DNA of 64,000 nt from Thysanoteuthis rhombus (Eukaryota; Mollusca; Cephalopoda; Oegopsida; Thysanoteuthidae), in NCBI GenBank assembly GCA_963457665.1, contig OY735213.1:50991785-51055784 (forward strand), read 5' to 3'. The notes beneath the pieces were generated by a model. It ran no database searches and was not told the origin of the DNA. It was given only the letters and a program-made list of their open reading frames with translations. This document shows positions 1-64,000 of this stretch, in pieces (the first letter of the stretch is position 1; each line of letters opens with the position of its first letter). A program made the translations under genes and the position numbers.

Positions 1-240
1 GACTGTCAGAAGCAACACTTGAGAGACAAAGATTCCATCCATTGCTAGATGACTCCTTTCCTTAGTTATTGCACTCCCGAGGAATTAAATTCACATCCAT
101 TTTATTTGTTAGGGTCAATTTGGTTTTGGTTTTGGTTTCAGGGTTTTGTTTCTCTTTTCGAAGACTTTTCCGTTATTTGTTTTGTCATACTGTATTCCCC
201 TGCATGACCGACTAACTGTCTATCACAGTTCATCTATCAA
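1..240. other. Unassigned AT-rich DNA
   Basis: I see no coding signal, repeat shared with the rest of the window, or RNA gene here. A frame of 79 codons at 146-385 runs into the family B repeat and is a chance frame. Confidence 0.5.
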
Positions 241-459
241 TCTATTGAACAACCATAGCCATCAAACATGGCAAAGGGTTCTATCTTTCTTTTATATGCA
301 TATATTTCTTTGTTTATGTGTTTGTTTGCCTGTCTCAGCACTCCAGGCCATACCATTTCGTCCTACTCCACTAGACCCCTCCTAAAAATATTTATTTGGA
401 TTTTTTATATAAAAATTTGACACTATGGTTGTTGAATTCTTGACTGTGATGGTGAGTCT
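241..459 (+). mobile_element. Family B repeat, copy 1 (internally deleted)
   Basis: The copy opens with the family B start ATTGAACAACCATAGCCATC and ends with GGTTGTTGAATTCTTGACTG, the subterminal inverted complement plus tail. The middle that carries the palindrome in longer copies is missing, so this copy is about 220 bases instead of about 400. It is directly followed by a short (TCTA)n tract (460-480). No protein is encoded. Confidence 0.7.
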
Positions 460-480
460 GTCTATCTATCTATCTATCTC
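460..480. repeat. (TCTA)n microsatellite
   Basis: Short tetranucleotide run at the 3' edge of family B copy 1. Confidence 0.85.
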
Positions 481-930
481 AGTTAAATTGATAAATGGCT
501 AGAAAATTCTTGTAGTTGACAGTGGAACTCTTTAATGAATGGCATAAAAAATTGCAGAATTCTATGAAATGAAAAATAAATAATAATTCAGCAAATGGTC
601 CAGGGGAGATAATGTCAATCAAAAATAACTTCTCATAAAATTGACATTCTATTTTCTTTGTATGAATTTGAGAGTTAATATTTATCATCTGACATTCTGG
701 TAGATTGGGCCTATTCATTCGTAGATTGGCACTTTCAAATTTTCTATTCAATTGCAGAGAATTCATTCAGATTCTCATGAAATTTGCCATACACAGTGTC
801 ACTATTTCCCTACTAACTGCAGGTATAAATCAGATTCACAGCTGTATATGTTACAGTAAAACCAAGTCAACCTTAGTAAACAGCAAGTATATTCTGCTTC
901 AGTATTTGTAGGGTTTATACAGCTTGGTCT
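481..930. other. Unassigned AT-rich DNA
   Basis: Nothing recognisable on either strand. Overlapping 60-95-codon frames on both strands lack any protein-family motif. Confidence 0.5.
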
Positions 931-934
931 GATA

Positions 935-1030
935 CAAGGTCACACTAGTGGGGTACTCTGTGATGATTGAACTCAGTACATTAGTAATGGTGAGCATGAA
1001 AAGCTTGTTAACCATTAGTGCACTGACTGT
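935..1030 (-). mobile_element. tRNA-like SINE head (weak)
   Basis: Read on the minus strand, an A-box-like TGCACTAATGGTTAAC is followed about 45 bases later by a B-box-like GAGTTCAATCATC, the spacing of a tRNA-type internal RNA polymerase III promoter. The sequence does not fold into a good tRNA, so a SINE head or tRNA pseudogene is more likely than a tRNA gene. No second copy was found in the window. Confidence 0.35.
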
Positions 1031-1084
1031 GAAACTAGAGATTTCATGAACTCACTAAAATGTTTAGGAATGAGTAACCTAAAC

Positions 1085-1150
1085 AGAGCAGTAGCAGGTG
1101 AGCTAATTGCAAAAACCACTGATGAGTAGTTCAATCCTCACTGGAAGCTC
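1085..1150 (+). mobile_element. tRNA-like SINE head (weak)
   Basis: An A-box-like GCAGGTGAGCTAATTGC and a B-box-like TAGTTCAATCCTCAC lie about 30 bases apart on the plus strand. This may be a SINE promoter relic. The motifs are short and could arise by chance. Confidence 0.25.
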
Positions 1151-1248
1151 TACAAGATGAAGCAATTTTTTTTTAACAAACATCTCCCAATCTATCTGTT
1201 TAGTAACTTATATCAAGTAAATAAGTACATAGACACACATATGTTTAG

Positions 1249-1275
1249 AGCGAGAGAGAGAGAGAGAGAGAGAGG
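1249..1275. repeat. (GA)n microsatellite
   Basis: Dinucleotide run of about 27 bases. Confidence 0.9.
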
Positions 1276-1377
1276 GAGCAACATGCAAATCTGTTTTAAC
1301 TCAACATTTTGATTACACTCAGTAATTCTTATTTACTTTCAGTATGTTCATGGGTAGATAATTTCCTCTTGTAATCA

Positions 1378-1769
1378 GAACATTGAACTACCATAGCCAT
1401 CAAAGATGGTGAAAGCTTCTATCCTTTTTTTATATTTGCTTTTGTTTGTGTGTTAATGTGATTGTGTGTTTGTTTATGTGTTCCGGCACTCCTGGCCATA
1501 CAGTTTTGTCTACAGACCTGAGAATTAGCATCAGTTGATCCCTTCTTGAAAAATTTTTTTGATTTTTGGAAAAAAGCTTTTCACCTTTTGGGGGATTTAT
1601 TCTGATGGGTCTATCAATTACATCTAGATTCAGGATAATATTTAAGATGTTTTTCATTGGAAAATGCTAGTGATATTGTAAATAAAATTTATTCTGACCA
1701 TGGTTTTTAATGAAATCTTTTTACATAACTTCAAATTTTGATACTATCTTGACTGTGATGGTGACTTGA
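1378..1769 (+). mobile_element. Family B repeat, copy 2
   Basis: Near full-length copy: it starts ATTGAACTACCATAGCCATC, has the family hairpin CCATCAAAGATGG, the shared middle (TTCCGGCACTCCTGGCC, GATGGGTCTATCAATTACAT) and ends near TTGACTGTGATGGTGA. The internal palindrome is half eroded (CATCTAGATTCAGG). No protein is encoded. Confidence 0.75.
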
Positions 1770-1796
1770 TATTGGTAATTTACCTATTTTGCCGCA

Positions 1797-2060
1797 GACA
1801 CCTTAAGGAAGATATTTGAAGGTGGCAATCTCCTTATCTGTAGTTATGACGAAAAGTTTCATAGGGCCCAATTTTACGTGCAGTGGTGGCATCAACACCT
1901 TCGGTGTGTCAATTAGTGTCTCCCTTGTGATGTTGTTCATCCATACATAGAATTTGGGTGGCTGTGGCCAGTCCCACCTTTGGTAGAGCACCAAGGTGTT
2001 CCAGCTCTCCCAAAGGCAAAGATAGCAGGAAAACCACTTTGAAGCTTCTGATGACCTCTC
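1797..2060 (-). pseudogene. Fragment of a repeat-associated protein with WDSR and LPPLHIKLG-type motifs
   Basis: Minus-strand translation of 2060-1803 reads FSCYLCLWESWN, then WDWPQPPKFYVWMN, then VLMPPLHVKLGPMK and FKYL. From memory, a protein family common in arthropod and other invertebrate genomes, usually within repeats, carries the order PCFLCLWDSR, WP, LLPPLHIKLGLMKNFVK and FKYL. The match in order and spacing makes homology likely although I cannot name the family's function. Only about 85 residues remain, there is no start, and the upstream part past 2060 is out of frame or lost. It sits beside family B copy 2 and a hammerhead-like motif, so it looks like debris of a mobile element. 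A recent host gene is unlikely because nothing extends the frame. Confidence 0.55.
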
Positions 2061-2110
2061 AACTATACAAATGATACTCCAAAGAATCTAGTATGCTTTT
2101 GAAACTGTCG

Positions 2111-2397
2111 TATTAAGGGTCAAATGGATTGCCCACAATGTGTCTTGATCCCGCATATACAGGCCAATACATGCCTTGTAGAGTAATGTCTATTAACATT
2201 TAAAGAGTTTTTCAGAAGATTGAACGCATATTTATTTGTGTTATGAACATTACATTCCAGCCGAGTCATTCTACAGGCTTTCTCAGGCATAACAAGAAAA
2301 AAAGAAGAGATCAACATGACCCAGATCCAACCAGTGGAATATTCTGTTTACTACCATCATTGGAAAGTTCCATTTACAACCATCATATTTAGATATT
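2111..2397. other. Unassigned DNA
   Basis: No recognisable feature. It could hold an eroded continuation of the pseudogene fragment before it, but I see no matching motif. Confidence 0.4.
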
Positions 2398-2401
2398 ACA
2401 C

Positions 2402-2434
2402 CTGAAGAAGGCCGTAAAATGAATCAACTGAAAT
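2402..2434 (+). ncRNA. Degenerate hammerhead-like core
   Basis: CTGAAGA is followed by AGGCCG and, 15 bases later, GAAAT. The order CUGANGA, stem II, GAAA is the hammerhead core, and CTGANGAAGGCCG is the form seen at 31831. The 3' strand of stem II (CGGCC expected) reads CAACT, so the fold is broken. Probably a relic of a Penelope-like element. Confidence 0.3.
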
Positions 2435-2437
2435 ATC

Positions 2438-2677
2438 ATGTCTAGAAAACAAACAAAAAATGGAGTTCAATTATCAAAAAAACTCTTTGAATATACCTTG
2501 TGGGCCTTGCACATTTTAGCAGATGCTGACAAGGTGTATCTTCTGAGACGAGGATCAAAGCCGGTGTCTTTGTTGGATCACAAATTTAAGAAGATCATAA
2601 AGTGCAAGGAATGCCCTACGAACCTCACTAGAAAGAAGAGAGCATTTTGGTATCACTCTGTCACAATGGTTCATTGA
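2438..2677 (+). other. Open frame of 79 codons, unassigned
   Basis: This Lys-rich frame (LLRRGSKPVSLLDHKF, KKIIKCKECP, NLTRKKRAFW) starts directly after the hammerhead-like motif. I do not recognise a family. It ends in sequence that is duplicated at 3435-3530, so it is probably repeat-derived. It could equally be a chance frame. Confidence 0.2.
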
Positions 2678-2760
2678 CATGACTGACCAATCTTTGACAA
2701 AGAGTGTCTGGGCACAATCTTTCTGGGTATATGTTCAGTGTTGCTAAGACTTTGGTGAAG
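2678..2760 (+). repeat. Local duplication, unit 1
   Basis: GACTGACCAATCTTTGACAA, AGAGTGTCTGG and TATATGTTCAGTGTTGC recur at 3435-3530. The two units lie about 0.8 kb apart in the same direction. Confidence 0.6.
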
Positions 2761-3434
2761 AACGGTAAAATGGGCTGCAAGCTGTCCCTCAAAGTCAATA
2801 TCCTTAACACTATAATCTTGATAAATCCAAAGAGAACGCTGAAGCGTATTTGGAGGATCAGGGTGATTGCTGAAATTTGAAGGCTGCTACCAAAGAACAT
2901 AAAATGAGAACATGACGGGAAATTATATTTTGGGATGTTGTTTATGAAAGTGAATTACAGTACATAATTTTTATAAAAATTCGACTGGTTTTCATTTTCA
3001 TCTTTGATTTTAGTTGTTTTCATACAACTTTCGAATCAGGCTATTGTTTCTAAGGCAATAAATAAAAGTGCAATTGGAAATAAAGAGTAAGCCTTTGATG
3101 AGAATTGAACTTGAAATATAAAAATGATGAGTTACAATACTTCATCTAATCATTATAGTAATGAAAATTACTGTGCAATGGTATAACTCAAAAATCTAAA
3201 TCTTTTGGGATTGCTTTTCTGAACATTAGTGTAAGTACATTTTAGCTTAGATCGGTAGCACCCCATATTTCTGGTTCTTTGAATAAAAGGTGTTAATGCA
3301 TAAGCTTCGATTTTTTTCACAGCAAAGTATGTTAGTCTTTATTAGTAATTCCTGACCACAATTTACCTTTATCTTAATTTTTCTGTTGATTTTTTTTTAT
3401 ATCACAACCTTACTCTATTGCTGAAAAAAAACCT
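2761..3434. other. Unassigned AT-rich DNA
   Basis: No coding motif, shared repeat or RNA-like structure seen. Confidence 0.45.
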
Positions 3435-3530
3435 ATAAAACTGAATGACTGATCTTTGACAAAGAGTGTCTGGACAAATGACTGACCAATCTTTGACAAA
3501 TAGTTTCTGAATATATGTTCTGTGTTGCCA
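3435..3530 (+). repeat. Local duplication, unit 2 (itself doubled)
   Basis: The block GACTG(A)CCAATCTTTGACAAA occurs twice within about 45 bases here, then TATATGTTCTGTGTTGCC as in unit 1 at 2678. It runs into a perfect hairpin at 3530-3554. Confidence 0.55.
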
Positions 3531-3794
3531 ATTTAGCACTTTTTGTGCTAAATTTAACATGTTTCTTGTTTTGACAGTTCAAAAATTTGTTATTCTTATC
3601 GCTATTTTTTAGCAGTATCAGACGTTTTCTAACTGAGCCATTCAATCAAATCTAGCCAAATTTTTGCTGTTAAAAAAGGGCCTTCAAATGGCTAACAGTG
3701 TAGTTTAGCATGTTTTTGGTGTTTTTTTACACGTTTTGGGGGATCAATTCAGCACAAAAATTTTTTTAGTCGGCAACATTACATATGTTTTGTG

Positions 3795-3885
3795 AACAGA
3801 TGAAACTAAAGAGGTTTTTGGAAATGCTCGCCAGCATCTGTTTATTGATGACAAAATGTAACTTATATGATATATATACATATAT

Positions 3886-3920
<35 letters not shown>

Positions 3921-3960
3921 GTATATGTATATATAAATATATATATATATATATACATAA

Positions 3961-4051
<91 letters not shown>

Positions 4052-4530
4052 CCCTACCAACATTTAAGCATTATGAAGGATACATTGTGTGTGTTTGCAG
4101 CACTGGTACAGGAGGCCTTGAACATATCAAAGGAATCATGAAATCAAAGGATTACCAAGGGATTTAAGAACAAAATGTGCTACTCAGTGTAAGATAGGTT
4201 TGGTTTGAATATCATGGTTGCTCCAACATGATAAAATCTCCAAGCACACATCTAGACACAAACAAGACTGTTTGAAAAGGGGGAAAAATGTACTGTTTTG
4301 AACTGGCAAGTAATGAGTCTTGATCCATCGAAAATCTATGGAGGGAGTAGAAATCTGACGTTATGATTTCCACACCGTAAGAATCCTGCAAACATTCAAG
4401 AGTTTGGATTGCGATTGAGGAGCGTGAGAAACTACCAGCTGACGGGTGGCAAGAAGCTAATAGATAGCTACTTGATGTTCAGAGGCAATCAGCTTTGCCA
4501 AAGAGTATGCAATCTAGTATCAATTAAGGG
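3795..4530 (+). pseudogene. Tc1-like transposase pseudogene, split by an (AT)n tract
   Basis: Tc1-family transposases are DD34E enzymes that cut and paste DNA at TA sites. Before the (AT)n tract the plus strand encodes [16 protein letters not shown], matching the Tc1 block DETKxxLFG around the first conserved Asp region. After it come [17 protein letters not shown], then SKHTSR (the DPKHTS block, with its Asp altered), then IENLWRE (the block holding the catalytic Glu), then WIAIEEREKLPADGW. Several frameshifts and in-frame stops lie between the blocks (for example after DYQGI and after NLWRE). The N-terminal DNA-binding half is absent. A dead copy without visible terminal inverted repeats. 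Confidence 0.75.
3869..4052. repeat. (AT)n microsatellite inside the Tc1 pseudogene
   Basis: About 180 bases of interrupted AT repeat. It replaces the part of the transposase between the DETK block and the GTGxL block. Complementary Tyr/Ile frames on both strands are artefacts. Confidence 0.95.
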
Positions 4531-4606
4531 ACCTTTATCACTGTCCAAATCACATTAAATCACGACTACATAGAACAGACTCATTTGAACACTGTTGCTC
4601 GGTTTA

Positions 4607-5021
4607 GCGTGTTCATGTTTTATGACATTCATATGTATATAACTGTGTACCTGGACTTTGCTCAGCCCTAACTGTCCATAATGAAAAACTTGAAATTTTG
4701 TACACACATTCCCCGGCAATTAGTAGGGAAAACAGATTTTTTCAAGATTTCCCTACACAATGAGTTTTAGTGGAGGGGGTCAATTTACAATGTAAGTTTA
4801 TGCAAAATTTGTCCTTTAGTTTGAGTCAAGCAGTATTTACACTTGTTTTATTGATAATTTGGACTTTTAGTGATTGCAGACAAAAAGAGACAAGAGAAAA
4901 TTACATATTCATTGATTTCCTATTTCTTCAATTTTTCATTAATCATCCCTAACATAGCATGCTGCCAAAAGAGGTTGGTCACATGATGGTGTTTTTTGAG
5001 TGACTAACCATACCTGCCTCT
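4607..5021 (+). mobile_element. Family A variant A2, copy 1
   Basis: The 5' part (GACTTTGCTCAGCCCTAACT, AAAACTTGAAATTTTGTACA) is unlike other family A copies but matches 7650-7800. The 3' part is ordinary family A: GGTCAATTTACAATGTAAGT, CATGCTGCCAAAAGAGG, GTTGGTCACATGATGGTG and GAGTGACTAACCATACCTG. It follows the Tc1 pseudogene directly. Non-coding. Confidence 0.7.
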
Positions 5022-5071
5022 TTTTTAAAATCTTATTTCTTAGCTTTTTCAACTACCCAAATAATCCATTT

Positions 5072-5533
5072 TTCATCATCATTATCATCATCATCAGTCT
5101 TTTATTGTCTGTAATTGGATATAGACCTTGCCCAGGATTCACCAGACCTCTCTATTATGGGCGTCATAAAGCCAGTACTGGACTTGTCTAGTTTGTCATT
5201 CATCTGATGTTCTGCTGGCCACAATGTAACATGTGATCTCTAGGGATCCACGATGTGAGTCGTGATGTCTAGCACTTGTCTGTCTCCCTTGCAACATGAC
5301 CAGCCCATTGCCATTTGAGTTTTTTTAATGGATTCCATGATATCTCAGACTCCTGTTTCTTCCCTAATATATTATGCCGTCTCGTGATCCCTCCATGTGA
5401 TGTTGAATATGATTCTCTCATGTATACATTGCACGGTTTTCAGTTTGAGGGTCAGTCTCTTTGTTAGATTCCATGTTTCAGCTCCATAGGTGACAATCAG
5501 GAGGATACATTGGTTGTATACCCTTCTTTCTAG
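5072..5533 (-). pseudogene. RTE-like retrotransposon, C-terminal coding and 3' end
   Basis: On the minus strand this holds the C-terminal part of the reverse transcriptase polyprotein and the 3' end. Blocks equivalent to AETWNLTK, the HVARM block and the VYVQRRTLND block can be followed against the copies at 27.2 and 37.98 kb. The 3' end is a (GAT)n tail, seen on the plus strand as CATCATCATTATCATC at 5072-5097. The frame is broken by stops and shifts. The copy is 5'-truncated near 5533, as expected for target-primed reverse transcription. Confidence 0.75.
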
Positions 5534-5691
5534 AAAGATGGACATGTGCCTTGCCCAAGTAAGACATGGGATGGGACTGATGGGCTACAGTGGCAGATGA
5601 CATCTCAGCTAGAACTTGGCACACCAATCCCATTCTACTCGCCGGTAACCGCTTGGCCACTTGTGCCTCCTCCAATCACTTATTGCTTTTT
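5534..5691. other. Unassigned
   Basis: Short stretch between an RTE-like fragment and a family A copy. Overlapping open frames of 65-81 codons show no family motif. Confidence 0.4.
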
Positions 5692-6180
5692 GAAACCGTC
5701 AACCAAAACTGTCACCAAAACTATCGGCATAAGTTTCCCCAGTTCTTAAATTGGTCTGGCTGGCTGGCTGGCTGGCTGGCTATGTATGTATCATATGTGC
5801 ATGCTGCTCAGATGGATCTGGAACTATGTGAATAAAAAACAGTTTCAAAATTCCCCCTCTAAATACTTTTTTAAAGGAATTGTTCAGTTTGCAATGTAAG
5901 TTTATGGTAAATTGATCCCTTATTTGTGTCTGCTTGTTCTTCAAATAGGTTTTTTGTGGGGGATTCAATTTACAATGTAAGTTCATACCAAATTAGTCAC
6001 TGCTTGTTTTTTTTTTGTGAATACAAACTTTTTAGTGATACAAAAACAAAATGCAAGAGTAGTAACTTATTCATTGATCACCCCTTATTGCAATATTTTG
6101 ATTGATCTCCCCTAACATGGCATGCTGCCAAAAGACATTTGTGACATAACAGTTCCTATTGAGTGACTAACCTGACCTGT
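5692..6180 (+). mobile_element. Family A repeat, copy 1
   Basis: Starts GAAACCGTCAACCAAAACTG and contains the (GGCT)n block at 5758-5782. The block TTCAGTTTGCAATGTAAGTT is partly duplicated within the copy (5885 and 5968). Ends GAGTGACTAACCTGACCTGT. Confidence 0.8.
5758..5782. repeat. (GGCT)n short tandem repeat
   Basis: Five to six tetranucleotide units that belong to the family A consensus (CTGGCTGGCTATGTATGT), expanded here. Confidence 0.85.
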
Positions 6181-6566
6181 TTTTTCAATCAGTTGCTTAT
6201 TCTGCGATAGAAGCCAAAGAGACTCATTATGTTAATGGATGACTTTCAAAAGTTGGGTTTGTTCTTTTTGAAGAATTTATCAGGATACAACCACATATAT
6301 ACACAGCACAGCACATGGCACAGCCTGAGCGGTCTTGTAACTGACAGCTAATATCTCCACTGACCACAATGTACTGTGCAAGTTACTCAGAACCTTTATT
6401 TAGACTGAACACCTGACACACACATCTACCATTTATAATAGTTGACTAAATGTATTGTCAGCTGACTAATGTATTTCACTCAGTAGTGACAGATTTGACA
6501 AAGCTTTTTTCTTTCCTTTTAATAACTCAGGAATGCAGCAAGAAGTTTCTAACAATATGTCGCTGA
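6181..6566. other. Unassigned DNA
   Basis: No repeat shared with the rest of the window, coding motif or RNA gene recognised. Confidence 0.45.
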
Positions 6567-6649
6567 CCAAGTTCTAACTTGGCCTTAGCCCTTGGCTTCT
6601 TGTAAGCCAAGAGATCAGTCCTGCAGAGAAAAGGGAAATTTCTCTGCAG
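6567..6649. other. Three consecutive perfect stem-loops
   Basis: CCAAGTT-2-AACTTGG (6567-6582), CTTGGCTT-5-AAGCCAAG (6591-6611) and CTGCAGAGAAA-7-TTTCTCTGCAG (6621-6649) stand one after another. The stems are 7, 8 and 11 base pairs without a mismatch. I see no coding frame or repeat family that explains them. They could be a structured RNA, a protein-binding region or a cruciform-prone end of an unrecognised element. Confidence 0.6.
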
Positions 6650-6743
6650 CTATTTTGGTATATTTCTATTTCCTACAGATAACAATCGAAGCCATCTGAT
6701 TATGATTTTCCCCTACTAAGCCGACACATGGATAGTTAATAAT

Positions 6744-6751
6744 GTTTCTCC
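6744..6751. repeat. Target site duplication, left
   Basis: GTTTCTCC, identical to 6933-6940. Confidence 0.9.
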
Positions 6752-6932
6752 CAGGGGTGTAGCAAGAGATCTGGGTTCTCCTGGGGCTAAGCTCCCTGAA
6801 GGCCTGCCTCCAACATTTAGTGAAATATATTATTATCTAATGTCAGTAGAAATGCAGTAGACAAACTACTATTTATAAAGCTTTTTGCATCCCCTCTTTC
6901 AAATAGCCCCCCCCCCTTTAGCTACGCCTCTG
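6752..6932. mobile_element. hAT-type MITE, 181 bp
   Basis: Non-autonomous DNA transposon. Its ends are CAGGGGTGTAGC and GCTACGCCTCTG, imperfect terminal inverted repeats (10 of 12). CAG ends and an 8-bp duplication are the hAT superfamily signature. The identical 8-bp direct repeat GTTTCTCC flanks it. It encodes nothing and includes CCTCCAACATTTAGTG, which recurs in damaged relatives at 11460-11653 and 36518-36600. Confidence 0.85.
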
Positions 6933-6940
6933 GTTTCTCC
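6933..6940. repeat. Target site duplication, right
   Basis: GTTTCTCC, perfect match to the left copy. Confidence 0.9.
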
Positions 6941-7052
6941 CGAATAAAAATCAATCTTTCACTAATTCTATAAATGGGGCCAGCGCTAGCATTCCTGGTG
7001 CCCCAGGCTAGCTGAATTTTGGCACCCCTCAAAGTATAGTACAGTATTATAA

Positions 7053-7447
7053 GAAACCATCAAACAAAACTGTCACCAACACAGGTTTCTTTCGGTTTTA
7101 CAAGTTAATATATGTATGACACATACAGGCCACACAAATGGAGCAAGAAGGCTGAAAATGTAAACATTTACTCTTTATTATGTCTGAAATTAACATTTTT
7201 TTGTTTTGTTTTTTCAAAATTTCCCCTCTAAATATCCTTTTAGACGGGGGTTCAGTTTGCAATCAAAGTCTCTGCTGAATCGATCCCTATTTTGTGTCCA
7301 CTTGTTCTTCAAAAAGGTAAAAGAAGTAACTTATCCATTATTGATACCCCCAAGTTTAATTTTTCTAATTGATCACCCTTGACACAGCATGCTGCCAGAA
7401 GACTTTGATCACGTGACAGTTTCTATTGGATGACTAACAAGACCTGT
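7053..7447 (+). mobile_element. Family A repeat, copy 2
   Basis: Starts GAAACCATCAAACAAAACTG, shares GTTCAGTTTGCAATCAAAGT and GACACAGCATGCTGCC, and ends GGATGACTAACAAGACCTGT. The (GGCT)n block is lost. Confidence 0.8.
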
Positions 7448-7649
7448 CTTACTTATTTATGTTTTACGATGAGAAAAATAAATATATAAGAACAAAAGTT
7501 AATGAGAATTTTCTTTGCCAGTTGAATCTCTTTGTTTCATGACAACAAAATATTATTTAATGGACAGATATCTGAAAAATTTAACTTCTCATCAAGGAAT
7601 CATCTTGTAAATCCCCACTACCCACAACAGGACAGTTTTATCACTTTCT

Positions 7650-7895
7650 ATGGGTTTATGTCATTCATGTGTTCTGACATTTATATATATCTATGTATTT
7701 ATATATCAATGTATCTTTCTGGACTTTGGCCAGCCCTTACTGTTCATAGTAAAAACTTGAAATTTTGTACACAAACTCCTCTCAATGAAAAGGGAAAATG
7801 GGTTTTTTTTGTTTTTTGAAAATTCTTTTCCATAATAGGTTTTTAGTAGAGGGATCAAGACGCAATTTAATTTTATGCTAATTTGGATACTAGTT
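7650..7895 (+). mobile_element. Family A variant A2, copy 2 (3' truncated)
   Basis: GACTTTGGCCAGCCCTTACT and ACTTGAAATTTTGTACACAA match the A2 copy at 4607. It breaks off after the block GGGATCAAGACGCAATTTAA. Confidence 0.65.
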
Positions 7896-8223
7896 TATTT
7901 TTTTTTTGAAAATTCTGATCTATACTTGGAAATTCATACTGTCTATGACAGAGAGGTGACTGCCTGTGATGGCTGTACCTTTGTCTGGCCCTGTCTATGA
8001 ATAGATATTTATATGATAAGTTATAAAGATGTGATTGGTTGATCAGGAGGAGGCAATAATTTTGTATCAACTTCTTTGAAAAGAAAGAAAACAAATATTG
8101 CCACACTTGGAAGAGAAGCCTAGGCCATTTAGTTTTTCATCTAACAACAATTGAAATCTGTGTGTGTGTCTACCCCATTCAACAACTAGCCATTGCATGA
8201 TGGTAACATTTGTCATGTTTATT
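7896..8223. other. Unassigned DNA
   Basis: Nothing recognisable. A 77-codon minus frame has no family motif. Confidence 0.4.
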
Positions 8224-8668
8224 AGTCAGCACACAAGGCAATGCAGAGTTGAATTTGAAGTTGGTTGGCTCTGTGGTTCTCAAGAAATCTATGCATCGTG
8301 ATTACAACTGATGATTGTATTGAGTTTACATGTGCTCTTCAGAGCCACATAAATGTAGGTATAAATTGGCAACACTGAGGTGAAGTAACTGGAATACTTC
8401 AACGATTGTATTTAGTAGACATTCACCAGATATATTAGTCTGGGCACATGAGCGTGTGATGTCGAGTTTGAAGTTGTTTGGGTCAATGGTTCTCAAGAAA
8501 ACTTATTGAGATGAATATAAAAAATTAGGATCTTCCTTAATATTCTACAAAATAGCTCCTTTAACTTCTGCTCTTTAGAATAAATACTTTGGAGCTGTAG
8601 TTTTGTATAATGAATAGAAAATTATTCTTCATGACAATCTATGGCAAGCTTCTCCGCAAACCAGTTGT
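8224..8668 (+). repeat. Family D repeat, copy 1
   Basis: Two modules. Module 1 (CAGCACACAAGGCAATGCAG, GTGGTTCTCAAGAAA) occurs twice in tandem (8226-8300 and 8440-8505). Module 2 (GGAGCTGTAGTTTTG, GAAAATTATTCTTCATGACA) follows to 8668. The same order is found at 63418-64000, and module 2 alone at 20790-20955. No coding content. Confidence 0.6.
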
Positions 8669-8669
8669 A

Positions 8670-9905
8670 GTCCATGTCTTGGTGGGTAGAGTTTTTGGTA
8701 AAATTCTTAGGCGCGTTTGACAATCCTGTCTTTGTCTGTTGTTAGGTCTGTGTTTTATTTGTGAATGCTAGTTATTTCTTTCTGTCCTATACTGAGAGTT
8801 TTGTTTATAATTTTGAAGCCCCGACATTTTCCAAGAGTTGTTTCGATGATTGCTGTCGTGTAACTTCTTTTGTCTTCTCTTAGTTTCTTTTTGATTGTTT
8901 CTTTCAGTTCGGTTTCCTCTAATTTTCCCTTTGTTGTTGTCAGTGGCTTGAGGTTCCTGCGCTTTTTAATGAGTTTCATCATTTCGTCTGTGATTTTACT
9001 AATGGTTTGTTTGCTCCTCGGTTTAAATATAGTGACAGTTTCTATTAGAGAGGTTGTTATTTTGTTATGGAGTTCGTTGATATTGGTCTTTATGTTGGTT
9101 TTGGTGTTGGTCTCTTCGGTAAGGATTTTATATCTATTGTTCAATTCTAGCTTGAAGGATCAGGTGAGCTCTGTTAGTACGTTTAGTTGTTGCGGTTTGG
9201 TGTGGAATATTTTTCTTCGTTCTCCATTGGTGTTTACTTGCATCTTACATTTTACTATTCTGTGGTCACTTCCTATGTTTACTTAGTTTATGACTTGAAT
9301 GTCTTTGAAGCTGTCGTTTTTGTCCGATAGGGTATAGTCTATTTCGTTCTTCGTTTCGTGGTTGGGGCTCTTTCAGGTCCATTTTCTGTTGGGCTTCTTC
9401 TCAAAGTATCTATTCATGTTTTTGGTGTCGTTTGCGGTTGCAAAGTTAACAAGATCTTCACCTCTCTCGTTCCGTTCTTTGTATCCGAACTTGCCAACAC
9501 CATGTTCATTTCCTTGTCCCCCACGATGACTTTGAAGTATTTTTAGTATCTTGTAGTAGGGAGTTCAAGTCATCATAAAAGTTGTCTATTTCTTCTTTGG
9601 TTGGTTGCCAAGTGGAAGTGTTGACTTGGATGATGTACAATTTGTACCTCTTTGCGGTCTGAAAGAGCTTTGAAGCCTACCGCATTGTCTTTGAGGTCTT
9701 TATTGATGAGAAAGCCTTATCCACTTTGTTCTACTTTCTCTCTTCCGTAGCTGTAAAGAAGATGTTTGCTTTTCAATTCTGTTAGTCCTTTCCCTGATCT
9801 TCTCATTTCGTTAATGTCAATAATGTCCCATTGGATGTTTTTGATTTCATTTTCTAGATCGGTTAGCTGAGAGTATGTTGAGACTGCTCTGACATTGTAG
9901 GTGCT
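8670..9905 (-). pseudogene. RTE-like retrotransposon, EEP endonuclease and linker
   Basis: On the minus strand the EEP-type (APE-like) endonuclease begins at about 9905: ISTYNVRAVSTYSQ, LENEIKNIQWDII, INEMRRSGKG, then GFLINKDLKDN, RYKLYIIQVNTSTW and YFKVIVGDKEMNM. These match the N-terminal endonuclease blocks of RTE-type non-LTR elements (YNVRTL; WDIIGLSEVRR; VIVMGDFN). The linker before the reverse transcriptase follows (8755-9144: DEMMKLIKKRRN, KLREDKRSYTTAIIE, CRGFKIINKTLS) and overlaps the start of the copy at 18.83 kb. A TAA replaces a Val/Ile codon before GFLINK, and two frameshifts lie near 9600 and 9540. The Asp-Phe-Asn of the catalytic GDFN block reads GDKE. Inactive. Confidence 0.8.
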
Positions 9906-10304
9906 GATGTATAATGCTGTGCTTTTGGTGAGGGTTTTTGGGTTTGGGTTTTGTTTGGGTGGTCGCTATTGGAACACATCACTCCCAAACAAAACAAGTG
10001 ATGCGGCTGAACCTTTTTGGCTGATGACCCTGCAGGAACGGGCATTTTGCTGGTGTAGTGCTTGGGTAGTCGCTGTTGGAGCATATCACCTCACCTCCCA
10101 GCCACTATAAGTAAGTGATGTGGCTGGGTCTTCTGGGACCGCTGATCCAACCGGAACGGCTGGTGTAATTTTCATTGTGCGAACCATGGTGAGTGTTGGG
10201 ACATGCCCTGCCGTGCTGGCCCATGACGTGTTGAGGGGGTCTAGAGAAGTGGTCAATGTTGGTGTCATTTGGAGTGACCTTAGAGCTCCACCGGCACTTA
10301 GCAC
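9906..10304 (-). pseudogene. RTE-like element, 5' region upstream of the endonuclease
   Basis: Continues upstream of the endonuclease on the minus strand and is more GC-rich than its surroundings. It holds two diverged tandem units (about 9961-10070 and 10071-10180). On the plus strand each has GGTCGCTNTTGGA, CATCAC, AAGTGATGNGGCTG and CCNGCAGGAACGGNC-like blocks. The translation gives PVPAGSSAKKV and PVGSAVPEDPA in the two units. Probably the 5' leader or N-terminal extension of the element; its function is not evident. Confidence 0.5.
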
Positions 10305-10865
10305 CCATTCAATCAGCTCTTGGGGGGGGGCAGGTAGGCATGGTTGTTCGCAGTGTCGTAAAGGGGTAAAAAGGTGTAAAAAGGGTCAAAAAGATATGAT
10401 AAAATAATGTTGAAATATTTTTGAAAAAAAACACAGCCAGAAACATATCATTCGTTTTTTTAGGATTCTTTGCCAAAATATAGGTGCGTGTTATGTAGCT
10501 TGAAATATAATACATTTCTCAATGATTGTGTTCTCAGCCCTATGATAAAAACTGTATACCAAAAACGCACTGTGTTGATGTTCATTTCCCATAGAATTTC
10601 TAACAAAAACAAGCATATGAAGATTCATTTCTAGTTTGTTTTTTTGTATGTTCTATCGTTATACCTGAACTCTTTTTTCAATACGAAGTTGAGAACACGA
10701 AGTTGAGAATAGAATTGATGAGTTCTACGAAACGACTCACTAGACAACATAATGCAAGATAAAGTATACTTATATAAGCTGTAAACTCCACAAGAAACCT
10801 ACACTTACCTACAAAGATATTCGGCCCAAGAGATTTTTCTGGTCTAGGCATAGTTCTCATATATC
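10305..10865. other. Unassigned AT-rich DNA
   Basis: Contains a 13-base direct repeat (ACGAAGTTGAGAA at 10683 and 10696) and no other recognised feature. Confidence 0.4.
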
Positions 10866-10867
10866 AA

Positions 10868-10960
10868 TCCAATGGTTCTCAAACTGTGTGCCGGGCACAT
10901 TTGCGTCAAAACTACTTCCCAAGAGTGCCGTGTAAATTTTTCCTTGTACACAAACAGGTA
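10868..10960. mobile_element. Possible hAT-like terminal fragment
   Basis: CAATGGTTCTCAAACTGTGT followed by GCCGGGCACAT resembles the common hAT end CAGTGGTTCTCAAACTGTGT. I found no matching far end or target duplication. Confidence 0.25.
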
Positions 10961-11123
10961 TTTCAAGCCTTGAATGAGTCCATTTGAAAACTAGTGGCTT
11001 GATCACTAGTTTGTGTGAGATGTGAATCTTGTTATCGACGGATGAGAGGAAAAAAGAGTAATGAGAAGGCATTTCAATATGCTGATGTAAAAGTTTCCTT
11101 CATCAACAACTGAAATATTCGTC

Positions 11124-11382
11124 TAATTGACAACTGTTGCCATCAAAGATGGTGAAAGGTTCTATTCTTTTTTATATGTGCATGTGTTTATTTATGTATT
11201 TGTCTGTTCGCATGTTTGCTTGTTCCGGCACTCCTGACAATACCGTTTTGTCAATAGACTTAAAGATTGGCATCAGGACCCACCAGATCCTGCCTAATTT
11301 TTTTTTTTTTTTTTTTTTTTTAGAAAAAAGCTTTTTTGACTTTTTAATGACCTTATTCATCTAGATTCTGGTCTTTTGATGG
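11124..11382 (+). mobile_element. Family B repeat, copy 3 (3' end lost)
   Basis: Starts ATTGACAACTGTTGCCATC, has TTCCGGCACTCCTGAC and CATCTAGATTCTGG, where it breaks at the palindrome centre. A poly-T run (11298-11321) expands the family's T-rich middle. It is joined directly to a family A 3' tail. Confidence 0.7.
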
Positions 11383-11411
11383 TTCTTATTGAATGACTAA
11401 CCAGACCTGTT
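11383..11411 (+). mobile_element. Family A 3' tail fused to family B
   Basis: GGTTCTTATTGAATGACTAA followed by CCAGACCTGTT is the family A terminus without any family A body. Confidence 0.7.
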
Positions 11412-11459
11412 GTCATCATTTATAACTTCATAGATTCCAGGTGTCCATCCCCGAGAGTC

Positions 11460-11653
11460 AAGTGGGTCTCTGCGAGACGTATGAGATGAGGGACAGTACA
11501 GGCTACTCCAACATCTTGTGAAATTTATTTTTGTATGATATTAGTAGAAACCTAGTAGATGAAGTACTGTTCGTAAAGCTTTTGGAGCGTCACCTCTATT
11601 GAGCCCGGGGAGATGATTAAAATGACCCCCACCTATCTCTTAACCACGCCCCT
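11460..11653. mobile_element. Damaged relative of the hAT MITE at 6752
   Basis: CTCCAACATCTTGTGAAAT, ATATTAGTAGAAACCTAGTAG, GTAAAGCTTTTGG and AACCACGCCCCT parallel the body and the 3' end of the 6752 element. The left end is not recognisable. Confidence 0.5.
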
Positions 11654-12689
11654 ATAATATAATGGTCTTTCCCAAGTTTGGAATTGCTGCATAAGCGTTG
11701 CAAAAGCGCTAAATCGGCAACACTAGCCAGAAATAAAATTCAGAATAAATACTTTAATGAAGAGTAATGCACTAGTAAAATATAGTGCCTCAGGTATTAA
11801 TAAGAATCATATTAGCCGAAACAGCATCATAGGTGCCCGGAGGAAGCCAAACTTTTGACCGTAGGTACAATTCATCCTATCAACTCGTAGCTTATTTTCT
11901 TTTTCAAAGGTGACATTATCAGGTATACAGGATCTCATTTGATATTATTGAATATATGATTATTGTATGATTAATGTGTTTAATTTAGTTATTCATGGTA
12001 ATAGGGTAACAAGGTGAATATCATTTTACTTCTCTCAAAATAAGTCTCTTAAACATGTATCATGCACTTTTAATGCTCTTTTAAGACGTTTTGCAATGAT
12101 TAAATACCTTTTTTTGAAAGTTCAATTTTGTTTATTATCGCAAGAAAATAGAATAGAGTTATCCGTAAAAAAATAGTAAATACTTTTTGCGCACTCTCAG
12201 AAGATTTCTGAGCGAATTGAGGCCGAGTCTACGTTTTTGGCTAAAACGAATATCGATTCAACCATAATTGACGTATCTGTCATCTGAAAAAAGTAAGGAA
12301 GTTGAGTTTTAGAATTTTTCAGATATAGAATAGATCTCAGAGAAATTTGATTCGAAGAACATTAGCGTTAATTCAAGGATCAATTGATTGGATTTGGGGA
12401 AAATGCTACTTACTCCATACAGAAAACTGAATGAAAAAATGCACTCATTCACTAGGGATGTCGTATACGTTTACCGTTCAAAAGTCAAGTTGTTCAGTTT
12501 CTATTCCCCCCGTACGATTTGTACAGTTAGTGTTGAGTTTGTTTTACATTTTAATTTTTAAATCTATGACTGAAAATGTCAACACCTCATGAACGCTCAT
12601 CTTTGGTGGCTACTGTTGGTCAATAAGGTGATCAGTGCAAAGTTCAACTGCATATTTGACAACGTACGCACATTTTTTTTAAATATTTA
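11654..12689. other. Unassigned AT-rich DNA
   Basis: No shared repeat, protein motif or RNA-like fold recognised in this kilobase. Confidence 0.4.
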
Positions 12690-13010
12690 CTGAGAAGTCT
12701 GTCTGCTGCAGGGTCGAACTCCACTCCGTCTTCTATTCTGACAGAAGATAATTACAGCAACTTTTTATTGTATATTTGATGTAAAAAAAGTAATATATAC
12801 TTTATTTTTTTAAATTATAAATGTATTTATTCATAAAAATGAAATGAGCCCTCAAATGTTCCTAATGTTAATGTTCGAATATATGCAAGACTTGTCTGTT
12901 ACACCAAGTCGGTAAGAGGACCGACTACCAAGCACTAGGTCTTGATTTCAAAACACGGTAGGGAAATATAAATTTTATAAATTATTATTATATTAAAATG
13001 AAAAAAGACC
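12690..13010 (+). repeat. Family J repeat, copy 1
   Basis: CTGCTGCAGGGTCGAACTCC, TTATTCATAAAAATGAAATG and a tRNA-like stretch at 12905-12960 (CAAGTCGGTAAGAGG, TCTTGATTTCAAAAC) correspond block for block to 31240-31520. A piece of the first block is also at 53515-53585 in reverse. Possibly a SINE-type repeat with a tRNA-like section. Confidence 0.5.
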
Positions 13011-13296
13011 TTGCGTCTTTGGAACATAGATTTTCGTTGATAGGTAAGACTTGACAGTTTGTTTCCCCTAAATCAGGTGAGGATTGTTATTGTTCTTATT
13101 AATTTTCTTTCTTATGATAGAAAAACAAAGTCAATTCCAGCCTCTGACTTGGAGTTTGACGAAAAAATTGCTTCTGAACATTTTCAATGTAAACAAGTGT
13201 ACGTTGTCGAATATGGTAAATAAAAATTAGATTCTTATTGGGTTGCAAGATACTTCTGACCGGATAGTAGCCTCACAATAAATAAATCTTAAATAT
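13011..13296. other. Unassigned
   Basis: Nothing recognised. Confidence 0.4.
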
Positions 13297-13480
13297 GTAA
13301 GTGAGTGGTGTCTGTGTGTTTGTCTGTCACGCTATAAAAAATACCTAAATATGGGCGCAGCACAACCAAATTTGGCATGCCTACTTGAAGGATCCGAGGG
13401 GAAGGTTTAAAACAAAAAGTTGTACAGAAAAATGTTTTTAAAAGGTTTATTCAGGGGGGGAGGGGTCTCTTTAGAATGTT
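13297..13480 (+). repeat. Possible family F repeat
   Basis: GTCTGTCACGCTATAAAA, GCGCAGCACAACCAAATTTG and GGGGAAGG resemble 36020-36150 (CTGTCTGTCACTGAG, GTGCAGCTCAACTAAATTCG, GGGGAAG) in order. Identity is low. Confidence 0.3.
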
Positions 13481-14805
13481 ACTATAATGTTGAACCTACT
13501 TCCCGCCCATATACATATCTCCATATTTCATCTGTTTATTAAGAATTCTACAAGGGGTGGAAAGAGAGCCAAGAATAGATAAAAATCATGGAAGATTCGT
13601 CAAATCAGTCGTCGATTGCTTTAAAAATAGAGTGGAATGCACTGCCCTCCCCCCACACACGCTAAGCTGGATGCGTGTGCAAGTGTACGCGTGCACACAC
13701 GTTTTGCAATCAGCACACAAAGGGAATCAATGTGCATACAAAAAATTCAAAGTCTTTAGATTGCTTAATGATTTTTTTTATCAAAAACAATGATTCACTA
13801 CCTTGAATATATAAGTGGGCTCGTACTTCTGTCATGGGAAAAAATTGCTCAACGTAAGTTTTTTTTTATTCACCTGAACAGAAAATTACAATTGATACAA
13901 ATATTAATAAAGAAAGACAACGACTATGATGGAAATACCGATCATTTTTTTTTCTTTTGAAAATAGTCGTACCAGACTGAGGTTAGCAAAACTTTTCCAG
14001 TAACAAAAAATCTGGTGTACTGTACTAAATAACCAACTCCCGGTCCATATTCACTAGCTACTCCACGAGAACGAGATGTGACACAACGTCGGTTCAAAAT
14101 GGGCCTCCGTACGAAAAACCTAAAAAATTGCTCCAGTCCCCGCAAGTGGTGTTGCAAAGGCGTTGGCAAGCTCGAACCTTGCCTCTTAGTACAATGGGAA
14201 GGTATGGATCCCCCCGAGACTGGGCAGAGTTATTTTTTGAAGTCACAGGACAAATCCTAGGCATTTTGCGCATAGCAATGCCAAGTCTCAGTAAACCACG
14301 GTAACGCACCGGCAGAAAATACCAACTCCTTAGCCTAAAGTAAAACAAGCATTTTTATTACAAACATCCGTATATGTCCCCGCAGGGCCTCCGAAAAGTA
14401 TTCTATATCTTGGTGCAAAGTTGTTTTCCCCCAACCCCCCAATATAAACTGCACAAGCACCCTCGTCTTTTAGCTATTCTGATTTCATCTGCTATATAAC
14501 CATTTTAGCACGCCATACTATATTCACCCTACGTTAAATGATAGATTCAGCCTATTTCATTAACTGACAAAAGTTTTGACTTCCTACAATTCTTCTACCC
14601 ACGAAACTCTCGGCTGACTGCACCCCCATCTCAGCGGCCCTGATGCGTGTACATCGTTCTGTTTGCAAGCTCTTTTGGCGTGAATAATCCTGAATACCTT
14701 GCTAATCACTGTGTTTATATATAAATAGGATCCTCGGCCATCTGCATCGTGGGTTCCGAGATAATCAGGTGATTTATCGATCAATCATAATATTGTAAAT
14801 GAAAG
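13481..14805. other. Unassigned, with a more GC-rich part at 14050-14400
   Basis: The 14050-14400 part has overlapping open frames on both strands with no family motif. GGCAAG-7-CTTGCC at 14167-14185 forms a perfect hairpin whose loop CTCGAAC resembles a tRNA T arm on the minus strand, but no full tRNA can be drawn. Confidence 0.35.
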
Positions 14806-15033
14806 AAAACTGGTTATCCACTCAATGGAAACCGTCACGTGAACGACATCTTTTGGCAGCCAGCGGTGTTGGGGGTGATCAATTGAAAAATTGTATAAAA
14901 GGAATGATCAATGAATAAGTTACTCCTCTCGCCTTTTGTTGGGCGGTGATCACTAAAAAAGTCCGATTTTTTTTTCAAGCGGAAACGTTGCTGAAATATA
15001 ACCTAAGGGTCCAATTCAACATAAACTGAAGTT

Positions 15034-15111
<78 letters not shown>

Positions 15112-15236
15112 GTAGGGGACATTTTCAACAAATATGAAAAACATTTCTTCCAGACATAATAAGGAGTAATTGTTTAAATTTTCTGCTCTCTCTATCCACT
15201 GGTGTCGCCTGTACAAGTCACACACACACACACCCA
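14806..15236 (-). mobile_element. Family A repeat, copy 3 (reverse)
   Basis: On the plus strand it opens with the reverse complement of the tail (ACTGGTTATCCACTCAATGG, AAACCGTCACGTGA), then GATCAATTGAAAAATTGTAT and GTGATCACTAAAAAAGTCC. A long (CT)n tract at 15037-15109 interrupts the middle. The rest ends at the (CA)n/(GT)n block. Confidence 0.75.
15037..15109. repeat. (CT)n microsatellite in family A copy 3
   Basis: About 72 bases of pure CT. The Arg-Glu frame across it on the minus strand is an artefact. Confidence 0.95.
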
Positions 15237-15238
15237 CA

Positions 15239-15244
<6 letters not shown>

Positions 15245-15275
<31 letters not shown>
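15245..15275. repeat. (GT)n microsatellite
   Basis: Pure GT run following a short (CA)n at 15219-15234, at the position of the family A TATGTATG block. Confidence 0.9.
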
Positions 15276-15280
<5 letters not shown>

Positions 15281-15434
15281 ATACATTCGGTACAGATCAG
15301 GTTGGCAATATAGCTTAATATAAACTAACGTCTTACATGTGATGGATTTATTTCATAGAGTACTCGATACATTCAACTTCATCCTTTGAAAGTCAAGTGG
15401 TTTCAGAGTATTGCCGGACATATAATCCACATCC

Positions 15435-15436
<2 letters not shown>

Positions 15437-15521
<85 letters not shown>
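15437..15521. repeat. (AT)n-(GATA)n compound microsatellite
   Basis: About 54 bases AT followed by eight ATAG units. Confidence 0.95.
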
Positions 15522-16019
15522 ATAATTTTGAAACTGAAGGAAATTTGACTGATTAACAGTGACAGTAATGGTTGACTGTTCCTAATATCCGTCTGAAAAT
15601 GATAAATGCTATACATACAATTTCCGAAACTGTGATGTTTAATTCAATTTTATTGACAAAACCTGCGGATGACAAAAAATCAATCATTCAGCATGTATAC
15701 CGAAGCTGAAGAAATTATTTAAACACAAATTGAATTGGGCAATTTGCGAACCGAGTAGCATTTACACCGGATGTTTTTGATGTGAAAACAAAGAAAAATT
15801 CATAGGAATAAGCTCACAAAGCCAACTGGTACGTATGCAAAATAGTTAATAAAAAAAAGTTTCTTTATATTTGATCAAGTTCACATGGAATTATATTCGT
15901 CATTTATAGTGGTAACGTATCATGTTCGCTTTTTACGTTTTTTTTTTTTCCAGAACTTAATTGAGAAAGTTCTTGTTGATAAACGGGTTTAACAAAACAT
16001 GACAAATTCAGGTTCTACT
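15522..16019. other. Unassigned AT-rich DNA
   Basis: Nothing recognised on either strand. Confidence 0.4.
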
Positions 16020-16432
16020 CTTTGATTAACTAGAACTTTGGGTTCAACGATGCGTCCACCATTCGTGGTAGTGGTAAGAGGAAGAGGAGGTGGGATGGAA
16101 GAGGAAGGGAGGAAGAGAAAGAAGAGCACGTAGTCTTTCTTTGAGTCAATTGGTATCCAGACTTGTGAAATATTGCGATGTGGAAATATTCTGCAAGTAT
16201 TATTTTCAATGGAAAATGTAAACGTACATTTCTGGGGGGGGGGGGCATTTTTAGCATTTGGGGGACATTTTTGTGCTTTTAATAAATCTTGGACATTCTA
16301 CAATGAAATCATCAGCAGTTGATCGTTAGGAAAAAATAATGTTATTTTAATGACGTTACACGTTAATCTCGTCACACCTTTCCATGACATAATACACTTG
16401 TTTCCTTCCTAATTCTACTGTTTAACATAACA
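16020..16432 (-). repeat. Family O repeat, copy 1
   Basis: Homologous to 61865-62425: GTAGTCTTTCTTTGAGTCAA, GAAATATTCTGCAAGTATTA and TTAATCTCGTCACACC-like blocks align in order. On the minus strand both copies have an open frame with ILAEYF, then QRK-TCSS and Ser-rich ends (copy 1 75 codons). This may be coding debris of an unknown element. A poly-G run at 16235-16248 is specific to this copy. Confidence 0.5.
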
Positions 16433-16790
16433 TGTCTTATTGGGATGCATGGACACATCTAAAAATATACAAGACAAGATGTAGTATCTGTTCCACGGCA
16501 GAGCCCGAGGCGTAGTTACTGATACTTGCCCGTCGAATGGGCCGGAGATTGGCGCGTGGGTGGTATCAAAGACCGAGTGAGGTTTGACTGAGGCTGCGTT
16601 TGCTAAGCGCATCGGGAGGCCTTTGGACTCGTCCTTCGGCTCTCTCATTATTACCCGGCCCAGCTGTGGGGTCTCTGTTTTGCTGCTGTGGGACAGCGAA
16701 TAAATACCCCACCCAGTACCACGAGATAGGATTGAAACCTCCGCTCTAGATCCAGAGGCTGGCATTTTACCCCTGCCCTACGCAATAAGA
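16433..16790 (-). mobile_element. SINE family S6, copy 1
   Basis: On the minus strand a tRNA-like head (A-box-like TAGGGCAGGGGTAAAATGCC; B-box-like GGAGGTTTCAATCCTAT) lies at 16790-16730. It is followed by a GC-rich body with ACAGCTGGGCCGGGTAATAA and GCCGAAGGACGAGTCCAAAG. The body block recurs in the other orientation at 63740-63790. The GC contrast with its surroundings is striking. Confidence 0.55.
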
Positions 16791-17369
16791 CCTAATCTAA
16801 GCAATATATTTACTTACGCACAATACCCCATGCACCAAAGAGCTCCATTCCAGAGTTGAAAGAGCATTGCTATAATATACTATATGTTTTCTCATCTAAA
16901 ACCTGTTTCTCAAATAAAATAACTATATACCAGAACCCCAGGACAAATTACTTATAAAAAAAATTGTGCATTGAATTTTATTGAACTAATCAGATCTACA
17001 CGGTTATCGTTAATTTCTATCGGCTAAATTGAAAAAAAATCATTCAGATAAGGCAAGAAATAGCCAATTTGGCTACCCTGCTTTAATCTCATGACTCCAT
17101 GTATATATGCACTTTACGAACTGATGTCTGTGAGTGCTTGATTTACTGTCCCCTGTATGCATTTAAAACCATGCATCGACTTGCGTCTGGGTTATGTTCG
17201 AGTAGTATGGACATAAGTCGATCTGTATAGGGCGTAGAGAATTATATGCTCTGCACAACATAGGGTGCCATGAGGTGAGGTGAACCCAACATGGTGCCCG
17301 CTTTTCTACTCTTGCCTTATCTAGAGAATTTGAAAGAAGTATGATGTATATACTAAGTTCTATCAAGCA
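16791..17369. other. Unassigned
   Basis: No recognisable feature. Confidence 0.4.
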
Positions 17370-17440
17370 ATCTAATATAACATGATGGACATTTACTCAA
17401 TCTAACATAACATGACGGACATTTACACAATTGAGCCATA
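17370..17440. repeat. Short tandem duplication
   Basis: TAACATGATGGACATTTACT and TAACATGACGGACATTTACA are two units about 32 bases apart. Confidence 0.75.
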
Positions 17441-17750
17441 GAATTGCAATGAATGAAGTTCCTGTCTTTTAATAGTTGATAGGGTTTGATCTTTCATGGG
17501 GACGTATCGATGATTGGACGTAAGTTCATCGGGTGTAAGTCGGCATATGACTGTATCATATTGCATATATGTGCATTTTATGCAAATTATATGATCTTAA
17601 GTATACTGTTCTTTCTTATGTACGCATTATATAGTCTAATGGATGCATTTGCTACATTATCTTGTGTACGCATTTATCATATCTTGTGGATTTTTTTTCA
17701 GCTTCATTCTTTTCTTCTATAAATAAACTTGTCAACTATATACTTTATAA
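17441..17750. other. Unassigned
   Basis: A 78-codon hydrophobic plus frame (17486-17722) has no recognisable family and is likely chance. Confidence 0.4.
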
Positions 17751-18006
17751 ATCATCATCACCCCTTTAGCACCCGTCCTTGGACATAACCTTTCCAAAGA
17801 TTCGCTAGACCCTTTTATCACTTTGATACTTTCTGAACTCGTCTACTCTGTCACACCTAATATTCCACCGGTTACAGTTTTGCATATGATCTCAAGGGAT
17901 ACACGTTCTCAGTCGTGATGTCCAGTGGTTATCTGACATTCTTGCAATATGACTGGCGTATTGCTATTTGAGTTTTTTTAATGGATTCAATGATATCTCA
18001 AACTGG
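17751..18006 (-). pseudogene. RTE-like 3' end fragment
   Basis: Plus strand starts with the tail ATCATCATCA, then CACCCGTCCTTGGACATAAC, GTCGTGATGTCCAGTGG and TTTGAGTTTTTTTAATGG. These are the antisense of the same 3' coding end as at 5072 and 37978. Heavily mutated and 5'-truncated at about 18006. Confidence 0.7.
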
Positions 18007-18148
18007 AAACCGTTTTTTTTTTTGCTGCCAATGTTCCCAAATCAATTATGAACGACATGTCTAGTTTTGGTAAATCTTCTGCTATTCTGTACTCATGATT
18101 GTCTCTCTCAATATATCTATGTACGTTTGAAATGTAAGATACGATAGA

Positions 18149-18570
18149 ACTGGGTTTCTCAACTTGGACGTCATCCTCCACCAGGGGGCGATTCCAACTC
18201 ACTGGTGGGCGGTGAGCAAATGCACAGAAAATGGTGGGCGTTATAAAATTTCAAGTAATAAAGTCTGTAATTGACAATAAGAAATATCGTTAATTTACCA
18301 AGAAGCACAGTGATATTGCACATCATGTAAACCCAATGTGTCTGCACTAGCTGCGATTCACCAGACAATCTAAAAACGATATGTGTGTGACAGTGTGCCA
18401 AACATTTGATGATACTACTTTACATTAATTCCAATAGAAAATCTTGTACCGCGAAAACTGTTCATTTTTATTGCTTATTAGGAATAAGAAATTTGTTGGT
18501 ATGCTTTTGAATATTTACTATACAGGTGGGCAATGGAAAGTGAATGTGGGCAGTGACTCCAAGAAATTTT
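18149..18570. mobile_element. Possible hAT-like remnant
   Basis: CTGGGTTTCTCAACTTGG, then CCACCAGGGGGCGATTCC and GGTGGGCGGTG resemble the ends and body of common hAT-type repeats. A related GGTGGGCAATGG block is at 18524. No far inverted repeat was found. Confidence 0.25.
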
Positions 18571-18825
18571 AAAACTCCTGTCAAAGAAGATTAGATACTC
18601 GTTACATGGAGTCAACTTTCAACACACGGTTTTGCATCTAACATGGTGCATAGAGCTTATTCTTCATTTTTATTTCACACTGTTTATTACTGCAGAAAGG
18701 TGGCCTGGGTAGTTGTGATAAGAAAGCAACTGAAATGAAGATGAAAGAAAAACTAGTAAGAAATTAAGGATAATTTTTTTAACTTGTTTTGAGAAGCAAT
18801 TTAACTGAATAAAACCCTCCAAAAG
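18571..18825. other. Unassigned
   Basis: AT-rich; might hold eroded sequence upstream of the RT fragment, without motif. Confidence 0.35.
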
Positions 18826-20506
18826 AAACGATGAGAAGATAAAAGAAGATACACGACAGCAGCCATTGAGAGCATTCTCGAAAAAAAGTAGGGGCTTCAA
18901 AACTATCTGAAAACCCCTCGGTACAGGAAGAAAGCAAATAACCCATGTGCTCGACGCAAAAGGAGATCTAACAACGGTCAGGGAACGAATTGTCGCACAG
19001 GAATTTTACAAAAACCTCCATTCCACCAAATAAAGGACAGAGAAAAATGAACAGGACCCACAAGACGAGAGTAATCAATTCGAGGATTTCCCAGAATATA
19101 CTCCGCAGGAAGTGGATCAAGCAATCAAACAAAGAAAGGAAAGGCCTCAAGACCCGATAATATCACCATCGACCGACTCAAAAGAGATGGGAAAGTCGTC
19201 ACTAGGAAACTAGTAATTTTATTCCTCGAACAAATTAAAATATCAGAAGATTGGAACTATGCAATCATAATGCTGTTATATGAAAAAGGAAATTTGAAAG
19301 ACCTCAACAATTACAGGCTTATAAGCCTATCCAACTACATCTATAAACTCTATACCGGAGTGATCACCAACTGAATCACCAAAACGCTTGATAAAAACCA
19401 AATACGGAAACAAGCTGGCTTCAGAAAAAGCTACTCAACCATCGATCATCTCTGAAAAAGAAAGCAGTAGAATATAGAATGTCTCTCTCTGTAGCATTTG
19501 TTGACTTTAAAAAGCCCGTCGAATGGAAATCTTCATTGATACAATAGTACAACAAGACGTAGATCCCGTATATGTCAGAGTACTGCAACATATATACTAA
19601 CAGTGCTGTTACTTCATCAGGCTACATAAAGATTCTGAACCCTCTCAACGAGAAAAAGGGTCAAGACAAGGTGATACCAGTTCACCAAAACTCTTCACAG
19701 CCTGCCGTGAGATAATCTTCCGAAACCTAGACTGGGAACCCAAGACAATTAGGATAGCTGGTGAATACATAAGTATCCTCAGATTTGTTAACTACCTTAA
19801 TGATCTCCAAATAATGCTAGACGAACTGAATGAAGAAAGCAAGAAATTGGCCTCCACGTCAACTTCAGCAAAACGAATGTGATGAACAACAAACATATTG
19901 AGGGCAAGGACACATTGATCAAGATCAAAAATGCAGAGCTGAAGAGAGTAGACCACGACATCTACATAGGACAACCAATCTCCATGAAATCCACAAAAGA
20001 AGAAATAAAGCGAAGAATCACACTAGGATGGCAAGCTTTTGGTGGAGCAAGCTCGACTTTCAAGACCAAGAAAATCCCACTAGTCCTAAAAAGAAAGGTA
20101 TACAACCATTGCATCACCCTGATAGTCTCCTATCGAGCAGAGACATGAAGCCTAAACAAAAGACCAACCCTCAAACAGAGAACCATGCAACGTGCACATG
20201 GAGAGATAAGAAGTCGACACAGTATATTAAAGAAAAGACAAGAGTCCAAGATATGGAAACCAGTAGAAAACTCGAATGGCAATGGGCTGGGCATGTTGCA
20301 AGAATGTCAGATAACTGCTGGATATTACGACTCACAACATGGATATCCAGAGATCATATGCAAAATTTTGGCCGACAGGAAGTAAGTGTCGAGTTATACA
20401 ATTTCAGAAAATACTGGCTCTGCTATGCCTCTGATAGAAGGGGAAGGTCTATATCCAACGATGGACGCTAAAAGATTGCTGCTACTGATAATGATGATGA
20501 TGATGC
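18826..20506 (+). pseudogene. RTE-like retrotransposon, reverse transcriptase to 3' end
   Basis: Longest retrotransposon piece in the window. Plus-strand blocks in order: EKIKEDTRQQ and SRGFKTI (linker, also in the 8.7 kb copy), THVLDAKGDLTTVRERIV, QEFYKNLHS, then RT fingers DPDNITIDRLKRDGK and LFLEQIKISEDWNYA. Next come LLYEKGNLKDLNNYRLISLS and the palm approach with STIDHL, then RQGDTSSPKLF (the RQGD block). The FADD catalytic box is degraded (RFVNYLNDL). The C-terminal part follows (RRITLGWQAFGGASSTF, WQWAGHVARMSD) and the element ends with a (GAT)n tail at 20488-20506. Stops occur, for example TGA within VITNxITK and near 19455, and there are several frameshifts, so it is inactive. 5'-truncated at about 18826. 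Confidence 0.85.
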
Positions 20507-20789
20507 ACTTTTACATATTTGATTACCATACGTCATCTGGTGTTAAGATTTAATTTAGTTGTTCACATCTGGAGAGCACAGTGGCTTAATGAATACTCAG
20601 GTGCTTGATTGCCAGAGGGTTGGAAAGAGTAGGGGGTGGAAATTCTGTCTCAATTTTATATGCAAGGTGGGGTAGGGTGTAATAGGCTTGGGATAGAAAA
20701 CTGACAGAATTTAATAGGATATGAACAGAACAAAGATGTTTGAGAAAGATTTATGCAAAGGATGGGCTAAGCACATGGGAAGTAAAAAC
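20507..20789. other. Unassigned
   Basis: Nothing recognised. Confidence 0.4.
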
Positions 20790-20955
20790 GCATAGTATTG
20801 ACAGGAAGATGAAAATTCTTTTGTTTTCGCGAAAAAGAAGCACTGGAGATAAATGACTGAAATACTCCGAAGCTGTAGTTTCGAACGACAGACGGAAAAT
20901 CATTTTACATGACTATTATGGCAGGATACTCAATACAATGTAAAGTATGAACCTT
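20790..20955 (+). repeat. Family D repeat, copy 2 (module 2)
   Basis: GAAGCTGTAGTTTCGAACGA, GGAAAATCATTTTACATGAC and TATGGCAGG match 8575-8660 and 63893-63985. Confidence 0.55.
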
Positions 20956-21229
20956 TCCAAACCTGCACCTTCAGAACAGGAACCGCTCTAGTAAATAAAA
21001 ATAGCAATCTTCATTTATTCTTTAAAACCTGTCCTATGCACAACATCTTTGAAAGCTCATTATTGTTTCAAGTAAAATCCTCTTGCTGGAACTTTGTATC
21101 TTATTTCTGCGACTGTTTCCCTCTTATTTGTTGCCAAAAGTTTCCACATTGATTAAATCAATATCATTGAAGTTGTTACTATTCTGCTTTTCTTCCTTTA
21201 ATGGTTAAATCATATTGTAAAGTAGAATA
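20956..21229. other. Unassigned
   Basis: Nothing recognised. Confidence 0.4.
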
Positions 21230-21237
21230 GCTTGAAC

Positions 21238-21789
21238 CAGGGTTATTCAAGCTGCGTTCTACAGAATTCTGGAGTTCTGTGTTACCTTTCCAGGGGTTCT
21301 GCAAAACAAATTAACATTTTTGCAATAATATTTCTTCATCACATGAACATGTTTTCAAATGAATACATATATGGTGCCATACATATGCCTTCGTATTTTA
21401 TTTGTCTTGTTTGATAATCAATTGTTCATAATGTTCTTAGCACATTTTGACTCTTATCTAAATTCCAAATACTTGTTTTCAACAGTTGCATTAAAACTAA
21501 AAACATCTTTGTTATTTATTTGACACGGACGCTGTTTGGTCAGCAATTAGTCACATGCCTCTTGTTTCTCTGTGAGCTCCGTTTTTACTTTTCCATTTGA
21601 GTGTGTATTTTTTATTTGGGTTTATACATATTCGGATAACTCCATGAACAAAGCCCAAATCCAATAATTACATATATTTGTTAATGTATATATACAGAAG
21701 GGAAATTCTTTGTTTTTCTCTAATCGGTTCCTTAGGAAATTTGATGATTGAAAAGGGTTCCCCGAATAGTTAAAGCTCGATGATCGCTG
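21238..21789. mobile_element. hAT-like element, about 552 bp, non-coding
   Basis: The ends CAGGGTTATTCAAGCT and AGCTCGATGATCGCTG are inverted repeats at 11 of 16 positions, both with CAG termini. The flanking octamers GCTTGAAC and GCTGAAAC match at 6 of 8, consistent with an aged hAT-type duplication. The interior (CCAGGGGTTCTGCAAAACA) resembles common hAT repeat text. No transposase is seen. Confidence 0.45.
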
Positions 21790-21879
21790 GCTGAAACCAT
21801 AAGGATATAAGAACAAGTTCGTTTTATTGAATTTACTTTCGTAAATAAAATTACTACTCCAGGTATTTCACTCTTATTG

Positions 21880-22306
21880 GAAACCGTCAACCAAGACTGT
21901 CAATATAGCGGAGGCCCCGTGATAGAACGCATTATATCCATATTTTATGAAATGAGAAGAAAGGTAAAATGTTAATCCTGCATAATGCATTTTTTCAACA
22001 AAATGCAATTTTCTTTCGATTCATACGAGGGCTTAAAACGTCTTTTGTGGGAGAGGCAAGCCAAATATCGATAGATTGCACTCTAGAGAAGTAACTAGGG
22101 GTAACTCATTTTTTTTTTCAAATTTGCCATGAAGCCCTTCATAGGTTTCTTCAGTTCTCATATTGGTCTGGCTGGCTGGCCGGCTGGCTGGCTATCAATG
22201 TATTTATCACGTGTATAGACCGTACCAATGGAGTTAGAGAGCTGAAAAGATTATTTATCATGTCTAGAAAAATGTCTTTGTGACTAACTGAACCTGTTTA
22301 TCCTCT
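21880..22306 (+). mobile_element. Family A repeat, copy 4 (internal deletion)
   Basis: Starts GGAAACCGTCAACCAAGACT, has GGTCTGGCTGGCTGGC (22166-22190) and GAGTTAGAGAGCTGAAAAG, then jumps to GTGACTAACTGAACCTGTTT. Most of the 3' half is deleted. Unrelated-looking sequence lies between the first block and the GGCT block. Confidence 0.7.
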
Positions 22307-22595
22307 CAGTTTTACACCAGGTGTATATTCAGATATGTGGATAAAAAATGCCTGTATGTAGATGACGTAACTGGGTGTATTCAGCAAACCACGCAATAAC
22401 AAACTGCGCTATATCGAGGGAACCCTATATTTAGCTCCGTTTTAGCTCCTAAACTAGAATGCACTTCTGCCAACGCCATACACTAATTGATAGCTGAATG
22501 AAAATCGGTTTATATATAGCTATAGAACAAGGGAGGTAAGTATAAGTTTCGAATTTTCAATTTTCGGACTATTGTTTTAATGTATGAAAAATATC
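22307..22595. other. Unassigned
   Basis: Nothing recognised. Confidence 0.4.
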
Positions 22596-22900
22596 TCTCA
22601 AACGAAAAAGATCCCCGGATCCGTCCTCAAATTTAATTATGTTTTTTAACCTATGGCTAAATATCCCCCACGTATCACTGGGACTCATTGATAACTTTTG
22701 GAGATGTTGTGTGGACAAAAATGAGAGAATACTTCATCATATGAACGAAATTTGAGGAAATATTTCTCAATCAGAAGAATTTCGTGGATGAACCCCCAAA
22801 TTTAAACCATCTTTTCTTATCCCATGGTCTACCGTTCCAAAAGATTAGTTGACTTTTGGAAAAATTGTGTGGAAAAACAGAGAGACATAAGTGAATATAT
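22596..22900 (+). repeat. Family E repeat, two tandem copies
   Basis: Unit 1 (22602-22735) and unit 2 (22775-22885) share GGATCCGTCCTCAAATTTAA / GGATGAACCCCCAAATTTAA and a 3' part TTTTGGAGATGTTGTGTGGA / TTTTGGAAAAATTGTGTGGA. Relatives: 41270-41385 and 58165-58400 (GGATCCGCCCCTAAATTTAA). Non-coding. Confidence 0.6.
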
Positions 22901-22948
22901 ATATTTTTTCTAGACCTGTTTATGTCGGGAAATGTAGAAGAAATCGAA

Positions 22949-23270
22949 TAGAAACCATCAATGTCATTTGGCAGCATGCTGAGTCAGGGTGATCAATTGA
23001 AAATAGAAAAGGAGGTATTAATGATTTATTTCTATCGCTTTTTGTTTGAACCCAAAAAAGTTCGAACCTAAGAAAATCAAAAATTCTCTTAAAAAGCGTA
23101 ATCGCTGCTGGACAAAAACTGAGACAAAGTCAGCAAAAAATTCACATTGTAAATTCACCCCCACCCCCAATAAAGATTTATTCAAGGGAACAATTTTCGA
23201 AAAAACAAAACAAAGAAAAACGCTCTTCGCAGACGAAGTAAGGATTAGATGTTTAAATTTTCATACGTAG
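22949..23270 (-). mobile_element. Family A repeat, copy 5 (reverse)
   Basis: GAAACCATCAATGTCATTTG, GCAGCATGCTGAGTCAGGGT and GATCAATTGAAAATAGAAAA are the reverse complement of the family A 3' half. It ends near the block for CAATGTAAATT. Confidence 0.7.
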
Positions 23271-23359
23271 CCAGCTAATAAAACCAGCTTAAAAACTGAT
23301 GGAATCTAATCTTGTCTGAATTTTATTTGACAAAGTGTATTAATCATTGTGTGTGATGA

Positions 23360-23495
23360 GTTCGGACTATTTTCCTCGTCTATGTGTTCATTTATTCACA
23401 ACATTTCGGCCGTGTAACACCCGACGAAAGCCGGAGGGCACACAACTGAAACTTTGAAAATGAATGAAAACATAGACGAGGAAAATAGTCCGAAC
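23360..23495. ncRNA. Palindrome with degenerate hammerhead-like core
   Basis: Arms 23360-23415 and 23440-23495 are inverted repeats; the outer 26 bases (GTTCGGACTATTTTCCTCGT and on) are perfect. Between them CCGACGAAAGCCGG and GAAAC (23448-23452) have the order of a hammerhead core with U-to-C in CUGACGA. The minus-strand arm reads CGGCCGAAATGTTGTG, the 3' part of such a motif. Probably a Penelope-like element end. Confidence 0.45.
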
Positions 23496-24599
23496 ACATT
23501 ATACATAGTAAAGAAATATATCTTGGCGGTTTTGGAGGACAGTTCCTAACAAGTCGAGTTATTAATCAAGAAGAAAATATCTTGAGTTCCCATATCAAAT
23601 TCAAGCCAACCATCCTGTACACTTGAATGAATACAATTAGTATTGAATTTCTCACTTCTGCTTTCATCCTGATAATTAGAAAAGTGTCCATTTAAGAATA
23701 TTTCATCTCGTTCATAGTCTACCATTGTTGTATCTAATAAAATTACATTCAATGTGTTTACTATGTATTGATGTCTTATTTAATTAATACACTATCGATT
23801 ATGTAGGTAACGCCCTGTCATCCCTCAAAGAAATAATGGATTAGTCTATCGTCGTGATGAAGAAAGGGCGGTAGGAGAGGATGGTTAGAAAGACAATGGA
23901 AGCAAATAATGAGACATCCCAAATATTCATGAAAAAAATGGAACATTTAATGGAAAATGGAATATTTATGATATCACCAGTGAACATTTTGTTTTGACCA
24001 TACTTTGGGGGGACGTTGTTTTTTTTGTGTGTGTGTTTTTTTTTCACCTGGAATCATACTCAGATAACCCTTTCTCAATTTTTTTTTTCATCTTACCTTA
24101 TATTCTGAAAATAACTCTTTTTGAATTTCATTGGTAAGTGTCTTCATATTCTATTCACACCTTTTTTAAAAAAAGTTTCACTTTAAAGTGAGGGGATATT
24201 GGTGGGAGATGTGGCTCTGGATTGCTTGGATTAAAATCAAATTCAATTAAAATTGATTGGATTGCTATGTAAGTAATGAAAAATAAATAGAGAAATAAAT
24301 AGAAAAATGAATGCAGTTGGATTCTGTGGACATAGATTTGAGATAGGGGTAACCTGAGTCAAAGTATATTTTTTATAATATATATAGTATGAAAAATACG
24401 CATATGCATTTGTTTCTATGTGTATCACTTTTTATCATTCTTCTGATTTCCATCAAATTTTAATCAAGACCCGTTTCCCCAAAAGAGCCTGTAACATGTC
24501 ACTGCAATTAATATGGGTGACAATTTTTCTTTGCATCAGAAAATTTCCTCCTACAGGTTATTTGTTCGATGTAACATAGTTCACTGCTTAAATGCGTCG
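23496..24599. other. Unassigned AT-rich DNA
   Basis: Short open frames on the minus strand (for example 23546-23752, 68 codons) have no family motif. No shared repeat seen. Confidence 0.4.
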
Positions 24600-24619
24600 T
24601 TAATATTTGAGTAAAAGTT

Positions 24620-25135
24620 ATTATTCGAAAGGAGAACCTTCAAAATCGACCCGTTTTTGCCAACTATAAGCAAGTTCATTCACTCTGATACCAAGGAAGT
24701 CTTCGGGAGGCGTTTTGAACAGCTATTTGGTTGTCTAGGACCTTGCCCTGTAGGTAGGTGTATAAATGCTTGGGAAAGTGATAGATGATCAGTGGCAGTG
24801 AGTGAGCCGGGTGTGGTAGAGTTTCGTAGCCTTGTTCATTCAATTTCTTTCGTGTGACATGTTGAGCGTTTTTGTGTTTCCAATTTGATGGTCAATGTTT
24901 AGTTCCTCTGCTATACCTCGAATGGTTTTACGTGGGTTCGTGTCAATAATGGCCCTCAATTGGATGTGGTCAATCACAGAAGGACGTCCACGTATTCAAG
25001 GCCCTCGATCAGCTTCAAAATTTTGGGGACCAATCTTAAGCGTTCGTTGATGGTCCCCTGGCCAAGTACTTTGATACTATAACCAGTTTCCGCTGCAAAC
25101 TCATACAACACAATATTTTTCATCCATCATCCCTT
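24620..25135 (-). pseudogene. Mariner transposase remnant
   Basis: Minus strand, from 25135: MKNIVLYEFAAETGYSIK (an N-terminal helix-turn-helix block), GRPSVIDHIQLRAIIDTN, NPRKTIRGIAEELNIDHQ, then a degraded middle. Near 24640 it ends LAYSWQKRVDFEGSPFE followed by two stops, which matches the mariner C-terminus (WQKCVD-G--F). The catalytic middle is largely missing and the frame shifts at least twice. No clear terminal inverted repeats. A deletion derivative of the mariner branch of Tc1/mariner. Confidence 0.7.
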
Positions 25136-25149
25136 TGCAAATGAAATGA

Positions 25150-25700
<551 letters not shown>

Positions 25701-25755
25701 TACTGCATCTATAAATCTTCAGCTGATTAAGCGAGTCCTGATTTATCAAAAGTAA

Positions 25756-25952
25756 ATGTCCAGCGGATGTCTGATATCTTTGCAATATGGCCTGCCAATT
25801 GCAATTTAAGTTTGCTAATGGCTTTTAGGCTATCTCTGCCGCCTGCTTTTTGTTTTTTTTTCTCCAATATATTGTGCTATTTTCTAATCTTCCCGTGTGA
25901 TGTTCAGCACGATTTCTCCTATGCACGTTGCATGGTTTTTAGTTTGAGAGCT
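25756..25952 (-). pseudogene. RTE-like C-terminal fragment
   Basis: ATGTCCAGCGGATGTCTGAT, CAATATGGCCTGCCAATTGC and TGCATGGTTTTTAGTTTGAG are antisense to the C-terminal region seen at 37978. No 3' tail; truncated at both ends. Confidence 0.65.
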
Positions 25953-26935
25953 AAATAATGAAAATTTATGTCAAATTGTGTCTGTTTCAGTAGTGGAAAT
26001 GACAATGGAGATAAACAGAGTACGGCATATATCTACTTCTCAATATTTTTCCAGGTTTTTTTTGTTTGTTTGTATGTCTCAATAAAGCCCTGAAATTGGC
26101 TGCATCAAAATAAATTACCCCGAGCGGCTTACTGTGCCCAGCTGCACGGGTTTACCTCGCCCATCCCTGATGGACCCCCCCTCCTTTGATCCTTAAGCAT
26201 AAATCCTAGATACAGCCTGACCGTATACCTAGTACTTAAAACCCATTTCTATCGCTTGTTTGTCCAGAAAATAACAAGAATTATTGTTATGCTTCAGGTC
26301 GTTCGTCATTATTCACCCCTCCCGTTTTCACACGGATTTATTTTGATTCAAGTTATTAAATTTAAGAGATTTTCAAGGTCGAGCGGGAGAGAATGTGCAT
26401 TGAATCTGAGCAAACGTTAAAATAATTTATTTAAGCAAATTGAAGTCTTGCTTCGAATATTTTGTTTACGTATAATTTTCTTACATTAGGAAAAAATCGA
26501 GGATTTCATAAAACTAACCGTAAAATGGGAGCATTTTTTTATTTTGGTTTTTCTTTGGTGTTTTCCATTCGCAATTTCTTCTCGGGGCAGGAGCTCCTAT
26601 GTAAAAATATAAAATCAGACCCAGGGTTATTTTTGCCATTAAGATCAAATCATGGACTCTGATAGGAGCAGGAGGCAGCCGGTGCATGGCAATGGGAACT
26701 AGAGACCCAAGGGGGCCGGGGGAATATAGCATGGGGTACTAAAAAGATTATAGCGGATGAAAATGGGATGACAGAAGAACAAGGTTGTTTGTGTAGAGTG
26801 TGTGGGGGGGGGCGAAAACTTGGAACTACTTTCTAAAATTCCTTTCGGAGGCCTTGGATCAAATATTTTAAGCATACATAACATGAAAGGTAATTTAGTC
26901 AACCGATGGTTACTAATTGCTTAGAAATAAGTTCG
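25953..26935. other. Unassigned
   Basis: No coding family. 26740-26770 (TATAGCGGATGAAAATGGGA) faintly resembles 59690-59715, too short to define a repeat. Confidence 0.35.
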
Positions 26936-27226
<291 letters not shown>

Positions 27227-27239
27227 TATGAAGACTACC

Positions 27240-28230
27240 ACTCTCCAAGGTGTATACCCTGTATACGTCAAAGTACTGCAACATATATACAATCACAGCA
27301 ACCCCTATCAGGCTACATAAAGACTCTGAACCCTTCTGGTTCCGAAAAGAAAAAAGACAGTGATACCAGCTCTCCCAAATTCTTCACAGCCTGCCTCAAG
27401 ATGATCTGCTATAACCTGCACTGGGAGAATAGAGGAATCAAAATAGACGGCGAATATTTGAGCAACCCCAAATTTGATTCGTCCTTTTCGCAGAGAACCT
27501 CCAAATAATGCTAAATGAACTAAATGAAGAAAGCAAAAGAGTTGACCTACACATGTACTTCAGTAAATCAAAAGTCATGTGCAACAATCATATCGAGAAT
27601 AAAGACATAACTGTCAAAATCGAAGATGCAAAACTGGGAAAAGTAGACCAATTCATCTACCAAGGACAACGAATCTCTATGAAACCCACAAAAGAAGAAG
27701 AAACCAAGCGAAGAATCACTCTAGGATGGCAAGCCTTCGGCAGAGCAAGCTCAACCTTCAAAAACAAGACGATCCCAATAAACCTAAAAAGAAGAGTATA
27801 CAACCAATGCATCCTCCTAATAATCACTTATGGAGCTGAAACATGGAACTTAACCAAGAGACAGACCTGCAAACTGAAAGGGGTGCAACAATTCATGAGA
27901 TAATCATGCTCAACCTCACATGGAGAGATCACAAGACACAATATATCAGGAAGAAAACGGGGGTCTGAGACATCACAGAATCTATTAGGAAACTCAAATG
28001 GCAATGGGCTGGTCATGTTGTAAGAGTGTAACACAACCGATGGACATCATGAATCACAACATGGATCCCCAGAGACCATATGCGAAACCAAGGCCGACAA
28101 AATACAAGATGAAGAGATTAATTAGACAAATTCATAAAATAATGGCTCCCCGACGCCCATGACAGAGAAATGTGGCGGATCCTGGGGAAGGTTTATGTCC
28201 AACAACGACTGTTAAATGACTGGTGATGAG
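27240..28230 (+). pseudogene. RTE-like retrotransposon, RT palm edge to 3' end
   Basis: Plus strand from VYVKVLQHIY (27.26 kb). The RQGD block is damaged. The best open frame (27508-27903) reads MLNELNEESKRVDLHM, then ENKDITVKIEDAKLGKVDQF, RRITLGWQAFGRASSTF, RRVYNQCILLIITYGAETWN. It then degenerates through the HVVRV block to a 3' end at GTCCAACAACGACTGTTAAA and GGTGATGAG. The FADD box is deleted (KFDSSFSQ). This is the copy closest to the inferred consensus in its C-terminal half. Confidence 0.8.
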
Positions 28231-28249
28231 ACCCCTTCTGATATATATT

Positions 28250-28705
28250 TTTTTTGGGGGGAGGGGACTTCTGTGGGCCTCATTCTGATGCGTTTATTCG
28301 TTTGTGCGTTCCAGCGCCCCTGGCCATATCGCTTTGACTTAAAATATCATCAGTATTCCACTAGTCGTTTTCTAAATTTTTTTTTTTTTTTAATATTTTG
28401 ACTTTTTGGAGCTTTATTTTAGCGGGTGCATTATCAACATCTAGATTCTGGAGAATCTAGATGTTCTTAGATGTTTATTTTTTATGTTAGATGTTTCCTA
28501 GTGGAAATTACATTCAAATTCTTCAGAATTTAGATGTTTCTAGACTTTATTTTTACTTGAGTTTTGATGTTTTCCATTGAAAACAACCAGTGGTGTCATA
28601 AATATAATTTATTGTGATGATATTTGTTCTTCGAATTTTTTCATGAGTTTTCATGAATTTTGATGCCACGGTTGTTCAATTATTGACTGTGATGGCGAGT
28701 TTTGA
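28250..28705 (+). mobile_element. Family B repeat, copy 5
   Basis: Lacks the first 60 or so bases (begins near TTCCAGCGCCCCTGGCC) but has the palindrome CATCTAGATTCT-GG-AGAATCTAGATG (28439-28464), partly repeated just after. Ends CCACGGTTGTTCAATTATTG. Confidence 0.75.
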
Positions 28706-28824
28706 TTTGTATTCAATAAACTTTGTTTTCTGTTCTGAGTTTGTTTTCTTTTCTGTATTTGGCTATGGCATCACTGCCTCAACGTCAAGGCCATTTCTTT
28801 TCGTAGTTTCATAACTATTTGTTG

Positions 28825-29017
28825 GAATCCATCAAACAACACTGTCAACATAGGCTTTCGAGCAAAGGGTCACAGGGGACAAATTTTCCCTCAAATTCAG
28901 GTAAATCAGTGTATTTCGGGCAACCCATGCTCTTTGCACCCTCCTTAACCAAAGATTTCCCTTACGGTCATGTTTGCCAATATAGGTTTTTTTCAGTTTT
29001 CAAGTGATTCTGCCTGG

Positions 29018-29065
<48 letters not shown>

Positions 29066-29066
29066 G

Positions 29067-29108
<42 letters not shown>

Positions 29109-29114
29109 AAGATG

Positions 29115-29149
<35 letters not shown>

Positions 29150-29466
29150 TGCGTAAACATTTACTCCTTATTTTGTCACGAAAAAGTTGGAAAATTCAAT
29201 TCCCTCAGATAAGTTTTTTAATGGGGAGTTTAATTTATAATTTAAGTTTATGCTAAACTGGTCTCTAAGTTTTTGTCCAACAACATTCGCGCTTGTTTAT
29301 TCTTTTAAATACGGACTTTTCAGCGATCACTACCCAACAAAGGGCGAGAGAAGCAACTTATTCATTGACCAGCCCTTTTTATAATTATTTTCATATGATG
29401 ACACCATACAGCCAAAAGAGGTTGGTCATGTGACGGTTTCTTTTTGGTGACTAACCAGACCTGTTT
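28825..29466 (+). mobile_element. Family A repeat, copy 6 (with microsatellites)
   Basis: Starts GAATCCATCAAACAACACTG. A (TC)n-(TA)n-(GA)n-(TG)n cluster (29020-29149) sits at the GGCT/TATGTATG position. Then CGTAAACATTTACTCCTTAT, CACTACCCAACAAAGGGCGA, GAGGTTGGTCATGTGACGG and GTGACTAACCAGACCTGTTT. The most complete copy. Confidence 0.85.
29020..29149. repeat. (TC)n-(TA)n-(GA)n-(TG)n cluster
   Basis: Four short dinucleotide blocks inside family A copy 6; the TC and GA parts are mutually complementary and can form a hairpin around the TA part. Confidence 0.95.
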
Positions 29467-29689
29467 TATTTTTTGTTATCCCTTGTATTCTTAGCAATAT
29501 TCATTGACCTTTAATAAAATACACACTTGTGAGTTTGGCTCGGAAGAAGGGCAACAGAGTAACATGTGACAAGGTTGAGATTTCAACGAACTCTTGAAGT
29601 ATTCAAACTCCCTGTTAACGCAGGTAGCTTACTGACTTTTTCTACTTTACACAGTCATTATCATTGAAGATTAACTAGCCCGTTCGAAA

Positions 29690-29868
29690 GAGTTTCTATA
29701 GTTGTGACCGTTCTTTCAAACGGTGGGGACGTTGACACCACGCAAAACCAAGACATCCATTGAAGCGTTTTTCACGCTCGTACTGAGAATCGAATCCTTG
29801 ACCTTCTAGGTGTGATGCCAACGTTTCAACCATTACACTATCTGAATAGCTGGCTAGTTGACGCCAAA
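29690..29868 (-). mobile_element. tRNA-derived SINE S4
   Basis: Minus strand: A-box-like TAGTGTAATGGTTGAAACG and B-box-like GGATTCGATTCTC are spaced as in a tRNA, with AAGGTCAAGGATTCGATTCT forming a T-arm-like segment. A non-tRNA body follows to 29690. The acceptor stem does not pair, so a SINE or tRNA pseudogene is favoured over a gene. Confidence 0.5.
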
Positions 29869-29879
29869 TCTATCACCAA

Positions 29880-30350
29880 AATAGCCAAATTTGATCTAGG
29901 AGAAAAAAAATTTTTTTCAAACCTAGATAAAATATACTAAACTTTTAAGGGCTGAGTCTGATGCTTCTAAAATATTTTATTTCTACGGACATGGCAGCAT
30001 AAATGTCCGAGGTTTATGAACCTAGTGGGTCAGGCTCGTTTACCATGCCCGCCACTTGAAGAAATAAATAACTGAATACAGTCTCAATAAAGAATTTTTC
30101 CTCAGACATATCGATTTCTTTTTTAAATTATCATCCAAAGAGAAGAAAAGAAAGATAATACAACAAAAATGGCCGCTATAAAAAAAATGTCTTCAAATGA
30201 TTTGGTGTCCTTTTTATTTTTCATCTTTTTTTTTTTCAATATTTTAGACAAATCAAACATTAATGAGGCGAATTGCTGATATTCGTCGACTGTGTCACAT
30301 CGAAAAATAACATTTTATCAACGTACAGGGGGTTTCATAAAGGGCTCAAC
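29880..30350. other. Mostly unassigned; hAT-like trace near 30050
   Basis: GCCCGCCACTTGAAGAA (30049) resembles 56995 (GCGCGTCACTTGAAGAG), next to a CAGTGGCGTA-type end there. Otherwise nothing recognised. Confidence 0.3.
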
Positions 30351-30795
30351 CAGTGGCGTATGGTACTATGTGTCTTGGGTGTGATCTCTGCTATGGATGC
30401 ACAAACACATAAACATATCTTAGTGTCAATAAAAAGCTATGGACAGTTGGATCTTTTTTGTCACAATGTAGGGAAGGTGGTCCTGATTGTAGAAATAAGA
30501 GAATTTATGAAAATATAATTTGGATTAGACACTATAATCAGAGGATAATAGTGTCCAGTCAAAGTTTTGTTTCCATTTCTATAATTCTCTTATTTCTTTG
30601 TATTTGTTTGCTGTTTGTAACATCGAATGTGTGAGAGTGTGAAATTTTACAATTTAGAATCGGGACAACCTCCCCTACATAGTACCAAAAAATCTTTTAC
30701 TGTTCGTTGATTTTTACAGATACTAAAATATTTCTGCGCTTTTGTACATCTGTAACAGAGAGCACTCCCAAGATACAAAGTACCACTTGTCACAG
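30351..30795. mobile_element. Foldback element FB1, about 445 bp
   Basis: The sequence from 30351 (CAGTGGCGTATGGTACTATG) and the reverse complement of the sequence ending at 30795 (CTGTGACAAGTGGTACTTTG) match along about 150 bases: TCTTGGGTGTGATCTCTG / TCTTGGGAGTGCTCTCTG, and GTAGGGAAGGTGGTCC / GTAGGGGAGGTTGTCC. Inside, GAAATAAGAGAATTTAT and ATAATTCTCTTATTTC pair, and GACACTAT and ATAGTGTC close the centre. The right arm has about 50 extra bases. The CAGTGGCGTA start is hAT-like. No clear target duplication. Confidence 0.7.
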
Positions 30796-31239
30796 AACAC
30801 AACCCTAATGATAGGAGGGTAGAGTTCACGCACGCCTAAATTGCGAGCCTCGGTATTATTCGCATGACAACACTATTTTCAGAGACAACAGTATTTAGCA
30901 GTTGAAATGATTGCATCAACGCTAACCTCATTCGAGCATCCACTTCTTTGTGTTGTGTCAGCTATTTCGTTTTACTACGTAATGAAACGTTCATGTGATG
31001 AAACAGGTACGAGCCTGCGTCCAGGTTAAAGGAAATCTCTTCCGACATCTTTAGTGAATTTAAAATGTATTTTTAAATAGCATCTTTTTTGTAACTGTTT
31101 TGTAATTCGTATCTTTATAGATAGATTCTAAATTCAAATAATTAAAGTACAAGTAGTCAAAAAGACGGTTGCAACCATTTTGAAACACCGTAGAATAAGT
31201 ACGTTTTCTGATGAAATGGTTTAAGAGAGAGAAAAAGAG
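30796..31239. other. Unassigned
   Basis: Nothing recognised. Confidence 0.4.
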
Positions 31240-31520
31240 AAAACAAGACTGACTGCCGCAGGATAAAACTCCACTCTCTATTCTGACTATTACAGCAACT
31301 TTTGCGTTGTATGTATGATAAATGAGAAAATATCAAAAATATGTATTTTGGGTATAAATGTATTTATTCATCAGAATTGATTGAGCCCTTACGTATCCGT
31401 ACATTTTCGTCAAAATCCAAGACTTTAGTTCTATCAGTAAGATAGCCTCCTGGCAATCAGCTGGTCGTGATGTCAAATTCCAGTAGGGGAATGTAGATTT
31501 TACAAATCGGTTTACACCCC
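31240..31520 (+). repeat. Family J repeat, copy 2
   Basis: CTGCCGCAGGATAAAACTCC, GTATTTATTCATCAGAAT-like blocks and a tRNA-like section (TCTATCAGTAAGATAGCC, GATGTCAAATTCC) align with 12690-13010. Confidence 0.5.
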
Positions 31521-31774
31521 TCATTTCATCGAGGTTCTTTTTGCTCTCGTTCTTGCTACGGTAACTCCAGTTTCAGAGTTTTACAATCGTGCTCTAGTTT
31601 CTTGGTGTGTTTTTTTTTTTTTTTTTTTTTGTTTTGTTTTTTGTTTCTTTCCTAAATCAAAAATATCTTCAATATCTTGTTTCGGCCAACAGTTTTTGAA
31701 CGACAAATTTCCTAATAAAGATGGGTTTGTATATCTCTGAATTTTTGAGATGAGGTATTATTATTATTTCTATT
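31521..31774. other. Unassigned, with poly-T at 31612-31632
   Basis: T-rich spacer before the hammerhead palindrome. Confidence 0.5.
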
Positions 31775-31904
31775 GATATTCGGACCAATCCCATCTTGGT
31801 TGTTTTTCATACAACGTTTCGGCCGTTGTACTGATGAAGGCCGTAGAGTACAACGGCCGAAACGTTGCATGAAAAACAACCAAGATGAGGATGATCCGAA
31901 TATC
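31775..31904 (+). ncRNA. Hammerhead-like ribozyme core inside a 58-bp-arm palindrome
   Basis: Arms 31775-31832 and 31847-31904 are inverted repeats (53 of 58 positions) with a 14-base centre. On the plus strand CTGATGA (31831-31837), an extra A, GGCCG (31839-31843) with CGGCC (31854-31858) as stem II, and GAAAC (31859-31863) form the conserved hammerhead core. GTTG then C instead of U weakens the minimal stem III; the minus-strand arm keeps GAAACGTTGTATG. Known minimal hammerheads of this form lie in terminal repeats of Penelope-like retroelements. No Penelope protein is seen nearby. Whether it cleaves cannot be judged. Confidence 0.55.
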
Positions 31905-31918
31905 AATAAAAATAAGAT

Positions 31919-32328
31919 GGGTTTGGTTAGTCACTCAATAGAAACTGCCACTTGACCATCGAGTTTCGGCAGTAAGCCCTGTTAGGGGTGATCAATTAAA
32001 AATTGGAAAAAGGAATGCTCAATTAATGAGTTACTTCTTTCTCCCTTTGTTGGATCACTGAAAAGTCTTGATTAAAAAAAAACATGGTCGCTGGCAGACA
32101 CAAACTAAATCACCAATTTGAGATAACCTTACATTGTAAATAGTCCCCTGAAAAAAGTTAATTCAAAAAAACAAAAAAAAATGAGTAAATATTTAAATTT
32201 TCAACCCCCTAGCTCCATTGGTGCGGCCCATACGCGTAACACATATATACTATTCCAGCCAGGTAGAATCACTTAACAACTGAAGATATCTATGTTGACT
32301 ATGTTGACACTTTTGGCTGATAGCTTTT
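31919..32328 (-). mobile_element. Family A repeat, copy 7 (reverse)
   Basis: Begins GTTTGGTTAGTCACTCAATA, then GATCAATTAAAAATTGG, GAGTTACTTCTTTCTCCC, and ends in CCAGCCAGGTAGAATCACTT and ACTGAAGATATCTATGTTGA. Nearly full length. It abuts the hammerhead palindrome. Confidence 0.8.
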
Positions 32329-32784
32329 ATCAAACATTTGTTATGTAGTTGTTCTGGCCAACTTTCTGTGGAGGCTACCTTTGATCAGGACTTCTGCGCC
32401 GAGGGCGACTGTGTTTGAAAGTTGGAACCTTATAAAGGACCGGAGATCAAAGGAGAACTATGAACAGTGACAGCTTAGGCCAAGGCGCAACTGAAGCACT
32501 CCCTTGTCCCTCACATGGCAACTGATACCCAGATAAAATCCTTTCCAGTTGTTTTACTGCGTCTCGCCCGAGAAAAGGGGCTATGGACGCCCGTGCATCA
32601 AGTGCTTGTAAAATTTACACTTCTGGCATAAGAATCTATTGTAGTAAGAAAGTGAAATGTGGCTGTTTTGAAAATAATACATCAAAATGATATTTTTTGT
32701 CTGTTATTAAGATGTGCAGCCACATTTGACGGCATATAAGGTAAAAAGCGCCCCCATCTCTTAAGAGACACCCCCCACTGGAGT
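32329..32784. other. Unassigned, GC-richer
   Basis: More GC-rich than its neighbours (for example CTGCGCCGAGGGCGACTG) and without shared repeat or protein motif. Possibly an unrecognised SINE body or older gene debris. Confidence 0.3.
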
Positions 32785-33045
32785 ATAAACGACCGGTGAC
32801 GAAGTCCCGGTTTCTGTTGCATGCTTCAGCTTAGTGATCCTTGCAAGTCTCGAATCTGGTCGAGACCAGGATTTCATGCCCTACAAGTTTTCATGACCGG
32901 TCCCTTAACAGGAGTCCAGCGAAGTGACACCTCCACTAATCAGTAATCAATCAGCTGCCGGCACAGGGAAATTCCACATTCTTCGCACGTACTGGAAATT
33001 GAACCCAGGACCTACTATGTGATGCACTATCCCTTTACAAAAAGA
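32785..33045 (-). mobile_element. SINE family S1, copy 1 (reverse)
   Basis: The tRNA-like part at 32996-33040 (B-box on the minus strand TGGGTTCAATTTCC) and the 3' part CACTAAGCTGAAGCATGCAA / CAGAAACC / CTTCGTCACCGG (minus strand) match the plus copies at 45078 and 50605. Confidence 0.6.
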
Positions 33046-33469
33046 ACGTTTTAAAATATATTGGTAAGATTGACCCTCGTTGTCCTGTCCGATATTGACC
33101 TGCACTCGAGAAGGGGGTTTAAAAATGAAGGATAAATTAAAGGAATTCAAGGAAATATCTTTTTTCCCCTAATACTCTTTGCTGAAATATTTTTTGTATA
33201 AATTCAAATGATTTTTTTCTGATTCTCTGTCTGCATCAATGAACTCCTCCTCTTGAAGTTGACAATTTACCGGAAAGATTCTCAAAATATATCCGTATCT
33301 GTATTGGAAAATTGATGTTGAGATGTTGATCAAAATTGTAAATAAAATGAATTTCTCCTGTGTAATCGCCTGGGCTGGATGAGTCTCATTATAAAGTTGA
33401 TAATGTTATCATAAATTTATTTCTTCCTTGAATGCTTTGTTTCAAATACCGTAGAGCCGGGTCCAAATA
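33046..33469. other. Unassigned
   Basis: Nothing recognised. Confidence 0.4.
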
Positions 33470-33860
33470 ATGGTACGGGAGTGCTATAGCTTAGTTCGTC
33501 TTTCTATCGACAATGCTTTCCGTAATATGGGCTGTTCCGAGCAGGGTGATCTTTTGAACGGCGTATATGTTACTTGTGATACAGCTGGTGGATTCTTTTG
33601 TTCCCTTCTTCCCGAGTTCTGAAGTTCCGACGTTCACTGGTGTAATTTCGGTCTTCATTTCTCACATCCAGTTCATCTCGATCTCTATGTATTTGTATGT
33701 TAAAATCTTTTCAGTGATTTTCACGCAGATGGCATTGTTATGTTAATGAACATGCACCTCTTTTTTTTTTGTCCTTGATGACCATGTCAGGTTTGCTGCC
33801 TTCCATTTCTCAGTCAAAGTGGTTGTTTTCAGTGACCATGCTGGGCTGATCAACATACCA
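33470..33860 (-). pseudogene. Non-LTR retrotransposon C-terminal domain (R2/R4-type-like)
   Basis: Minus strand: KKKRCMFINITMPSA then, after a frameshift, IQIHRDRDELDVRNE, then KRSPCSEQPILRKALSI. From memory, many non-LTR elements with a restriction-enzyme-like C-terminal domain end in the order K--C-LIDI-IP-D--V--KE-EK, KY-DL-IEL-RMW, and TAHILRKALS. The order fits, but at least two shifts and many stops are present. Only about 130 residues remain. Confidence 0.45.
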
Positions 33861-33866
33861 CCTCTG

Positions 33867-33888
33867 AGTAGTAGTAGTAGTAGTAGTG
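33867..33888. repeat. (AGT)n microsatellite
   Basis: Seven trinucleotide units. Confidence 0.9.
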
Positions 33889-33911
33889 TGATTATTAGTA
33901 TTACTAGCATA

Positions 33912-34500
33912 TATCCGTAAAAAAATGACGGGTTTGCTTATGGATCGGCACTGCGGAGCCTAAATCTATTTTGTGGGTATAATTCATTTTCTAATAATTC
34001 AAGTATCCTAATTTTAATTTGTCAAAATCTTAACTCAATTCAAACTGTTTTCATGTGTTATCTATAACATGTTGTTATATCTATAGTCTCAAGAGTATGA
34101 CGTAATCTTCATTGTTATGTCATGATAGGAAGGTAGATTAACTGATAAGATCAATGTGCAAACAGAGTAGAAATTAGTATATATACTCATTATGTATCTA
34201 GATTTGCATATAACCGTAAAAAAATGACGGGGTTATTCATGTATGGATCGGCACTCAGGAGCCTAAAGCTATTCTAGGTAATTTATTTTCAATAATTCAA
34301 GTATCCTAATTTTCAGTTTGTTTTTTTTTTCAACGTCTATACTCAACTCAAGTTATTCTAATGTGTGATCAGACAAAAAGCCATAGAAGTTTCTCTGACG
34401 TAATCTTCGTTATTATGTCATGATAGGAAGGTAAATAAACCAATGAGATGCGTGAATGAAAACAGAGAAGAAATTAGTATTACATTATATGCTTATCATA
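33912..34500 (+). repeat. Family L repeat, tandem pair
   Basis: Two units of about 295 bases (33912-34210; 34211-34500), each with CCGTAAAAAAATGACGG, GGATCGGCACT..GGAGCCTAAA, CAAGTATCCTAATTTT, TGACGTAATCTTC and TATGTCATGATAGGAAGGTA. Single relatives at 59190-59470 and 60165-60310. Non-coding. Confidence 0.75.
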
Positions 34501-34892
34501 TGGGTATATATCACTGAGCCTTTCGCAAACTATACATGAACATTTTCCACAGCAAATGCTTAGAGACGTCATACCTCTAGTCATTAAAAACACATTATTT
34601 ACTAGTAATTGGTTGTATCTGCCAAATTAGTGCTACAGTCAAATAACCTAACTGTTTTTGTGTTCATGCTCGGAGTGGATATCGGGAAGAATCGGTGAAT
34701 CATAATTAGAAGTCATCCATTTTGGAATCTGTAAATCTTGACATCTTCGCGATATTAATGACATTTAAACAGGTGTCTCTGGCGCCATATCAACATCCTC
34801 CCTGGTACGATATGCCTGACACATTAAAATAATACCCCCATAGAGACATTTATCCAAAGTCTATGTCCATTTAATGATTTTAAAAGAGACGT
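34501..34892. other. Unassigned
   Basis: Nothing recognised. Confidence 0.4.
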
Positions 34893-35248
34893 GAACAGGT
34901 CTAGTTAGTGACTCGAAAGAAACTGTCAGACGAACGACGTCTTTTGGTAGTATGTCGGGTTGGAGGTGATCAATTAAAAACTTGGGAAAACAGGTGATAA
35001 ATGAATGAGTGATTTCTCTTTAGTTGTGATCACTAGAAAATGTCCAAGTTTTCTAAAAACAAGCGTTAACTCAAACGGACACAAAATGAGGGATCAATTT
35101 AGCATCAATTCACATCGTACACTGAACACTGATTAAAATCCAATTTGGTGGGGGGGTATTCAAAAAACGCTTTTCTCGACATGATAAGAAGTCAGAATCA
35201 TTAAAAAACTGATGTTAAACAATGTAGACTGTTTTGGATGACGGTTTC
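34893..35248 (-). mobile_element. Family A repeat, copy 8 (reverse)
   Basis: AACAGGTCTAGTTAGTGACT, AAAGAAACTGTCAGACGAAC, GTGATCACTAGAAAATGTCC and the closing GATGACGGTTTCC mark both ends. The GGCT block is deleted. Confidence 0.75.
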
Positions 35249-35935
35249 CAACATGAAAAATGAGAACAACCTCGAAAAATACAAGAGGTTAATATTTCTT
35301 TTGCAAGCACAAAAGTTTTTAACATTGAGTGAGCATAGGTGTGAAACTTGATAAATTTACAGATTTACAAACCTTCCCTACACATACAGAAATATGGGTT
35401 AACAACTTTGCAATTGTAATCTTCATTTTTTTTTTTCAAATAGTGTTCTGTTTGAGTTGAAATGCTCAAACAGTTATTCATACTTGACGATGTGTTATTT
35501 TTCTTTTTTTTTTTTTGACAGCAACAAAAAAAAGATTATAAAACGGGTAGGTAGACAAATCAATTTTTTTAATTAAATTAATACAGGTTTTTTTTATTAT
35601 ATGTGCAATAAACACCTCTTACCCTCTCCGTTTTGAAAATTGAAAAAAAAAACAGCAACTGTTTACGTAGTTTCATCTTTGATAGAGGAAGGAGGAGTAA
35701 GACGTCTCGATAGAGAGAGGAGGAGACAGAGGGAGATTGAAATACGACCTACAACTCAAGAATCATACTAAAATTCGATCATCAATCAGGAGCTAATACA
35801 AATGCAGCAGCCACAAGAAGTGATAATTCTAAAATGAGTATGAATGAGAAATCACTCCCCCCCCCCCCCAACTCAAACAACTTTTGGAAGGTGATTTTCA
35901 AAATCTAACCTGCTAAAAACGTGCTAGGGATCCAA
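35249..35935. other. Unassigned, poly-C run at 35857-35869
   Basis: AT-rich with homopolymer runs; no repeat or protein motif recognised. Confidence 0.4.
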
Positions 35936-36019
35936 TGTTTACCCATCAAAAAATTTCATGAGCTTATGCTGTTTGATTTTTGCGCTAGGTTGTCACATAC
36001 TGACGGACGGACGAACATC

Positions 36020-36150
36020 AATAAAATAACTGGCTCTGTCTGTCACTGAGTCCACTTCTAAACCTTCGTGCAGCTCAACTAAATTCGATGTGCATACTTA
36101 GTAGACTTAGGGGAAGAACAAAGGACTATTTGGTTTCCCCACATTCATTT
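36020..36150 (+). repeat. Possible family F repeat, copy 2
   Basis: Low-identity relative of 13297-13480; preceded by GACGGACGGACGAAC, a short tandem repeat. Confidence 0.3.
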
Positions 36151-36325
36151 TTAAAGGCTTTTGTAGAGGCTTTCTATTTAGAAAGCAACTATAATGCTAT
36201 AAAACTAAACTTTTAATTTCAATTCAATATACATATGTACGTATGCATGATAACTGGAAACCACCCGATACGGGGGCCCTCCGTAGGAACTAGCTGAAAA
36301 TCGCCCGACATAATGATGTCTAATT

Positions 36326-36401
<76 letters not shown>
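36326..36401. repeat. (AT)n-(GT)n compound microsatellite
   Basis: About 20 bases AT then about 55 bases GT. Frames across it on both strands are artefacts. Confidence 0.95.
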
Positions 36402-36402
<1 letters not shown>

Positions 36403-36517
36403 GGATCTGCTGTGCAGCTCAAACAGTTGGTTTGGGCTCCTAGCCAGGTTGATTCACCGAGAAAGTTGCAACTATTTCCTGGCATGCAAGACTAAATTAT
36501 AAACCACAAATTTAGTT

Positions 36518-36600
36518 ACAGGGGATTTGGTGGCCCTGGTGGCCATGTCGCTCGAAGGGCCCCTCCTCCAGCATTTAGTGCATTAGTTCCAAACCTGGGA
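36518..36600. mobile_element. Fragment related to the hAT MITE at 6752
   Basis: CAGGGGATTTGGTGGCCC at the start and CCTCCAGCATTTAGTG inside match its left half. Confidence 0.4.
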
Positions 36601-36703
36601 CCGCAAACTCATGAGGGTCGACAAAGGTTATTATTAGTGATCCGTGGGCAGACCTTTGGAAAGTGTGAGTTCCCCCTTTAACATAACAACGTTTTCCTTT
36701 TTT

Positions 36704-36880
36704 TGAGACAACGGTGTTCAACCGATTTGCAGTAAGGGGATTGGAATCGGTGAGCCGAGTTCGAACTTGCACATGTCCTTGGAAAAGGCATGAATCCATC
36801 TTTCCTCCCATCAGCTATTTACCAAAAGCTAATGAAGTGAATGACATCGATTCGGATCCTTGTCGCCACTAAGTCAATTT
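36704..36880 (+). mobile_element. SINE family S2, copy 1
   Basis: AGCCGAGTTCGAACTTGC (B-box region) and GTCCTTGGAAAAGGCATGAA, TCCATCTTTCCTCCC match 55494-55745 in order. Its A-box region is damaged. Confidence 0.5.
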
Positions 36881-37596
36881 TAGCATATCGTCCCCCCCGC
36901 CAAACCTTCAAGTCTATCTGAGAAAAGGGAGGGTACAGACGACCCTGTAATATGTGATACCCAAGAGATTTAGATTTAGATATAGATTACACTGTTCTCT
37001 TACTCTCAGATTTCGTAGATACAGCGATATTTGCACAGGAGAGATAAAAGATCGAAATAACGAAGTTTCCAATTTAGATGTTATTTTTGAATTTTTCGTT
37101 TCTGGAAGTTACTCTCAAATTCGAAAAATTAAAAGAAACATCTACATTAGTAACAATGGACTTCAAGTCATAATTCTTTTTTAGAACATTTAAGAAATGT
37201 CAACATTGGACTCACAAAGTCGAGAGAACAAAAATAAAATAAACATTGGCAAGATAGCAAAGCATGCGCGTTGAGCAGTCTGGTAACTAGAGAGTGATGT
37301 CTCGTCACACTTCCGTGAAAAAAAAAAGCGATTCTTTTTTTTCTCTACTCTGGACGTGTTTGCAACTGAATAAGTTTGCCCGAAGCAATATCGCTTCTAT
37401 TCTAGCTTTGAATGCATAATTAATTGTTTCCTGCATGTGTCTCTATTTCCTGGCGTTCTAGTCTTACAATCGATTAGTTGATTTGTATGCCTTTATAATA
37501 TATTGGTACATTAGTTTGACTTTAGGTTGAGTATTAAATCCAGGCGTTTTTCAAGAAGATGTTTGAATTCATAACAATCACTAAGATTAACTTGAG
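36881..37596. other. Unassigned
   Basis: A 76-codon plus frame (36954-37184) shows no family motif. Nothing else recognised. Confidence 0.4.
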
Positions 37597-37972
37597 ACAA
37601 TAGAGACCAAAAATATCAAATGTGTTTGGCTTAATACAGTAGAGACCGAAAAGTATTATCAAAGCTTTGCTTAATTCAGTATAGGCCAAAATGTATTTAC
37701 TAAGCTTTGCTTAATACGGTAGTAGCCAAAAAGTATTTACTAGGTCTTGCTTGATACAGTGGTGGTCAACAAGTATTTAATGGATTTCACGTAATACAGT
37801 AGAGGCCAAAAAGTATTTGCTAAACTTTGGTTTAATATGGTAGACGCCAAAAACTTTGCTATACGATAGAGACCAAAAAATATTCACGAAGCTTTGCTTA
37901 GTATTTTAAAGACCAAAAAGTATTCACTAAGCTTTGCTTGATACAGCAGAGACTAAAAGTATTTACTGCTCT
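37597..37972 (+). repeat. Minisatellite, unit about 40 bp, about nine to ten units
   Basis: Diverged units on the pattern GCTTTGCTTAATACAGTAGA-GGCCAAAAAGTATTTACTAA. Some units are shortened. It ends directly before an RTE-like insertion. Confidence 0.85.
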
Positions 37973-37977
37973 TAGCT

Positions 37978-38497
37978 TCATCATCATCATCATCATTCTT
38001 TTAACGTCCGTCGTTAGGCAAAGACCTTCCCCAGGATTCGCTGCACTTCTCCATCACGGGCGGCGCAGAGCCAGTACTTTCTGAATTTGTCCTGCTTGTC
38101 TCTCTTGTCTCTTCATTCTGCCAGCCTCGGTTGTGCATGATGTAATCTCTGGAGATCCATGTCGTGAGTCGCGATGTCCATCAGTTGTCCACCATTCTTG
38201 CAACATGGCCAGCCCACCGCCATTTGAGATTTTTAATGGATTCTATGATATCCCTGACTCTTGTCTTTTCCCCAGATGTACTATGCTGTCTTGTGGTCTC
38301 TCCATGTGAGGCCCAGCATAATTCTTTCATGTGCATGTTGCATGGTTCTCAATTTGCAGATCTGTCTATTGGTTAGGTTCCATGTTTCAGCTCCATAAGT
38401 GACTACTGGGAGAATGCATTGGTTGTACACCCTTCTTTTTAGGATTAATGGGATCTTCTTATTTTTGAAGGTTGGGCTTGCTCTGCCAAAGGCTCGC
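37978..38497 (-). pseudogene. RTE-like C-terminal coding and 3' end
   Basis: Plus strand starts with the (CAT)n tail (37978-37997), then CTTTTAACGTCCGTCGTTAG. The minus-strand frame reads RAFGRASPTFKNKKIPL, RRVYNQCILPVVTYGAETWN, NRQICKLRTMQHAHERIM and LTWRDHKTA. The KWQW-GHVARM block follows out of frame near 38210. 5'-truncated at about 38497; the host sequence AGCTT on each side may be a short target duplication. Confidence 0.8.
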
Positions 38498-38790
38498 CAT
38501 AGCTTAGTCTGGCAACAAAGATGGGACATGGAGTTAAGATCCAACATGCTACTGGAGTAATGGCTTGCGAGATTAGCTGTTTCACAGTGCGGCAAACCAC
38601 GTGGACATTCATTGAAGATGTTCGTTTGCTCTACGTTGGGTGATAAATGATTGTTTTCAAAGTCATACGTCCGTATCTTCACTCTAGAAATTCATTCACG
38701 AGATTTAAACAGCAAATTCAAGGAGCTAATAAAATCCAATAGGAAAACACCATAAATATTTTCCAGAGTGGTACCTTTTGGCCAGGACAT
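38498..38790. other. Unassigned
   Basis: The minus frame that runs out of the RTE piece continues here (NHLSPNVEQTNIFNECPRG), with no recognised family. Confidence 0.35.
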
Positions 38791-38797
38791 TCCCTAC

Positions 38798-38925
38798 TAT
38801 TCCCTGCCACTTCTTAATACTACTAGTTCTCAAACATAAGCAATCTCTCTGCCATTCCCAGCCACATCTTAATACTATCAATTCTCAAACATGATCTGAT
38901 TCATTGCCATTTCTTATCATTCGTC
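38798..38925 (+). repeat. Tandem duplication, unit about 60 bp
   Basis: GCCACTTCTTAATACTACTA / GCCACATCTTAATACTATCA and GTTCTCAAACATAAGC / ATTCTCAAACATGATC are two units. Confidence 0.7.
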
Positions 38926-39276
38926 CCATTAACGTTGGGGAACTAGTAGTATCAATGTGTGGTAGGTATGGTTTTTTCATCAAAATATTTCATTAAGACG
39001 TGGCAGGGATATTTTTGCATCAAAATATATTTTTAGCTTGTGACAGGGGGTTGGCTGCGATGAAAAGTACTGTTGTATTTTCAATCCAATTAAAAGCATC
39101 GCTGAAGACCATTTATCTGGCACTACGAAAGCCTCTTGTCGACAATAAATACGATGGTAGATCAGGGGTGAAATCAGTACTAGCAATCAACACGTTAGTG
39201 TCACACATCACCAGCAATGACCATGGAGGTTTCTTCACACCAATTCCTGAGGTTAACGGACTTCCTCACTTGTCAT
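38926..39276. other. Unassigned
   Basis: A 92-codon plus frame (39000-39278) contains no motif I recognise. Confidence 0.35.
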
Positions 39277-39727
39277 AATCATTAGCAGCCTTTTAGCGTC
39301 CGACGTTGGACAGAGACCCTCTCCAAGAGTTGCTGAATCTTTCTATCGTATCAAGTTACTGGTGACCAGTATAGAGAGCCAACTTCGTCACGCCGTCTTG
39401 TGTTCTGTTGGCTGCAATTTCACATATCTCTGGGGACCCACTTTGTGAGCAGCGATGTCCAGCGGTTGTCTGACATTCTTGCAACATGACCAGCCCATTG
39501 CTATTTGAGTTTTCTAATATTTTTTTTTATATCTCTGACTCCTGTCTCTCCTCTGGTATACTGTGATCTTCTTGTGAGGTTGAGCATGATTTTCTCCGGT
39601 TGCATGGTTCTCAGTTTGAGAGTCAATCTTTTGGTTAGTTTCCATGTTTCAGCTCCATAGGTGACTATCAGGAGGATGCATTGGTTGTAGACACTTCTTT
39701 GGGATTTGTGGGATTTTTCTTGGTGAG
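39277..39727 (-). pseudogene. RTE-like C-terminal coding and 3' end
   Basis: Plus strand: short tail, CCTTTTAGCGTCCGACGTTG, GACATTCTTGCAACATGACC. The minus frame gives RSVYNQCILLIVTYGAETWK. 5'-truncated at about 39727. Confidence 0.75.
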
Positions 39728-40780
39728 AACTCATTCATTCAATTATGAACTTCCAAGATCTTTCGTTATTGTTGTTATTACTTTTTGTCTTCCAGTCTCA
39801 TATCTCTATTACTTTGCAAGCTCGAGTAACAATATACAATAATCTACTTAGCTGATATCAACCTTTTAAGGGAGGGCCGCCCGAGGATCTTAGTACACAA
39901 CCAAATGACCCCAACATGACCAGTACACAATCTACTGCTGCCCTTCATTCGAATTCCATAGAAAAGTGAATATATATCCATCTACTCCTATCAGTATCAC
40001 CATTCTCACACACTGTTGACTTCTGCAATTCTATGCAAATAGCAAATCTTATAACTATTAAAACGATGACTTGAATGCTGACTACTGATAAATTCGATTC
40101 AACCACCCATACATCTTCCCCAGGGTTTGAACACTGGCCGCTGGCAATAAAGACAAACTATCTGTTAAAGTTTCCATCGATGCACATGAAGCCCAAGACC
40201 TCCCAGCTCCTAGGGACGGTATCGTCTACCCGGCCTGCCACAAGTTGTATGTGCATCCAATTCTGCCAACGATGACATGGAACTTCAGGATAAACTCCTG
40301 ACCAATGATGAAAATCGAAGGACAAACTGATCTTGAACCTAAAAATCGATATCAAGAAGAGGAATAGAGGACGTCATCTTAGATTTCAACGCTCTGCTTT
40401 GAGTATGGAGCCCTGAGCTGAAACTATCCTGGATAAATGCAGATTTCTTATAAATTTGAAATTATAATTGGATTAACATGCTATGTTCAGTTGGCTTCAA
40501 AACATTTCCTAAGCCTGAAGTGTCTTCTAATCTGACATTTTGCCCCTTTTGAACACAGCAGATATCAATTTAGAATTAAATACGCATCAAGTTTGAGTAA
40601 AATACACAGAAAATATCCCTACGTTAGATTGTCTTGATTTGACATCCGTAATAATTTCATTACTTAATGAGTCGGAGAAGAGCAGACCAGTTTAATAACG
40701 ACTATCATGAAACAACGGACATTTAAGAGAAGCAAAACACTGTACCATGTTTAAGAAAAGAGTTAGAAAGCCTGGTATTG
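39728..40780. other. Unassigned; possible tRNA-like trace at 40115-40165
   Basis: On the minus strand GTGTTCAAACCC could be a B-box, with TAACAGATAGTTTG as a poor A-box. No second copy. Nothing else recognised. Confidence 0.3.
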
Positions 40781-41182
40781 AACAACCGTGGTCATCAAAG
40801 ATGGAAAAAGGCCCTATACTTTTTATTTACTTACATGTTTCCGTGCGTTTATTCAAATGTTTGCGGGTTCCAGCGCTCCTGATCACACCGTTCTGTCTAC
40901 AGACTTGAAAATTTCGTTTTTTCTTTTTTTTAGATATTTGAGGAAAAAAGCTTTTGGGGGCTTTATTCTAACGGGTCTATTGATAACATCTAGATTCTCC
41001 AGAATCTAGATGTTTTTAGATATGATTTTTTGTCTATTTTAGACGTTTTCCAGTGGAGAACGCCAGTGATGTAATAAAGAGAATTTATTCTGGCCATATT
41101 TATTCTCCAATGAAATTCCTCTGCATGAGTTTGAATTTTGACATTACGACTGTTCAATTATTAACTACGATTAGGTTGATGG
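40781..41182 (+). mobile_element. Family B repeat, copy 6
   Basis: ATTGAACAACCGTGGTCATC at the start, palindrome CATCTAGATTCT-CC-AGAATCTAGATG (40987-41012) perfect, end GACTGTTCAATTATTAACTA. The family copy with the clearest architecture. Confidence 0.8.
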
Positions 41183-41269
41183 TTACTTGGTCGCTTTTGG
41201 GTTTCCGGACACTCTCTTCGGGACTACACAACATTCGCAGAGCGCATACCTCTGCCAACCTTGGTAATA

Positions 41270-41385
41270 ATGTCCTGGGTCCGCCCCTAAATTTAACCAA
41301 TTCTTCTTCAGCCCATAGCCTACCCTTCGATCAAATGTCATTAGAATTCATTGAGAACTTTTGGAAACATTGTATGACAGGACTG
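41270..41385 (+). repeat. Family E repeat, copy 3
   Basis: GGGTCCGCCCCTAAATTTAA, CATAGCCTACCCTTCGATC and GAGAACTTTTGGAAACATTG match 58270-58370 and 22600-22735. Confidence 0.6.
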
Positions 41386-41518
41386 GCCCAAGCCCTTATA
41401 GCAGAATTCGATTTTCCCCTTCCACCTCTTGGGGCCGCTGTCTTGAGGCACCTCTGGAGGCCACAGTACTCTAAGCAGCGTCTTAGTTCTCTTATGCTTT
41501 GGATAGGCTCCACACGTC
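41386..41518. other. Unassigned, GC-richer
   Basis: GCCCAAGCCCTTATAGC onward has no match in the window. An overlapping 184-codon plus frame is a chimera of repeats. Confidence 0.35.
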
Positions 41519-41547
41519 TTTCTCTCTCTCTCTCTCTCTCTCTCTGC
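41519..41547. repeat. (CT)n microsatellite
   Basis: About 28 bases CT at the truncated 3' edge of an RTE-like fragment. Confidence 0.9.
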
Positions 41548-41555
41548 CCTGTAGG

Positions 41556-42078
41556 ATATAGTTCGTTACGTCATCTTTTATTCTGCCAGTCCCGGTTTCG
41601 AATGTGATCTCTGGCGATCCACATTGTGAGTTCTGATGTCCAGCGGTTGTCTGACATTCTCGGTACATGACCAGCCTTTCACCATTTGAGTTCCTCATTG
41701 ATTCTAAAATACCCCTCCTGTTTTTCCTCTAATATACTGCGCTGTTTTATGATCTCTCCATGTTATGTTGAGCATGATTCTCTCTTGTACACGTTACATG
41801 GTTCTCAGTTTAAGGGGCAGTCTTTTGGTTATGTTCCATGTTTTAGCTACATAGGTGATTTTCGGGGGAATGCATTGGTTGCATACCCTACTTTTTAGCA
41901 CTAGTGGAATTTTCTTGTTCTTCTAGGTTGAGCTAGCCCTGCCAAAAGCTTGCCAACCTAGTGTGGTTCTTCGCTTGATTTCGTCTGATGATTTCACGGA
42001 AATTCATTGTCCGAGGTAGATTTAGTCGTTTACTTCCTCAGGATTTGCGTCTTCGGTTGTGATTGTTGTGTCTTTGTC
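41556..42078 (-). pseudogene. RTE-like C-terminal fragment
   Basis: Antisense blocks GTCCAGCGGTTGTCTGACAT, GAATGCATTGGTTGCATACC and GCCAAAAGCTTGCCAACC. Upstream on the minus strand DKDTTITTEDANPEEVND matches the DITVKIEDAKL block at 27.6 kb. Frame broken. Confidence 0.7.
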
Positions 42079-42309
42079 TACAAAATCGCGAAAGTAAAAT
42101 TATCATACATACAAAATGAATTTTTGTCCTTGTCTGCAGCAAAGCTTTTTGTTGAAAAATGGCAATTCTTCAGGCATGTTGACATTGCTCCAAATTATTT
42201 AAGCCTGCTCTTGAGGTTTAGAAAAACTTAATAAATGTAAAGGAAGGACGAAATTTAAAGCATTTTTAAACCATTATCAGGATCCACTAAAACACCAGGT
42301 CACTTCACC

Positions 42310-42660
42310 ATCTTCTAACCTCGTCCTTTATTTCCATTCCCAAAAGTTGGCAACCCTATCTCGGTCACCCATTTGCTCAAACTTCCTCAAGTATGTTACC
42401 GGCGGCCTATCCCTGCTTCGCTTGCTTTTGATGCACCCTGTGAGTACTTCAAGCCTTTTCTCCTTATTATGTCCCCAAAATTCTGTCTTTTTTCTGATTG
42501 TTAGCGACTGTCTTCTTATATTTCTCACTTTCTTTAAAACCTCCTCATTTGTAACACCCTCTGTCCGTAATATTCTCAGGAATTGTCCAGCATTCATTAC
42601 CATACAAGACACCAGACGTCACATAGTATTGCTAAGGCCACACGCGATATAACAAGGACA
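42310..42660 (-). pseudogene. Second non-LTR lineage, RT C-terminal fragment
   Basis: Minus strand: VLYGNECWTI, then (other frame) RILRTEGVTNEEVLKKVR, NIRRQSLTIRKKTEFWGHN and KSKRSRDRPPVTYLRKF. From memory, a large group of non-LTR elements ends YG-E-WTL, TNEEVL-RV, KR-LL-TI-KR---F-GH and KRGRGRPR--W. The lineage differs from the RTE-like copies. At least one frameshift separates the first two blocks. Confidence 0.65.
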
Positions 42661-42739
42661 TAAATCCAAAGATGCGTCTACGTTTCACCTGCCATTACTA
42701 CAATGCAAAATCTTTCACTATGATCACTTTTCTGTGATA

Positions 42740-42741
<2 letters not shown>

Positions 42742-42814
<73 letters not shown>
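42742..42814. repeat. (AT)n-(GT)n compound microsatellite
   Basis: About 52 bases AT then about 22 bases GT; directly before the S3 SINE. Confidence 0.95.
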
Positions 42815-43255
42815 ATTAAGAAATGGATAAATGATAATAAACTGCGTTATATTGAAAATCTTATATGAAATGATCTCCGGTTATTACACAGTGAATGTCT
42901 CATTTAGCCGAGACAACGTAAATAGAATAAACAATCAAAGAAAATGGGACTGCTGCAAGAATCGAACCTGCGATCGATAGAATATTCGCTTCAACGTAGC
43001 ATTGCTCTTACCATTGAGCTAAACAGCTGCCAGTAATATAAAGGCTCAAATAACTACTTTAAACCAAAAATGATTATTTTGGTTATTCATGGTCTATATC
43101 TGTTCTATCAATATGATAATTATGTTATTAAGAAATGGATATATGATCCGACAAAATTATTGTAAATTGTGATATATTATATTGAAACTCTTGTTTGAGA
43201 TGATCTCCCATTGTTACACAGAGAATGTGTCATTTGGCTTAGGCAACTGACCTAC
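42815..43255 (-). mobile_element. SINE family S3, copy 1, with duplicated flank
   Basis: The minus strand of 43033-42945 forms a near cloverleaf: D arm GCTC-8-GAGC, T arm GCAGG-TTCGATT-CTTGC, acceptor pairing 6 of 7 with wobbles, anticodon loop ACGTTGA (GUU, Asn-like, with the invariant U33 lost) and an overlong variable region. The blocks TTAAGAAATGGATAAATGAT, GATGATCTCC and GTTACACAG-GAATGT flank it on both sides (42817-42912 and 43128-43250). 53040-53372 is a relative. A SINE rather than a functional tRNA(Asn). Confidence 0.55.
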
Positions 43256-43448
43256 AGACCCTCTTACAGAGATGCATGGGGATACATCTTAAAAGATCAG
43301 TGGGTTAAAGATAATAGATGACGCAAATGTATGGTTGGTCAAAAATAAAAATGAATAAATGAAAAAAAAAGATGGCATCTTAGAGATTACTTCCTAGCAA
43401 GACTTGCTTTTATCTAAAGAATTTCATTGATCGTTCCCATTATTGTTA
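43256..43448. other. Unassigned
   Basis: Nothing recognised. Confidence 0.4.
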
Positions 43449-43904
43449 GAAACTGTCACCCAAAACTGTCACCCAAAACTGTCAACATAAGTTTCTTCAG
43501 TTTTCAAGTTGGTCAGGCTGGCTGGCTCGCTATCTATGTCGTCAATGGAGCTGGAAAACTGAAAATCTAAATATTTATTCCTTATTATACCTAGAAAAAA
43601 TGTTTTTTTAACCATCTACCCATTGGTTTTTCAGTATGATGGGGTTTTATTTACAATGTGATTCTATGCTAAATTGTTCCCTTGGTATGTTTCCGGCAAC
43701 ATTAACGTTTGTTTTGTTTTGTTTTGTTTTGTTTTAAATTTGACCTTTTTAATAATCACCACCCAACGAGATGCAATATAAGTAACCTATTCCAATTTTC
43801 CATTATTTTTTTCCATTTCAAATTGATTACCCCCAACACGACATGCCATGCTGCCAAAAGATGTTGGTCACGTGACAGTTTCCGTTGAGTGACTAACCGG
43901 ACCT
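43449..43904 (+). mobile_element. Family A repeat, copy 9
   Basis: Starts GAAACTGTCACCCAAAACTG (unit ACCCAAAACTGTC doubled), has GGTCAGGCTGGCTGGC, a (GTTTT)n run at 43711-43735, CATGCTGCCAAAAGATG, GTTGGTCACGTGACAG and GAGTGACTAACCGGACC. Near complete. Confidence 0.85.
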
Positions 43905-44540
43905 TTTTTTTTTTTCTCCCTCATTCTGTGAAGCCTATTAACGAGAAGTGGTCGAGAAAAGGGGTTGAGGAATAATGACGGAGCTGAATGATATTGGAAG
44001 GGGATCTGGTTGAGGAAAAAAAGAAGAAAAAAAAAGAATGGAAAGCGTGAAGCTGGTTGAAAAGTAGCCGCACGGAATTCAAGACCTTTTACAAAAGTGG
44101 CATTTTTTCTCATCTCAGTGATTTACCCGTTTTGACGGCAATCGACTAAAAAACTCCGTGATTTTTTTTTAACAGGTCCAGCGTTGCCCTATGATAAAGG
44201 AAAGTGGGGGTTCGCTGGTCGGTTGCACTTTGTGGGAACCATATTAGCAATGGCTAAGAGAGGAGAAGCATTTTAAAAGTGCTCAGAAAAAAAATATCTC
44301 AAAAAATGAACAATTTCCATTATATTGGAAGTATTCAATAATATCCGTACCTCGCAAAAATGAATGACCGTAGCCCGAAGATGAGCAAGAATTAATTATC
44401 TTTAAAAAAAAAAAAAAAAAGACACCAGCACAAAATTTGGGCACTGTTAGTCCGAAATGACCATAGAGACCGGAAAAAAGCACTTTTTTTAAAAGGACAT
44501 TTTTATTGATGCTTAGTGGTATATTCATGTTAATTTTCAT
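43905..44540. other. Unassigned AT-rich DNA
   Basis: Homopolymer A and T runs; no shared repeat or family motif. Confidence 0.4.
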
Positions 44541-44800
44541 GAAACCATCACGTGACCAATGTCTTATTGCAGCATGCCGTGCTAGGGAGGATCAATCGAA
44601 AAAGAAAAAGGAAATCATTACTTCTGTCATTTTCTGGATCGTGATCACTGAAGAAAATTTCAAATTTTCAGAAAACAAGCGTGAACATTGCTGGATATAC
44701 TAAGGGACCAATTTAGCATAAACTTGCATGGTAAATTGACTCCCCACTAAAAGAAAAAAACCCTATCGACAAGCATTTTTCAGAAAAAAAATTAATTTTT
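44541..44800 (-). mobile_element. Family A repeat, copy 10 (reverse, 3' half)
   Basis: GAAACCATCACGTGACCAAT, GCAGCATGCCGTGCTAGG, GTGATCACTGAAGAAAATTT and GACCAATTTAGCATAAACTT. The 5' half is lost. Confidence 0.75.
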
Positions 44801-45077
44801 GATACGTCACTCATACATATATGGAGATCATTTTTAGAGAAAAGCATAACATTCGGGGGGGAGACTTTTCGAAAAAAATCAAAAAGTACCAGCAGAAATG
44901 TCTTGTCCTTACAAAACAGCGTTTGTTTCATGAAAATCAGTTCATGAATTATGGAGGAGAGCTCATCTAAAGTTGAGAGATATAGTTTTGAAAAGAATCG
45001 AAACTGAAGTTTTTATAATAAAAAAATCTCATGTGTGATATTACAATCATTTATTTTACATAATACAAAAAAATTTT

Positions 45078-45320
45078 CACTCAGATAGAGTGATGGTAAG
45101 TACTTCTGCCACACACGCAGAAGTTCCTGGGTTCGATTGTGTGTGGAAAACACTCCATATCTCCCTGGGCTCTCAGCAGCTGATGGAGTACACTCTAAGC
45201 TGTGTAATTTGGATAGTCGTAAAAAGGTTGGTACAGAGCTCTGGACCACTAAGCAGATACATATAACAGAAACCAGAACTTAGTCACTGAGCCACCATTC
45301 TCCATTGAGAATTGTCTCTT
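45078..45320 (+). mobile_element. SINE family S1, copy 2
   Basis: tRNA-like head: AGATAGAGTGATGGTAAGTA and B-box TGGGTTCGATTGTG. 3' part: GACCACTAAGCAGATACATA, ACAGAAACCAGAACTTAGTC, CACTGAGCCACCATTCTCC. It matches 50605-50912 at both ends. Confidence 0.65.
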
Positions 45321-45715
45321 TGTACAAAAAATTACATTATATTTTACATGCAATATTTGTATTATATATTCATACAATATACAATGTTTACATGATAGAA
45401 ACAATTCCTAAATAAAGAAAATTTCTTCTGCCGGTGTCTTACTGTATATTATACCCTATTTATAAACGGTGCCTGGTGTAAGATATTTCTCAAATGCCTT
45501 ATATACTATCCGGAAGGAAGTTGATCTTTTAATAAGATGGCGCAAAAGAAAAAGAAAGTCAAAGTTTGACCAAATAAGGTGTGAGTTTTCCTCCTGAAGA
45601 AAACTTGGAATTCAAAGTTTCAATAAGGAAACTCCATTACCCAAGTTTAATGAAAGCAGCAGTACCTCCACTCAAACAATAATCTTTTTGAAAAGGAAAA
45701 AAAGGGGATGGTAGA
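45321..45715. other. Unassigned
   Basis: Nothing recognised. Confidence 0.4.
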
Positions 45716-45717
45716 TA

Positions 45718-46222
45718 TTGGGTTGGGGCGTAAAAAATTGCAAGTTTTCGCCATCAACTTTAAAGCAGTATATCCCAGCTTGAGTTGAAAATTATTAGTC
45801 AAAACAAGAACCTTCAGAATCTACACATTTTTGCCAACTACAAAACAAGATCAATTATTCTGGAAGCATAGAATTCTTGGTTTATGGACCCTGTGAATTC
45901 TCTGAAGGCATTTGAAGTGCTGCCTGGTTTCGGAACAGCAATTGCATACCAAATATTTGCTATTGCGACTGGTTTCCGCTGCTTCACGTCATATTTTGAT
46001 CTCATGCAACAAAATTGCTCGAATTTGCCACTTTTTTCATCTTTGATTTGACAGCCTCAAGTAAATCATATTAAATAACGAAAATGAACTGCTCAATTAA
46101 ATAGAGCGGAATTCACACTTGAAAAATAGTATATTCCATGTGGATTGCTAAATGATAGCTCGTTTAAAAATTAAGCAATGTTTACAATAGCAAAGACTGC
46201 AATAAATTTTGCACCAACCTAA
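45718..46222 (-). mobile_element. Mariner deletion derivative with both ends
   Basis: The left end TTGGGTTGGGGCGTAAAAAA and the complement of the right end TTAGGTTGGTGCAAAATTTA are mariner-type terminal inverted repeats. TA precedes the left end. On the minus strand near 45845-45805 the transposase C-terminus reads SWQKCVDSEGSCFD then stop. Only about 500 bases remain of about 1.3 kb, so the catalytic part is deleted. Confidence 0.65.
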
Positions 46223-46230
46223 TTTCTCCC

Positions 46231-46335
46231 TAAGTTAAGCTTTTACTGACGCTAAGTGTGCAACTTACAAGCCTGTGGAATTAGCTTATTAACCATCTCT
46301 CTTTACAATGCCCACTATCTACAAAGCTTAACTTA
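46231..46335. repeat. 13-bp inverted repeat pair beside the mariner
   Basis: TAAGTTAAGCTTT (46231-46243) and AAAGCTTAACTTA (46323-46335) are perfect inverted repeats with 79 bases between. The sequence just inside (TACTGAC / GTCAG) also partly pairs. Could be a small MITE. Confidence 0.5.
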
Positions 46336-46794
46336 GTCAGACACAACGTCACAAGTGAAGCATATGGTAAGGATCGAACTCACAAGTATTGTTGACATTT
46401 TTCTCTTGAGAGCTTTTACCCAAATTCATAAAATCGCTTTTTAGGTTGCCGATACCTCTGCTAAATTGTACTGATATCTTTTTTGAAAAGTGTTTTTATG
46501 AATTCAGGTAAAAGCTCTGAAGAAAAAATATTCACCCAAATACAGTAAATGATTAGTAGTTCGAGACAATACATTCAATTTTCTGAAGTAACCCTTTGTC
46601 ATGTGGCAACCCTTACCTATTAAGAGAGCAATTGTAACTGTCAGACGATTTTCGTTACATGAATCATAGTAAACGATAACTGTAAATCGTTGTAAACACA
46701 GAGATCCAATTTCTCCCTTCAGATAAGAGCCCTCGACTGGCATCTTGAATAAATTTATACAATTTAAACTCTTCAAGTCCACCATCCCCAGAAA
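46336..46794. other. Unassigned
   Basis: A B-box-like GAGTTCGATCC on the minus strand at 46374-46384 lacks a convincing A-box. Otherwise nothing recognised. Confidence 0.35.
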
Positions 46795-47290
46795 CTTTAG
46801 ACTCTCCCACGTAAAATTAAGAATTTTGCTGATAAAAATACGTCCTACGTACCATTTGTAACAATGGACTCTACCAGCAGAACGGATTCAATATTTTCTT
46901 TTTCTAAAAAAATACAGAAAAAACATCCGTGAATTCTTTCATTGGAATCAACCAGTAAATCGTATAGAAAATAAAGATCAAGACGCATGTTGTATAGCAA
47001 TGATCAACATGTTAATCTTGATCACTGTTGTTAGTATCGATGGTCCCATACCAACTTATATTAAGTTAATTCACTTATATAAGAAAAGTTTGTTTTTTTT
47101 TACTGTAAATAACAATGGATTCTTCCATTTAAGAGTAACAATTTTGTTCATAAAAATATTTCCTACATATCATTTAAAATCATGGACTCTTCCATCGAAC
47201 CGAATACACTTTTTTTTCTTAAAAAAATGATCTCCCTGAAATTTTGCTGCATCCGTTAATTTTTTCGCGGGAATCAACTGGTGTATGAAT
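46795..47290 (+). repeat. Family N, two direct copies
   Basis: 46800-46975 and 47100-47285 share GTAACAATGGACTCT / GTAAATAACAATGGATTCT, CCTACGTACCATTTG / CCTACATATCATTTA, CATCCGTGAATTCTTTC / CATCCGTTAATTTTTTC and GGAATCAACCAGT / GGAATCAACTGGT. Confidence 0.6.
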
Positions 47291-47824
47291 ATTTTGAACA
47301 TTTTTAACGTAATACGATATGAAGAAAGGTTTGCAAATACCTATCTGTCAACTCTCCCGATTTCAAACATCTCCCACTCTCCTGATTCCTTGTTATTTCC
47401 TACTATTTGAATGTTTTGACATCTTCTCCGCTCTCTAGTTGATTCAAGCAATGTCATCAAAATATCCTAAGTCAAACATAACTTGTTACAAGTGTCAACC
47501 AGGGAAAGAACCATTGAAAGAGGCAAAATCTGCCACTACAAAGTTTCTCTAGAAATAAGAACTGCTTACTTTCAGATTTTTTTAAAAGCTTTATTCAAAG
47601 GAAACATTCCATTTTCTGTTTTTAATACTTGATGTACAATTTTTCAGAAATCTTCCAATTTTTTCCCGTGAAAAAAATAATTTCTCTCTATCAGATAAAT
47701 TCCAAGGTTGGCAGTCTGCAAATGCTAAACTGCAAAATTTTATTCTGGGAGAAAAAAATATTCAGTAGAGAAAATACAAAGATATGAACCAGCGTATAAA
47801 GATGTGAGAGGCTCGTCATCAGAG
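47291..47824. other. Unassigned
   Basis: Nothing recognised. Confidence 0.4.
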
Positions 47825-48247
47825 TCAATAATTGAACAACCGTAGCGTCAAAATTTCATACAATAAAATTCAATAGCGGAATAGATATGATCAGAATAAA
47901 TCATAAACATGACATCACTGGCGTTTTCCATGCAGAAACATCTAAAGGAGAGTTTTTAAAAATCTTTTTAAAAAATCTATTCTCTGGAGGATCTAGATGT
48001 TATTGATACACCCTTCAAAATAAGGCCCCGAAAAGATCGAAAGGTCTTTTTTTTTTTTTTAATCAAAAAAAAACACACAGTTTTAGAAGGGGTGGAGTAC
48101 TGATGCCTATTTTCAAGTCCATAGGCTAAACAGTTTGTCCAGGAGCGCTTGAACAAATGGACAAACAAACAAACAAACAAACAAACACACAAACATATAA
48201 AAAAAAGGATAAAACCCATCGCCATCTTCGATGGCTACTTAGGGTTC
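47825..48247 (-). mobile_element. Family B repeat, copy 7 (reverse)
   Basis: Starts with the complement of the 3' end (CAATAATTGAACAACCGTAG), has GGATCTAGATGTTATTGATA and (ACAA)n at 48164-48187, and ends CCATCTTCGATGGCTAC, the complement of the 5' hairpin. Confidence 0.75.
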
Positions 48248-48492
48248 AAAAAATACAATTTTGAACATGAAATAAATTTCTAAAAAGTAATTGCGCATAA
48301 TCTTAAATTTCGATATTTTGAAATTTGATTTATCAAACCTTAGTAATATTTTTTTTTCTTTTCAATTTGAAACATTTTTCAGGCTTTGTGACGAATAGTC
48401 CTAACGACAAATCGATCTCACAACATATTGACCGGCGACCAATTTACCGTCGACCAATAAATCGGATACCATATAGACAACCAACAAAATTA

Positions 48493-48730
48493 GAAACTGT
48501 AAACCAAAACTGTCATAAAAACTGTCAGAATAGGTTTCTTTAGTTTCCAAGTCCGACTGGCTTGCTATGTATGTTTATATGTATAATACGTAAATGCAGC
48601 ACCAATGGAATTAAAGGGTTGAAAATTTCATCATTTGATCCTTAGTATATCTACAAAAAATTTATTTATTGATCACCCCTTCTTCAAATGTTTTAATTGA
48701 TCACCCCCCAAAAGACATTGGCCACCTGTA
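48493..48730 (+). mobile_element. Family A repeat, copy 11 (internal deletion)
   Basis: GAAACTGTAAACCAAAACTG, GACTGGCTTGCTATGTATGT, then a jump to GATCACCCCTTCTTCAAATG and CCAAAAGACATTGGCCAC. Confidence 0.75.
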
Positions 48731-48779
48731 TATTTGTGATTTTATTTCCTATACCATTATTTTATATTTATTCACATTG

Positions 48780-49122
48780 AATCTTGAATTATAGGTAGAC
48801 TTCCACATATCTAACTTTCTAAGTCTCCCTGTGTTATCTTACATTCCTTTGATCTAACTCATAATTTCATATCATTCGCAAAGATTTGAACTACACATTT
48901 TAATTTCTCTTGGAGATTATTAGTAAACAACCTCAATACACACCCCTGTGGTGCGTAACTGGTTTAGTTGCTGGAAAAAGTATCCTCGGCTTTAAATTTC
49001 ATTTTTCTATCTTTTAAAAAATACTCATTACATTTTTCGAAATCCAAAAATTTTCCATCTTCACAAGTAATTTATAATGGGAAACTCTATCAAAAGACTT
49101 ACTGAAATCTGAACATAAAATA
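48780..49122 (-). pseudogene. CR1-like reverse transcriptase, palm fragment
   Basis: Minus strand from 49122: SDFSKSFDRVSHYKLLVKM (the DFSKAFDSVSH block that contains a catalytic Asp), then KPVTHHRGVY and GC-L (the G-PQGSVLGP block, out of frame), then VQIFANDMKL (the FADD box with Asn for the first Asp). Order and spacing are those of CR1/Jockey-group reverse transcriptases. Stops and at least two shifts. Belongs to the same broad group as the 54.5 kb piece, though not overlapping it. Confidence 0.7.
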
Positions 49123-49129
49123 TGTAAAA

Positions 49130-49445
49130 GGCTGGCTATAAAATGCCTCCACGATTGTAAATGACCATAAAATGGCTACTCCAATTGTAAATTATCAATG
49201 TTGAGAACGGTACAAAACTTATGTGTGCCGTTTTTAATATCGAGTGATCGTGTGTGTGAAAAGTACTGGAAGAAAAGTAGATGTTGAATAATACTGAGCA
49301 ACCCACGCACTCCACACACTTACTCACTCAATGTTAAAAACAGATCACAACCTATGTGCTTATATTTCCAACATCGAGTGAGTGAGTGTGTGAACATTTA
49401 CAATTTACAATCAGAGTAGTCATTTATATAGTCATTTTATAGTCA
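49130..49445. mobile_element. Foldback element FB2, about 316 bp
   Basis: Arms of about 120 bases: GGCTGGCTATAAAATG (left) and the complement of the right end GGTTGACTATAAAATG; CTACTCCAATTGTAAATT / CTACTCTGATTGTAAATT; GTTTTTAATATCGAGTGA / GTTTTTAACATTGAGTGA. The terminal motif is repeated inside each arm. No coding content, no certain target duplication. Confidence 0.65.
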
Positions 49446-49606
49446 ACCAAAATTTGGCTGCGTATTTGTTGTGATTACTAAAGAATATTAAAAAGTTTTC
49501 CCAATTTTCTTTCCTAATGAGACAACTAATCAGGTATTTACAGTGAGAACAAAAAGTATCCGATATATTTCAAAAAGGTTTCTTTAACATACTCATAAAA
49601 CATTTT

Positions 49607-50129
49607 CCCTGAAATCCTCAAAAGAAGAAATCAAGCGAAGAATCACTCTAGGGTGGCAAACTTTCAGTAAAGCCAAATCAAACTTCAAGAATAATAAAAT
49701 TCAATTTTAGATAGTCACCTATGGAGCTAAAACATGAAGCCCAATCAAAAGATTGAGCCTTGAACTGAGAACCATGCAACTTGTTCGGTAAAGTATCATG
49801 CTCACCGTCACATGGAGACATCACAAGACAGCACAGTATATTAGAGAAAAAATAGGAGTCAGAGATATCGTTGGAAATCATTAGGCAAATGGCAAAGGGC
49901 TGGTCATATTTCAAGAATGTTAGACAACCACCGGACATCACGATTCGCGACGTGAATCCCTGGAGATCATGAACGAAGCCTTGGCCGGCAAAATATGAGA
50001 TGGTGTCACAAACAGAAATTATTGGTCCCGCAACGACCAGAAAGAGACGTCTGGCAAATCTTATGGAAGTTCTATGTCCAACGACAGACGCTAGGATGAT
50101 GATGATAATGATGGTGATAGTGATAATAC
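49607..50129 (+). pseudogene. RTE-like C-terminal coding and 3' end
   Basis: CTGAAATCCTCAAAAGAAGA, CGAAGAATCACTCTAGG, ACATGGAGACATCACAAGAC and the end CCAACGACAGACGCTAGG with a (GAT)n-like tail. Many stops. The plus-strand orientation and tail define the 3' end of this family well. Confidence 0.75.
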
Positions 50130-50604
50130 ACATTCAGAATTCACAGAATTTGGACCAAATATTTCTGAATTTCGTACAAGGATTTTCAAAGTTCAAGTTT
50201 GTCTTTTTATTCGTTTTTTTTTTTTTTTTTTTTGAATTTTTTAATCTTTGGATCAAATTCTGTCAATTTCTAAGTTTCATGAAGATGTTAAAATGCTTAT
50301 TTTTTCTTCAAATGTATAGCATATTTTTTGCACTCGCTGTATCAGGTGGCCGTGTTGTAAACAAGGCAACTAGTATCGAACTCTGCACTAGCGTAAATAT
50401 ATCAGACGAGAATCATTACTAGCAGGGTGGATGAATCAGACAAAAAAAGAGTTCCCTGTTTATCACATTGAGTTGCAAGACGCCTTTATCGTATCTTTGA
50501 AGACGAGTTTTGCTTTTGAATTTTTGCCGACCAATTATAACTTGAAGAGTACAAAGGTAGAAATGAAAGAAAAAGAAAACGAGCCAACAAAAACGGAAGT
50601 ATGG
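50130..50604. other. Unassigned, poly-T at 50215-50233
   Basis: Open frames of 79-140 codons in both directions run through the RTE tail and T tract and are not credible genes. Confidence 0.4.
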
Positions 50605-50912
50605 ATAAGGGTAATGGTTAGCACGTTGTGTCTTACACGTCGAAGGGCCTGGGTTCGATTACCGGCGTGAGCGGAATGTGAGGGAAACTCAACATTAAGA
50701 ACATTGAGAACACTCCAGACATTGTGATTAGGGTGGACTATTGTGGTGGACTTACGTCGTATCAAGGTGATGGTACTAAACATTTGTAAGTATATAGTCC
50801 TGGTCAGGACCCAACTTAAGACGAGCAAGTATCACTAAGCTGAAGCATACGACAAAAACCAGAATTTCGTCACCGGCTGTCATATTCCATTGGTGTTTGT
50901 CACTTGAGAGAC
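50605..50912 (+). mobile_element. SINE family S1, copy 3
   Basis: Best head of the family: A-box-like TAAGGGTAATGGTTAGCACG, B-box GGGTTCGATTACC. Tail part: CACTAAGCTGAAGCATACGA, AAAAACCAGAATTTCGTCAC, CGGCTGTCATATTCC. RNA polymerase III transcription would start near 50600. Confidence 0.65.
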
Positions 50913-50997
50913 GTGACGTTTTACCCAAAAGGAAACAAGTACGAATCATCTCTGAGAACCAATCTTTATTCAATTTTTAAAAAATCTTTCTTTCATT

Positions 50998-51445
50998 GAA
51001 TAATCCAGAGAGTCAGACCATAGACGTGCTAGTTATTTTCTTATGTAAATATCATTTTTCTGAGATTATTTTCGAATTTACAGCTAAAATCGAGAAAAAA
51101 AATCTCAAAATACCTAGCAACATACGATTTCTCAAGGTATATATCTAAAATCCAGAAAATATATAACATATCTTTAATAAATTGAATGTGACTTTATTCT
51201 TCAACGTTTATTTTAGTAAAATATTATTCTGTTTACTAAGAGAAAATTTCGTATTACTATGAATTAGATAAGAAATACTACTTATTTTTATTTAAAATAA
51301 TCTAATTAGCAATTTTAACATCTCAACGCAACCAAAAACATCTATATTTTGATGGAAAACATCTAAATTTGCAACGGTGAGTAAGGGGCATGACTCACCT
51401 TTCGGTATGTCAGTCGGTAACAACAATCAATGCTAAAGCATCTAA
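50998..51445 (+). repeat. Family G repeat, copy 2
   Basis: AGAGTCAGACCATAGACGTG to GTCAGTCGGTAACAACAATC; parallels 25150-25700 without the microsatellite. Confidence 0.6.
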
Positions 51446-51771
51446 AAACATTTTTCAAGCTAAGTGTCTTCGTTGCTCGTTTGATAAAATTGGCACAAAG
51501 ACTGCGACGTCGAATTTGTGCCAAGTGTGTTAAATAACAAACGGAGAGAAAAAGTTTAGGTGAACGAAAAAAAAAAGAGTGTTCAGCGCCTACAAATAAA
51601 CTCAATGGAAGAAACATACTCGCCAACATATATCAAAGAATTCTGAGTTCTATCAATATAAAAGGGAAAACGATTGAAAAAAAAAGACAGTGGATGAAAA
51701 TTAAAAAAAAAAAAAACAAAGAACCACGGTACGAGAAAACAAGGTTGCCAACTCGAATATATTAGGGTGTT
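51446..51771. other. Unassigned
   Basis: Nothing recognised. Confidence 0.4.
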
Positions 51772-52165
51772 CGAAAAGTAATTACGTATTCTCGTGTTCA
51801 GAAAGTAATTACGTATTTCATTGCTCTAAATTAAAAAAAAACAATCAACTAAGGTAAGACCAAGGTTAAATTACTTTGAAACGACGTGTGGATTTAGTTC
51901 ATCTCTTCTATCATGCAGTGTGTCGTTTCAAGCTCATAGTAAAATCTTTCACCTAGGAGGACAGACACTTTGAAGAAAGCATATTCGCCATTGCTTTCTG
52001 TATGAATTTCGAAAGGGTATTACTGCTACGCAGGTAATTAAAACATTTATGAAGTGTATCCTGATGCAGTGAAGGCTTGTAAATGATATCCGTAGTTTTA
52101 AAAGTTTTAAAACAGCGATTGTGATTTAGAGATACATAATTACTTTCCGAACACGAAATAGGTAA
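51772..52165 (+). mobile_element. Mariner deletion derivative (N-terminal part only)
   Basis: Left end TTAGGGTGTTCGAAAAGTAA, with the inner part GTGTTC-(G/A)AAAGTAATTACGTATT doubled. The right end AATTACTTTCCGAACACGAA is its complement. Between them the transposase N-terminus reads HIRHCFLYEFRKGITATQVI, then a shift and a stop. The rest of the gene is absent. Confidence 0.7.
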
Positions 52166-53039
52166 TTATTTTCAATAGATAGAGGAGCAATTAAATTTGG
52201 GGGCAGACCCATGAAACTTTTACATTTAACCCCTACATCGTAGCTATCGTAGACATGCAATATCTCAAAAAGATCTCAAAGAATTCAAATCAAATTTTGT
52301 TGAATGCTAGGCCATCAGAGAACAAAGAATTGGTTACAATTTGGAGCTGATTCAGGGATTGTTTTTGGGGTTTGTTTGTTTTTTTTCGATTCAGAATAAT
52401 TTTTTCATATATTTATGAATTTACTCGTGTTTCTCCATACACTCGAAAAGTGCTCAAATTATTCCACTGAGATTTTATTGTTACATCCCCTGCATCGTGA
52501 CAACTCGAGAATTCAATTTCATTCAGTTTTGAGTGACAATGGGGTTGGCATTGAAAAGCACCCTCCAAGTGCTTGCTACTTCTTCTTTGGAACTGGGATT
52601 GACTGAAATCTTACGACTTGTGATGTACTGCGCAGATCTAATTTATCAGCCGTCTTTTTGCTCCTTGGACCAGAAAATATATACCAAAGAAAAGTGCTTG
52701 TCATTATCTAACCAGCAAGATAGGGACTCTCTTTGACTCCATTGGAAGTTTCCTGAGATCGGGGGTACACACGGACTGATTACCCTAGACTCCTCTTTTA
52801 TGAAATTAAAAGATATCCAATTTGCTACCTGATTAACTTTTTGTTCCGTGGAGTTTCTTTTTTTCTTTTCAAAACGATCGGTTCCATGAAATCATCATTT
52901 TATGAATAATAATAGAATAATAGAATCATTGCTATTATTAGTATCATTATCATTTTTATCATTGGTTGCCGTCCTAAAAATGACGACTGTACGTTAATAA
53001 TAGGCAGTATTATTTATGTGTATATAAGTGTGTGTATGT
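52166..53039. other. Unassigned AT-rich DNA
   Basis: Open frames at 52415-52736 show no family. ATTATCATTTTTATCATTGG at 52950 resembles the RTE 3' tail but nothing follows to support it. Confidence 0.35.
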
Positions 53040-53222
53040 GTGTGTGAGTGTGTGTATTATTGAGTAATGGATATATAATCCAAGACTCATTTGCTCAAAT
53101 TGTTTATTGTATTTCATGCTGTCTAGGCCAAATGATACGTTCTCCGTGTTATAACAGGAGGTCATCTCAAATGGGTCTTCAAACAATTTAACACATTCAC
53201 ACACACAACACACAACACACAA

Positions 53223-53293
<71 letters not shown>

Positions 53294-53372
53294 CATGTCA
53301 GCATTTCCCTGCCCTGATTTGTTGGCAGCTCTCTTACCGGCTGAGCAAAACTGACAAATCTTGCACATTAAT
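53040..53372 (-). mobile_element. SINE family S3, copy 2 (with microsatellites)
   Basis: ATTGAGTAATGGATATATAA, GGCCAAATGATACGTTCTCC and the tRNA-like half TTTTGCTCAGCCGGTAAGAG (minus strand at 53330-53350) match 42815-43255. (AC)n-(AT)n at 53200-53290 splits it. Confidence 0.45.
53200..53290. repeat. (AC)n-(AT)n compound microsatellite
   Basis: Interrupted AC about 35 bases then AT about 54 bases. Confidence 0.95.
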
Positions 53373-53435
53373 GAAAATTTATTTTACTAATACACAAAGG
53401 ACTATTTCATTTTGATAAATAAGTATATTAATACA

Positions 53436-53439
<4 letters not shown>

Positions 53440-53505
<66 letters not shown>
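53440..53505. repeat. (AT)n microsatellite
   Basis: About 65 bases of pure AT. Confidence 0.95.
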
Positions 53506-53509
<4 letters not shown>

Positions 53510-53514
53510 TCAAA

Positions 53515-53585
53515 GTTACAGAAATCATATTCAGTGGGAATAGAAGTTGGAGTGGAGTTTGACCCTGCAGCAGCCAGACCAGTAC
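53515..53585 (-). repeat. Family J fragment (reverse)
   Basis: GGAGTGGAGTTTGACCCTGC, AGCAGCCAGAC is the complement of the family J start. Confidence 0.5.
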
Positions 53586-53611
53586 TTTTTTTTTTTTTTT
53601 TTTTTTTTTTG

Positions 53612-53998
53612 AGCTCGATAATCACCTATGAAGCTGAAATATGGAACCTAACAAAAAGATTGGTTCTATAACTAAGGACCGCACAACGTGCATAAGTACG
53701 GGTCATGCTCAATATCACATGGAGAGATCACAAAACAGCATATCATATTAGAAAACAGGCGTCAGAGATACCATAGATTCCATTAGAAAGCTCAAATGGC
53801 AATGGGCAGGCCACGTTGCAAGAATGTGAAACTGCTGGATATCACGAATCATTACAAGATCATATGCGAAATCGTGGCCGGCAAAAAAAAGATGGTGTGG
53901 CGATCTAGGCAAGTTCAGAAGATATTGGCTCTACGACGTCCACAACCGAGAGGTCTGGCGAACTCTTTTATCATTTAGCAGTAGAATTGCGATGATGG
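53612..53998 (+). pseudogene. RTE-like C-terminal fragment
   Basis: ATAATCACCTATGAAGCTGA, CACATGGAGAGATCACAAAA, CTCAAATGGCAATGGGCAGG and GATATTGGCTCTACGACGTC. The WQWAGHVARM block is readable near 53795-53825. Begins after a poly-T run (53587-53610). Confidence 0.75.
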
Positions 53999-53999
53999 A

Positions 54000-54273
54000 T
54001 ATTTCCACCATACACAATTAATGATTTAATCTGTTTTTGTTCCCATCTTATCTTGTGGTAGATCACTAATATCCGATGTCGGTGATCGCTTTTCATAAGC
54101 CACTACCAACGAAGTTGTAGAGGTATATATATATATTCCTTGTGTCTGTCTCAGTTTGTCCGTCTCTCCATGCGATATCTCCAAAATTTCTCAATTAATT
54201 TCAATTTTAATGTTTTATCTGAATTTAATAGTGGGAGACAGAAAGTCTTCAATGGTGGCAATGCTACAGCCAT
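54000..54273. other. Unassigned
   Basis: Nothing recognised. Confidence 0.4.
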
Positions 54274-54282
54274 CACATTCGG

Positions 54283-54284
<2 letters not shown>
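54274..54284. repeat. Target site duplication, left
   Basis: CACATTCGGAT, identical to 54368-54378. Confidence 0.85.
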
Positions 54285-54331
<47 letters not shown>

Positions 54332-54367
54332 GTCTTTTATTGTCCGTCGTTGGACATACACCTTCCC
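54285..54367 (-). mobile_element. Minimal RTE-like 3'-end insertion
   Basis: (ATC)n (to 54330), then AGTCTTTTATTGTCCGTCGT and TGGACATACACCTTCCC: the last 37 bases of the RTE-like family on the minus strand with its (GAT)n tail. The perfect 11-bp duplication shows a target-primed reverse transcription event aborted after about 37 bases. Serine and histidine runs in frames here are artefacts. Confidence 0.85.
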
Positions 54368-54378
54368 CACATTCGGAT
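54368..54378. repeat. Target site duplication, right
   Basis: CACATTCGGAT. Confidence 0.85.
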
Positions 54379-54494
54379 AATAATCATGAATAAAGCCGAA
54401 GAATGGATCGATTGTAATGCCGGCCGTGTTAATAACCCTAACAATAAGAAGGAGTCTGGTCGTCCGAGAAACTCTTTGAATGTTAATGACCCTT

Positions 54495-54892
54495 CTCAAA
54501 GCAACAGACGATGCCGTAATTCTTCTTAAAATCATTTACAGCTGTTGATAGCACTACATATTCTGGTAATCTATAGTCCCAATACTCTTTTGTAAAAAAA
54601 AAAACTTTTGATATTGAATCTACTTCTATTTGTTTCTACGGCATATGTATGGCCTCTCAGTCTGTTGTGCTTCTTTCTTGTGAATGAATCATCATATCAA
54701 GGTCTATCAATTCTAAACTACGAATACTCTTAAAAGTCTCCCCGTTCTCGCTTGTTTTCTAACGTTAACACTGACTCTTTTGACCTACCCTCATGATTCA
54801 TACATGGCCTTTTTCTAGAAGTTTTTTTATATTCCTCCAAGTACGGTGACCAGGATGTACACCGTACTCGAGGAGCGGGCGAACATAACTTA
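54495..54892 (-). pseudogene. CR1-like reverse transcriptase, C-terminal fragment
   Basis: Minus strand from 54892: ISYVRPLLEYGVH (block VRP-LEY), then WSPYLEEYKKTSRK, NKRERGDF, HMP, FFYKRV and YWDYRLPEYVVLSTAVNDFK (the WN-LP--VV--S-V--FK end of CR1-like elements). Several frameshifts. About 130 residues, C-terminal half only; the palm is lost. Confidence 0.75.
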
Positions 54893-54895
54893 TGA

Positions 54896-55362
54896 GAAAC
54901 CGTCAACGAAAACTGTAACGAAAAATGTCAAAATAGGTTTCTTCAGTTTCTTCCGTCTGGCTGGCTATGTATGTACGTATGTATGCATGTATTGCACGTA
55001 CAGGTAGTATCAAACGAGCTGAATGGCTGAAATTTTCCAAAATTTCATTCTTATTACAAAAACTTTTTTTTTATTTTGAAAATTCACCGCCTAGTTGCAG
55101 TGGGAGGGGTTTAGTTTGCAGTGTGAGTTTAAACTAAATTGATACCCACTTTGTGCCAGCATCCATGGTTGTTTTCCAGACCTCTCAGACTTTTCAAACT
55201 TCCGTAATCATCACTGCCAAACAACAGGCAAGAGAAATAATTTATTCATCGATCACTTCTTTTTCAAATTTGTAATCGATCATCCCTAACACGATTCCTA
55301 ATACGACGTGTTACCGGAAGACATTGGTCACATGATTGTGTCTGTTGAGCGACCAGACCTGT
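54896..55362 (+). mobile_element. Family A repeat, copy 12
   Basis: GAAACCGTCAACGAAAACTG, GTCTGGCTGGCTATGTATGT, TTTAGTTTGCAGTGTGAGTT and GAGCGACCAGACCTGT. Starts four bases after the CR1-like piece. Confidence 0.8.
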
Positions 55363-55493
55363 GTAGTATAAGAACAAGACCTTGTCTATATGTACGACAG
55401 GAAGATTCAAATTTTCTGACATCTGGATGTGGGTACATTTGAATTTCTTAGATGGCTTTTGAAATACTGACGTTTCGAGTGAGCTTATTTTAG

Positions 55494-55745
55494 GAAGTGT
55501 GAGTGGCGAAGCGGTTAACGGGAACAATGGAAATGGCGAACCGAGTTCAAACTCCAGTCAGGAGAGTCTACGTTCACTTCGCACTAATGCCCTTGGGAAA
55601 GGTACGAATCCATCTCCCTATCCCCATCTCAGGGTGAAATAGCAGTGCAAATTGGACTCTCTAGTCTTGGAGATTCAAAAACAGGTAGTGAAGCCTCCTT
55701 AAGACGTTCAAGTGTGCCAACTTTGACGTCCTTCCAACATCTACA
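55494..55745 (+). mobile_element. SINE family S2, copy 2
   Basis: A-box-like GAGTGGCGAAGCGGTTAACG, B-box ACCGAGTTCAAACTCC, spacing about 35, Ser/Leu-tRNA-like. Then CCCTTGGGAAAGGTACGAAT, TCCATCTCCC. Confidence 0.6.
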
Positions 55746-55754
55746 TGTAAGTAT

Positions 55755-56105
55755 GAATTGATAATGCGTCCAGGCTGTGCAGAAGGAGCTAGAGGGCTGA
55801 AATTTCCAACATTTACTCCTTATGTCTCAAAAGATGCATTTTTCGAACCCCATAGGATATCTGTGAGGCGTTTAATTTGTAGTGTAAGTTTGCACTAAAT
55901 TGATCCCGAGTTTGTGCCAGCATTCATGCTTGTTCTTTGAAAATTCAGACATCCTTAGTGATCACTGCCTAACAAAAGGCGAAAAAGTAACTCTTTCACT
56001 GATCACTTCTTTTCCAAATTTTTTTCATTGATCACCCCTAACACAACAGGCTACCAAAAGACAGTGGTCACGTGATGGTACTATTGAATGATCAACCAGA
56101 CCAGT
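55755..56105 (+). mobile_element. Family A repeat, copy 13 (5' end missing)
   Basis: GGAGCTAGAGGGCTGAAATT, GTGATCACTGCCTAACAAAA, AGTGGTCACGTGATGG and GAATGATCAACCAGACC. Same direction as copy 12, 400 bases apart, with the SINE between. Confidence 0.75.
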
Positions 56106-56397
56106 TTCTAATCGCATTTCTATTAAGCACATTTTCATTAGGCTGGAAATTCATAACAACGTTTTGAATATACTAGTAGTATAACTCTTCCATAGTGTAG
56201 TTTTCAACAATGTCTGCTCATTTCAGCTTGAGGACATTGACCTCTCTGTACCCTGGAAGTAATAGATTGGATTTTAGGCGATTTGATCAAGAATTAAATG
56301 GTTGAGCTATGAAAGGCAATTGCTTTGTTTACCTTTTGAGGAGAATGGCGACAATACCCATTCTTATCTAGCCTAAGGAATAATTTTCAAGTTGATC

Positions 56398-56400
<3 letters not shown>
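56106..56400. other. Unassigned
   Basis: Nothing recognised. Confidence 0.4.
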
Positions 56401-56485
<85 letters not shown>

Positions 56486-56488
56486 TAT
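56401..56488. repeat. (AT)n microsatellite
   Basis: About 85 bases. Confidence 0.95.
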
Positions 56489-56952
56489 TTGAAGGTATGA
56501 TAGGTTGAACTTGGCATATATGTAGGCAATAACTGGGAAGTTTTCAGACTCTCGTGCTTAACCGTTAGAAATATCAAAAGCCAGAATCATGGAAGCCTTT
56601 GAATATTAAACGGATATGCAGTCATCCCCGATGGGAAAAGAGTTCAGATAAATGATTGATTGATCACAACTGAGATAGAACAAAATGGCCAATGGCTGCA
56701 TATGGGAAATTCTTCTCGTCCAGCAACTGAATTTAAATGACATTGACTGTAGCCATCACCTGGAAGAGTTAACTATTGAGATTCCACTTTTGTGTAAGCC
56801 AAATAAGCTGGGAATTTAGATAATATTTTTCGCTATCATCATTCGAATAGGTTCCAGTGTGCGAGGCTGTAGACATCTTCAGCTGAAAGGTGCCATAGAT
56901 TCGCTTTTTTTCCGGTCACTTTCTTCATGCCATAGTGCTGTTGTACTCTAAT
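56489..56952. other. Unassigned
   Basis: Nothing recognised. Confidence 0.4.
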
Positions 56953-57019
56953 CAGTGGCGTACCCAAGGCATGGCAGGTATAGTATGTGCCCTGCGCGTC
57001 ACTTGAAGAGGTACCACTG
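56953..57019. mobile_element. Possible very short hAT-type element
   Basis: CAGTGGCGTACCC at the left and GGTACCACTG at the right are imperfect inverted repeats 67 bases end to end. No target duplication. Confidence 0.25.
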
Positions 57020-58164
<1,145 letters not shown>

Positions 58165-58405
58165 TATAGGAATTCATTCAAAGCTTTTGGAGGATATCTT
58201 GTGGACAGATATGAGCTTATACATGAATGAATAGAAAAAAAACAGAAAAATCTCCTTCAGGAAGAAGAAAAAGTTCCTGGATCCGCCCCTAAATTTAATC
58301 ACTTTTTTTTCATATCCTATTGCCTACCCTTTCAGAAAGTTTCACTGAAATTCATTTCGGAGATATCGTGTGGATAGGCAGACGGATAGACTGACGGACA
58401 GATGG
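58165..58405 (+). repeat. Family E repeat, copy 4
   Basis: GAGGATATCTTGTGGACAGA, GGATCCGCCCCTAAATTTAA, TATTGCCTACCCTTTCAG and GGAGATATCGTGTGGATAGG show two overlapping units, followed by a GACGGACAGATGG-type tail. Confidence 0.6.
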
Positions 58406-59189
58406 AAAGATGAACAGATACGAGTGGATACATATACAGGAATACCTTGATTACATCGGTAAATTCGTTCCGAAATTTCCCGGACTGTTCAATGCCACCC
58501 TGTTCTAAAATCAATTAAGGTGAATCGGAGAATAATTACCGATTATCGTTATGTTTTCACCTTATTCTTAGTTACATTAATTTTTACAGTAATAACTCAA
58601 CCGTGCTATAACTGAACCAGCATTAATCAAAACCGTATTAATCAAGGCATCCCTTTACCTCTCCCAACTTCATTGGTAGAGCTGAGTGGCTTTTCCCCAT
58701 CGAGCACCTGACTGCAGATGGAAAGACGCGACTGATTACGTATACTTCTCCAACTGCGTTGGCAGAGGTCTTGACCCTCATGTAAAAGCTTGCCTATCGA
58801 AAGGAACCCATTGGAAACGAGACATGATTTGGTTACCGTCGTATACGATAGATCTTCTTACGAATTCTCTTATGAAAATAGGTGTAAAGACATTTGCATA
58901 TTATGCTGATATTTGAATCGAGAGCCTTGCAAGGTGCTAAACTTTTAAAATTGGATACTTCTCTATCATCATTTTGTCAAGTGATAATCTGGCTAATGGT
59001 GCAATATGTGGACATGAATATGAGTTTAATCTCTTGCAAATTGATGGCCATGTGGAATGAGTATTGGGAAATGTGATACGGTGATGTTTCATAGTATTGA
59101 ATAAATATGTGCGTGATTCTAAACTTGCTCAAGTTTGTTTCTTTGGTATGTTAATTATTTATTGTGTTTCTACTGGATTATACGCTTCA
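58406..59189. other. Unassigned
   Basis: Open frames at 58686-59076 have no recognisable family. Confidence 0.4.
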
Positions 59190-59470
59190 GAAATGACTGG
59201 TTTATTTATGTATGGATCGACACTAAGGGACATAAAGCGGTTTTACCAGGTAATTTATTGTTAGTTATTCAAGGATCCTAATTTTAAGCTTTTTTTCAAG
59301 ATTCAATTCATCTCCAGCTGTTTTAATGTGTGATGACCAGACATGAAGTCTCAAGAGTTTCTACCACATCATATTTATTTCAGTGTCATGATAGGAATGT
59401 AAATCAACAGATGCAATCATCGCATTTGAGCGCAAACAAACAAACAAAAAAGAAAAATTGCATATAACTC
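59190..59470 (+). repeat. Family L repeat, copy 3
   Basis: TATGTATGGATCGACACTAA, GGATCCTAATTTTAAGC and GTGTCATGATAGGAATGTAA. Confidence 0.65.
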
Positions 59471-60164
59471 CATCATATGGTCAGATCGTTAAGACCATAG
59501 CCCCAGGCAAAGGGGGGGGGGTGCAACACTCTGGGAACCAGAGGAGAAAGGAGCTCAGGATCGTCAAGGGGAAAGTTGTATATCGAAACTTCCAAATCGA
59601 TACGATACATCCATTAATGAAAGGTTGATGATAATAGGTTGACTCGATCATTTGCCGGTGAATAAACATAGCATAGGATGCTTGAAGGGTCATAGCAGAT
59701 GATAAGTAGGATGGCTAAAAGACTGAGGTGTCTATCCTATTCTTGCATCTTATATCAATGTTAAATTAAGCAGGGGCAGGGGGGGGAAGGGAAAAAAAGC
59801 AGGAGTACGAAACATAAAAGATATATGCTAGAGAAGAACGGCTGAACTCGACCATCGAGAAAAGAAAAAAAAGGTGAGAAAGTTGATTAAAGTGTAATTG
59901 AAGTAGCTTTCGTTTGTCTTTGTTAGTGTCATGATTAGTCGCTCCAGGCAATTCCAATGAGTTTCATCAGATAGTACAGTGCTTTAGATTTCCACTACTA
60001 GATATACCATTGGCGAAATAACATGTGTTTTACTAGTTTGCTATTGAAAGTGAATTTATAATTTTATACAGCTGTAATGCTATTAAGAGAACTGCATCGA
60101 TATTACAATCAGACATTCAGAGAAAGAATTTCGATTTTTAAAAAAAGATTTGTTAATATACATG
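59471..60164. other. Unassigned, poly-G runs at 59512 and 59779
   Basis: Nothing recognised. Confidence 0.4.
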
Positions 60165-60310
60165 TAAAAAAATGATGGGCTGTTCAGGAATGGATCGTCA
60201 CTAAGGAGCTTAAAGCTATATCATTGGGCAATTGATATTTTAGAGATTAAAGTATCCCAGTTCCAAGTTTTTTCAAAGTCTCAACTCAACTCAAGCTGTT
60301 TTCATGCGTT
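60165..60310 (+). repeat. Family L repeat, copy 4 (5' half)
   Basis: GTAAAAAAATGATGGGCTGT, GGATCGTCACTAAGGAGC and CTCAACTCAACTCAAGCTGT. Confidence 0.65.
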
Positions 60311-60599
60311 TTGTTTAGTTTCAATGCAAAAATCTTTGGTAAGAAGGCTGTTAAGAGAACGGGGAGAGGTTTTCGGTATTCTGTTGACTATCTTACTCCT
60401 AGATGGGCCTTTTTGTGATCCAATCATTCTCACAACATTTTTCCACCATAAGAATTCCTCTTCCACAGATAGATAAACACAGACTTCATCAAAGACAGAA
60501 CTAAGTCCCACACATTTTTGTCCCAAACAGTTTATGTCCGACAGAATGACATAATTATGGAGACATTTGGGTAGGAACAATATTTAATTCGGCACCTGT
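60311..60599. other. Open frame of 92 codons on the minus strand, unassigned
   Basis: 60302-60580 is open on the minus strand (SVEEEFLWWKNVVRM, IGSQKGPSRSK) without a recognised family. It starts inside a family L copy. Probably chance. Confidence 0.3.
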
Positions 60600-60690
60600 G
60601 ATATGAATGAAAAAAGAAAATGAGCTTCGAACCTGCGTCCACCTGGGAAGCAGCCTTAACTCGACTCTACTCTCATCGTTTGAGCTAAAA
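60600..60690 (-). mobile_element. tRNA-like SINE head S5
   Basis: Minus strand: A-box-like TTTAGCTCAAACGATGAGAG and B-box GCAGGTTCGAAGCTC. The head resembles that of S3. No body copy found elsewhere. Confidence 0.45.
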
Positions 60691-61182
60691 ACGTTCTGGC
60701 AAGATCAGGAGTCCAAGAAAACGCACTGACATTTCTCATCTCTCTATTCTGCGATCGTAGACATGAATCTTCACATCTGTATATATGTGTGTTCCCTGTG
60801 CCTTCCTTGGTGGATGTTCGACCGTCTAGTTGAGTTTGATAATGATAAAAAGTTGAGCTAAAGAAAAAGCATAATGGACTTGTTTCCATGAGCGATTTGC
60901 TACTCTGGAGTAACAAAAATATATCTTTTTTCAAATAAATTGTGACAGGCGATGAAAAGCGGCTGCATCCAATTAGACCAATCAAAGGCAGCAATTGACG
61001 ACGAAGAGAAGGTGTAATATTCTATTCCATATTTCTGCATCTTCCTCAAGTAATTGAGAAAAATTTATTTCAGTATGACTGTGGAGTTTTGACTTGTTCG
61101 CCATATTCACCAGATCAAAATTAACAAAGGTTTCTTCAGTATTTATTTAAGTGAGTCTGACTAGTGGGCTAGCTGACTGACA
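60691..61182. other. Unassigned
   Basis: Nothing recognised. Confidence 0.4.
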
Positions 61183-61653
61183 GAAACCGTCAACCGAAAT
61201 TATATACCAAATCTGTCATAGGTTTTTAAGTTTTTGAATGATTCTGCCCGTCTAGTTTTCTATCTATCTATCTATTTATCTATCTATGTACAGTGTATGG
61301 AGGCCGTACCAATGGAGCTAGAGGGCTTAAAGTTTAAGCATTTATTCCTCATGATGTCAATAAAAAACTTTTTTGCTTTCACCCCTCACCCCCCAAAATT
61401 AGCTTTCAGTGTGGTTTAATTTACAATGTGAGTTTACGCTAAATTGATCCCTTATTTTTTTGTCCGACAGCTTTCACACTTGTTTTTCGTTTCTAAATAA
61501 GGATTTTTTGTGATCGCTGCTCATCAAGAAAACAAGAGAAGTAACTCATACATTGATCCCCTTTTTATCCAAATTTTTAATTGATCGTCCCCAACACAGT
61601 ACTCGGTGAAAACTGTCACGTGACACTTTCTATTGCGTGACTAACCAGATCTA
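61183..61653 (+). mobile_element. Family A repeat, copy 14
   Basis: GAAACCGTCAACCGAAATTA, (TCTA)n at 61259-61288 at the TATGTATG spot, TTTAATTTACAATGTGAGTT, GTCACGTGACACTTTC and GCGTGACTAACCAGATC. Confidence 0.85.
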
Positions 61654-61864
61654 CTGGGAAAAAAATGATGATTCAGTTCTGAAGGAACGGAATCATCAAT
61701 TAGCCCGAAAATTGGCAAAAATGGTGGAACACAACGGTAAATATGTTGATCTGTAAAGGTGATGTGGAAAATAAAAAATAAAAAATGTTCTCCGTTTTTA
61801 CTTGATAAACCGAACAAAAGTCTTAGGTACGTCCAATAAGATAGAAACAAGAATCAAGTTCAAG

Positions 61865-62425
61865 GTTTAATAATGTGTCCAACATCCATAGTGGTAGAAG
61901 TAGCAGAAGGGGAATGACGAAGGCGAAGAGCAAGTAATCTTTCTTTGATTCAATAGATTCTCATTCTTGCAAAAAAAATTCCGTATGAAATATTCTGCGA
62001 GTATTACTTCCAATAAAATTTTTAAATGTCCGTTTTGGTGTTTTTTAATACAAAAATGAGGACCTTGGATATTGTATTCGATATCATTAGCAGGTAGTTT
62101 GAAAAGGAAAACTTTTAATGACATCAAATCTTCTACTCCATAAGAACCCAGGCCTATTTCCCCTGGGAGGAAAATTATGGAGGGTATAAAACATTCTGTT
62201 GTGATATTGACCAACAGTCACATGACCGATGTTCAGAAGATGTCAATTAGTACACTCCATGAGTTACATTTTTTCAAGCTGTAAAAGGGACTTTTCAAGA
62301 CATCCAAAGTGGTTGTGACACCTGTGTCACGTTGGGTTCTAATGGGTTAATGACATTGCATCTTTTAATCCGTTAATCTCATAACATCTCTTCCTTCCTT
62401 TCTATTTTCATTGTTTAACGTTACT
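61865..62425 (-). repeat. Family O repeat, copy 2
   Basis: GTAATCTTTCTTTGATTCAA, GAAATATTCTGCGAGTATTA and GTTAATCTCATAACATCTCT match 16020-16432. Minus frame of 115 codons shares ILAEYF and QRKITCSS with the first copy. Confidence 0.5.
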
Positions 62426-63417
62426 GGGGTAGACAGACCGACCGAAATGCGTATAATAGAGATTTAGAGACACATCTGATAAATACAGGATTGACACTAA
62501 CTACCGAGGCAAGATAATTTGTTCCCCAATTTTGCTATTATTGTATATTTTTCAGATTCAGTTAATGCTGTTTATGGTAACTACATTAGCTGAAAAGAAG
62601 GCCTTTTCAACGAGAAGTAATTCTGATTTTAGCAAGGCACAGGGCCAATATTTGAAGTATTCTCGATATTGGTTAGGCTTGGCTTACTACATCACAAGGC
62701 AATACTGGAAATATTGTCAATATTCCTTGACAGTGAAAGTATTTTTGAAATGTTTTAAGCATACTGCATCTCGGAAACATCATGTGAAGACACCCGAGGT
62801 CTCATGTTCCAGAAATATCCTGGCATACAGTTTGAGATTCAAACTAATTAGACGCTCTTACGTTAAAAAGGTCTCCGATATAGACATGGATACACATGAA
62901 GCTGCTTGCAAAACAATTTTGCGAAGATTTCCCTACACTTAAATCAAGAAAGATGTCGTTCTTACAGATGAGTGAGTGATTTATTCGCAATCAAAAGAGA
63001 AATGTTTATAGGTAGTTCTGGTGTAAGTTATACAAAGAATAACATATTATCGTATTTCGTTCAGAGACTTTGAGATCCTTTTGTTCATTCCGGCACAAAT
63101 TTTATAGAATATGTTTTCACCCGCGACGAACGTTGACAGGTCTATGAATTGCAAAATTTTTTCGTTCAGACGAAATTCGGAACGGTTGGAAGCGTTCATA
63201 ACAGAGGAAGAGGAATGTTTTTTCACGTCACAGTACGTCATTTTTTTTTCGAATCAGTACAAGAAAGAAAGCAGACTATACGGTGTTTAAAATCAATGTA
63301 TACACTTAATATATCTATCAATCAGAATTAGATTTCGTTTCGGAAGTTTTACGGGATTTAACTTGAAAAATTGATTGGAAATAAATTATTTTATAACAGT
63401 TGAAATTCGCCATATAC
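62426..63417. other. Unassigned; open frame of 136 codons at 62532-62942 (+)
   Basis: The frame follows an acceptor-like TTATTGTATATTTTTCAG at 62539-62556. It is rich in Tyr, Lys and Ser (YSRYWLGLAYYITRQYWKY) and holds small internal repeats (TATTCTCGATATTGG, TATTGTCAATATTCC), which argues against conserved coding. I do not recognise it. Confidence 0.25.
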
Positions 63418-64000
63418 GTAGGGCAGCACACAAGGCATTGCAGTGTCGATTTCTGCGATTCTTGAGAATTCTAATAAAATCCTTTTTTTTTTTTTAACGG
63501 ATCATGGATATTTCTCTATTTAATCACTGTCCCACCACAGCAATATTTGACACAAGGTCGGGCTTAATGTGGGGAAGATTGGAGCAACTCTTTCAAAAAA
63601 TGGCTCCAGCCGATGCGACTTCGATTGCCAAGCGACCGTAGAAGCTAGAGCAACCTCCGTCACGAAAGCGTCCACCAAGGGACCTGCTCCTTTAAGTGCA
63701 ATGGAGCAGTGCTGCTCCGGGGAAACTGACCCCCCCGCAGCTGGGCCTAGTTATAATAGGAGAGCCGCAGGACGAGTCCAAAGGCTTCCATTTGAGCTAA
63801 CCCGGAAACCGGATTATAGATATTTCAACTAAAATTATTGATCTAAATTTAGATATGAAATTCAGATCCAAAATATCTATATCTAAATGACCGAAATTAT
63901 TCGAAACTGTAGTTTCGTGTGACGGACCGAAAATTATTTTCCATAACAATCACGACAGGCTGATCCACACACCATAAATTCCAGCCCTTCTAAATGTGCT
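63418..64000 (+). repeat. Family D repeat, copy 3, with an S6 insertion
   Basis: Module 1 (GCAGCACACAAGGCATTGCA, GATTCTTGAGAATTC) at 63422-63475 and module 2 (AACTGTAGTTTCGTGTGACG, GAAAATTATTTTCCATAACA) from 63903 match 8224-8668. An S6 SINE body and T run separate them. Runs off the window. Confidence 0.55.
63545..63815 (+). mobile_element. SINE family S6, copy 2
   Basis: GCAGCTGGGCCTAGTTATAA and GAGCCGCAGGACGAGTCCAA match the body block of 16433-16790. The tRNA-like head is not visible. The 87-codon frame across it is not credible as a gene. Confidence 0.5.

Follow-up and report, generated by a model that had tools for sequence, protein, structure and literature searches.

A Palindrome with Hammerhead Letters in Thysanoteuthis rhombus as a Probable Head-to-Head Insertion of Penelope-Like Element Ends

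Introduction

Within a stretch of 64,000 nucleotides of the Thysanoteuthis rhombus genome (hereafter the window), the letters of a hammerhead ribozyme lie inside a long inverted repeat, which raises the question of whether this palindrome is a working ribozyme, a unit that moves by itself, or the product of an insertion. An earlier note, made from the letters alone, placed a hammerhead-like ribozyme at the centre of the palindrome and offered two origins: terminal repeats standing head to head, minimal hammerheads being known from those of Penelope-like elements (PLEs), or a retrozyme-like unit that moves independently. How PLEs insert is still open, and the later steps are yet to be validated (PMC11167929). 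In this article, the palindrome (locus A) is read as very probably a dead-on-arrival insertion of two 5'-truncated PLE ends lying head to head, and dozens of insertion products with readable ends, duplications and junctions are described from the same genome.

The Palindrome and Its Letters

The hammerhead-order letters were found exactly where they had been described, at 31831–31863 on the plus strand: CTGATGA at 31831–31837, the stem II strands GGCCG at 31839–31843 and CGGCC at 31854–31858, and GAAAC at 31859–31863. The arm count of 53/58 (31775–31832 against 31847–31904) is likewise exact, and the inverted repeat is longer than had been given, covering 31764–31832 and 31847–31915 (69 nt, 91%). 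On folding, both strands form one long hairpin (−96 and −106 kcal/mol), which is beyond chance, with z-scores of −19 and −23 and none of 200 shuffles equalling it on either strand. The best score of Rfam microRNA models (MIR7533, MIR2646 and others) in 31650–32050 was 76.8 bits against a gathering threshold of 230, and a microRNA precursor was rejected because such models answer to the hairpin shape and their scores lie far under the thresholds.

The hammerhead letters by themselves are weak evidence, and a loose form of the pattern also turns up in 10 of 100 shuffled windows. A stem-checking hammerhead descriptor missed the window motif because of the extra A between CTGATGA and GGCCG, and it gives matches in 45 of 200 Markov windows. 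Of the two outcomes that the earlier note had named as refuting, the lack of a covariance hit did occur: the Rfam hammerhead families gave no match in the 64-kb window at gathering and none in 31650–32050 at E up to 10. Pattern scans for the hammerhead core returned 0 and 1 match in viral contigs and 1 in genome contigs, and these two outside matches were set aside because by eye they look like chance occurrences in microbial coding DNA.

Locus A as an Insertion

The palindrome belongs to an insert of 184 bp (31730–31913) between exact 12-bp target-site duplications, the parts of which are as follows (strand given where assigned).

31718–31729, target-site duplication, left copy, AAGATGGGTTTG, an exact repeat
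31730–31765, minus strand, 36-nt tail, on the inverted PLE-end copy only; the same end (q109–122) stands on one copy in 45/46 sister loci
31766–31832, minus strand, inverted 5'-truncated copy of the PLE terminal end, 61/67 identical to the direct copy
31831–31913, plus strand, direct 5'-truncated copy of the PLE terminal end, overlapping the inverted copy by CT (31831–31832) at the head-to-head junction
31831–31866, plus strand, hammerhead remnant (CTGATGA, extra A, GGCCG/CGGCC stem II, GAAAC, GTT), the upstream strand of helix I being absent
31914–31925, target-site duplication, right copy, AAGATGGGTTTG, an exact repeat and the start of the interrupted interspersed repeat

The inner end of the direct copy carries extra sequence, consisting of CTGATGA and the 5' strand of stem II. 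The insert has no open reading frame (ORF), and a search for a tandem direct repeat at this locus found the head-to-head pair only. When the flanks of locus A are joined, the resulting site aligns at the expected place with nine diverged copies of the interrupted repeat in the window. This interspersed repeat has about ten diverged copies in the window, at the 5' start of one of which locus A is placed:

31914–32085, 14811–14942, 6005–6172, 29300–29473, 4844–5026
55971–56102, 61537–61647, 34898–35040, 43780–43915, 7362–7454

Several other features of the window were recorded. Pfam gave nothing over its cut-off for ten window ORFs; open frames at 8755–9159 (−), 27478–27903 (+) and 38281–38691 (−) resemble pieces of RTE-type LINE protein by eye, with no Pfam match over the cut-off. 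A tRNA-like sequence at 42947–43028 (−) scores 35.1 bits in Rfam, over the threshold, with no call from ARAGORN, and is possibly the head of a tRNA-derived SINE. A further inverted repeat at 46399–46441 and 46486–46528 (43 nt, 86%, with a 44-nt spacer) gave no match to the PLE-end profile.

A second insertion, older than that at locus A and termed locus B, was first traced from a weak BLAST match (E 0.026).

23309–23316, duplication, left copy, 8 nt, with one mismatch
23317–23519, 203-bp older insert, a related PLE end in head-to-head arrangement, with arms at 23350–23415 and 23440–23505
23520–23527, duplication, right copy

The arms of locus B match at 54/66 positions, and its inverted side again has the longer outer end. 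An 8-nt duplication with one mismatch is weak evidence alone; the joined flanks, which align across the join with 43513–43464 and 35204–35253, add support. The flanks of locus B also match other copies of the interspersed repeat piecewise. By eye, one reading frame is kept after the hammerhead, reading MKNNQDEDDPNINKN in locus A and MNENIDEENSPNTLYIVKKY in locus B, the other copy of locus B being without the ATG.

Identity of the Element

About 270 nt upstream of the hammerhead are common to the longer copies, including a tRNA-like stretch, with an open frame further upstream. In the copy at L056, a 385-aa open frame runs into the terminal end and matches the reverse transcriptase (RT) family RVT_1 with E 1.7e-7 and 31.6 bits against a cut-off of 29.6. 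NCBIfam assigns this ORF to group II intron RT at 5.3e-9, a match far under its cut-off, and comparison with solved structures places group II intron-like RTs best (E 0.004), telomerase appearing at E 0.6–0.9. Canonical PLEs carry a GIY-YIG endonuclease, and by eye the ORF has a stretch VYS...YTGET...R..EH that resembles this motif; Pfam at E up to 10 gave no GIY-YIG match in the ORF. The terminal traits of PLEs are present in the inverted arrangement, the 36-nt tail and the 12-bp duplication, and 42/46 sister loci are alike in this respect. The RT, the terminal end, the tail, the inverted arrangement and the hammerhead together identify a PLE. Of the two origins offered earlier, head-to-head terminal repeats thus held up, in the form of a pair of PLE ends within one 12-bp duplication, the end following the RT-coding ORF in longer copies. 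The element is of a known kind with a known general architecture and is a clean new example of it.

The tRNA-like segment lies between the ORF and the hammerhead (L041:3214–3283 and, for example, also L066:1695–1770). Rfam scored it as tRNA at 29.4 bits against 29 in L066, the sole match at gathering among 20 loci, and at 26.7 and 24.5 bits in L041 and L043; ARAGORN found no tRNA in 16 loci, and the stretch folds no better than shuffles. The segment possibly represents either an internal Pol III promoter or a remnant of an old tRNA-SINE. In the second sample described below it is spanned by the main match at each of the 40 scored places. A tRNA-headed SINE was rejected because the copies continue upstream into the RT-coding frame. 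A fixed 5' end was also dropped: 32/40 of the matches in that sample start at query position 5, but this merely reflects the truncation of the query, L041, at that point.

Sister Insertions in the Same Genome

Two samples of related loci were drawn from the same genome (2.73 Gb, 514 contigs). Sample 1 was obtained with 31700–31980 as the query, the best 40 of 1742 candidates being examined, with the window included; sample 2 was obtained with a tail-less 363-nt stretch of L041, the best 40 of 3849 candidates being scored and 30 examined. Since only the best candidates were taken, neither sample is a census, and sample 1 is biased to palindromes by its query.

Related palindromes, whose absence was the other refuting outcome named in the earlier note, were found: head-to-head pairs occur in 36/40 loci of sample 1. 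The remaining four (L037, L038, L044 and L048) have one copy only, no partner being seen within the stretch examined, with a short opposite-sense piece discerned by eye in L037 and L038. In sample 2 a partner copy is present in 19/30 loci, one of which, L050, is the L041 locus again, and was not seen within the stretch examined in 11/30. The pairs usually have a duplication of their own, scoring at least 9 in 31/36 pairs of sample 1 against 2.2% of 319 mispairings and in 16/19 pairs of sample 2 against 2.3% of 342 mispairings. The samples yield 54 distinct pairs, 46 of which have a duplication score of at least 9 (L015, L021, L028, L035, L046, L064, L070 and L075 being dropped); duplication lengths range from 9 to 18 bp across sister loci, and insert lengths across the 46 loci from 161 to 1592 bp.

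The ends of the two copies differ in a regular manner. In 42/46 loci one end falls at q110–123 and its partner at q73–92, with medians of q119 and q83. The exceptions, given as long/short end, are L022 (114/96), L030 (116/104), L052 (94/83) and L076 (109/85); the short ends of L022 and L030 are shifted, and L052 has the full tail on neither side. Insertions with two tails number 0 among the 46 loci with a clear duplication, and exactly one tail is present in 18/19 pairs of sample 2 despite its tail-less query. The tailed copy at L067:901–1264 is odd in that five additional units of about 73 nt follow one another in tandem up to the tail site (also L076:2188–2250), as if the RT had restarted repeatedly at that site or slippage had occurred later.

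At the target, AC precedes the duplication in 13/46 loci and GT follows it in 17/46, against a background of about 5% each, with both in 6/46. Where the last letter of the element is A, the duplication edges can be placed only to within a base or two. Because this AC/GT signature is symmetric, the target does not obviously account for the difference between the two starts.

The Hammerhead in the Window and in Its Relatives

The window motif is made credible by its relatives, which retain it. Longer copies read GATAC-CTGACGA ... GAAAC-GTT-GTATG, and 20/30 copies have the full motif (core, GAAAC-GTT and a helix I of 4 bp), in which stem II again has an extra A at its foot. Rfam detected no hammerhead in relatives, either in 9 loci at E up to 1 or in 20 loci at gathering. 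A cut after GTA was considered and dropped, since the helix I pairing ATAC/GTAT in longer copies fits a cut after GTT with no helix III nucleotides.

That the hammerhead is active at locus A and processes a local transcript is extremely unlikely. The plus strand retains intact core letters, stem II and GAAAC-GTT, so that the core placed at the centre of the palindrome by the earlier note is indeed present; against activity, helix I has 0 bp in the window copy compared with 4 bp in 20/20 full-motif copies of the 30, stem II has the extra A at its foot, a fold compatible with the hammerhead is less favourable than the hairpin by 26 kcal/mol, and no Rfam hammerhead family matches either the window or 31650–32050. 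The motif in the window is a broken remnant and most likely no working ribozyme.

Two stem-loops were compared between loci. A covarying tail stem-loop, seen by eye between loci A and B, was dropped because its 3' strand in B sits in the target-site duplication. A hairpin GATGAGG/CCTCATC in the fold of L037 has a counterpart GACGAGG/CTTTGTC in B by eye, and a hairpin common to the two is suggestive only.

Origin of the Palindromes and Mechanism of Insertion

A retrozyme-like or MITE-like palindrome that moves and is copied as one piece would account for two sets of loci with a common junction, one made up of locus A, L014 and L015 and the other of L018 and L026, although the duplications at these sites differ. 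These shared junctions, which may reflect a hot spot or a re-mobilised palindrome, leave a small door open. Among the junction-sharing loci, however, the informative sites group within a locus in 7 cases, left with left in 1 and crossed in 1, which do not favour a moving palindrome and are too few to settle the matter. At most sister sites the junctions and lengths differ, so that the palindromes seem to arise anew at insertion. Over 630 locus pairs, which are not independent of one another, sequence changes unite the two arms of a locus at 656 sites, put left arms together at 73 and give a crossed grouping at 59, and the 65 comparable columns of loci A and B give 14, 0 and 0, respectively. 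Overall identity between arms tells less than these grouping columns: the two copies of B agree at 62/83 positions, no better than one between-locus pair (49/65). Grouping by locus suggests that the palindromes formed at insertion, both copies coming from one source lineage. A MITE or foldback DNA transposon would be a fixed unit with a duplication of fixed length, but here the junctions vary and the duplications range as described; metazoan retrozymes are direct tandem repeats with a type I hammerhead, and here a head-to-head pair is found. The independently moving unit of the earlier note is therefore highly improbable.

Fold-back self-priming, in which one cDNA (or antisense RNA) folds and is copied back into a palindrome, as PMC3846280 infers for rotifer Penelope, agrees with the palindromes at the head-to-head junctions, and 6/36 pairs of sample 1 have a tailed copy that exceeds its partner at both ends and could have served as the template. 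In the other 30/36 pairs the relation is reciprocal, with the tail on one copy and the tail-less copy extending further 5' than the tailed one; since each copy then holds sequence that the other lacks, simple fold-back copying is disfavoured there. Moreover, the short end is sharp, and folding back would need trimming to the same place each time. Fold-back copying is accordingly considered improbable, and priming from both cut strands fits the loci better: taken together, the insertion products favour two primed target strands over simple fold-back self-priming.

Under two-strand priming, an endonuclease would cut both target strands about 12–16 bp apart, leaving 3' overhangs, and a PLE RNA would be reverse-transcribed from each 3' end, with the tail site as the start in one case and an earlier site in the other. 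Both RTs would stop early, at locus A within the hammerhead, and the two cDNA 3' ends would join head to head over a base or two, a palindrome being the expected outcome when both cDNAs stop within the same short stretch. Joining of the cDNAs by microhomology is weakly supported, junction overlaps of at least 2 nt occurring in 16/36 pairs against 22% in simulation (p 0.006), with overlaps of at least 3 nt not significant and gaps in 11/36 pairs. Further points that weigh against this model are the loci in which no partner was seen, the exceptional ends of L022, L030 and L052, the absent GIY-YIG match, the joint occurrence of AC and GT in only 6/46 loci, and the two shared junctions. Both cDNAs at locus A read past the expected hammerhead cut site, q36, so the template was probably uncleaved RNA. 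In sample 1, 36/36 tail-less and 32/36 tailed copies do so (L024 starts exactly at q37, and L028, L032 and L033 later), and uncleaved RNA probably served as the template for most of these copies as well.

Locus A itself is an ordinary dead copy. The collection of products suggests that the two start sites act as a complementary pair rather than as options, which is worth following and can be tested in the existing in vitro system. To a more general model we give an even chance, namely that PLE integration is normally a two-primer process in which a symmetric AC^...^GT cut frees two 3' ends, one extended from the tail start and the other from a start some 36 nt further upstream, each on an RNA of its own. 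Which start is used would be set by the RNA–protein complex and not by the target, head-to-head joining of first-strand cDNAs would replace ordinary second-strand synthesis, and palindromes would be the shortest products. No statement on a complementary pairing of the two start sites was found in a partial search of the literature, an absence that proves little.

Comparison with Known Systems

One close counterpart is Poseidon PAc from a lizard, Anolis carolinensis. This PLE cuts both strands and extends them, begins reverse transcription 111–118 nt into the ORF and has two start sites, between which lies a tail of 30–40 bp; its hammerhead mutants still insert (PMC11167929). The element described here is similar in having a hammerhead at the ORF start and two RT start sites separated by the tail. 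Counted from the A that follows CTGATG, its long end is at about 113 nt, which, the lineages being different, agrees only roughly with the distance in PAc. The systems differ in the cutting motif, ATT in PAc and AC...GT flanks here, and in the use of the starts: PAc in vitro shows no difference between strands in start site, whereas single insertions here use one of each. A minimal hammerhead adjoining the ORF start is of the PLE type according to PMC7761336.

In the rotifer Adineta vaga, as PMC3846280 describes them, the Penelope elements Pen2a, Pen2 and Pen3a have an inverted next to a direct terminal repeat, duplications of 8–10 bp and an optional 31-bp tail on one inverted repeat, the terminal repeat reaching the first ORF codons and palindromes occurring at inverted junctions. 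On that description, the present loci share the inverted and direct ends, the short duplication, the tail on one copy, the end that reaches the ORF start and the junction palindromes. The rotifer repeats frame an ORF or a captured gene, whereas the insert at locus A consists only of two truncated ends within a 12-bp duplication; self-priming is inferred there, whereas the loci here fit two-strand priming better. Metazoan non-LTR retrozymes (PMC7229834) are direct tandem repeats of 150–450 bp with type I hammerheads; they resemble the present units in being small and non-coding in animal genomes, but locus A is a non-tandem product of PLE insertion.
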